Of a stretch of 36,653 bases of DNA, positions 1 to 36,653 are shown piece after piece. The position numbers and the translations under genes are program-made. Within the stretch, counting starts at the first letter, position 1; every line of letters begins with the position of its first letter. Under the pieces are notes generated by a model. It did not search any database, was not told where the DNA came from, and worked only from the letters and a program-made list of their open reading frames with translations. Source of the DNA: an uncultured Prevotellaceae bacterium. Lineage in GTDB: Bacteria; Bacteroidota; Bacteroidia; Bacteroidales; Bacteroidaceae. The stretch spans positions 1,514 through 38,166 of the forward strand of contig CADBHI010000018.1 of the NCBI GenBank assembly GCA_902794405.1. The letters are read 5' to 3'.

Positions 1-107
1 ATAACCGACCAATCACAATCAAACGACGGTTCTCCTACCACCAGCCCTGCGACGGCTATCAATGTCATTGCCGTCATCAGGATTATCCAACGTCTTTTTA
101 CCTTCAT
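1..107 (-). CDS. Secreted protein, N-terminal fragment only (cut by window edge)
   Basis: Reading the minus strand from an ATG at 107-105 gives 35 codons without a stop, running off the left edge. The N-terminus is basic (MKVKRR) and followed by a hydrophobic stretch (IILMTAMTLIAVAGLVVG), so it is probably an exported or membrane-anchored protein. No lipobox cysteine is obvious near the cleavage region. A Bacteroidales -7 box lies about 50 bp upstream (163-155), which supports a real gene. The upstream region shares conserved blocks with that of glnK-amtB, so it may belong to the same nitrogen-related regulon. The family cannot be recognised from 35 residues. Confidence 0.6.
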   Translation of the reverse strand, partial: MKVKRRWIILMTAMTLIAVAGLVVGEPSFDCDWSV

Positions 108-154
108 AATGTATCTATTATTGTAAGTTGTTTGTTATTTGCACCAATTTGAGT

Positions 155-163
155 GCAAAGGTA
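155..163 (-). promoter_or_regulatory. Bacteroidales -7 promoter box of the left-edge gene
   Basis: The minus strand reads TACCTTTGC, a perfect match to the Bacteroidales sigma-ABfr -7 box TAnnTTTGY. Transcription would start just before 150 and reach the ATG at 107 after a short leader. A good -33 TTTG at the usual distance is not seen, which would fit dependence on an activator. Confidence 0.6.
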
Positions 164-312
164 CAACAAAAAAGAAAGGAAGCCATCAACTTCCTTTCAT
201 TTTGATTGTTAAAAGACTAACAAACTATCAAATTGTAAAGTTTAAAAGCTAAAATGCTTTCGTTTTGTTGCCACTTTGCTCTGAAATCATATCATTTTGT
301 ATCAAAACGTCA
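155..312 (-). promoter_or_regulatory. Shared upstream regulatory module, copy A
   Basis: Compared without gaps to 2935-3092 (constant offset of 2780), five blocks are conserved: TGCAAAGGTAC (the -7 box), TTTGATTGTTAAA at 201-213, ATTGTAAAG around 232-240, CACTTTGC at 272-279 and TCAAAACGTCA at 302-312. The spacers between the blocks have diverged. Block starts lie about 30, 40 and 31 bp apart, near whole helical turns. This pattern fits activator sites upstream of two co-regulated minus-strand promoters. The regulator is not identified. Confidence 0.55.
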
Positions 313-416
313 CATGGCGCTTAGATGGTAAAGTAGTCGAACCCCACGATAGTGTCTACGAAACGACGGACGTAGTCTGCAGAAGTGGGTGGCCACTGGA
401 ACCCGAGGCGGTACAC

Positions 417-457
417 AAAAAAAGACCTCCCTCCAGCCTGAAAAGGATGGAGGGAGG
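417..457 (-). terminator. Intrinsic terminator of the glnK-amtB-porin operon
   Basis: A perfect 10-bp stem (426-435 with 448-457, CCTCCCTCCA pairing with TGGAGGGAGG) has a 12-nt loop and is followed on the minus strand by seven T (423-417). It lies 17 bases downstream of the porin stop codon, so it should end the minus-strand operon. Confidence 0.85.
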
Positions 458-473
458 GAACATCCGTAAAAGA

Positions 474-1175
474 TTACGGCTGCAGCGTTAAACCAAAAAC
501 CAAGTAGGCCTTTTGTGCGCAGGGGTTAGCTACGACCTGGCCGAAAACGGGTATCGAGAACGAGTCGGTCACCTTAATGTCCCTCGTTGCTTTCAGCGAA
601 ACGTTGGTGACGGCGAAGCCCGTAGTGCCGTATGATGTGGTGTAATGAGGGACGGCGCCTATCGTTGCGGACCAGTCAACAGCAGCAAGCTTGAATGGGA
701 CTGCGATTTCTCCGTAACTGCTGTAGGCACGCTTGCCATCCTTTTTCGTTCCGTCGTTGCCGGCGAAATTGGTGTACAACTGTATTGAGGCGAATCCGAA
801 GTCATAGCCAATATTGGCCTCGAAAACGTGATTGGTACCGTGGGCGTCGTACTTGAAGTAGCGAGTTTCCGGGCCAATGTTGTCGAACCAGTAGTCTGTG
901 ACTCCAATATTCAGACCTCCGATGGTATAGGCGAGCGTCAGGTCGAACTCCTTCGTGTCGGCTGGTTCAGTAAGTCCTACACTTCCCCAGCCCGTCAGGC
1001 TCAAGCCCTTGTACGACACGCCGAGTGTGGGCTGCAGCGAAACACTTCCTAAGTCCTGACCACGCCAGATATACTGACTAACGACATCTGCACTAACCGT
1101 CGTTTCCACCTCATCCTGAGCAAAGGCGGTCGCACTGGCGACCAGCATCATTGCGAAACATACAATCTTTTTCAT
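474..1175 (-). CDS. TorF-family putative outer-membrane porin
   Basis: The protein has about 233 residues. A classic signal peptide (MKKIVCFAMMLVASATAFAQ) is followed by alternating amphipathic strands typical of a small beta-barrel, and it ends in an aromatic-containing strand (AYLVFGLTLQP). The early segment VSADVVSQYIWRGQDLG resembles the start of Gcw_chp/TorF family porins. An in-frame ATG two codons upstream (1181) is also possible; I prefer 1175 because the signal peptide then begins at MKK. It is the last gene of a minus-strand operon behind glnK and amtB, and a strong terminator follows it. That context suggests a role in letting ammonium or another small nitrogen compound cross the outer membrane, but substrate and function are inferred only from position. 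Confidence 0.75.
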   Translation of the reverse strand: MKKIVCFAMMLVASATAFAQDEVETTVSADVVSQYIWRGQDLGSVSLQPTLGVSYKGLSLTGWGSVGLTEPADTKEFDLTLAYTIGGLNIGVTDYWFDNIGPETRYFKYDAHGTNHVFEANIGYDFGFASIQLYTNFAGNDGTKKDGKRAYSSYGEIAVPFKLAAVDWSATIGAVPHYTTSYGTTGFAVTNVSLKATRDIKVTDSFSIPVFGQVVANPCAQKAYLVFGLTLQP

Positions 1176-1200
1176 AATCATTTTCTTTTAACTTCTTTTA

Positions 1201-1242
1201 CTTCTTAACTTCTCTAACTTCTTAACTTCTCTAACTTCTTAG
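1201..1242. repeat. 17-bp tandem repeat between amtB and the porin gene
   Basis: The unit CTTCTTAACTTCTCTAA occurs twice in full (1201-1217, 1218-1234) and is followed by a partial third copy (1235-1242) that overlaps the amtB stop codon. A similar A/T-rich CTTC repeat sits at about 32743-32790. Copy number could vary by slippage and alter spacing within the operon. Confidence 0.8.
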
Positions 1243-2492
1243 TTATAGCATAATTCTCCATGCTCGTAAACGTCGAGACCTTCCTCCTCGATACGCTCGT
1301 CGACACGCAGACCGTGCAGCTTCTTGATGCCAAAGAACAGAGCAAAACCACAGGCAGCAGCCCAAAGGTCGATGACGAGGATGCCAAAGCATTCAGCACC
1401 GAAGAATCCCCAGCCGTGACCGTAGAAAGCACCGTTCGAGGTAGACAGCAGGCCAGTCATCAAGGTGCCAAGAATACCACAGACACCATGTACTGAAGAA
1501 GCGCCTACGGGATCGTCGATGTGTAGCACGTGATCAATGAACTCGATGGAGTAAACCAGCACGATACCACAAACGAGACCGATAATAATGGCTCCGAAGG
1601 GCGACACGAGATCACAACCAGCAGTGATTCCCACAAGACCTGCCAATACGCCGTTGAGTGTCAGAGAGAGTGATGGCTTACCGTATTTCACATAGGTCAG
1701 GAACATGGTAGCCACACCACCTGCAGCAGCAGCGAGGTTGGTTGTCAGGAACACGTGAGAGATGGCTATGCGGTTCACTTCTCCACTTGCGGCCAACTGA
1801 GAACCGGGGTTGAAACCGAACCAGCCAAGCCAGAGGATAAAGACGCCCAGGGCGGCCATCATCAGACTGTGACCAGGAATGGCGCGGCTCTTTCCGTCCT
1901 TGGCATATTTGCCAATACGGGGACCTAATGCCAGTGCACCAATCAATGCCAGAACACCACCTACGCTATGGACAATGGCTGAGCCAGCGAAATCGTGGAA
2001 CACATCGCCAAATGTAGACATCATGAAACTATCTTCAGCATCGTTGCAGAGCCAGCCACCACCCCATGTCCAGTGACCCTCGATAGGATAGATGAACAGT
2101 GATATAACGGCACTGTAAATCAAATACATTGAGAACTTGGTACGCTCGGCCATGGCACCGCTTACGATGGTGGCACTTGTGGCACAGAACACCGTCTCGA
2201 AAATCAAGAAGCCCTCTACGGGTAAGTCACCTTTATAGAAAGAGAGGTCACCCCAGTTGGGCGCTCCGATGAAACCTGCACCTTCGCTTCCGAACATAAA
2301 ACCGAAACCAAGGAGGAAGAACAATATTGAGCCGAACATGAAGTCGACAAAGTTCTTCATAAGGATGTTAGCCGAGTTCTTACTACGAGTAAAACCTGCT
2401 TCGCACAATGCAAATCCTGGCTGCATCCAGAAAACCAACATGGCTGCCAATAGCATCCATACGGTATCGAGTGATAATCCAATTTCGTTCAT
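1239..2492 (-). CDS. amtB: Ammonium transporter Amt/AmtB
   Basis: This 417-residue polytopic inner-membrane protein of the Amt/Mep/Rh family moves ammonium into the cell. The twin pore histidines are visible at about H175 (HDFAGSAIVHSVGG) and H335 (DDPVGASSVHGVCGILGT). The segment GFALCEAGFTRSKN near residue 27 and WLGWFGFNPGS near 221 are also family hallmarks. Length is normal for bacterial Amt. It lies 25 bp downstream of glnK in the same orientation, the usual pairing in which PII plugs the channel. AGGA six bases before the ATG supports the start. Expression is probably nitrogen-controlled from the promoter upstream of glnK. Confidence 0.95.
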   Translation of the reverse strand: MNEIGLSLDTVWMLLAAMLVFWMQPGFALCEAGFTRSKNSANILMKNFVDFMFGSILFFLLGFGFMFGSEGAGFIGAPNWGDLSFYKGDLPVEGFLIFETVFCATSATIVSGAMAERTKFSMYLIYSAVISLFIYPIEGHWTWGGGWLCNDAEDSFMMSTFGDVFHDFAGSAIVHSVGGVLALIGALALGPRIGKYAKDGKSRAIPGHSLMMAALGVFILWLGWFGFNPGSQLAASGEVNRIAISHVFLTTNLAAAAGGVATMFLTYVKYGKPSLSLTLNGVLAGLVGITAGCDLVSPFGAIIIGLVCGIVLVYSIEFIDHVLHIDDPVGASSVHGVCGILGTLMTGLLSTSNGAFYGHGWGFFGAECFGILVIDLWAAACGFALFFGIKKLHGLRVDERIEEEGLDVYEHGELCYN

Positions 2493-2517
2493 AATCCTGA
2501 AAATTTTTGTTCCTTAA

Positions 2518-2865
2518 CTATTTCTTGTCTCTCAGTACGGTGTCACCGTTCTCGCCTGTGCGAATGCTCCAAACATCGATCATATCGCTCACGAATATAC
2601 GGCCATCACCTACCTCACCCGTGTGGGCTACCTTTAGTATTACCTTCACAGTCGACTCCACAAGCTGATCGCGACACACAATTGTTATCTGTACGCGCTC
2701 AATCACGTCAGTCGAGTATTGTACGCCACGATAGATCCTCTCCTGACGGCTCTGGCCGATGCCGTGCACGTTGTGGTACTCGAACCAGTCAATGTCTGAC
2801 TGTAGCAGCGCTTCTTTTACATCCTCGAACTTTGTCTTACGGATGATTGCTTCAATCCTTTTCAT
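2518..2865 (-). CDS. glnK: Nitrogen regulatory protein PII (GlnK/GlnB)
   Basis: The protein has 115 residues starting MKRIEAIIRKTKFEDVKEAL. The frame extends further upstream, but the promoter -7 box at 2943-2935 lies inside that extension, so the start at 2865 is chosen; it restores the canonical PII N-terminus. The T-loop segment GIGQSRQERIYRGVQY is one residue shorter than in E. coli PII, and Tyr50 aligns with the uridylylated Tyr51. The second PII signature is HTGEVGDGRIFV (81-92). PII binds ATP/ADP and 2-oxoglutarate and reports nitrogen status; genes paired with amtB usually encode the subunit that blocks the ammonium channel. No adenylyl- or uridylyltransferase gene is in the window. 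Confidence 0.93.
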   Translation of the reverse strand: MKRIEAIIRKTKFEDVKEALLQSDIDWFEYHNVHGIGQSRQERIYRGVQYSTDVIERVQITIVCRDQLVESTVKVILKVAHTGEVGDGRIFVSDMIDVWSIRTGENGDTVLRDKK

Positions 2866-2934
2866 ACCTTTTTTACTTTTTACCTTATTAATACTCAACC
2901 CTATTACTGGGTCACATTCTGAAACGTTTCGGGT

Positions 2935-2943
2935 GCAAAGGTA
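2935..2943 (-). promoter_or_regulatory. -7 promoter box of glnK-amtB-porin
   Basis: The minus strand reads TACCTTTGC, matching TAnnTTTGY. It lies about 70 bp upstream of the glnK ATG. A convincing TTTG at the 20-bp distance is missing, as at the copy A promoter, which would fit activator-dependent transcription. Confidence 0.65.
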
Positions 2944-3092
2944 CGACGTTTTGAAAGCAAACAAGCAATATTTCTTACAATTTGATTGTTAAATATTGAC
3001 GTAACTTACAATTTGTAAAGAATCATGGATGGTTTTATTTTGCTTTGCTATCACTTTGCGCCAGAAAGGCATGTTTTCGTGTCAAAACGTCA
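2935..3092 (-). promoter_or_regulatory. Shared upstream regulatory module, copy B
   Basis: This is the counterpart of 155-312. Conserved blocks: TGCAAAGGTAC (2934-2944), TTTGATTGTTAAA (2981-2993), TTGTAAAG (3013-3020), CACTTTGC (3052-3059) and TCAAAACGTCA (3082-3092). Equal spacing and diverged spacer DNA argue for conserved protein-binding sites rather than a recent duplication. Read in the gene direction, the blocks run upstream from the -7 box for about 150 bp. Confidence 0.55.
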
Positions 3093-3277
3093 TCAACCTC
3101 AGTTGTGTGTGCGTGCACATAATCCGTTGGCAAACCTTGAAAAGCGCGTAAAATAACAAAGTGTAAGGAATAAGAGGGAGAGGAGGTCTAATTGATTTCA
3201 AAATGTAATGAAAACGGGCAAAAAACAAGCAAAGAGTAAGTTGTTGAGATTTTTTAGGCCAAATAAGTAAGCGAAAG

Positions 3278-3310
3278 TTTGGTTATACCGACATTTTGAA
3301 TTACCTTTGC
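3278..3310 (+). promoter_or_regulatory. Promoter of the gltB cluster
   Basis: TTTG (3278-3281), a 20-bp spacer and TACCTTTGC (3302-3310) form a textbook Bacteroidales -33/-7 promoter. Transcription should start around 3316 and give a leader of about 35 nt before the gltB ATG. Confidence 0.8.
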
Positions 3311-3350
3311 ACCCAAAAGTAGACAAAGTGTAAGTAAAAGTAAGGATAAT

Positions 3351-6300
3351 ATGACAAATTGCAAACTTCAAGCATCGCAGATGAAACAAGGTGGAAGAAG
3401 TACACAGAAAGGGCTCTACCAGCCGGACTATGAACACGACGCATGCGGCGTGGGAATGGTTGTGAATATTCATGGCGGGAAAAGCCACGAATTGGTAGAC
3501 AATGCACTTAAGGTGCTGGAGAACATGGAGCATCGAGGTGCCGAGACGCGCGACAAGACGGGCGACGGTGCAGGCATCATGATCCAGATTCCCCATGAGT
3601 TTATTTTGTTGCAAGGTATTCCTGTGCCTGAAAAAGGAAAGTACGGTACCGGGCTGGTCTTTTTGCCCAAGGATGAAAAGGCGCAGCAGGAGATTCTCTC
3701 AGTGATGATAGAAGAGATAGAGCGCGAGGGGCTTCAGCTGATGCATCTGCGCGCGGTGCCAACAAATCCGGAGGTGTTAGGAGCAGCGGCTCTCGAGGTT
3801 GAGCCAGACATCAAGCAGGTGTTCGTCACGGGTGTGAGCGATGACGATGTGCCTGTGTTTGAGCGCACGCTTTATAAGATAAGGAAGAAGATAGAAAACC
3901 GTATCGACAACGAGGATTTTTATATCTGTTCGCTGTCGAATAAGAACATTATATATAAAGGTATGTTGACGAGCGGTCAATTGAGGAGATATTTCCCAGA
4001 CCTTTCGAACGACTACCTGACCAGCGGTTTGGCACTGGTTCACTCACGTTTCTCGACAAACACATTCCCGAAATGGAAACTGGCACAGCCGTTCCGACTG
4101 TTAGCTCACAATGGTGAGATCAACACCATTCGCGGTAACCGTGGTTGGATGAAGGCTCGGGAGAGCGTGCTTAACAGCGATGCATTAGGCGACATCAAGC
4201 CACTACGCCCGATTGTTCAGGAAGGCATGAGCGACTCGGCCAGCCTGGACAATGTGTTCGAGTTCCTGATGATGAGCGGGCTGTCGTTGCCGCAGGCGAT
4301 GGCCATCTTAGTGCCCGAGAGCTTCAACGACAAGAATCCCATTAGTGAAGACCTGAAGGCCTTCTACGAATATCATTCAATCTTGATGGAGCCTTGGGAC
4401 GGTCCTGCTGCTCTGTTGTTTAGCGATGGTCGCTATGCAGGAGGAATGCTCGACCGCAATGGTCTGCGCCCCAGCCGTTACACGATTACCAAGGGCGGCA
4501 TGATGGTGGTGGCCAGTGAAGTTGGCGTGATGGATTTCGAGCCAGGCGACATTGTCAGCAAGGGGCGCCTTCAGCCTGGTAAGATTCTGCTTATCGATAC
4601 GCAAGAGGGTAAGATATACTACGATGGCGAAATCAAGGAGAAGCTGGCCAAGGCGCATCCTTATCGCGAGTGGTTAAATGAGAACCGTGTACAGTTAGAG
4701 AAGTTGAAGAGTGGACGTCACGTAGAAAACAGTGTAAGCGACTATTCGCAAAAGCTTGTTACTTTCGGCTTTGGTCAGGAAGACATCGACAAGACTATCA
4801 TCCCTATGGCTACAGCGGGACAAGAGCCTGTGGCCGCTATGGGTAACGACACGCCGCTGGCCGTTATCAGCGACCGTCCGCAGGTGCTTTTCAACTATTT
4901 CCGCCAGCAGTTTGCTCAGGTGACGAACCCCGCCATTGACCCTATTCGGGAAGAACTGGTCATGTCGTTGACGGAGTATATCGGTGCCGTAGGAACAAAT
5001 ATCCTATCGCCAGACGCTTCGAACTGCAAGATGGTGCGCCTGCCGCAGCCTGTATTGACCAACACGCAACTCGACATATTATGTAATATAAGATATAAGG
5101 GCTTTAACACTAAGAAACTCTCTATCCTCTTCGACATAAAGAAAGGTGAAGAGGGCCTTCGTCAGGCGCTCGACGACCTCTGCCATGATGCAGAGGCGAG
5201 CGTCGATGAGGGTGTGAACTACATCATCCTTTCTGATCGCGATATTGACGAGAAGCATGCAGCCATTCCTTCGCTGCTAGCCGTCTCAGCCGTTCACCAC
5301 TACTTGATTTCAGTGGGCAAGCGTGTACAGACGGCGCTGATTGTGGAGAGTGGCGAGATTCGTGAGGTGATGCATGCCGCATTACTATTAGGCTATGGAG
5401 CCAGTGCCATCTGTCCGTATATGACGTTTGCCGTGCTCGACGACCTTGTGAAGAAAGGAAAGATTCAGGAGGAGTATGCCACTGCCGAGAAGAACTACAT
5501 TAAAGCGGTGGATAAAGGCCTGAAGAAGATCATGTCGAAGATGGGTATCAGCACCATTCGCTCGTATCGCGGTGCGAAGATTTTTGAAAGCATCGGCTTG
5601 AGCGATGATTTGCTGAGACGTTATTTTGGAACGGAGGTGAGCACTATCGGCGGCATTGGGCTGAAAGAGATTGCAAGGGATGCGATACGGTTGCACGCGG
5701 AGGGCGTGGGCGGCGACAAAACCGCTGCCGATAGAGAAACGGTGCTGAAAAACCAGGGTCAGTTCTCATGGAGAAAGGACGGCATCAAGCACGCCTGGAA
5801 CCCGGAGTCCATCGCCAAGCTACAGTTGGCCACCCGTCAGGGCAACTACGATAAATTCAAGGATTGGTCCAAGATCGTGGACGAAAAGGAGAGTCCCATC
5901 TTTATCCGCGACTTCTTCGGCTTCAAAAAAGCCGCCAAGCCCACACCTATCGACGAAGTGGAGCCAGTGGAGAGTATCGTGAAACATTTCGTGACGGGTG
6001 CCATGAGCTTTGGTGCACTGAGTATCGAGGCGCACGAGGCACTGGCACTGGCCATGAATAAGTTAGGAGCAAGGAGTAATACCGGTGAGGGTGGCGAGGA
6101 CAACGCTCGTTACCATACTGAGGTGGACGGTGTCTCTCTGTCGAGCAAGACGAAGCAGATAGCATCGGGACGATTTGGCGTGACGGCCGAATACCTGGTA
6201 AATGCCGAGGAGATACAGATAAAGGTGGCTCAAGGTGCAAAGCCTGGTGAGGGCGGACAGCTGCCTGGCTTTAAGGTGAACGAGATTATTGCCAAGACGC

Positions 6301-7895
6301 GTAACGCTATTCCCGGCATCTCTTTGATTTCGCCGCCACCACACCATGACATCTACTCCATTGAGGATTTGGCTCAGCTCATATTCGATCTGAAGAACAT
6401 TAATCCCACGGCAGCTGTCAGCGTGAAACTTGTTGCAGAGAGTGGCGTAGGCACTATTGCGGCAGGTGTGGCCAAGGCTAAGGCAGACCTTATCGTGATC
6501 AGTGGTGCAGAGGGTGGTACGGGAGCTTCGCCCGCCTCATCGATGCGCTTTGCAGGTATCTCGCCCGAGATTGGTCTTGCTGAGACGCAGCAGACGCTGG
6601 TGATGAACGGGCTGAGGAATCAGGTACGACTGCAGACAGACGGTCAGTTGAAGACCGCTAAGGATGTGATTGTCATGGCAATGTTAGGTGCTGACGAGTT
6701 CTCGTTCGGTACGCTGCCGCTGATTGTCCTTGGTTGTGTGATGATGCGCAAGTGTAATACCAATACCTGTCCGATGGGTGTTGCCACTCAGAACCCTGAG
6801 CTTCGCAAGCACTTCCGGGGCAAGGTGGAGTACGTCGTCAACTTCTTTACGTTCCTTGCCCAGCAGGTGAGGGAGTACCTCGCCGAAATCGGTGTGAAGA
6901 GCCTGAAGGAAATCATTGGCCATACAGAGTTGATCGAGGTACGAACTGATACTGCTACTGACAAGCAGAAGACGATTGACTTTGCCCGCTTGCTTCACAA
7001 GCCGGACACCGATAAGGCACTCTATTGGGATCGTGGTGCCTATACAAAGGTGAGCGGCGTGAAGGACGAAGAGATCATCCGTGCTGCTGAGGCTGCCATC
7101 GAAAAGGGAGAAGAGGTGAACCTCGACTATGCTATCAAGAATACCGACCGTGCCGTTACAACGATGCTCAGTGGTGTTATCGCTAAGAAATACGGCGAGA
7201 CAGGTCTGCCCGATGGCACGATCAATATTAAGTTCAAGGGCTCGGCTGGTCAGTCGTTTGGCGCTTTCGCCGTTCATGGTCTCAGTCTGAAACTCGAAGG
7301 CGAGTGTAACGATTACTTTGGCAAGGGCCTGAGTGGTGGTCGCATCAGTATTCTGCCACCAGTACGTTCCAATGATGATTTCAAAGCCGAAGAGAATATC
7401 ATTGCTGGTAATACAGGTCTCTATGGTGCTACTTCCGGTGAGCTATATATTAATGGTAAGGTAGGTGAGCGCTTTGGCGTGCGCAACTCTGGTGCCATTG
7501 CCGTCATCGAGGGTGCTGGCGACCACTGCTGTGAATATATGACTGGCGGACGCGTGGTTGTGCTCGGTAAGACAGGCCGCAACTTTGCTGCTGGTATGAG
7601 TGGTGGTGTGGCCTACGTCTACGACCCCACGCACGACTTCGACTACTTCTGTAACATGGATATGGTAGAGCTTGGCCTTGTTGAGGACAGTGTTTCGCGC
7701 AAAGAATTGCTTGAGCTCATCCGTCAGCACTACCTCCACACGGGCTCAGCCCTCGCTGGCCGCATGCTTGACGACTGGCAGCGCTATGTTGCCGACTTCA
7801 TCCAAGTGGTGCCCATCGAGTACAAGCGTGTCTTGCAGGAGGAGCAATACAAGAAATTACAAGAAAAGATAGCAAACGTGCAACGCGATTATTAA
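3351..7895 (+). CDS. gltB: Glutamate synthase (GOGAT) large subunit
   Basis: The 1514-residue protein transfers glutamine amide nitrogen to 2-oxoglutarate, giving two glutamates. An N-terminal class II amidotransferase domain starts at catalytic Cys32 (HDACGVG), so a propeptide of about 31 residues must be removed. Next come the central and FMN-binding synthase domains (the stretch with GAEGGTGASP), the 3Fe-4S motif with Cys1129, Cys1135 and Cys1140 (CVMMRKCNTNTCPMG) and the C-terminal GXGXG beta-helix region. Length matches bacterial GltB. AAGGA seven bases before the ATG and the promoter just upstream fix the start. gltD follows after 11 bp. It is the entry gene of a plus-strand nitrogen cluster. 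Confidence 0.97.
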   Translation: MTNCKLQASQMKQGGRSTQKGLYQPDYEHDACGVGMVVNIHGGKSHELVDNALKVLENMEHRGAETRDKTGDGAGIMIQIPHEFILLQGIPVPEKGKYGTGLVFLPKDEKAQQEILSVMIEEIEREGLQLMHLRAVPTNPEVLGAAALEVEPDIKQVFVTGVSDDDVPVFERTLYKIRKKIENRIDNEDFYICSLSNKNIIYKGMLTSGQLRRYFPDLSNDYLTSGLALVHSRFSTNTFPKWKLAQPFRLLAHNGEINTIRGNRGWMKARESVLNSDALGDIKPLRPIVQEGMSDSASLDNVFEFLMMSGLSLPQAMAILVPESFNDKNPISEDLKAFYEYHSILMEPWDGPAALLFSDGRYAGGMLDRNGLRPSRYTITKGGMMVVASEVGVMDFEPGDIVSKGRLQPGKILLIDTQEGKIYYDGEIKEKLAKAHPYREWLNENRVQLEKLKSGRHVENSVSDYSQKLVTFGFGQEDIDKTIIPMATAGQEPVAAMGNDTPLAVISDRPQVLFNYFRQQFAQVTNPAIDPIREELVMSLTEYIGAVGTNILSPDASNCKMVRLPQPVLTNTQLDILCNIRYKGFNTKKLSILFDIKKGEEGLRQALDDLCHDAEASVDEGVNYIILSDRDIDEKHAAIPSLLAVSAVHHYLISVGKRVQTALIVESGEIREVMHAALLLGYGASAICPYMTFAVLDDLVKKGKIQEEYATAEKNYIKAVDKGLKKIMSKMGISTIRSYRGAKIFESIGLSDDLLRRYFGTEVSTIGGIGLKEIARDAIRLHAEGVGGDKTAADRETVLKNQGQFSWRKDGIKHAWNPESIAKLQLATRQGNYDKFKDWSKIVDEKESPIFIRDFFGFKKAAKPTPIDEVEPVESIVKHFVTGAMSFGALSIEAHEALALAMNKLGARSNTGEGGEDNARYHTEVDGVSLSSKTKQIASGRFGVTAEYLVNAEEIQIKVAQGAKPGEGGQLPGFKVNEIIAKTRNAIPGISLISPPPHHDIYSIEDLAQLIFDLKNINPTAAVSVKLVAESGVGTIAAGVAKAKADLIVISGAEGGTGASPASSMRFAGISPEIGLAETQQTLVMNGLRNQVRLQTDGQLKTAKDVIVMAMLGADEFSFGTLPLIVLGCVMMRKCNTNTCPMGVATQNPELRKHFRGKVEYVVNFFTFLAQQVREYLAEIGVKSLKEIIGHTELIEVRTDTATDKQKTIDFARLLHKPDTDKALYWDRGAYTKVSGVKDEEIIRAAEAAIEKGEEVNLDYAIKNTDRAVTTMLSGVIAKKYGETGLPDGTINIKFKGSAGQSFGAFAVHGLSLKLEGECNDYFGKGLSGGRISILPPVRSNDDFKAEENIIAGNTGLYGATSGELYINGKVGERFGVRNSGAIAVIEGAGDHCCEYMTGGRVVVLGKTGRNFAAGMSGGVAYVYDPTHDFDYFCNMDMVELGLVEDSVSRKELLELIRQHYLHTGSALAGRMLDDWQRYVADFIQVVPIEYKRVLQEEQYKKLQEKIANVQRDY

Positions 7896-7906
7896 AGAAT
7901 AAGACA

Positions 7907-9259
7907 ATGGGAAATCCAAAAGCATTTCTAGAGATACACCGCCAAGAGGCTGGTTATCGTCCGATACAAGATAGAATCCACGACTTTAGCGAGGTCGAAC
8001 AAACGCTCAATACGCGTGAGCGTAAACTCCAGGCCAGCCGTTGCATGGACTGCGGCGTGCCATTCTGCCACTGGGCTTGTCCGTTGGGCAACAAACCGCC
8101 AGAGTGGAATGACGCCTTATATAAGGGTGACTGGGAATTAGCCTATCGGCTGCTGAATGCCACCAACCCCTTCCCTGAGTTTACAGGCCGTATTTGTCCA
8201 GCACTTTGCGAGAAGGCTTGTGTGCTGAACCTGATGGAACATGAGCCTACGACAAATCGTGAGGATGAGGCTGCCATCACTGAGGCCGCCTTCCGTGAGG
8301 GATATATCCAGGCACATACTGATATCGTGCGTAATGGTAAGAAGGTGGCTGTGATTGGTGCTGGCCCTGCTGGACTGGCAGCTGCCAATGACCTGAATCT
8401 GATGGGCTACAGCGTGACGGTTTTTGAGAAGAACGAGGCCGCTGGAGGACTGCTCCGTTATGGTATCCCAAATTTCAAACTTAACAAGGCTGTCATTGAC
8501 CGCCGCCTGAAATTGATGGAGGAAGAAGGCATTGAGTTCAAGTATAATTCTGAGTACACTGATTATTCTGAGTACGCCGATTATGATGCGATTGTTATAG
8601 CCACCGGCACCCCCACCGCCCGTGACTTGAAGGCTCCCGGCCGCGAACTGAAGGGCGTTCACTTTGCTCTCGAACTGCTGGCCCAGCAAAATCGTGTTCT
8701 CGCCGGTATGGAATTCTCCAAGGACGAACGCATCACTGCCAAGGGTAAGGACGTCCTCGTCATCGGTGGTGGCGACACTGGCTCCGACTGTATCGGTACC
8801 GCCCATCGTCAGGGCTGCAAGAGCGTCACCCAGATTGAAATTATGCCGAAACCCGTTGAGGGCCCCGTTGATCCCCAGAACCCCTGGCCCAATTATCCTC
8901 GTACGCTTAAAACTACCTCGAGTCACGAAGAAGGATGTACGAGAAGATGGAATATCAACACCCTTGAATTTCTTGGAAAAGACGGAAAGCTGACAGGCGT
9001 GAAAGTGCAGGAAATCGATTGGGAGCCCAACCCCAACGGTGGTCGTCCCATTATGGTCGAGAAGGGCAAACCCGAAATCATCAAGGCTGAGCTCTGTCTC
9101 CTCGCCATGGGATTCCTGAAACCGGAGCACCCAGAATATCCTAAGAACGTTTTTGTCTGTGGTGACTCTGCCAACGGCGCCTCCCTCGTTGTCCGTGCCA
9201 TGGCCAGTGGTAAACAGACAGCAGCCAAGGTTGACAAATACCTCTGCGAAAACGTCTGA
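7907..9259 (+). CDS. gltD: Glutamate synthase small subunit (NADPH-dependent)
   Basis: The 450-residue flavoprotein feeds electrons from NAD(P)H to GltB. Cysteines for iron-sulfur clusters are at 46, 49, 54 and 58 ([13 protein letters not shown]) and at 97, 101 and 105 (CPALCEKAC). An FAD-binding [10 protein letters not shown] motif lies near residue 151 and a second nucleotide-binding GGGDTGSDC near 290. The C-terminal [17 protein letters not shown] is the usual FAD-contacting end. The link between GFLKPEHPE and that motif looks shorter than in E. coli GltD; this may be normal for the phylum. It is in one operon with gltB. Confidence 0.96.
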
Positions 9260-9276
9260 CTTTAGAAATAGAACAG

Positions 9277-9285
9277 TAACTTTGC
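9277..9285 (+). promoter_or_regulatory. Possible internal promoter for dapF and downstream genes
   Basis: TAACTTTGC matches the Bacteroidales -7 box and lies 15-23 bases before the dapF ATG, in the short gap after gltD. TCTG at 9255-9258 is a weak -33 candidate with an 18-bp spacer. The resulting mRNA would be almost leaderless. It could let lysine and nucleotide genes be expressed independently of gltBD. Confidence 0.45.
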
Positions 9286-9299
9286 CCCCGACAAAAAAC

Positions 9300-10145
9300 A
9301 TGACAGACAAGATTCCTTTCACTAAGATGCATGGTTGTGGCAATGACTACATCTACGTAAACACGATGGAACATCCCATCGCCGACCCCGTCTCTGCCGC
9401 TATCGCATGGAGCGACCGCCACAAGGGCATTGGCTCCGACGGCCTTGTGCTTATCGACCGTAGTCCCGTTCCCGAAGCCGACTTTTCAATGCGTATTTTC
9501 AATGCCGATGGTAGCGAGGCCATGATGTGTGGCAATGCCAGTCGATGCATAGGCAAATATCTTTATGAACACGGAATCACAACACAAACACATCTTCGTC
9601 TGCTCACGTTGTCGGGGGTGAAGATGCTGGAACTTCACGTCGAGCAGCCACTTCCCTCCCATCAAGGGGAGGGGTCGGGGGTGGGGTCTGTAACATCCGT
9701 CACCGTCGACATGGGTGTCCCCGTTCTCGACGACCCTGCGCAATTCGTCCCCTCCCGTGGACTTGACAAGGGAACGTTCGTTTCCATGGGCAATCCTCAC
9801 TATGTGATTTTCACTGATGACATCGACCAGGTTGGTGATTTAGGGCGTAGGTTGGAGAAACATCCCGCCTTTCCCCAGCGCTGCAATATCGAGTTTGCCC
9901 AAGTGGTGACTGACGGTTGTATCAGAACAAGAGTCTGGGAGCGTGGTAGTGGCATCACGATGGCTTGTGGCACAGGCGCTTGTGCTACAGCTGTGGCTGC
10001 CGCCCTTACCGGTAATTGCGGACGGAATTCTCAAATCATCATGGATGGCGGTACGCTTGAAATCGAGTGGCGTGAATCAGACAACCACGTCTACATGACT
10101 GGTCCCGCCGAGTTTGTTTTCGACGGAGAAATCGAGACCATTTGA
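9300..10145 (+). CDS. dapF: Diaminopimelate epimerase
   Basis: The 281-residue enzyme converts LL- to meso-diaminopimelate for lysine and peptidoglycan. The frame is open further upstream into gltD, but [19 protein letters not shown] is the canonical start and follows a -7 promoter box. The two active-site cysteines are at C77 (MMCGNASRC) and C223 ([11 protein letters not shown]). Residues about 118-131 ([12 protein letters not shown] and neighbours) have no counterpart in the family as I know it and are encoded by a G/C-rich dispersed repeat inserted in frame. dapL follows after 81 bp, the next partner in the same pathway. Confidence 0.93.
9651..9694 (+). repeat. G-rich dispersed repeat inserted in frame in dapF
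   Basis: The 33 bases at 9662-9694 match 32624-32656 at 29 positions, and 29 bases at 9664-9692 match 30100-30128 at 26 positions. The shared core is AAGGGGAGGGG, two variable bases, GGGGG, then GGGGT. In dapF it adds about 14 residues between strands without breaking the frame. The other two copies are intergenic, so the repeat appears to have moved into the gene. Confidence 0.75.
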
Positions 10146-10226
10146 CAATTAGACAATTGAACGATTTGACAATTGCTGAAAATAGTAAAATAGTAAAAGT
10201 GAAATAGTAAAATTATAAAATACCCC
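10146..10226. repeat. A/T-rich simple repeats between dapF and dapL
   Basis: The spacer consists of GACAATT-type words (three copies) followed by AAAATAGT/AAATAGT-type words (three copies). No terminator or promoter box is evident, so dapL is probably co-transcribed with dapF. Confidence 0.6.
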
Positions 10227-11462
10227 ATGGCATTAGTAAACATTCATTTCCTCAACTTGCAGAACAACTATTTGTTCGCAGATATTGCCAAGAAGGTCAA
10301 TGCCTTTAAGGTCACCCATCCCAAGGCCGACGTCATCAGCCTTGGGATCGGCGATGTCACCCAGCCCCTTGCTCCCGCTGTCATCGAGGCTATGCATAAA
10401 GCCGCCGATGAGATGTCGACTACTCAAGGATTCCGCGGCTACGGTCCTGAGCAGGGCTATGATTTCCTTCGTGAGGCCATTCTAAAGAACGACTTCCTTC
10501 CTCGTGGTATTCACCTTGATGTTGACGAGGTATTCATTAATGACGGTGCGAAGAGTGACACGGGTAACTTTCAGGAGCTGCTCCACTGGGACAATTTCGT
10601 GGGCGTAACTGACCCCATATATCCCGTTTATATTGACTCGAACGTCATGATAGGCCGCTGTGGCACCTACCGTGAAGGCCGTTGGACGAATGTGCGCTAT
10701 ATGCCTATTACTGCTGAGAACGGTTTCATACCAGAGCTTCCGAAGGGGCGCCCTGTTGACGTTATCTACCTTTGTTATCCCAACAACCCTACAGGCACAG
10801 TCATTACAAAGCAGGAATTGCGCAAGTGGGTGAACTATGCGCTGAAGAACGATGCGCTCATCCTTTTTGATGCCGCCTATCAGGCCTATATCCAGGACCC
10901 AGAGATTCCACATAGCATCTACGAGATTCGCGGTGCCCGCAAGTGCGCCGTCGAGTTCCGCAGTTTCTCAAAGACGGCTGGCTTTACGGGTGTGCGTTGC
11001 GGATATACAATTGTTCCAAAGGATGTCAGTGTAGCAACCTTCGAGGGTGAACGTATCTCTTTGAATCAGTTGTGGCTCCGTCGTCAATGTACGAAGTTTA
11101 ATGGCTGCAGCTATATTTCTCAACGTGCCGCAGAAGCCATCTATACGCCAGAAGGCAAAGAGCAGGTGAAGGCTACCATCGATTATTACATGCAGAATGC
11201 CAGCCGAATGCTCACCGTCTTAAGGGGTCTCGGCTATGAGTGTTATGGTGGCGAGAATGCCCCATATATATGGATGCGTACCCCCGACGGAATGAGTTCT
11301 TGGCAATTCTTCGAGGCCCTACTCTATGGTGCCAATGTGGTTTGTACTCCTGGCGTCGGTTTCGGTCCCAGTGGTGAGGGCTATGTCCGCTTCACGGCTT
11401 TTGGCAGTCATGAGCGTACCACCGAGGCCCTTAACCGTATATCACAGTGGAGCAAAGGATGA
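10227..11462 (+). CDS. dapL: LL-diaminopimelate aminotransferase
   Basis: The 411-residue PLP enzyme makes LL-diaminopimelate directly from tetrahydrodipicolinate, bypassing the succinylase and acetylase steps. The start MALVNIHFLNLQNNYLFADI, the substrate loop GYGPEQGYDFLREAI and the PLP lysine K249 in SFSKTAGFTGVRCGY are characteristic of DapL. Length is typical. Its product is the substrate of DapF encoded just upstream, so the two form a two-gene lysine/DAP module within the nitrogen cluster. Its stop codon lies four bases before the pyrG start, pointing to translational coupling. Confidence 0.95.
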   Translation: MALVNIHFLNLQNNYLFADIAKKVNAFKVTHPKADVISLGIGDVTQPLAPAVIEAMHKAADEMSTTQGFRGYGPEQGYDFLREAILKNDFLPRGIHLDVDEVFINDGAKSDTGNFQELLHWDNFVGVTDPIYPVYIDSNVMIGRCGTYREGRWTNVRYMPITAENGFIPELPKGRPVDVIYLCYPNNPTGTVITKQELRKWVNYALKNDALILFDAAYQAYIQDPEIPHSIYEIRGARKCAVEFRSFSKTAGFTGVRCGYTIVPKDVSVATFEGERISLNQLWLRRQCTKFNGCSYISQRAAEAIYTPEGKEQVKATIDYYMQNASRMLTVLRGLGYECYGGENAPYIWMRTPDGMSSWQFFEALLYGANVVCTPGVGFGPSGEGYVRFTAFGSHERTTEALNRISQWSKG

Positions 11463-11466
11463 CATC

Positions 11467-13140
11467 ATGCAAATCGATATGAGAACTAACTATATCTTCG
11501 TCACAGGCGGCGTGGTCTCTTCACTTGGCAAGGGCATCATTTCAGCCAGCATCGGTAAGCTGCTGCAGGCACGCGGCTACAAGGTCACGATTCAGAAGTT
11601 CGACCCCTACATCAACATCGATCCCGGGACGCTGAACCCCTACGAGCACGGCGAATGCTATGTCACCGAGGATGGTTTTGAGACCGACCTCGACCTGGGC
11701 CACTACGAGCGCTTTACGGGGATTCATACCACACGGAACAACAGTATCACGACGGGCCGCATATATAAAACGGTAATCGACCGCGAGCGTCACGGCGACT
11801 ATCTGGGTAAGACGATTCAGGTGGTGCCGCACATCACGGACGAGATTAAAAGGAGAATGTTACGGGAAGCCCCCCTGTCGTCCCCCGAGGGGGACACTAT
11901 AGTTCCTGCGCTCAAAACTAATGAAGCCCCCTCGGGGGCAGTAGGGGGGGCTTTCGACTTCATCATCACCGAGGTAGGCGGCACCATCGGCGACATCGAG
12001 AGTGCGCCGTTCATGGAGGCCATCCGACAGCTGCGGTGGGAACTGGGGCGCAATGCCGTCTGCGTACACCTGACCTACGTGCCCTACCTGAAGGCTGCCG
12101 ACGAGCTAAAGACCAAACCGACGCAGCATAGCGTAAAGGAGCTGCAGGGAATGGGAATACAGCCCGACATCTTGGTGCTGCGTACGGAGCGTCATCTCGA
12201 CGACGGCATGAGAATGAAGGTGGCCTCGTTCTGCAATGTCGATCTGGAATGTGTGGTGCAGAGTGAGGATATGCCCTCCATCTACGAGGTGCCGGTGAGC
12301 ATGCAGAAGCAGGGACTGGACGCCGCTATTTTGCGGAAGATTGGTATTCCTGTGGGCGAGACACCGGCGATGAAGCCCTGGCATGACTTCATACAGAAAC
12401 AGAGGAGCGCTTCACGCGAGGTGAATATCGGTCTGGTGGGCAAATACGACCTGCAGGATGCCTACAAGTCGATACGTGAGAGCCTGAACTTGGCGGGCAT
12501 CTACAACGACGTGAAGGTGAAGATTCATTTCGTGAATAGCGAGGAGTTGACGACGGAAAACGTCGCCACGCGACTGGGAGGCATGGCGGGCATAGTCATC
12601 TGTCCGGGCTTTGGCCAGCGCGGTATCGAGGGTAAGATCATTGCCGCAGAATATACGCGTACCAACGATATCCCCACCTTCGGCATCTGCTTAGGCATGC
12701 AGATGATGGTCATCGAGTTTGCAAGGAACGTACTGGGATACCAGGACGCGAATAGCAGCGAGATGGACGAGAAGACGCCGCATAACGTCATTGACATGAT
12801 GGAGGAGCAGAAGAGCATTACGCAGATGGGCGGCACGATGCGACTGGGGGCTTACGAGTGCGAACTTGTAAGGGACAGCCGTGTTTACGAGGCTTACGGC
12901 AAGAAGGCTTTGATTAGCGAGCGACACCGACATCGCTATGAGTTCAACAACGCTTATAAGGAGGAGTACGAGAAGAATGGAATGAAATGTGTTGGTATCA
13001 ACCCTGCCGCCAATTTGGTAGAGATAGTTGAGATTCCAGAGAAGAAATGGTATATCGGGACCCAGTTCCATCCTGAATATTCATCGACTGTACTTCATCC
13101 GCATCCACTGTTTATGAGTTTCATAAAAGCCTGTAAATAG
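11467..13140 (+). CDS. pyrG: CTP synthase with an in-frame insertion
   Basis: The 557-residue enzyme aminates UTP to CTP using glutamine. The synthetase domain begins MRTNYIFVTGGVVSSLGKGI. The C-terminal class I amidotransferase domain has nucleophile Cys in FGICLGMQ and the His-Glu pair in QFHPEYSS. The ATG at 11467 has AAAGGA seven bases upstream; a second ATG at 11479 is possible. Residues about 134-162 (from EAPLSS to GAVGGA) interrupt the family sequence between KRRML and FDFIITEVGGT, next to the Mg-binding Glu region, and are encoded by a palindromic repeat. Flanking family motifs are intact, so the enzyme is probably functional. It is coupled to dapL and purF. Confidence 0.95.
   Translation: MQIDMRTNYIFVTGGVVSSLGKGIISASIGKLLQARGYKVTIQKFDPYINIDPGTLNPYEHGECYVTEDGFETDLDLGHYERFTGIHTTRNNSITTGRIYKTVIDRERHGDYLGKTIQVVPHITDEIKRRMLREAPLSSPEGDTIVPALKTNEAPSGAVGGAFDFIITEVGGTIGDIESAPFMEAIRQLRWELGRNAVCVHLTYVPYLKAADELKTKPTQHSVKELQGMGIQPDILVLRTERHLDDGMRMKVASFCNVDLECVVQSEDMPSIYEVPVSMQKQGLDAAILRKIGIPVGETPAMKPWHDFIQKQRSASREVNIGLVGKYDLQDAYKSIRESLNLAGIYNDVKVKIHFVNSEELTTENVATRLGGMAGIVICPGFGQRGIEGKIIAAEYTRTNDIPTFGICLGMQMMVIEFARNVLGYQDANSSEMDEKTPHNVIDMMEEQKSITQMGGTMRLGAYECELVRDSRVYEAYGKKALISERHRHRYEFNNAYKEEYEKNGMKCVGINPAANLVEIVEIPEKKWYIGTQFHPEYSSTVLHPHPLFMSFIKACK
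11866..11954. repeat. Palindromic element inserted in frame in pyrG
   Basis: Two 28-bp arms (11866-11893 and about 11927-11954) are near-inverted repeats, starting GAAGCCCCCC and ending GGGGGGGCTTTC, around a core of about 33 bp. Each arm contains its own small palindrome (CCCCCGAGGGGG or CCCCCTCGGGGG). The element is read through as about 29 residues without a stop. Its ends resemble those of the intergenic palindrome at 32886-32953, which begins GAAGCCTCCCCC. Confidence 0.8.
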
Positions 13141-13142
13141 TT

Positions 13143-14885
13143 ATGGAACAACTGAAGCATGAGTGTGGTGTGGCGATGATTCGCCTGTTGAAGCCGCTGG
13201 ACTACTACGCGAAGAAATACGGTACGTGGGCCTACGGTTTCAACAAGCTCTATCTGATGATGGAGAAGCAGCACAATCGTGGACAGGAGGGTGCCGGACT
13301 TGCCACCGTATGCATGAACAAGGAGCCGGGCACGGAATACATGTTCCGTGAGAAGGCCGAGGGCAAGGATGCCATCACGGAGATTTTTTCGCGAGTGACT
13401 CCGGAGATGGCGGGCGAGCTCTACATGGGCCACCTGCGCTATTCGACCACGGGCAAGAGCGGCCTGACGTTCGTCCATCCCTTCTTGCGCCGCAACAACT
13501 GGCGGGCCAAGAACCTCTGTCTTTGCGGTAACTTCAACATGACCAATATCGACGAGGTGTTCCGCTTCCTGACGGCTCAGGGACAGTCACCGCGTATCTA
13601 TGGCGACTCGTACATCACGCTCGAACTGATGGGCCATCGGCTGGACCGCGAGGTGGAACGGCTCTTCTCCGAGGCTAAGGCTCAGGGGCTGGAAGGTACC
13701 GATATTACCAAATATATTGACAACCACGTGGAGATGGCCAACGTACTGCGCTCCACAATGAAGCACTACGACGGCGGCTACGTCATGTGCGGTCTGACGG
13801 GCTCGGGCGAGATGTTCAGCGTCCGCGACCCATGGGGCATCCGTCCTGCCTTCTATTATCGTGACGACGAGATTGTGGCTCTGGCCAGCGAACGTCCTGT
13901 GCTGCAGACCACCTTCGACCTGCAAGCCGAAGACATCTGCGAGTTACAGCCCGGTCAGGCCCTCATCGTCCGCAAAAGCGGTGAGAGCCATCTGGAACAG
14001 ATCATGCCCGCCCAACAGCTATCGGCCTGTTCCTTCGAGCGCATCTACTTCAGCCGTGGCTCCGACTGTAGCATCTATCAGGAGCGCAAGCGCCTGGGCG
14101 TACAGCTTACTCCCGCCATTCTGAAAGCCATTGACGGCGACGTCGAAAACACCGTCTTCTCCTATATTCCCAACACCGCCGAGGTGGCCTACTACGGCAT
14201 GACCGACGGTTTCCGGCAGCAGGGTTATAGTGTCCGTACCGAGAAGGTGGTGTGGAAGGATATCAAGATGCGCACCTTCATTGCCGACAACTCCGAGCGC
14301 AATGACCTTGCCGCCCACGTCTACGACATCAGCTACGGCTCGCTGCGCCCCTATCAGGACAACCTTGTCATTATCGACGACTCTATTGTCCGCGGAACGA
14401 CGCTCCGCGAGAGCATTTTTAAGATATTGGATCGTCTGCATCCCAAGAAGATTGTGATGGTGAGCTCGTCACCGCAGATTCGCTATCCTGACTATTATGG
14501 CATCGACATGCCTCGCCTGGAGGAATTCTGCGCCTTCCGCGCCACCATGGCACTTATTGAGGAGCGCGGCATGTGGCAGTTGGTGCACGACGTGTATCTG
14601 GCGTGTAAAGCCCACCCAAGCGGGGAGATTCTCAACCACGTCCGTGCCATCTACGAACCGTTCACCGTTGAGGAAATCAACGATAAGATTGTCGAGATGC
14701 TGCGCCCTGCCAATATGAAGGCCCCCATCGAGCTGGTCTTCCAGAGCATCGAGGGCCTCCATGAAGCCTGTCCCAACCATCCTGGCGACTGGTACTTCAC
14801 AGGCCACTATCCAACCCCCGGCGGCACCAGGCTCTGCAATGCCGCCTTCGTGAACTACATTGAAAGCAAACTGAAGAAACAATAA
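13143..14885 (+). CDS. purF: PurF-type amidophosphoribosyltransferase, long Bacteroidetes form
   Basis: The 580-residue protein has an N-terminal class II glutamine amidotransferase domain and a C-terminal phosphoribosyltransferase domain. The catalytic Cys is residue 8 (MEQLKHECGVAM), so a short propeptide would have to be removed. The PRPP-binding loop VIIDDSIVRGTT spans 409-420. Canonical PurF makes phosphoribosylamine from PRPP and glutamine. This form is longer than the usual 470-500 residues and has a distinctive C-terminus (GDWYFTGHYPTPGG). A shorter, classical PurF may exist elsewhere in the genome, in which case this could be a specialised paralogue. It starts two bases after pyrG and ends five before carA. 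Confidence 0.85.
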   Translation: MEQLKHECGVAMIRLLKPLDYYAKKYGTWAYGFNKLYLMMEKQHNRGQEGAGLATVCMNKEPGTEYMFREKAEGKDAITEIFSRVTPEMAGELYMGHLRYSTTGKSGLTFVHPFLRRNNWRAKNLCLCGNFNMTNIDEVFRFLTAQGQSPRIYGDSYITLELMGHRLDREVERLFSEAKAQGLEGTDITKYIDNHVEMANVLRSTMKHYDGGYVMCGLTGSGEMFSVRDPWGIRPAFYYRDDEIVALASERPVLQTTFDLQAEDICELQPGQALIVRKSGESHLEQIMPAQQLSACSFERIYFSRGSDCSIYQERKRLGVQLTPAILKAIDGDVENTVFSYIPNTAEVAYYGMTDGFRQQGYSVRTEKVVWKDIKMRTFIADNSERNDLAAHVYDISYGSLRPYQDNLVIIDDSIVRGTTLRESIFKILDRLHPKKIVMVSSSPQIRYPDYYGIDMPRLEEFCAFRATMALIEERGMWQLVHDVYLACKAHPSGEILNHVRAIYEPFTVEEINDKIVEMLRPANMKAPIELVFQSIEGLHEACPNHPGDWYFTGHYPTPGGTRLCNAAFVNYIESKLKKQ

Positions 14886-14890
14886 AAAAG

Positions 14891-15979
14891 ATGATGAGAG
14901 AAGCAAGATTGATACTCGAAGACGGAACTGAGTTTCGTGGCTGGTCGTTTGGCTATGAGCAGAACGCGGTCGGCGAGGTGGTGTTTAATACTGCCATGAC
15001 GGGTTATCCTGAATCACTTACCGACCCCAGTTATGCGGGGCAGATACTTACCTTTACATATCCATTAATTGGTAACTATGGCGTACCTGAGACAGGTGGA
15101 GATGCCTTACCTTTCTTTATGGAAAGTGACCGCATCCATCCCAAGGCTATCGTTGTGGCTGACTATAGTGAGAAGTATTCACATTGGAACGCAAAGACGA
15201 GCCTTTCCGAATGGTTGAAACGTGAGGAAGTGCCTGGCGTGACAGGTATCGACACGCGACGCTTGACACAGGTTCTGCGAGAGCACGGCGTCATGATGGG
15301 AAGGATTGAGATTGACGGTTCCGTATGTCGCTGTGCCACAGCGACGAACACAACTGAAGAATACGGCAGTGTGAATTGGGTGGAAAAAGTGAGTTGCAAG
15401 GATGTCATCCGCTACAACGAGGGCGCTGGCAAGAAAGTCGTACTGGTCGACTGCGGCGTGAAGGCAAATATCATCCGCTGCCTCATCCGCCGTGGTGTGG
15501 AGGTCATCCGTGTACCTTGGAACTACGATTATACGGGAATAGACTTTGATGGACTCTTTTTAGCGAACGGTCCTGGCGATCCTGATACGTGTGTCGACGC
15601 CGTCGATATTCTCCGCAAGCAGATGTCCATGAGCCGTAAGCCCATTTGCGGCATCTGTATGGGTAACCAACTGCTGGCTAAGGCTGGCGGTGCAACGGTC
15701 TACAAACTGAAGTATGGGCATCGCTCCCACAACCAGCCAGTAAGAGAAGTGGGTACGAACCGCTGCTACGTCACGAGCCAGAACCATGGCTATGCGGTCG
15801 ATACTGCCACCTTGGGCAGCGACTGGCGCGAGTTGTTTGTCAATATGAACGATGGTTCGAACGAAGGCATCCGTCACATGGTGAATCCTTGGTTCTCAAG
15901 CCAGTTTCATCCTGAGGCCTGCAGTGGCCCCACTGATACGGAGTTTATGTTCGACCGCTTCATCTCGGCACTTGTATAA
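14891..15979 (+). CDS. carA: Carbamoyl-phosphate synthase small subunit
   Basis: The 362-residue glutaminase subunit releases ammonia from glutamine for carbamoyl phosphate synthesis (pyrimidines, arginine). The N-terminal CPSase domain has FNTAMTGYPESLTDPSYAGQ. The class I amidotransferase domain has nucleophile Cys256 in GICMGNQ (GNQ where many families have GHQ) and His340/Glu342 in QFHPEA. Two ATG codons stand side by side at the start; either could be used. It is placed directly before carB as usual, 18 bp apart, in the same operon. Confidence 0.95.
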   Translation: MMREARLILEDGTEFRGWSFGYEQNAVGEVVFNTAMTGYPESLTDPSYAGQILTFTYPLIGNYGVPETGGDALPFFMESDRIHPKAIVVADYSEKYSHWNAKTSLSEWLKREEVPGVTGIDTRRLTQVLREHGVMMGRIEIDGSVCRCATATNTTEEYGSVNWVEKVSCKDVIRYNEGAGKKVVLVDCGVKANIIRCLIRRGVEVIRVPWNYDYTGIDFDGLFLANGPGDPDTCVDAVDILRKQMSMSRKPICGICMGNQLLAKAGGATVYKLKYGHRSHNQPVREVGTNRCYVTSQNHGYAVDTATLGSDWRELFVNMNDGSNEGIRHMVNPWFSSQFHPEACSGPTDTEFMFDRFISALV

Positions 15980-15997
15980 CAGAAATAAAAAAACAAT

Positions 15998-17713
15998 ATG
16001 AGAGACGAAAGAATCAAGAAAGTGTTGCTCTTGGGCAGTGGCGCATTGAAAATTGGCCAGGCCGGCGAGTTTGACTATTCGGGTTCACAGGCGCTCAAGG
16101 CATTGAAGGAGGAGGGCATACAGACTGTGCTCATCAATCCGAACATTGCAACGGTGCAGACCTCGGCGGGCGTGGCTGATACGGTGTATTTCCAGCCTGT
16201 CCAGGCCGATTTTGTGGAACGCATTATCGAGAAGGAACGTCCCGATGGGATACTATTAAGCTTTGGCGGACAGACGGCTTTGAACTGCGGCGTGGAGCTA
16301 TATCAGCGTGGCGTGCTTGAGAAATATGGTGTAAAGGTGCTCGGTACGCCAGTGCAGGCCATCATCGACACGGAAGACCGCGATTTATTTGTGAAACGCC
16401 TTGACGAGATCGACGTAAAGACCATTAAGAGCGAGGCTTGCTCTACGGTCGAAGAGGTGCAACGGGCGGCTCATGAACTGGGCTTCCCTGTGATACTCCG
16501 CGCGGCATACGCCCTTGGAGGTCTTGGCTCTGGTTTCTGCGATAACGAGGAAGAGCTGCTCACACAGGCCGAAGAAGCCTTTTCCTTCTCGCCGCAAGTG
16601 CTTGTCGAGAAAAGCCTCAAAGGCTGGAAGGAAATCGAGTATGAGGTGGTGCGCGACCGTTTCGATAATTGCATCACCGTTTGTAACATGGAGAATTTCG
16701 ACCCCCTCGGCATTCATACCGGCGAGTCCATTGTCGTTGCACCGTCGCAGACGCTTACCAACTCAGAATACCATAAACTGCGTGCCCTTGCCATCAAGAT
16801 TATCCGTCATATAGGCATTGTTGGCGAGTGCAATGTGCAGTATGCGCTCGATCCTGCCAGTGAGGACTACCGTGTTATCGAGGTCAACGCCCGTCTGTCA
16901 CGTTCGTCAGCTCTCGCCTCAAAGGCCACGGGCTATCCGCTTGCCTTTGTCGCTGCCAAGCTTGGCCTCGGCTACGGCCTCTTCGATTTGAAAAACTCGG
17001 TCACCAAGACCACGAGTGCTTTCTTTGAACCGGCTCTCGACTATGTGGTGGTAAAGATTCCCCGCTGGGATCTGACAAAGTTCCATGGTGTGAAGCGTGA
17101 GCTCGGCTCGTCGATGAAAAGCGTTGGCGAAGTAATGGCCATTGGCCGGACGTTTGAAGAATCCCTACAAAAGGGCCTTCGCATGATAGGCCAGGGCATG
17201 CATGGCTTTGTCGAAAACCATGAGATTAAGATCCGTGACATCGGGAAGTCGCTGCATGAGCCAACTGACATGCGCATCTTCGTCGTCTCGAAAGCACTGA
17301 AGATGGGCTACAGCGTTGAGCAGATTCACCAACTGACCATGATTGACCGTTGGTTCCTTGAGAAGCTACGTCACCTTGTTGACATCGACCAGCAGCTCAA
17401 GGAGTGGCGTTCGTTCACTGCTATCGCTGAAAGCCTTGACCCGGGCGAACTCGTTGAATACCTTGATGTCATGGAGTTCACTCATCTCCTCCGCGAGTCC
17501 AAGATATATGGTTTCTCCGATTTCCAGATTGCCCGCGCCCTGAACGTCGGCAATTGCTGTGAGTCCGATCATGGTATGAGCATGGAGAAAGCAGGTCTCA
17601 CCGTCCGAGAGTGGCGGAAGGCTCTGGGCATCGTTCCCGTCGTCAACCAGATTGACACTCTTGCAGCCGAGTATCCCGCTCAAACTAATTACTTGTATCT
17701 CTCGTATTTGTAA
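15998..17713 (+). CDS. carB: Carbamoyl-phosphate synthase large subunit, N-terminal half only
   Basis: Full CarB has about 1070 residues: a carboxyphosphate half, an oligomerisation domain, a carbamoyl-phosphate half and an allosteric domain. This gene encodes 571 residues. It begins with the nucleotide-binding start [20 protein letters not shown] and has the first ATP-grasp domain ([40 protein letters not shown]). It stops just after the oligomerisation-domain motif [19 protein letters not shown], at a TAA on a domain boundary. No second half follows; asnB starts 40 bp later. The sequence resembles eukaryotic-type CPS in its first half. It could be one part of a split CarB, with the other gene elsewhere, or a deletion derivative. 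Alone it could not complete carbamoyl phosphate synthesis. Confidence 0.9.
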
Positions 17714-17753
17714 ATAGTGAAATTGTTAAATCGTCAAATAGTCAAATTGAATT
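17714..17753. repeat. A/T simple-repeat spacer between carB and asnB
   Basis: This 40-bp gap is built of variants of AAATAGT/AAATTGT/AAATCGT words, similar to the dapF-dapL spacer. It contains no terminator, no -7 box and no trace of the missing carB half. Confidence 0.6.
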
Positions 17754-19466
17754 ATGTGTGGAATAGTTGCAATATTGAATGTAAAGGAGCAGACGCATGC
17801 TCTGCGTGAGAAGGCCTTGAAGATGAGTCAGAAGATTCGTCACCGTGGACCAGATTGGAGTGGAATATATTGTGGCGGCAGTGCCATCCTCGCCCATGAG
17901 CGATTGAGTATCGTCGACCCCGAGAGCGGCGGACAGCCACTCTACGCCTACGGCGACACCCCCTCAAACTCCCCCTCAGCTGAGGGGGAGAGAAAAAGGG
18001 AGGTTAAGCAGGTGCTTGCCGTCAACGGTGAGATTTATAACCATCAAGAGATTCGTCGCCGTTATGCCGGTCAGTATGAATTCCAGACTGGCTCTGACTG
18101 CGAGGTCATCCTCGCCCTCTATCGTGAGAAGAGCATCAACTTCCTCGAAGACCTCAGCGGCATTTTCGCCTTCGTGCTCTATGACGAGGAGCGCAACGAG
18201 TTTCTGATAGCCCGCGACCCCATCGGCGTCATACCTCTTTATATTGGCTACGACAGCGACGGTACCGTATATGTGGCCTCGGAGCTGAAGGCCCTTGAGG
18301 GCCAGTGCGAACGTTACGAGCCCTTCCTTCCCGGCCATTACTATTGGAGTGTTGACCCAGGCCAGAAGTGGTACTATCGCCGCGACTGGATGCAGTATGA
18401 TGCCGTGAAGGACAATCCAGCCTCGGTCGAGGCCATCCGCGACGGTCTTACCGCTGCCGTCAAACGCCAGCTCATGTCCGACGTTCCTTACGGCGTACTT
18501 CTCAGTGGCGGCCTTGACAGTAGCGTCATCTCCGCCCTCGCCGAGAAGTTCAGCGAGCACCGCATTGAGGATGACTCGAAGACCCGTGCCTACTGGCCCC
18601 GTCTGCACTCGTTTGCCGTCGGCCTGAAGGGCGCCCCCGACCTCGCTAAGGCCAAGCTTGTGGCCGACCATATAGGTACCGTCCACCACGAAATCAACTA
18701 TACCATCCAGGAGGGCCTCGACGCCATCCGCGACGTCATCTACTTCATCGAGACCTACGACGTCACCACCGTCCGCGCCTCCACGCCGATGTACCTGTTG
18801 GCCCGAGTCATCAAGTCGATGGGTATCAAGATGGTGCTGAGCGGCGAGGGTGCCGACGAAATCTTCGGTGGCTATCTCTACTTCCACAAGGCCCCGACGG
18901 CTAAGGACTTCCACGAGGAGACCGTGCGCAAGCTCGGCAAGCTCTATCTCTATGACTGCCTGCGAGCCAACAAGAGCCTCAGCGCCTGGGGCGTTGAAGG
19001 TCGCGTACCTTTCCTCGACAAGGAATTCCTTGATATCGCTATGAGAACAAATCCCGAGGCCAAGATGTGCCCGGGAAACACGATAGAAAAGAAAATTGTT
19101 CGCGAAGCCTTTGCCGACCTCCTGCCCGATGAAGTGGCTTGGCGTCAGAAGGAACAGTTCAGCGACGGCGTAGGTTATTCTTGGATTGATACGTTAAAAC
19201 AGATCACCTCCGAGGCTGTTACCGACGAACAGATGGCCCATGCAGCAGAGCGCTTCCCCATCAATCCTCCAAAGAACAAGGAGGAATACTATTACCGGAG
19301 CATCTTCGCCGAGCATTTCCCCAGCGACAGTGCAGCCAAGAGTGTGCCCAGCGAGGCAAGTGTAGCTTGTTCTACCGCCATCGCCCTCGAATGGGATGCC
19401 GCCTTCAAGAACATGAACGACCCCTCTGGCCGTGCAGTCAAAGGTGTTCATGAACAGGCATATTGA
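17754..19466 (+). CDS. asnB: Asparagine synthase (glutamine-hydrolysing), AsnB type
   Basis: The 570-residue enzyme makes asparagine from aspartate with ATP and glutamine nitrogen. Catalytic Cys2 follows the initiator Met (MCGIVAI). Other glutaminase motifs are RHRGPDWSG and VLAVNGEIYNH, and the synthetase domain has the PP-loop LLSGGLDSSV and SGEGADEIFGGY. AsnB usually has about 554 residues. The extra residues lie at about 66-86, between QPLY and VLAVNGE, and are encoded by a perfect palindrome-bearing repeat. It is the last gene of the plus-strand cluster. The convergent HAD gene ends two bases beyond its stop, with no room for a separate terminator. Confidence 0.95.
   Translation: MCGIVAILNVKEQTHALREKALKMSQKIRHRGPDWSGIYCGGSAILAHERLSIVDPESGGQPLYAYGDTPSNSPSAEGERKREVKQVLAVNGEIYNHQEIRRRYAGQYEFQTGSDCEVILALYREKSINFLEDLSGIFAFVLYDEERNEFLIARDPIGVIPLYIGYDSDGTVYVASELKALEGQCERYEPFLPGHYYWSVDPGQKWYYRRDWMQYDAVKDNPASVEAIRDGLTAAVKRQLMSDVPYGVLLSGGLDSSVISALAEKFSEHRIEDDSKTRAYWPRLHSFAVGLKGAPDLAKAKLVADHIGTVHHEINYTIQEGLDAIRDVIYFIETYDVTTVRASTPMYLLARVIKSMGIKMVLSGEGADEIFGGYLYFHKAPTAKDFHEETVRKLGKLYLYDCLRANKSLSAWGVEGRVPFLDKEFLDIAMRTNPEAKMCPGNTIEKKIVREAFADLLPDEVAWRQKEQFSDGVGYSWIDTLKQITSEAVTDEQMAHAAERFPINPPKNKEEYYYRSIFAEHFPSDSAAKSVPSEASVACSTAIALEWDAAFKNMNDPSGRAVKGVHEQAY
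17958..18006. repeat. Palindromic element inserted in frame in asnB
   Basis: The core is a perfect 22-bp palindrome at 17969-17990 centred on CCCCCTCAGCTGAGGGGG. It is flanked by ACCCCCTC on the left and AAAAAGGGAGG on the right. Compared with E. coli AsnB it adds about 16 residues (48 bp, a multiple of three) in the loop before VLAVNGE. It belongs to the same type of C/G-block palindrome as those in pyrG and at 32886-32953. Confidence 0.75.
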
Positions 19467-19468
19467 CC

Positions 19469-20257
19469 TTAGATGGCATTAAAATGCTTAAGGGCATTCA
19501 GTATGCCATCGTCGTCGACTGAGGTCGTTACGTAGTCGGCTTGCTGTTTCAGTTCGTCTATGGCGTTGCCCATAGCGACGCCAATGCCAGCCTGCAGAAT
19601 CATGGAGGTATCGTTGCCGCCGTCGCCAAAGGCAATGGTGCGACTGGGGTCGAAGCCTTCATGGCGGGCCATCGCAACGATGCCCTTGCCTTTGTCGGCA
19701 CCGTTGGCAGTGATATCCGTGAACTCGGGATGCCAGCGTCCTGACACACACCGAGGTATGCGGGCCATCAGCTTTGGTTCGTAGTCGGCAGGAAAGAAAG
19801 GCGTCAGCTGCAATATGTCCTCCTGGAGCACCACGTCGAGTGGCGAAGCCTTGTCGAGGCTCTTTACGGCCAGCATCTGACGGAAGATGCGATCTACGTC
19901 GCCAGTAGGGTCGAGCACCGCCACGTCCTTGCGTCCCACAACAATCAGGCTGTAGCCCTTTGTCTGCGAGTCCTCGACGCATGTCAGCACGTCCTCCTTG
20001 GCTATGGGTTGGCAACTGACTAACTCGTTGCCCACAAAGCACAAAGCCCCGTTGGTAGTGATATATCCGTCAATGAGGTGCTCTATGGCACCAAGGTTCG
20101 TAATAATAATAGGTGGGCGACCTGTGGCTATATATACACGCGAACCGTTGGCCTTGGCCTGGGTCAGGGCAAGGATGGCCGATGGCGGAATCTCGTGAGT
20201 CTTGAAGCTCACTAACGTCCCGTCGATGTCGAAGAATAAAGCGTATCTCTGTGTCAT
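19469..20257 (-). CDS. Cof-type HAD-IIB family phosphatase
   Basis: The 262-residue cytoplasmic hydrolase belongs to the haloacid dehalogenase superfamily. Motif I is FFDIDGTL, with nucleophile Asp10 and Asp12. Motif II lies in YIATGRPP, and the final acidic motif is AFGDGGNDTSMI. The large cap between them fits the Cof/IIB type, which acts on sugar phosphates and related compounds; the substrate cannot be predicted. It starts 10 bp after the upstream carbohydrate-binding-like gene and is probably co-transcribed with it. Confidence 0.88.
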   Translation of the reverse strand: MTQRYALFFDIDGTLVSFKTHEIPPSAILALTQAKANGSRVYIATGRPPIIITNLGAIEHLIDGYITTNGALCFVGNELVSCQPIAKEDVLTCVEDSQTKGYSLIVVGRKDVAVLDPTGDVDRIFRQMLAVKSLDKASPLDVVLQEDILQLTPFFPADYEPKLMARIPRCVSGRWHPEFTDITANGADKGKGIVAMARHEGFDPSRTIAFGDGGNDTSMILQAGIGVAMGNAIDELKQQADYVTTSVDDDGILNALKHFNAI

Positions 20258-20267
20258 ACCTGTTGCT

Positions 20268-21857
20268 TTATCTTACGGCAGTAAAGTTCTCGTTCAGCGT
20301 GAAGGTCTTCTCGTAGCCCTTGGTCTTCACGGTATAGGTATTGCCAGTCTTGAAGGCGGGACAGCTGACGAGACTGGCACTTCGTTTCAGTGAGAAGGGA
20401 ATGGTAACACTCTCGATGAGCTTGCCCTCAGCGTCGTAGATATTGACGGGTTCTTCCTTCACAATGTTAATGCCGATCAGTAGTACCGTAGGCTGCTTGG
20501 CGGTCTGGTTGGTAGGCACAGAGGGCATCTCGCCCATACCGCCGCCAACCGAGAAGATGGTACCGCCCTCGACAACAAGCGGTGCAAAGTCGCAGTCGAG
20601 TCCTTCCTCGGGTGATCCTACGGCACTCCAGGCATAGACAGTGCCACCCCGGATTACGATGGCAGGCTCTGCGTCCTCACTGTTATTGTTACCACCGAAG
20701 GGCATAAAGAAGCCACTCTTAGGATTGGAGTCGACGGCATCGTTGCCCTTGCTACGGGCTGTGACGTTGGCACCGTTGAACTCGATGATAGCGTTGGCAT
20801 TGATAGCGTCATCGGGGCTGAATACGTCGACGTTACCGCCGTTGAAGACAATACCGTCTTTACCCTCGATTCCCTCAGCACCGGCGGTTGCAGTGCGTAC
20901 GGTGACGTTGCCGCTGTTGATGGTAATCTTGCCCTTCGAGGCAATGCCTTTGGTCGAGGCGTAGTACTTATGCTTGCCGGCAAACCCTCCGAAGCCGCCT
21001 TCCCCGCCGTCTTCCTCATCATTCTCGTCACGATTGCCGAAATCGGGGAAACCACCCATGGGGAAACCTCCCATTGGGAAACCTCCTCGCATGGTGCTGT
21101 CGTTGCCAAATGGGGGTAACCCGCCACCACCAAAGCCTGGGAATCCACTACGTTGTGTGCTGTCATTCCCGAATGGGGGAAAGCCTCCCATCGGAAAACC
21201 TCCTCTCATAGTGCTGTCATTGCCAAATGGTGGAAACCCACCTTCCGGCATTTGGAAACCTCCCTCCGGCATGCCGGGGAACCCGCCAAAGCCAAAGGGC
21301 TTCTCGCCGAGGTTGTCGCCCGAAGTCGTCACGTTCAGCGTCAGCTCTTCTATGGTAATGTCTTTCTTCGTCTTGATACCGCGGCATCCGTCGCCTGTGG
21401 CAATGATATTCAGTGTACCCTTACCCGAGAGCAGCAGCTTGTCCTTTGCCCAGATGGTAGCGGCCTTGTGGTTGGCGGTATCGTTGCAAGCGGTAATCGT
21501 GAGTGTGTTCACCGTACCCTTGGCTACCGTCACCTCCACCTTCTTCTTGTTCTTCAGGTCTATCGGCGCACCCTCCTGACTGGTCAGTTCCAGACCGTCG
21601 AGCGTCACATGGGCCTTGCCGGCGGTCTTCAGAATCAGCTGTCCGTTGTCGCTTTTTCCCTTCAGACGCAAGGTCAGCTTGTGCTCTTTGTACTGGCTCT
21701 CGATACGTACGCTGGCACCGTCAGCACTTACCGTCACACTGTCCTTTACTTTCTGTGTCACCTTCGCCGTCGAACCGTTATAGCGGATGGTGATGTCCTC
21801 AGCCTTGCATACGCTGCCCATCAGCAAGGTCAGTGCACATAATAGAATCTTTTTCAT
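20268..21857 (-). CDS. Secreted beta-helix carbohydrate-binding-like protein (DUF4353/Cthe_2159 type) with a Gly/Pro/Phe repeat insert
   Basis: The protein has 529 residues from the ATG at 21857; the -7 box at 21887-21879 overlaps the upstream ATG at 21875 and rules it out. Signal peptide MKKILLCALTLLMGSVCKA. The body shows repeated short strands with Gly-Ile and Asp motifs (GDGCRGIKTKKDITI, TKGIASKGKITINSG, GAEGIEGKDGIVFNGGNV), as expected for a right-handed beta-helix related to carbohydrate-binding-domain (DUF4353) proteins. Residues about 187-290 form a low-complexity insert with three copies of a PPFGNDST...GGFP motif and an acidic patch (DENDEEDGGEGG). Extracellular or surface location is likely; ligand unknown. 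The HAD gene follows in the same operon. Confidence 0.75.
   Translation of the reverse strand: MKKILLCALTLLMGSVCKAEDITIRYNGSTAKVTQKVKDSVTVSADGASVRIESQYKEHKLTLRLKGKSDNGQLILKTAGKAHVTLDGLELTSQEGAPIDLKNKKKVEVTVAKGTVNTLTITACNDTANHKAATIWAKDKLLLSGKGTLNIIATGDGCRGIKTKKDITIEELTLNVTTSGDNLGEKPFGFGGFPGMPEGGFQMPEGGFPPFGNDSTMRGGFPMGGFPPFGNDSTQRSGFPGFGGGGLPPFGNDSTMRGGFPMGGFPMGGFPDFGNRDENDEEDGGEGGFGGFAGKHKYYASTKGIASKGKITINSGNVTVRTATAGAEGIEGKDGIVFNGGNVDVFSPDDAINANAIIEFNGANVTARSKGNDAVDSNPKSGFFMPFGGNNNSEDAEPAIVIRGGTVYAWSAVGSPEEGLDCDFAPLVVEGGTIFSVGGGMGEMPSVPTNQTAKQPTVLLIGINIVKEEPVNIYDAEGKLIESVTIPFSLKRSASLVSCPAFKTGNTYTVKTKGYEKTFTLNENFTAVR
20985..21295 (-). repeat. Imperfect tandem repeats coding the Gly/Pro/Phe insert
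   Basis: The segment encodes GGFPPFGNDSTMRGGFPMGG and two close variants, then shorter GGFPMGGFP units. The DNA copies of the CCATTTGGCAATGACAG-like block are near-identical, so the array could expand or contract by recombination in multiples of three. Confidence 0.75.
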
Positions 21858-21878
21858 CTTTTGTTTCGCAATCATGGC

Positions 21879-21887
21879 GCAAAGATA
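21879..21887 (-). promoter_or_regulatory. -7 promoter box of the beta-helix protein and HAD genes
   Basis: The minus strand reads TATCTTTGC, a perfect TAnnTTTGY. The ATG at 21857 lies about 22 bases downstream. A -33 box at 20 bp is not clear. Confidence 0.6.
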
Positions 21888-21903
21888 TAAAAAAATGATG
21901 GAT

Positions 21904-21927
21904 AAAGTCTCCTTTTAGACTTTTTTT
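21904..21927. promoter_or_regulatory. Hairpin in the divergent promoter region
   Basis: AAAGTCT (21904-21910) and AGACTTT (21917-21923) form a 7-bp inverted repeat with a 6-nt loop, followed by a T run on the plus strand. It lies between two divergent promoters and outside both predicted transcripts, so it is more likely an operator than a terminator. Confidence 0.35.
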
Positions 21928-21972
21928 GTATATTCTTGGACTTTATTTATAGGCTCGTTCGACAAAAGTTCG

Positions 21973-21981
21973 TACTTTTGC
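21973..21981 (+). promoter_or_regulatory. -7 promoter box of the metallopeptidase-like gene
   Basis: TACTTTTGC matches TAnnTTTGY and lies 23 bases before the ATG at 22005. A TTTG at the 20-bp position is absent. It excludes the longer upstream reading of the frame. Confidence 0.6.
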
Positions 21982-22004
21982 AGCCGAATCAAAAAAATCA
22001 GAAT

Positions 22005-24158
22005 ATGAAGAAAATCATTACATTGGCCTTGCTCCTTATGAGCCAGCTAACCTACGTGGCTGCACAGAAAACCGTTTATATTCCTAATGAGTGGCGCAAT
22101 CCTTGGCCCAGCGATTCGTTGCTCTATAAGGAAAGCGATCCTGACAACAAATACACGTGGTCGAAGTCTCGTTCCGTGGAATCAAATAACGTGATTGTCT
22201 TTTGGGATAAAAACTACGGAAAGACATTGCCGTCGAAGTCACCAGAACCCTATCGTGTGGACGAACAGGATCTTTTGAAGAAGTGTGAGGCCTTCTTTGA
22301 TCTGGAAATCAACAAGCTCGGCTTCGTTGACCCTGAGAAGTCGAACCTTACTAAATATAAGGTGATGGTATTGCTGAACCATACGACTGACTGGGTGTGC
22401 TATGGCGGCGGCTATGACTATCAGATCTCGGCTCTCTGGCTCGGTCCGTCAGCTTGCAAACCCGTAGGCCATTCTGTTGCCCATGAGGTAGGTCACTCGT
22501 TCCACTATATGTGCTATGCCGAGCACAGCGGCCATAAGGAATCATCGACAGATAACACGGGTTTCCACATGCAATGTGGCAACGGTCAGGCCATCTGGGA
22601 ACAGACAGCACAGTGGCAGGCAGCACAATCTTACCCCGAACTCATGTTCGACCAGAGCATCAATGTCTTCCGTAAGTCCCATAATTATGCTTTTTCCCAC
22701 GAGTGGCACCGCTATCAGTCCTACTGGTTTCACTACTATCTCTGTCAGCATTACGACGACATGACCACTGTTGCACAGGTGTGGAACCAGCCCATGACGG
22801 GACAGTCGCAAGGCAATGCTACCGACTTCAACCAAGCTCTAATGAAGCTCAAAAATATCGATGGAACCGGACTTTTTCAACTTTACTACGACTACGCCGC
22901 CCGTCTTGCAACGTGGGACTTGGAAGCATGCAAGCCTTACCGCAATCCCTATATTGGCGACTTCGACTATCATTGTGTGATGACGGGCGACCATCAGTAT
23001 CAGGTAGCTCTGTCGTCAGTTCCGCAGTCCAGCGGTTTCAATATCATTCCGTTGCAGGTACCTGAGAAAGGAACAGAAATCATCACCCACTTCACGGCAA
23101 TGCGAGCCAGTGGTGCCAAACTTGCCAGTGGTGACCCAGCAGAGATGATGGGCGGCGAGACGGCGTGGACCAAGACCAACCGCACCACCTATATTAATAA
23201 TACCAATCGTGCGAGCCGTGCCTTCCGTCTCGGCTATGTCGCTCTAATGAAAGACGGTACGCGTCAGTACTTTCAGGAAGACCGTCTCTACTGCGAGGGC
23301 CAGCCTGAGGTCACAGAAGACGTCAGGATGACTGTTCCGGAAGGTGTCAGCCGCCTGTGGCTCATCGTCGTCCCTGCTCCAAAGAAATACGTGCAGCACA
23401 AATGGACGGAAAAAGCTGAGAATGCCGAGCAATGGCCCTATAGTTTTCAGTTAGAAGGCACCGACATCGGCAGTCGTGCTACAGTCTATGTGGCTCCTGT
23501 TATTGACGGTCGCGATGTATCTGGCGTCGTGTTGACATACGATGTCAACCTGCCCCAGTTGAATAGTTACGATGCTGTGGCTGTCACCGTCAGCGGTCAG
23601 GCCTTGGCTCAAGTGGGTACTGCCTTCCAGATGCAGCCAACAGATATTGCAAGCAAGATGGTTGCTTACAGTGCTGCGGGGCCCAGTAAGGGGAAAATCA
23701 TGTTCTATCCTGTCAACCTCAAGTCATACACCATCACTAAAAGTGCCTCTACGGCTAATGGCTATGGCCATTGGTTCAATGCTTCGGGGACTGTATGCAG
23801 CTATGCCTCAGGCTATCTCTATAGTGAGTTGTCCCCATCGTCCCTGACGTTCAACATCGGTCAGTATCCTGGTAAGGTGAAGCAGGGTAATCAATATACA
23901 ATTGCCCAGGCCTTGCGATATAAGGACGATGCAGGCAATGAAGCTACCGCTTTTTTCGTATTCCGAGTTCATATCACCAATACGGAGTACGGTGCCTCAC
24001 TTGTCAGTATTGACACCAACGTACCTACTGGCATTCAGGTGATTACATCGGAAAACGATGTTGAAAGCGGGTATTTCTACGACTTGCAAGGACACAAGGT
24101 TGAAACTCCCTCCTCCCGCGGTATTTATATTAGTAATGGTAGGAAGGTGGTGATGTGA
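22005..24158 (+). CDS. Secreted metallopeptidase-like protein (DUF6055-like) with C-terminal DUF4859-like domain
   Basis: The protein has 717 residues and a signal peptide MKKIITLALLLMSQLTYVAAQ. A zinc-peptidase-type HExxH motif is present as HEVGH at residues 160-164, inside GHSVAHEVGHSFHYM, followed by IWEQTAQWQA, which may supply a further metal ligand. This layout resembles DUF6055 proteins. From about residue 530 a domain (NSYDAVAVTVSGQALAQVG to FFVFRVHIT) resembles DUF4859. It ends in GYFYDLQGHKVETPSSRGIY...GRKVVM, a tail also seen in the protein at the right end of the window. It is probably surface or extracellular; substrate unknown, possibly host or plant glycoprotein. Transcription ends at the hairpin just downstream. 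Confidence 0.7.
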   Translation: MKKIITLALLLMSQLTYVAAQKTVYIPNEWRNPWPSDSLLYKESDPDNKYTWSKSRSVESNNVIVFWDKNYGKTLPSKSPEPYRVDEQDLLKKCEAFFDLEINKLGFVDPEKSNLTKYKVMVLLNHTTDWVCYGGGYDYQISALWLGPSACKPVGHSVAHEVGHSFHYMCYAEHSGHKESSTDNTGFHMQCGNGQAIWEQTAQWQAAQSYPELMFDQSINVFRKSHNYAFSHEWHRYQSYWFHYYLCQHYDDMTTVAQVWNQPMTGQSQGNATDFNQALMKLKNIDGTGLFQLYYDYAARLATWDLEACKPYRNPYIGDFDYHCVMTGDHQYQVALSSVPQSSGFNIIPLQVPEKGTEIITHFTAMRASGAKLASGDPAEMMGGETAWTKTNRTTYINNTNRASRAFRLGYVALMKDGTRQYFQEDRLYCEGQPEVTEDVRMTVPEGVSRLWLIVVPAPKKYVQHKWTEKAENAEQWPYSFQLEGTDIGSRATVYVAPVIDGRDVSGVVLTYDVNLPQLNSYDAVAVTVSGQALAQVGTAFQMQPTDIASKMVAYSAAGPSKGKIMFYPVNLKSYTITKSASTANGYGHWFNASGTVCSYASGYLYSELSPSSLTFNIGQYPGKVKQGNQYTIAQALRYKDDAGNEATAFFVFRVHITNTEYGASLVSIDTNVPTGIQVITSENDVESGYFYDLQGHKVETPSSRGIYISNGRKVVM

Positions 24159-24165
24159 AATAAAC

Positions 24166-24200
24166 ACCGAGCCGGGTTTGAACCCGGCTCGGTTGTTTTT
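24166..24200. terminator. Bidirectional intrinsic terminator
   Basis: ACCGAGCCGGGTT (24166-24178) pairs perfectly with AACCCGGCTCGGT (24181-24193), followed by TGTTTTT on the plus strand. It ends the metallopeptidase-like gene. On the minus strand the hairpin directly follows the xynB stop codon and is trailed by GTTTATTT, so it can serve both convergent units. Confidence 0.88.
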
Positions 24201-25236
24201 ATTCGTTCACCACAGGCTTGATGGTGCCGTCCTCGTTATAGAAGAGACGCTGCACCTTCAGGGAGCGGAGGTGGGTGATGTCGTTCGAGGGAACGCAGTC
24301 GTGATAGAACAGATACCACTGTCCCTTGTACTCCACAATCGAGTGATGGGTGGTCCAGCCTACAACGGGCTCAAGGATGACACCCTGATAGGTGAACGGA
24401 CCGTAAGGATTGTCACCAATAGCGTAGCACAGGAAGTGGCTATCACCAGTCGAGTAGCTGAAGTAGTACTTGCCGTTGTACTTGTGCATCCACGAAGCTT
24501 CGAAGAAACGGTGTGGGTCACCAGCCTTCAGCGGCTTGCCGTCCTTGTCGAGAACTAATACGGGACGCGGAGCCTCGGCAAACTGCAGCACGTCGTCGCT
24601 CATGCGGACAACGGCACTTGAGAGTGCAGGGGCATCGGGCTTGGCAAATAGCTGCGTCTTGTGGTCGGGAGCGGGGCCAAGGTCAATCAGACCGTTGTCG
24701 TCACCATACTTGCCGGGGATGGCGTCGAAACCGTGATAGAGCGAGCGCCACCACTGCAGCTGACCGCCCCACAGGCCGCCGAAGAAGCAGTAGATCTGTC
24801 CGTCATCATCCTTGAACATGCAGGGGTCGATAGAGAACGAGCCGCGGATGGGATTATCCTGCGGAATGAACGGACCTTCGGGCTTGTCGGCCACAGCCAC
24901 GCCAAGGTGGAATACACCGTCGTAGCCTTTGGCAGAGAAGATGAGGTAGTACTTGCCGTCCTTCTCAACGACGTCGTTGTCCCACATCTGCTTCTCAGCC
25001 CACTTCACCTGGTCCACATCGAGAATCACACCGTGGTCGGTAGCTTCGTCGTTCTCAACGTCGTTCCACGACAGCACGTGGTAGTCGCGCATCTGGAAGT
25101 GTCCGCCGTCGTCGTCAAAGCATTCGCCGGCATCCCAGTCGTGGCTGGGGTAGACGTACAGGCGTCCGTTAAACACATTAGCCGAGGGGTCGGCCATATA
25201 ATCACTTGGGAAAAGATAACGAGGTAATTTTGCCAT
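24199..25236 (-). CDS. xynB: GH43 beta-xylosidase / alpha-L-arabinofuranosidase
   Basis: The 345-residue glycoside hydrolase has the family 43 acidic triad: Asp16 (MADPSANV), Asp137 (GSFSIDPCMF) and Glu246 (RFFEASWMHKYNGKYY). There is no signal peptide, so it should work in the cytoplasm on imported xylo-oligosaccharides, releasing xylose or arabinose. Gene order and family agree with xynB of the P. bryantii xylan cluster. It is the last gene of the minus-strand xynD-xynA-xynB unit, 75 bp behind xynA, and its stop codon overlaps the terminator T-run. Confidence 0.9.
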   Translation of the reverse strand: MAKLPRYLFPSDYMADPSANVFNGRLYVYPSHDWDAGECFDDDGGHFQMRDYHVLSWNDVENDEATDHGVILDVDQVKWAEKQMWDNDVVEKDGKYYLIFSAKGYDGVFHLGVAVADKPEGPFIPQDNPIRGSFSIDPCMFKDDDGQIYCFFGGLWGGQLQWWRSLYHGFDAIPGKYGDDNGLIDLGPAPDHKTQLFAKPDAPALSSAVVRMSDDVLQFAEAPRPVLVLDKDGKPLKAGDPHRFFEASWMHKYNGKYYFSYSTGDSHFLCYAIGDNPYGPFTYQGVILEPVVGWTTHHSIVEYKGQWYLFYHDCVPSNDITHLRSLKVQRLFYNEDGTIKPVVNE

Positions 25237-25275
25237 AGTACTTGTTTTTTCGTTATTGTTTTTTAATTCTTTTGG

Positions 25276-25305
25276 CGGTATTCCGGGATACCGGGATGCC
25301 GGGAT
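25276..25305. repeat. Short CCGGGAT tandem repeat between xynA and xynB
   Basis: The gap contains three or four copies of an 8-bp word close to CGGGATGC, next to GGTATTCCGGGATACC, which can fold back. It could act as an RNA stability or processing element inside the operon, but this is a guess. Confidence 0.45.
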
Positions 25306-25311
25306 GCCGAA

Positions 25312-26421
25312 TCACTTATAAATCTTAATAATTTCATTGATAACCGGCTTCTCCTTGTACTGGCGGTCAAAGAGCAGCGGATAGTTCGTACGCCCCTTGA
25401 TAGGCCAGCCGTTGAGCCATGAACCGCCATCGCTGACGCCCCACAGGTTGATGCGGCTAATCTGGTCACGGTGCTTATAATAGATATTGAACAGCTGCAG
25501 CCATCGCTGATCCACCTCCTTCTGCTTGTCGGCAGGCAGACCGGCGGTGTAGGGGTTCAGCTTCTGCTGGTACTCAAAGTTCTGGGCGATATCGGCACCG
25601 CCGAACGACTCCGGACTGGGAAGCACATTGAGGTCGAGCTCGGTAATCATCACCTTCACGCCACAGGCGGCAAAGGCGTCGATCGACTTCTCATACTCCA
25701 CTAAGTCGGGATAGTCCAGTCCGTTGTGGCTCTGCATACCCACACCGTCGATGCGCAATCCCTTGTCCTTCAACTTCTTCACCAGTCGGCAGACGGCCTC
25801 ACGCTTGGCCTGTCCGGCCATCGAGTAGTCGTTGTAGTACAGCTCGGCATCGGGGTCGGCCTCATGGGCAGTACGGAAAGCAATCTCGATGAACTCCTCG
25901 CCCAACAGGTTGTAGTAGGGCGACTTACGGAACGAGCCGTCGTCCTCGATGGCTTCGTTCACCACATCCCAACCGTGTACCTGACCCTTATAGTGGCCCA
26001 CCACGGTCTTGATGTGCTTGATGATGCGCTCCTTCAGCACTTCCTTCGAGGCGGGACTGGCCGTATAGCCGTTGGTAAACCACCAGTCGGGTGCCTGAGA
26101 GTGCCACACTAAGCAGTGGCCCAGCACCTTGAGCTTGTGCTGCTGACAGTAGCTGACGAACTTGTCGGCCACGCGGAAGTCGAAGATACCCTCGGCGGGC
26201 GCCAGTGTCTCAGGCTTCATGCAGTTCTCGGCCACCGCACAGTTGAAGTGCTTGTCTATGATGGCGTCGCCCTCCGGCACCTGCCCATCGCTCTGCCACT
26301 GGTTGATGGCAGCGCCGATGAGACAGTATTTGCCGATAGCGTCCTTCAGGCCCTGAGCCGATATGGGACTCATGATTGACAGCAGCAGCAAAGCCGCTGT
26401 GATAACACGCTTATTGATCAT
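25312..26421 (-). CDS. xynA: GH10 endo-1,4-beta-xylanase
   Basis: The 369-residue protein has signal peptide MINKRVITAALLLLSIMSPISA, so it is exported to the periplasm or surface. The family 10 acid/base Glu156 is in HGWDVVNEAIED and the nucleophile Glu261 in VMITELDLNV; HCLVWHSQAPDW is another GH10 signature. It is a single-domain enzyme without a carbohydrate-binding module. The ATG at 26421 lies inside the end of xynD (11-bp overlap) with GAGGAG upstream, indicating translational coupling; the longer frame is rejected. It cuts xylan or larger xylo-oligomers before uptake. Confidence 0.94.
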   Translation of the reverse strand: MINKRVITAALLLLSIMSPISAQGLKDAIGKYCLIGAAINQWQSDGQVPEGDAIIDKHFNCAVAENCMKPETLAPAEGIFDFRVADKFVSYCQQHKLKVLGHCLVWHSQAPDWWFTNGYTASPASKEVLKERIIKHIKTVVGHYKGQVHGWDVVNEAIEDDGSFRKSPYYNLLGEEFIEIAFRTAHEADPDAELYYNDYSMAGQAKREAVCRLVKKLKDKGLRIDGVGMQSHNGLDYPDLVEYEKSIDAFAACGVKVMITELDLNVLPSPESFGGADIAQNFEYQQKLNPYTAGLPADKQKEVDQRWLQLFNIYYKHRDQISRINLWGVSDGGSWLNGWPIKGRTNYPLLFDRQYKEKPVINEIIKIYK

Positions 26422-27814
26422 TCTTGCTACGCTCCTCAATCTTCTTGTTGATGTCGTCGATAACTTCGTCGGTCAGCTCGTACTTCGAGATGATGAACAT
26501 GGCGAGGGCGAGCAGGATGGCGGGGATGACGCAGACCAGCCAGAGGATTCCCTCTTCGGCAAAGGGCGTCTGGTCGATGCTGGCGCTGTTATAGCCCACG
26601 TATGCTAAGACAGCCGGACCAACGATGCTTCCGAAGGTCATACCGGCCTTGAAGAACAAGCCCGTCAGGGCGTTGACGATACCAGAGATGCGGCGGCCGG
26701 TGGTGTACTCACCATAGGAGATCACCTCAGGCACTAATGCCCACATATAGCCCGTAGCCACGATCACGCCGGTGCTCTTGATGAACTGTGCCACGTAGAT
26801 CATCATCATACTCGGATGCTCCATCTTCGAGATGAAATAGAGCATGGCCATACCGATGATGGCAGCAGTCAGGAACAGGTAGAACATGTTCTTCTTGCCG
26901 ACCATGCGCTTGAACCAGGGCACTAACGGCATGAACAGGAAGGCGGGCAGCGAACCTAAGGCCATGAAGATAGACAGTTCCTGAGCCGAGCCGTGCAGGT
27001 TGCTGTTCATGAAATAGGCACCAGCGGCATTACCTACCGACATCATGGCGAAGGCGGTGATGAAGAAGAAGGCGAGCACGCGCAGGGGACGGTTGCGCAG
27101 GAACTCCATCCATAGGTCGCTGACCTTCACGTCTTCAGTGGATTTGGCATCCATCACCACACGCTCCTTACACTGCGAGAAGCAGAACGCTAACAGGCAG
27201 AAGCCGATGATGGCATATATGGTCATCGTCGTGAACCATGCCGACGGATCCTTCGGCAGACTGTCGGACGGTGCGCCGGCTATCAGGGCGATGAACAGGG
27301 GCAGACCCGAGTTGACGGCCAGACCGCCAAGGTTGGCCATGAACATACGTACTGAGGTAAGGATGGTAATCTCGTCCGTGTCACGCGTCAGCGACGAGTT
27401 CAAGGCTCCGTACGGCACGTTGATGAACGTATAGAGCAACTGCATCGAGATATAGGTGACGTAGGCATAGATCAGCGACGGGGCAAAGCCGTTGTAGAAG
27501 CACAGGATGGCGAAGCCCGACAGCGGAATACCTACATACAGCAGGTAGGAACGGTATTTGCCGTAGCGGGGGTTGCTCTTGTCAATCAAGGCACCCACAA
27601 TGGGGTCCCAGATAACGTTTGCCACATTTCCTACAAGGAACATGACGGCCACTGCCGATGGCGTCAGGCCGTAGATGTCGGTGTAGAAGAACAGCAGGTA
27701 GGTGCAGATTACCTGGAAAATCAGATTCTGTGCCAGGTCGCCCGAGCCGAAGCCGATGCGCTGGAGCCACGATAGCTTGTAAAAGCCTTTGGTTTCATTA
27801 AGTGATGTTGCCAT
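26411..27814 (-). CDS. xynD: GPH-family sugar:cation symporter (xyloside transporter)
   Basis: The 467-residue inner-membrane protein has about 12 hydrophobic segments and the glycoside-pentoside-hexuronide family pattern: GSGDLAQNLIFQ near the N-terminus, WDPIVGALIDKSNPRYGKYR after the second helix, and GRRISGIVNALTGLF in the second half. The ATG at 27814 is chosen because the -7 box lies at 27852-27844. It heads the xynD-xynA-xynB unit, so it most likely imports xylobiose or small xylo-oligomers with sodium or protons. P. bryantii XynD is of the same kind. Confidence 0.9.
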   Translation of the reverse strand: MATSLNETKGFYKLSWLQRIGFGSGDLAQNLIFQVICTYLLFFYTDIYGLTPSAVAVMFLVGNVANVIWDPIVGALIDKSNPRYGKYRSYLLYVGIPLSGFAILCFYNGFAPSLIYAYVTYISMQLLYTFINVPYGALNSSLTRDTDEITILTSVRMFMANLGGLAVNSGLPLFIALIAGAPSDSLPKDPSAWFTTMTIYAIIGFCLLAFCFSQCKERVVMDAKSTEDVKVSDLWMEFLRNRPLRVLAFFFITAFAMMSVGNAAGAYFMNSNLHGSAQELSIFMALGSLPAFLFMPLVPWFKRMVGKKNMFYLFLTAAIIGMAMLYFISKMEHPSMMMIYVAQFIKSTGVIVATGYMWALVPEVISYGEYTTGRRISGIVNALTGLFFKAGMTFGSIVGPAVLAYVGYNSASIDQTPFAEEGILWLVCVIPAILLALAMFIISKYELTDEVIDDINKKIEERSKNDQ

Positions 27815-27843
27815 TGTTATAAGTTTTAGATTAGAATTCTGTT

Positions 27844-27852
27844 GCAAAGTTA
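27844..27852 (-). promoter_or_regulatory. xynD: -7 promoter box of xynD-xynA-xynB
   Basis: The minus strand reads TAACTTTGC. It lies 30 bases before the xynD ATG. No TTTG lies at the 20-bp position, which would fit control by an activator; in P. bryantii this operon depends on XynR, and no such gene is in the window. Confidence 0.6.
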
Positions 27853-27959
27853 CTCATTATTTCGCGACTTCCCTATATATAAATGTTACAGAAGTGTTTC
27901 AAAATATCTCATTTCTCCAAAAAAGCCGCATTCCCCGCCATTCCATCGCCCTTTTTTTG

Positions 27960-27968
27960 TATTTTTGC
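27960..27968 (+). promoter_or_regulatory. xynE: -7 promoter box of xynE
   Basis: TATTTTTGC matches TAnnTTTGY, 27 bases before the xynE ATG. As with xynD there is no clear -33 TTTG, so the two divergent promoters in this 181-bp region may share an activator site. Confidence 0.6.
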
Positions 27969-27995
27969 AGCAAATACTAAAGACAACTAAAACAG

Positions 27996-29948
27996 ATGAA
28001 GAACTACAGACTATTACTTTGGGCCACGATGCTGGCCTGCTCTGTCACCTTGGAAGCCAAGGTCACTTTGCCCCAACTGTTCCAGAACGGCATGGTGATG
28101 CAACGTAACAAGGCCATCCCTGTTTGGGGAAAGGCCGATGCCGGCGAGGCTGTTACCGTCACCCTCAATAAGAAAAAGGTAGAAACCACCGCCGACGCCG
28201 ATGGCCGATGGCGCGTAGACCTGCCAAAGATGAAGGCGGGCGGACCTTTCCAATTGACCGTTAACGAATTGACCATTGACAATGTGCTGATTGGCGACGT
28301 ATGGCTGCTGTCCGGCCAGTCGAATATCGACGTAACCATCGAGCGCGTATATCCGAATTATCCCGATGAAATCGACCATTTTTCACTCGACAAGGTGCGC
28401 CTGTTCCGCGTTCAGAACGAGACGTCTACCCACGGTGTGAAAGATGACATCCGTCCGACGAACATCAACTGGAAACCCCTGACCAAGGGAAATGCATGGT
28501 TCTTCTCAGCGGTCGGCTCTTTCCTCGGCAAGCGTATGTTCGAGGAGACGGGTGTCGCCCAGGGCGTCATCGTCAACAGCTGGGGCGGCACACCCATCGA
28601 GGCATGGATATCGGCGGATTCTCTGATGACGGACTATCCTATGTTGATCAAGAGGTTAGCTATCTACCAGAACGACCAGTATGTCAGGGCACAAGCACAG
28701 GCTAATAACGAAGCGAACAGGCGTTGGAGTGAACTATTAGACAAGGTAGATGGCACATCATCTTATCAGCTTTCAACGTATAAAGACGATGACTGGCAGA
28801 CCATCGACCAGAACAACTGGAGCTGGCGTGGAACGGGTTCCGTCTGGCTCCGTCAGCATATCACCATCGACAAGGAACATGCCGGTAAGCCTGCCCGTCT
28901 GCTGTTAGGCACCCTCTACGACCAGGACATCACCTATCTGAATGGTCAAAGGATCGGCAGCACCGGCTACCAGTACCCACCTCGCCGCTACGACATTCCT
29001 GAGGGATTGCTGCAGGAGGGCGACAACGTCATCACCATCCGTTTCATCAACAAAAACGGCGCCGTACATTTCATTCCCGAGAAGCCTTACATGCTCTGCT
29101 TTGGCGACGACCGTTTCTCACAGAACCCCATGCCGAAGGATGTCATTCCCCTCAGTCCGTCGTGGAAGTTCCACTTGGGAGCCGAGATGCCTCCCTGTCC
29201 CGGTGGCGATGTGTCCTTGCAGAACCTGCCCACCACGCTCTATAATGCCGTGCTCTATCCCTTGGCTCCCTACGCCATCAGCGGCGTCGTCTGGTATCAG
29301 GGTGAGTCCAACACGGGCAATCCTGCCCCCTATGCCGACTATCTGAAGAAACTGATTGGCTGCTGGCGCGACCTCTGGCAGGAGCCTCAGATGCCGTTTG
29401 TCGTTGCACAGTTAGCCAACTACGACGGGCGCCAGCAGACGGGTTTCCCGCGTCCCATCGTCTATCAGGCTGAACCGAGCAACAGCGGTTGGGCACAGCT
29501 TCGTGAGGCTCAGCGCACGGTCGCCAAGAATATGGACAACGTGGAGTTAGCCTCGGCCATCGACCTCGGCGAGACGGTCGATATCCATCCGCTGCGCAAG
29601 CGTGAGGTGGCTGAGCGCATAGCACTCTGCTTCGACCGCATGGTCTATAATAATAAAAAGGTACGTCTGATGCCCGAGATTGTGAGCACAAAGGTGGAAG
29701 GTAGCACCGTCACATTGACCTTCGACCAGCCGCTCCGTCCCTCTGCCGAACTCTTTGAGTTCGAGGTAGCCGGCCCTGATGGCCGTTTCCAGAATGCCAA
29801 GGCCCGTGCCGAGGGCACCACTATCATCATCACCTCACCCATCGCCACCCCCACCCGCGTTCGCCACGCCTGGAAGGACAATCCCCTCCGCCTGAACGCC
29901 TACGCCGAATCCGGCCTCCCCGTAGGCCCGTTCGAGCAGGAGCTTTGA
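27996..29948 (+). CDS. xynE: Secreted SGNH esterase (sialate O-acetylesterase-like; probable acetylxylan esterase)
   Basis: The 650-residue protein has a signal peptide (MKNYRLLLWATMLACSVTLEA). An N-terminal beta domain is followed by the SGNH block GDVWLLSGQSN with Ser109. The catalytic Asp529 and His531 lie in ETVDIHPLRKRE, and VVWYQGESNTG is also typical of the family. Residues about 250-360 form an inserted jelly-roll-like domain (WRGTGSVWLRQHITID, DQDITYLNGQRIGSTGYQYPP). Beside GH10, GH43 and GH67 genes it most likely removes acetyl groups from xylan or xylo-oligomers, as proposed for XynE of P. bryantii. A copy of a dispersed repeat begins two bases after its stop codon. Confidence 0.85.
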   Translation: MKNYRLLLWATMLACSVTLEAKVTLPQLFQNGMVMQRNKAIPVWGKADAGEAVTVTLNKKKVETTADADGRWRVDLPKMKAGGPFQLTVNELTIDNVLIGDVWLLSGQSNIDVTIERVYPNYPDEIDHFSLDKVRLFRVQNETSTHGVKDDIRPTNINWKPLTKGNAWFFSAVGSFLGKRMFEETGVAQGVIVNSWGGTPIEAWISADSLMTDYPMLIKRLAIYQNDQYVRAQAQANNEANRRWSELLDKVDGTSSYQLSTYKDDDWQTIDQNNWSWRGTGSVWLRQHITIDKEHAGKPARLLLGTLYDQDITYLNGQRIGSTGYQYPPRRYDIPEGLLQEGDNVITIRFINKNGAVHFIPEKPYMLCFGDDRFSQNPMPKDVIPLSPSWKFHLGAEMPPCPGGDVSLQNLPTTLYNAVLYPLAPYAISGVVWYQGESNTGNPAPYADYLKKLIGCWRDLWQEPQMPFVVAQLANYDGRQQTGFPRPIVYQAEPSNSGWAQLREAQRTVAKNMDNVELASAIDLGETVDIHPLRKREVAERIALCFDRMVYNNKKVRLMPEIVSTKVEGSTVTLTFDQPLRPSAELFEFEVAGPDGRFQNAKARAEGTTIIITSPIATPTRVRHAWKDNPLRLNAYAESGLPVGPFEQEL

Positions 29949-29949
29949 T

Positions 29950-29979
29950 GTCACACGGAAATCACAGAAATCACAGAAA
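29950..29979 (+). repeat. Dispersed GTCACACGG repeat, copy 1
   Basis: A 30-bp word beginning GTCACACGG and continuing with two AAATCACAG units. It is identical to 32522-32551 and matches the reverse strand of 30585-30614 at 29 of 30 positions. It starts two bases past the xynE stop. Confidence 0.85.
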
Positions 29980-29990
29980 AGCCTCCACCA

Positions 29991-30055
29991 CTCTCCCCGC
30001 CCCTCTCCTCTCCGCTCTCCCCGCCACTCTCATCTCCGCTCTCCCCGCCCCTCCG
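29991..30055. repeat. 24-bp C-rich tandem repeat
   Basis: Units at 29991-30014 and 30015-30038 and a partial third at 30039-30055 all begin CTCTCCCCGCC and the full units end in CTCCG. Related C-rich blocks occur at 32557-32620. Confidence 0.8.
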
Positions 30056-30099
30056 CTCGGCATCCCGAAGGGGGACGCTTGCTACCAACGGGACGCAAG

Positions 30100-30128
30100 A
30101 AGGGGAGGGGATGGGGGCGGGGTCTGTA
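30100..30128 (+). repeat. G-rich dispersed repeat (family of the dapF insert)
   Basis: It reads AAGGGGAGGGGATGGGGG and onward to GTCTGTA. It matches the dapF insert at 26 of 29 positions and the copy near 32626 closely. Confidence 0.75.
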
Positions 30129-30163
30129 TCTACTTTACTGGCAAGATATTACAGTTCCCTTAT

Positions 30164-30219
30164 ACCCCGCCCCGCCCTTCGGGCACCCCGCCCCTTAGAG
30201 GGGTGGGGAGTATAATAAA
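30164..30219 (+). repeat. 56-bp GC-rich repeat, copy 1
   Basis: It differs from 30461-30516 by one base (T/A in GCCCTTCGGGC versus GCCCTACGGGC). It contains two hairpins, one formed by CCCCGCCCCTTAGAGGGGTGGGG-type pairing, and ends AGTATAATAAA. It may double as a terminator for convergent transcripts. Confidence 0.85.
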
Positions 30220-30300
30220 GGAACCTTAAATCTCCAACAAATCAGACACAAAATCAACTATTATAGATTTCCTGTAAGATTGTTGGAGACTTAAGGTTCC
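30220..30300. repeat. 81-bp element with 21-bp inverted-repeat arms
   Basis: The left arm (30220-30240) starts GGAACCTTAAATCTCC. The right arm (30280-30300) is its reverse complement with one mismatch. The 39-bp centre is A/T-rich. It could be a MITE-like element, a recombination site or a long terminator hairpin. No TAnnTTTG box lies in the centre. Confidence 0.75.
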
Positions 30301-30309
30301 ATTTTGCTA

Positions 30310-30449
30310 TATTAAAGACCGCTCGGTTTTGCCGCTTCGCTTGTCGAAGAACTTTTTGCTACATCTTGAATCGCTCCAGACTCCGTAGACAGCAGTTGCT
30401 GTCGTAGGCAACATATATGTTGTTTGAGTTGTTCCTGTTGTCTTTAATA
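30310..30449. repeat. 140-bp multi-hairpin element with 10-bp terminal inverted repeats
   Basis: The ends TATTAAAGAC (30310-30319) and GTCTTTAATA (30440-30449) are perfect inverted repeats. Inside lie the hairpin CTTCGCTTGTCGAAG, a GACAGCA/TGCTGTC stem (30388-30394 with 30397-30403) and the palindrome CAACATATATGTTG (30409-30422). It could be a mobile MITE-like unit or a structured RNA. No protein frame fits it. Confidence 0.55.
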
Positions 30450-30460
30450 AACTTACTTAC

Positions 30461-30516
30461 ACCCCGCCCCGCCCTACGGGCACCCCGCCCCTTAGAGGGG
30501 TGGGGAGTATAATAAA
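30461..30516 (+). repeat. 56-bp GC-rich repeat, copy 2
   Basis: A near-identical direct copy of 30164-30219. The two copies flank the 241 bp holding the inverted repeat and the multi-hairpin element, as if that stretch lay between direct repeats. Confidence 0.85.
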
Positions 30517-30519
30517 TTT

Positions 30520-30557
30520 ACCCCGCCCCCAGCCCCGCCCCTTCAGGGGTGGGGAGA
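30520..30557 (+). repeat. Partial third copy of the GC-rich repeat
   Basis: It begins ACCCCGCCCC like the 56-bp repeat and ends with the hairpin CCCCGCCCCTTCAGGGGTGG followed by GGAGA. The CCCTTCGGGC section is missing or altered. Confidence 0.65.
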
Positions 30558-30584
30558 GTCCGAGCGTGGGTCGTCAAGCTGTAA

Positions 30585-30614
30585 TTTCTGTGATTTCCGT
30601 GATTTCCGTGTGAC
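30585..30614 (-). repeat. Dispersed GTCACACGG repeat, copy 2 (inverted)
   Basis: It is the reverse complement of copy 1 with one mismatch and lies 14 bases past the xynF stop, in the direction of xynF transcription. A second GTCACAC stands next to it. Confidence 0.85.
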
Positions 30615-30628
30615 CACGTGTGACCAAA

Positions 30629-32449
30629 TCACTTCCCCACGAAACTTCCGAAGTACTTCAAGCAGACGTCGCGCCATTCGCGGGCGTTCTCTAACTGATG
30701 CTGCATCCGCTCGTCGACCTCGCGCCAGCGCTGTTCGTCGATGTAGGGCTTGCACAACTGCCACGTGCGGCAGAAGTCCTCCACATCCTCCACACCGCTG
30801 TTGTAGCGACGCTGCATCTCCTCCCACAACGTACGACCGTCCTTCATGCGGTAGTTCCAGGGAAGATGGTGGAACCACAGCAGCAGGTTCTCAGGACACG
30901 TAGCTGGGTCGTCGTACATCGAGCAGTATGGCTCGCGATACTGGCTGGTAGCGTTGCTGCCGGCATGCGTACGGTCGAAGCCGATGCCATTCTTGTCGGC
31001 CTGGTGGTAGTACACGGGGCACCACTCCAAGGGGTATGACTTGATGAATCCGTCAGGCTGTGGGCCGTAGTGGTGGTCGAACTTGAAAATATGGTGCAGA
31101 CCCAACGGCATCATGTAGTTCACGCAAGCTTCGCGACTGCGCATCATGATGTAGAGAAGTGCCTCATCAATCTGTGTTTTACCAAACGTCTCTTTAATCC
31201 ACTCACTTGCAATTTCTTCCGATTTCATCGAAGGATTCCAGGCCAAACGACCGAAGGCATACCAGTTGGCCTGCGAGAAATGATGACCACACCAGTTGGT
31301 GTCGTCGCCTATGTTAGCCACACCTGCAATACCTACTAACCGGTTTGGCTCCACGAAGCGGAAGAACTCGCGCCACATGGGGGCTAAGTAGACCAGATGG
31401 CGTGACTGTCCGAGGTATTCCTGGGTAATCTGCAACTCTGCCATCTGCGGCGTCTTCTGGATATTGTCAAAGATGGGGGCGTATGGTTCGCGTGGCTGGA
31501 AGTCCAACGGACCGTTCTTCGACTGCAGGATCACATTCTCGCGGAACTTGCCGTCGTCCTCCTTGAACTCCGACACGGCCTGTTTCACGCGGTCCTCGCC
31601 CTTATGCTTGGCACCATACACGAACGAGCGCCACATGATGATACCTCCGTGGGGGGCAATGGCGTCGGCCAGCATGTTGGCACCCTCGCTGTGTGAGCGT
31701 TCGTAGTCGCCGGGGCCGGGCTGTCCCTCTGAGTTAGCCTTCACCAAGAAACCACCGAAGTCGGGCACAATTTTGTAGATTTCATCGCACTTTTTCTTCC
31801 ACCACTTCTGTACGCCCTTGTCCAAGGGATCGGCTGTTTTCAGTCCGCCCAAGCCCATCGGCGAGGCGAAGTTGACCGATAGGTACACGCGGATGCCGTA
31901 CGGGCGCAGAATGTCGGCTATCTGCTTCACCTTCAGCAGGTTCTCCTTCGCCAACATCTTCGGCGAGGCGTTCACGTTGTTGAGCACCGTACCGTTGATG
32001 CCTATCGAGGCGTTGGCGCGCGCATATTCCTTGATATGATTGGGGTCGAACGAGGGCCAGAAGATGCTCTTACCGGCATAGCCGCGCTCAATCGAGCTGT
32101 CGAGGTTGTCCCAATGGTTCAGGATGCGCAGCTTGAAAAACGGCTTCGACTCGCCGCTCTCGCCCCTCAGCAGGGCATAGGCACCATACATCAGGCCCTT
32201 TTCCGTCTTGGCCTTGATGGTGCTCCCGCTGATGATATACCCCTCGTCGTCGGTCATGTTGGGGTCGAGCACCAACTGGGCCTCGGTCCCGTCATAATAG
32301 CGGCGCAGTTCATCGGCAGCCACACATTCGGGTCCCGTCACCTTCGCCTTGTTCAACTCGGCATAGCGCAGCCACAGCCGGCTGCCGTCCTCTGCGTGCC
32401 CCACCATAGCGGCAGCAAGCAGCAGTACTGTCAGAATCTGTCGTTTCAT
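30629..32449 (-). CDS. xynF: GH67 alpha-glucuronidase
   Basis: The 606-residue exported enzyme (signal peptide MKRQILTVLLLAAAMVGHA) removes 4-O-methyl-glucuronic acid from xylo-oligomers. The family 67 motif GFLVKANSEGQPGPGDY holds the probable acid Glu241. Asp316 (NGPLDFQPREPY) and Glu344 (QITQEYLGQ) match the other two catalytic carboxylates: their spacing from Glu241 is nearly that of Cellvibrio GlcA67A (E292, D365, E393). It is shorter than the roughly 680-730 residues common in the family, mainly at the ends. Gene context agrees with xynF of P. bryantii. It is transcribed from its own promoter, convergent with xynE. Confidence 0.94.
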   Translation of the reverse strand: MKRQILTVLLLAAAMVGHAEDGSRLWLRYAELNKAKVTGPECVAADELRRYYDGTEAQLVLDPNMTDDEGYIISGSTIKAKTEKGLMYGAYALLRGESGESKPFFKLRILNHWDNLDSSIERGYAGKSIFWPSFDPNHIKEYARANASIGINGTVLNNVNASPKMLAKENLLKVKQIADILRPYGIRVYLSVNFASPMGLGGLKTADPLDKGVQKWWKKKCDEIYKIVPDFGGFLVKANSEGQPGPGDYERSHSEGANMLADAIAPHGGIIMWRSFVYGAKHKGEDRVKQAVSEFKEDDGKFRENVILQSKNGPLDFQPREPYAPIFDNIQKTPQMAELQITQEYLGQSRHLVYLAPMWREFFRFVEPNRLVGIAGVANIGDDTNWCGHHFSQANWYAFGRLAWNPSMKSEEIASEWIKETFGKTQIDEALLYIMMRSREACVNYMMPLGLHHIFKFDHHYGPQPDGFIKSYPLEWCPVYYHQADKNGIGFDRTHAGSNATSQYREPYCSMYDDPATCPENLLLWFHHLPWNYRMKDGRTLWEEMQRRYNSGVEDVEDFCRTWQLCKPYIDEQRWREVDERMQHQLENAREWRDVCLKYFGSFVGK

Positions 32450-32483
32450 ATCACTTGTTTTTAGTTATTTCCATAATTCCGCG

Positions 32484-32516
32484 ACAAAGTTACACATTTC
32501 TTCTGACATCACCAAG
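32484..32516 (-). promoter_or_regulatory. xynF: Promoter of xynF
   Basis: On the minus strand CTTG (32516-32513), a 20-bp spacer and TAACTTTGT (32492-32484) match the Bacteroidales -33/-7 layout with one change in the -33 box. The ATG at 32449 lies about 35 bases downstream. Confidence 0.7.
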
Positions 32517-32521
32517 CTTTT

Positions 32522-32551
32522 GTCACACGGAAATCACAGAAATCACAGAAA
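32522..32551 (+). repeat. Dispersed GTCACACGG repeat, copy 3
   Basis: Identical over 30 bp to copy 1 at 29950-29979. As there, a C-rich block follows immediately, so the two families seem to travel together. Confidence 0.85.
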
Positions 32552-32556
32552 GCGCC

Positions 32557-32656
32557 CCTCCGTTCTCCCCTCCGCTCTCCCCGCCCCTCTCCCAGGACCT
32601 CTCCCCTCCGCTCTCCCCGCCCCTCAAGGGGAGGGGATGGGGGCGGGGTGTGTAAC
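32557..32656 (+). repeat. Composite C-rich/G-rich dispersed repeat
   Basis: C-rich words close to CTCCGCTCTCCCCGCCCCT occur twice and lead into CCCCTCAAGGGGAGGGGATG and a G-rich tail ending GTGTGTAAC. The tail (32624-32656) matches the dapF insert at 29 of 33 positions. Confidence 0.75.
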
Positions 32657-32742
32657 TTCAACAAACTGGCCCACTTAGCACTACTAAATGACCCACTTAG
32701 CATTGCTAAATGGCCGAGTTTATAGATTCATCTTCTTTTTCT

Positions 32743-32790
32743 TCTATAACTTCTTTAACTTCTATAACTTCTTTAATTTCTTTACTTTTT
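32743..32790. repeat. A/T-rich CTTC tandem repeat
   Basis: An 18-bp unit close to TAACTTCTTTAACTTCTA is repeated about twice and then decays into TTTAATTTCTTTAC. It resembles the 1201-1242 array. Confidence 0.65.
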
Positions 32791-32852
32791 CTCCCCCGTA
32801 CGTACAGGAACTGTTGTGAGTTTTCGAGTTCACGTACGTACGCGGGAGAAAA
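32787..32852. repeat. 66-bp inverted repeat with 26-bp arms
   Basis: Arms 32787-32812 and 32827-32852 pair at 23 of 26 positions around a 14-nt loop. They contain CGTACGTAC and run out to TTTTCTCCC/GGGAGAAAA. The structure could be a mobile palindromic element or a strong terminator; the loop has no known motif. Confidence 0.75.
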
Positions 32853-32885
32853 GTTTTCAAAATGGTGAAGGGCCGCTTCCCCGGA

Positions 32886-32953
32886 GAAGCCTCCCCCTCA
32901 TATCTATGTCCCCCCTTTATAGGGGGACAGATATTAGAGGGGGCTGAGGCTTC
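32886..32953. repeat. C/G-block palindrome (family of the pyrG insert)
   Basis: The left half starts GAAGCCTCCCCCTCATATCT and the right half is its imperfect inverse ending GAGGCTTC, around CCCCCCTTTATAGGGGGAC. The GAAGCC ends and C5/G5 blocks resemble the element inside pyrG and the core in asnB. Confidence 0.7.
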
Positions 32954-32985
32954 GGAGGGGCGGTGCGGAGTTGAAGAAGGAACAT

Positions 32986-33049
32986 GTCACACAGAAATCA
33001 CGGAAGGTTTAGCTCGACGGCCCGGAGGGGAAAGTCAAATCACAGAAAA
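32986..33049 (+). repeat. Dispersed GTCACACGG repeat, copy 4, interrupted
   Basis: 32986-33003 corresponds to the first part of the repeat (GTCACACAGAAATCACGG) and 33037-33049 to its end (AATCACAGAAAAG). About 33 unrelated bases, including CGGCCCGGAGGGG, separate them. Confidence 0.55.
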
Positions 33050-33108
33050 GTAATTTCCGACGCTCTCCCCACTTCTTCTGCCTTTTTGCAAAAAAATCGG
33101 AGTAATTA

Positions 33109-33141
33109 TTTGGTATTTCGAATTTTATTTGCTATCTTTGC
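33109..33141 (+). promoter_or_regulatory. Promoter of the large secreted repeat protein
   Basis: TTTG (33109-33112), a 20-bp spacer and TATCTTTGC (33133-33141) form a full Bacteroidales promoter with the same spacing as that of gltB. The leader before the ATG would be about 55 nt. Confidence 0.8.
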
Positions 33142-33202
33142 CCCCAAATAGCCAACATATCCAATTAATAAACAACATCTATTAACAAAAAACAATTTGA
33201 GT

Positions 33203-36200
33203 ATGAGAAAACTAAAACTCTTTTTTGCGACATTTGTCCTGCTCGTAACAGGCGTGGTCGCTGCAAATGCGGAGTCTCAGACTTTTGATAAGCCGGTGGC
33301 TCCCGTATCACCGTTAGACAATTTAGAAGGTGTTGCTCCTCAGGCCGGTCAGCAGTATTACATTTACAATACTGGCTCGAAAACATTCCTTGGCGCCGGC
33401 CGTGACTGGGGAACCCGTGCTGTGGTTACTGACGCACAGTTTGTTTTTCCGGATGGAAACCAGAATTTGGCCACCAACATGGAATATGCTTTAGCTTTCC
33501 AACTGGAGGTTTCTGGTGACCTCTTTTACATTGCTCATTTTGCAACTAATAAATCAGCAACTGGTGATAAATATTTGGCTCATGAAGGAAATGCCGCATG
33601 GGTCGATGCAAGTGGCCCTCGTCTCGCGAATGCACTTTGGAGTATTACTGCATCGGGCGATGGCTATTTAATCACTCCTAATGATGCAGCTCAGAATATC
33701 TCGTTTGGTGTTGATGGTAATAATCTCGTTTCTGCATCGGTGGCTTATACTTGGACTGACCTGAACTATTCATCGCTTTCAAAGCCTTGGGTTTATTGGT
33801 GGTTCATACCCGCTGCTACCATTATTAATATGGTGAATGACGAATTACCTGTATACAAAGCAAAAAAGGCGCTTTATGATCAGCTTTCTGCTGCTATTGA
33901 TGCTTTTAATCATTCCAAAGACAATCCTACGTATACAGCGAAGGAACCGATTAGACTTGCTATTAACAGCGCTCTTGAGACCTATAATGGAACGGTGTCT
34001 GTAGATGCCTACAATAGTGCCACATCTACACTCGCCGAAGCCTACGATGTGTTCGTGACAAGTGGTGCAAGACCCGATGCCGGATATCCGTTCGATATGT
34101 CGTGCAAGATTGTGAACCCGAGTTGTGAAGGATATGAAATGAATGGCTGGTCAATTAGCAAGCCAGTAGGTGGTAACGGCCCGTCACTTGGAGGTACATC
34201 CATGGAGTATTGGGCAGGCAATGCCAGCTCTCGTACTGATGCAGGATTTGACTACTATCAGGAGATTACTGTTCCCGCAGGCAAATATACTGTTTCTGCT
34301 ATGATGCACAATTCGCTGAACGGAGAGGAAGGAGCTACATTCAATGTTTCAACAGGTGTTTACGCTGCTGTAGGTGAGACGGAAGTTAGTAAGCAAGTCG
34401 ACGTCGACGGCACAACGCTTACCGAATACACAACTGACGTGATTGAGGTTGGAGATGGACAGAAACTGCGCATTGGTGTCAAGAATTTCGGTACTATGGG
34501 TGCCCGCTGGTTTGTTGCCGATGATTTCCGCCTGAAACTCTACGAGTTAGATACCTATACGATAGGTTCGTCAGTTGTACTGCCTCAGGGTGTTAATTTT
34601 GATTCCAAATATTTCCCGACTATCACTGATGGCGCTATGGTCGAAGACGGACAGCTTATTACACTTCCCGGCGAAACCGTGAAGTTCCAGCTGCTGAATG
34701 AAGAGGGATTGATTTCCACTGTTAGTGTTGTAAAAATTGGCCAAGATGGCAATGAAACCGGCGAAGAGGTAACTCTCAGTCAGGGCGATGCTAACAATAA
34801 GTGGTCGTTCGAAATGCCTGCTCAGAATGTCAAGATCAAAGCTGTTTACCAGGCTGCACACACCATCTCCCTTAACGTTACAGGCACAAATGATATGGCT
34901 GATGCACCTACCATAACGGTTGCTGGTGCTACCCAGAGTGGCGATGTTGCTTACACAGCTGCTGCTAACTCGACAATCGAAATAACTCCAGAGGCTGTGG
35001 ATGGCTATTCTGTTGAAGTTACCGTAACGCAAACACCAGCTACTGGCGGCCCTGAAGAGACGGTTTCTGCTTCTGAAGTGAGCGGCACATGGTCGTTTAC
35101 CCTGCCCGACAATAACGTAAGAGTTTCAATTGCCTACACGCCTATTCCCACCTATTCTATCAATGGCCTCGCATACGGTTCACAGGTAACCATCGGCGAG
35201 GTTTCTACGACCATTGGTGATGTTTCCACTATCACGGGCGTGAATGCAGGAGAGCTGGTAACCATCGACGTTAGCGGCGTTACTGTCAGCCCGGGCATGG
35301 TCACGATGATTCATGCCAACACCGGTGCTGGCGCACTGACCGAGGAGGCTCTCTCACATGTAGGCGACGTCTGGACGTTCACCATGCCTGAGGGCGATGC
35401 CCACCTCACTTTTGCTGAGGAATATGTGTATAGCACATTCACCTTGAACGTTACTGAAGGCGAGGGTATGACGGAGGCTCCTAATGTGACGTATTCTCCC
35501 CAATTCACGAATGCCGGTAAGGTAAGGTCAGGCGCTAACGTAACCATCAACATCCCCGCCTACGCTGGCTATGACGCTACGGCAACATACCAGGCAGCGA
35601 GCGATGCTGAACCCACCACTCTTACGATTTCCAACAACCAGGCTCAGCTCACCATGCCTGCAGAGGATGTGACTGCCACCGTGGTCTACACCAAGCATGC
35701 ATACACCATCTCCGGCCTGCCCGTTGATAACACAACGTTTACCATCGGCGACACTCAGTATGAGAGTGGCGACGTGACTGCTACCGAAGGTACAGTCATC
35801 ACCGTGACACCTGACCTCGGTTACCAGATTACCGCCATCACGGCTACCTACACACCCGCAACAGGTGGTGATCCTATCGAACTTACGATTGACGACGCAG
35901 TAGGTAACGGCAAGTCGTTCACCATGCCGGCTGCCAACGTTACTGTCACCTGCACGGCCGAGGAAATCGTCATCGACCCGAACGCTATCCCCGTGACTGT
36001 TCCCGCATTGAGCTTCGTCACCTATGTTGACTATAATCAGGATCTGTCACTCGCTACCGGCGACCAGGCTCAGCTCTATACCATCAGCAACGTCACCGAC
36101 ACTGAGGTGCAGCTCACCGATCAGCTCACAAGCGTGCCTTCTGGCCATCACTTCCTTATCTACAACCCCACGGATGCTGACATCATCGCACAGCTCATGC

Positions 36201-36559
36201 CCAGCGCTCCTACTTCCGAGATGGAGGGAGTCGGTTCTAACTGGTTCTACCTCGACATGAATGACGGCACGATCAATCCTGACGACTACACCAGCTACTC
36301 GTTCTACATCTGCGGCGGCAAGCAGTTCCTCAAGGCCATTGGAGCAGGACAGCTCGCCGACCACCGTTGGATGCTTGTGGTTACCGAGGAGATCGTTCGC
36401 GCTCGTAACATCGTCTTTGGTGAAACGACCAACAAGATAACGGCTACGAACATCAAGAATGCTACGAAGGGCGACGTCTTCGACCTGCAGGGTCGCAAGG
36501 TGAAGGCTCCCAAGAAGGGTCTCTATATCGTAAACGGAAAGAAGGCCGTGATTAAGTAA
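33203..36559 (+). CDS. Large secreted multidomain protein with five InlB/Flg_new-like beta repeats
   Basis: The protein has 1118 residues from the ATG at 33203 (a TTG two codons upstream is less likely). Signal peptide MRKLKLFFATFVLLVTGVVAANA. An N-terminal domain (about 30-210) resembles a ricin/beta-trefoil-like module (QYYIYNTGSKTFLGAG). A helical FIVAR-like stretch follows (AKKALYDQLSAAIDAF, ALETYNGTVSVDAYNSA), then a jelly-roll-like domain (about 295-450). Five repeats of about 90 residues each end in a motif like WSFEMPAQNVKIKAVY or SFTMPAANVTVTC. The tail DVFDLQGRKVKAPKKGLYIV...KKAVIK recalls Prevotella secretion/anchoring tails. It is probably a surface adhesin or glycan-binding protein; the exact ligand is unknown. 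Confidence 0.7.
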   Translation: MRKLKLFFATFVLLVTGVVAANAESQTFDKPVAPVSPLDNLEGVAPQAGQQYYIYNTGSKTFLGAGRDWGTRAVVTDAQFVFPDGNQNLATNMEYALAFQLEVSGDLFYIAHFATNKSATGDKYLAHEGNAAWVDASGPRLANALWSITASGDGYLITPNDAAQNISFGVDGNNLVSASVAYTWTDLNYSSLSKPWVYWWFIPAATIINMVNDELPVYKAKKALYDQLSAAIDAFNHSKDNPTYTAKEPIRLAINSALETYNGTVSVDAYNSATSTLAEAYDVFVTSGARPDAGYPFDMSCKIVNPSCEGYEMNGWSISKPVGGNGPSLGGTSMEYWAGNASSRTDAGFDYYQEITVPAGKYTVSAMMHNSLNGEEGATFNVSTGVYAAVGETEVSKQVDVDGTTLTEYTTDVIEVGDGQKLRIGVKNFGTMGARWFVADDFRLKLYELDTYTIGSSVVLPQGVNFDSKYFPTITDGAMVEDGQLITLPGETVKFQLLNEEGLISTVSVVKIGQDGNETGEEVTLSQGDANNKWSFEMPAQNVKIKAVYQAAHTISLNVTGTNDMADAPTITVAGATQSGDVAYTAAANSTIEITPEAVDGYSVEVTVTQTPATGGPEETVSASEVSGTWSFTLPDNNVRVSIAYTPIPTYSINGLAYGSQVTIGEVSTTIGDVSTITGVNAGELVTIDVSGVTVSPGMVTMIHANTGAGALTEEALSHVGDVWTFTMPEGDAHLTFAEEYVYSTFTLNVTEGEGMTEAPNVTYSPQFTNAGKVRSGANVTINIPAYAGYDATATYQAASDAEPTTLTISNNQAQLTMPAEDVTATVVYTKHAYTISGLPVDNTTFTIGDTQYESGDVTATEGTVITVTPDLGYQITAITATYTPATGGDPIELTIDDAVGNGKSFTMPAANVTVTCTAEEIVIDPNAIPVTVPALSFVTYVDYNQDLSLATGDQAQLYTISNVTDTEVQLTDQLTSVPSGHHFLIYNPTDADIIAQLMPSAPTSEMEGVGSNWFYLDMNDGTINPDDYTSYSFYICGGKQFLKAIGAGQLADHRWMLVVTEEIVRARNIVFGETTNKITATNIKNATKGDVFDLQGRKVKAPKKGLYIVNGKKAVIK

Positions 36560-36570
36560 TTCATAATGCA

Positions 36571-36606
36571 TAATTCACAATGCATAATTCATAATTCACA
36601 ATTGAA
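36571..36606. repeat. ATAATTCACAAT simple repeats
   Basis: The gap before the last gene is built of repeated CATAATTCACAATG/CATAATTCACAATT words, a common kind of spacer in this window. No terminator hairpin with a T run is seen. Confidence 0.65.
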
Positions 36607-36618
36607 ATTGATAATAAT

Positions 36619-36653
36619 ATGAAAAAGAAGATATTTAGTTTGCTCGTGCTGCT
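36619..36653 (+). CDS. Start of an exported protein (cut by window edge)
   Basis: An ATG at 36619 opens MKKKIFSLLVL and runs off the right edge. The basic-then-hydrophobic start looks like a signal peptide. It follows the large secreted protein by 59 bases on the same strand and could be co-transcribed. Nothing more can be said from 11 codons. Confidence 0.55.
   Translation, partial: MKKKIFSLLVL

Follow-up and report, generated by a model that had tools for sequence, protein, structure and literature searches.

Rickettsia palindromic elements (RPEs), repetitive palindromes of the REP type, miniature transposable repeats of the MITE type and PINSR of Prevotella intermedia are the closest described systems. 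For R. conorii, the review PMC10969869 gives 44 RPE insertions from ten families, nearly half of them in open reading frames (ORFs). REPs, according to PMC3733652, are mostly extragenic, with some intragenic copies reported for several species; in two species of Xanthomonas, recB carries a REP at about the same site. None of the best-ranked literature matches, a set with subscription journals largely outside it, described coding palindromes from Prevotella or Bacteroidales.

Here we analyzed a window, that is, the whole stretch of 36,653 nt from an uncultured Prevotellaceae bacterium, in which the pyrG gene carries an in-frame palindromic element; the repeat family of this element is referred to below as type A, a label of our own. 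RPEs as a kind are short palindromes lying in frame in unrelated genes, with several families per genome and a conserved peptide, and type A resembles them in its many genomic copies, its conserved in-frame phase and the existence of homologues without the insert. The RPEs, known here by description, differ in host organisms and sequence, and type A measures 87–89 bp versus about 150 bp in PMC10969869. Type A was genic in 62 of 65 copies from other species, compared with nearly half of the R. conorii RPEs in that text. Also unlike in RPEs, one loop hosts eight palindrome types across species and native loop residues are missing. The system is one that works like the RPEs in Bacteroidales, with a more strictly genic location and with shared landing loops.

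The likeness to the REP/REPIN-RAYT system (GTAG and CGTC families, PMC3733652) lies in the hairpin half-units and inverted dimers; the differences are the mostly extragenic location of REPs, an unsupported link to RAYT in our case and no conserved GTAG foot as judged by eye. Coding fusions of MITEs (ERIC/RU and QMITE of Coxiella; PMC10969869, PMC2759123) are similar as small non-autonomous repeats able to add in-frame peptides, whereas here no constant target duplication (judged by eye in four proteins) and no parent insertion sequence (searched as Y1_Tnp) were seen and the genic share was high. PINSR is likewise a short dispersed Prevotella repeat, but PMC4755523 describes it without terminal inverted repeats and most likely without protein-coding sequence.

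Palindromic Element in the pyrG Gene

The source genome (G000) comprises 3.82 Mb, and the window lies on its contig C18. Its nearest named relatives by PyrG were mostly Prevotella, Prevotellaceae and Bacteroidales assemblies, including those from sheep abomasum and those with RUG in their names, which we take to stand for rumen uncultured genome. The following features were recognized:

11467..13140, plus strand: pyrG, CTP synthase of 557 aa, the host gene (translation; PDB CTP synthases with E-values down to 5.5e-170)
11866..11952, plus strand: in-frame palindromic element, type A, 29 residues EAPLSSPEGDTIVPALKTNEAPSGAVGGA, residues 134–162 (repeat, fold and translation)
11867..11904, plus strand: left inverted-repeat arm (repeat search)
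11916..11953, plus strand: right inverted-repeat arm (repeat search)
11882..11893, plus strand: left core hairpin CCCCCGAGGGGG, the core of the repeat family (G000:C18:13395-13406)
11927..11938, plus strand: right core hairpin CCCCCTCGGGGG, 45 bases from the left core, a multiple of 3 (G000:C18:13440-13451)

A preceding sequence-only reading had placed an 89-bp palindrome in frame in pyrG at 11866..11954, which was confirmed by the repeat search, the fold and the translation. The 28-bp inverted arms that it described are present but imperfect: the best ungapped 28-nt arms matched at 22 of 28 positions (15–18 in 15 shuffles of pyrG), and the arms of 38 nt each were 74% complementary. The RNA fold of the palindrome had an energy of -59.6 kcal/mol (z -5.35), and none of 200 shuffles was as low. 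The insert does code for the 29 residues attributed to it; however, the extra coding DNA amounts to 87 nt, the final 2 of the 89 belonging to the next Phe codon, and the net gain is 22–23 residues over the usual loop of 17–18 aa. The gene is a single open frame from 11467 to 13140, through the insert as well, and judging from the open frames the insert is probably translated as part of the protein. It is flanked by KRRMLR and FDF. The claim that the site between KRRML and FDFIITEVGGT is normally a short loop agreed with both relatives and PDB CTP synthases; the latter lack the insert and have a short loop there, the alignment breaking between query residues 135 and 161. An AlphaFold model (35 sequences, single chain; pTM 0.85, mean pLDDT 82.8) predicted residues 136–160 to be unstructured, with pLDDT under 50, between a helix at 124–132 and a strand at 165–170.

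Other repeats were also present in the window, which gave no Rfam match at the gathering score. A palindrome regarded earlier as similar to that of pyrG does exist between genes at 32886-32953 (-42.4 kcal/mol), but its sequence is unrelated and blastn found no similarity to the pyrG element. A 61-nt direct repeat (30159-30219 and 30456-30516, 97% identical) represents another GC-rich hairpin type between genes; near it lies a 105-nt repeat (29949-30053 and 32521-32625, 83%). Three copies of a 66-nt direct repeat occupy 21060-21242 within the minus-strand ORF 20268-21875.

Type A Copies in the Source Genome

The expectation of many genomic copies was borne out by blastn of the element against G000, which gave 48 matching pieces with both strands of the palindrome counted, and by the 12-base core, which occurred exactly 34 times, at 24 sites. 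With one mismatch allowed, the core gave 60 matches versus 9 for a control pattern; 58 of the 60 were grouped into 43 sites, those at C102 and C137 being left out. With a minimum ORF length of 250 aa and 20 codons required on either side, 35 of the 43 sites were inside ORFs; this count includes one-mismatch cores, and a few of the sites resemble native gene sequence (e.g., cobyric acid synthase at C1:18161). When only exact-core sites were considered, 19 of 24 were inside ORFs of that length and 5 were not.

Both half copies and full copies, the latter being inverted doubles, occur. All 10 G000 sites with two exact cores had a spacing of 39, 45, 48 or 51 bases, divisible by 3 in each case, and 9 of them were inside ORFs. 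At five related two-core sites that include one-mismatch cores, the spacings were 35, 40 and 44 in ORFs and 79 and 57 outside them, only 57 being a multiple of 3.

Pfam families were assigned to 29 of the 30 scanned host ORF entries (of 35). The 30 entries represent 29 distinct genes, since two of them are one rhamnogalacturonan lyase gene with two matches; this gene contains two half-units at different places (L010 and L176, G000:C6:85879 and 86449). The host genes include those for RNase R, RF3, alanyl-tRNA synthetase (AlaRS), Obg, MnmA, a MiaB-like radical SAM enzyme and IspH, as well as ClpB, aminopeptidase P, phosphomannomutase (PMM), a pyruvate formate-lyase-like enzyme and an AcrB-type transporter. 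The segment is absent from the structures solved for homologues of RNase R, MnmA and RF3. In Obg the alignment to the solved homologue breaks at the segment and resumes weakly, so absence is less clear there, and the half-unit in AlaRS of G000 gives no clear gap against the solved homologue.

Genic Location and Phase in Other Species

Type A was found in 29 of 150 genus genomes, G000 included. The 65 copies examined in other genomes comprised 40 fetched copies and 25 best hits; L239, which starts directly after a stop, and L245–L247, short pieces inside ORFs, were left out of the count. Inside ORFs lay 62 of these 65, a proportion to be read with the reservation that divergent intergenic subfamilies could be missed because the search query was a genic copy. 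As a control, random 87-nt windows lay inside ORFs in 308/366 and 419/510 cases (82–84%).

The main open phase was recognized by motif, counted per orientation, in 56 ORF copies; L243 resembles this phase in a decayed form, and five other ORF copies are in other phases. The core spacing was divisible by 3 in 54 of 55 other-species copies with two exact cores. Random in silico insertion into ORFs left a long ORF in 273/691 trials for 87 nt (about 40%) and in 161/702 for 89 nt. NCBIfam families were assigned to 14 of 20 scanned ORFs, including GyrB/ParE, LeuRS, ArgRS, AlaRS and IspH; three of the 6 ORFs without a family are other-phase cases. A translational bypass element was also considered and does not fit the open frame through the insert or the triplet spacing of the cores.

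In the AcrB loop, the orientation of type A in G022 is opposite to that in G000. The RGL11 loop is filled in G000 (half copy) and G125 (full copy); an opposite orientation in these two species was considered and dropped, the copies being too symmetrical to tell.

Palindromes in the pyrG Loop of Relatives

Among 80 named pyrG loci, the loop was 16–18 aa long in 7 of the 11 closest (L091-L101); of the 69 farther ones (L102-L170), 68 were readable, with a loop of 17 aa in 67 and 16 aa in one. Thus, the homologues without the segment that the sequence-only reading had predicted do exist in most named relatives.

We also surveyed 75 pyrG genes from 73 genus genomes, which is not a fair sample, as 19 were mostly picked for long matches and the others were best matches; G269 was left out of the table. 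Eight palindrome types were distinguished in the loop: A in 9 genes, B in 3, C in 3, D in 15, E in 2, F in 2, G in 1 and H in 1; a further 7 loops were unassigned and 32 were short. By a less biased measure, 6 of the 27 relatives from the same genus that the first search listed as loci had loops longer than 19 aa. Stop codons were counted within the matched stretch of pyrG in G269, G313, G193 and G093. For each of the eight types, at least one loop outdid all 100 of its shuffles in folding (z -3.2 to -9.8), a level not reached by the type-C loop of G093, one of three of this type, or by the tested half-unit of type D. Copy number was tested for types A, B and D, and all three proved to be repeated in their genomes, type B with 11 pieces in G141 and type D with 91 pieces in G236, both within and between genes. 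A quickly built tree, many of whose forks are weak, required at least 7 changes for type A and 32 for all states. The pyrG loop is, as judged from these comparisons, a landing site common to several palindrome types.

G034 has two pyrG genes, of types F and C (L032, G034:C19:25879-27543; L249, G034:C35:17752-19491), which could be two strains binned together. An assembly or binning artefact might be suspected as the source of the whole pattern, given that most genomes used are fragmented and incomplete; its likelihood is nevertheless negligible, as type B lies in pyrG of the single-contig genome G141, which is 99% complete, and the pattern recurs in many genomes.

Sharing of the 29-residue peptide between G000 and G319, which differ in it at one residue, would also be expected if PyrG of this lineage had a conserved functional loop or domain that is not a repeat. 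We consider this extremely improbable, because dozens of unrelated genes contain the same DNA, nearly all of the more distant named loci have a 17-aa loop, and sister pyrG genes have unrelated loop sequences. Types D to H, which are made of short repeated units, and the free variation of loop length would suit an origin without movement, in which palindromes and short tandem units arise locally in tolerant loops when replication slips or switches template. This is very unlikely, since types A and D share long sequence, including the spacer or core, between unrelated genes. Insertion of a mobile palindrome, as proposed from the sequence alone, is supported instead, and neither genus-wide conservation in non-repeat form nor a single genomic copy was seen. 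That proposal had not foreseen the near-total genic location or the filling of the same loop by other palindromes in related species.

Filled and Empty Loops

The pyrG genes of G319 (type A) and G034 C19 (type F) are sisters with a support of 99. Identical flanks of 105 bp (left) and 74 bp (right) enclose palindromes that are unrelated. The comparison of these two genes (L191 and L032) looks mosaic, with 321/363 identical positions before the loop and 1047/1080 after it.

Filled and empty sites were found in other genes as well. The PMM loop is 8 aa long in 20 of 29 genomes and is filled by a type A half in G000, a D half in G236, and a full D copy in G319; further genomes also have it filled. 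Among 30 AlaRS genes (G179 left out of the table), type A is present in G000, G075, G403, G121 and G319, and a doubled type F in G196. Among 31 IspH genes, G319 and G075 carry type A and G000 a related GC type. The filled PMM, AlaRS and PyrG alleles lack native loop residues; therefore, the element replaces sequence and does not merely add to it. In PyrG, PMM, AlaRS and IspH, visual inspection revealed no constant target duplication, and the usual lack of native residues is unlike what simple transposition leaves.

Age and Possible Transfer Between Species

The pyrG elements of G000 and G319 are identical at 86 of 89 positions and at 27 of 29 third codon positions, while in the rest of the gene 61/121 and 207/390 third positions are identical. 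The third-position comparison, run on codon alignments of pyrG pairs, showed the element to be significantly more alike than its flanks in 4 of 8 pairs, which are not independent because two of the four share a member; the non-significant pairs were three close pairs and one that is not close (p 0.14). The excess of third-position identity indicates that copies are recent, exchanged or constrained at the DNA level. In alaS of G403 and G121, no difference occurs over 99 bp of loop and neighboring sequence, whereas farther third positions are identical at 123/157 and 130/200, which fits recombination carrying the element together with flanking DNA.

This alaS tract and the excess identity in pyrG leave a serious, though less than even, chance that spread between species proceeds mainly by homologous recombination of loop alleles, new insertions being rare. 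The near-identical tract of the G000 and G319 pyrG genes, however, ends at the ends of the element. Moreover, the occurrence of the family in many unrelated genes and the reversed orientation in the AcrB loop of G022 and G000 require new insertion.

The joint occurrence of half-units and inverted doubles corresponds to REP/REPIN geometry, and Y1_Tnp genes were detected in 13 of 24 genus genomes searched, as would be expected of REPINs, i.e., pairs of REP units in inverted order that a RAYT tyrosine transposase mobilizes. We regard this identification as doubtful: Y1_Tnp was absent from G000 (assembly 89% complete), from G236, which is rich in type D, and from G403, a carrier of type A in both pyrG and alaS with a listed completeness of 100%. 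In addition, type A is genic while REPs are mostly extragenic (PMC3733652), and by eye the GTAG foot is absent from its usual place. RAYT was rejected as the driver, there being no consistent link between Y1_Tnp and the carriers. Searches with the element against 50,697 phage and 72,556 plasmid records gave no match (E 1e-5, low-complexity filter on), and the exact half-unit was not found in viral contigs.

Proposed Explanation

The pyrG insert is very probably a copy of a young mobile palindrome family that is nearly confined to the protein genes of a Prevotella-type genus, its in-phase loop copies being tolerated as translated linkers and others being lost by selection. Directly observed were the number of copies, their position in genes and phase, the triplet spacing, filled as well as empty sites, the repeated occupation of loops by different palindromes, and a case consistent with transfer of flanking DNA together with the element. 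A full copy consists of two inverted half-units of about 31 nt, each with the CCCCCGAGGGGG hairpin, around a short spacer. Each strand has one main stop-free phase, with the spacer holding both halves in step. A copy landing in phase in a surface loop would be translated as a flexible linker rich in Pro, Ala, Gly, Ser and Glu and be tolerated, and other landings would be removed by selection. The peptide is presumably retained in the finished enzyme and near neutral, and the element may be moved by a repair process or by a trans-acting transposase.

Insertion plus loss alone does not explain the strict genic residence, because intergenic sites should be tolerated; the small number of intergenic copies suggests that the palindromes are harmful between genes or that new copies pass directly from one gene to another. 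The copies within genes and those between them may belong to distinct lineages. Of the 26 type-D half-units of G236 that matched a search pattern, 13 lie outside ORFs, and 11 of these have TGA at one codon. The same codon is GGA or GTA in all 5 sense-ORF copies, a contrast partly built into the comparison, since no stop can occur within an ORF. The remaining 8, located in ORFs that use another frame, have TGA. There is about an even chance that the palindromes are genome parasites adapted to ORFs, stop-free in the main phase on both strands and triplet-spaced, which copy from gene to gene and between species and share landing loops in essential proteins with unrelated families.

Significance

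Protein-coding palindromes have until now been best known from Rickettsia, together with intragenic REPs in some other species. They now appear in rumen Bacteroidales, with high turnover, and the enzymes that carry them include CTP synthase, alanyl-tRNA synthetase and IspH, which are usually essential. It is a puzzle which agent moves a palindrome so seldom located outside genes, and in-frame repeats of this kind can disturb alignments and gene trees. The filled and empty loops are natural experiments on loop gain by such proteins and offer a means to map permissive loops.
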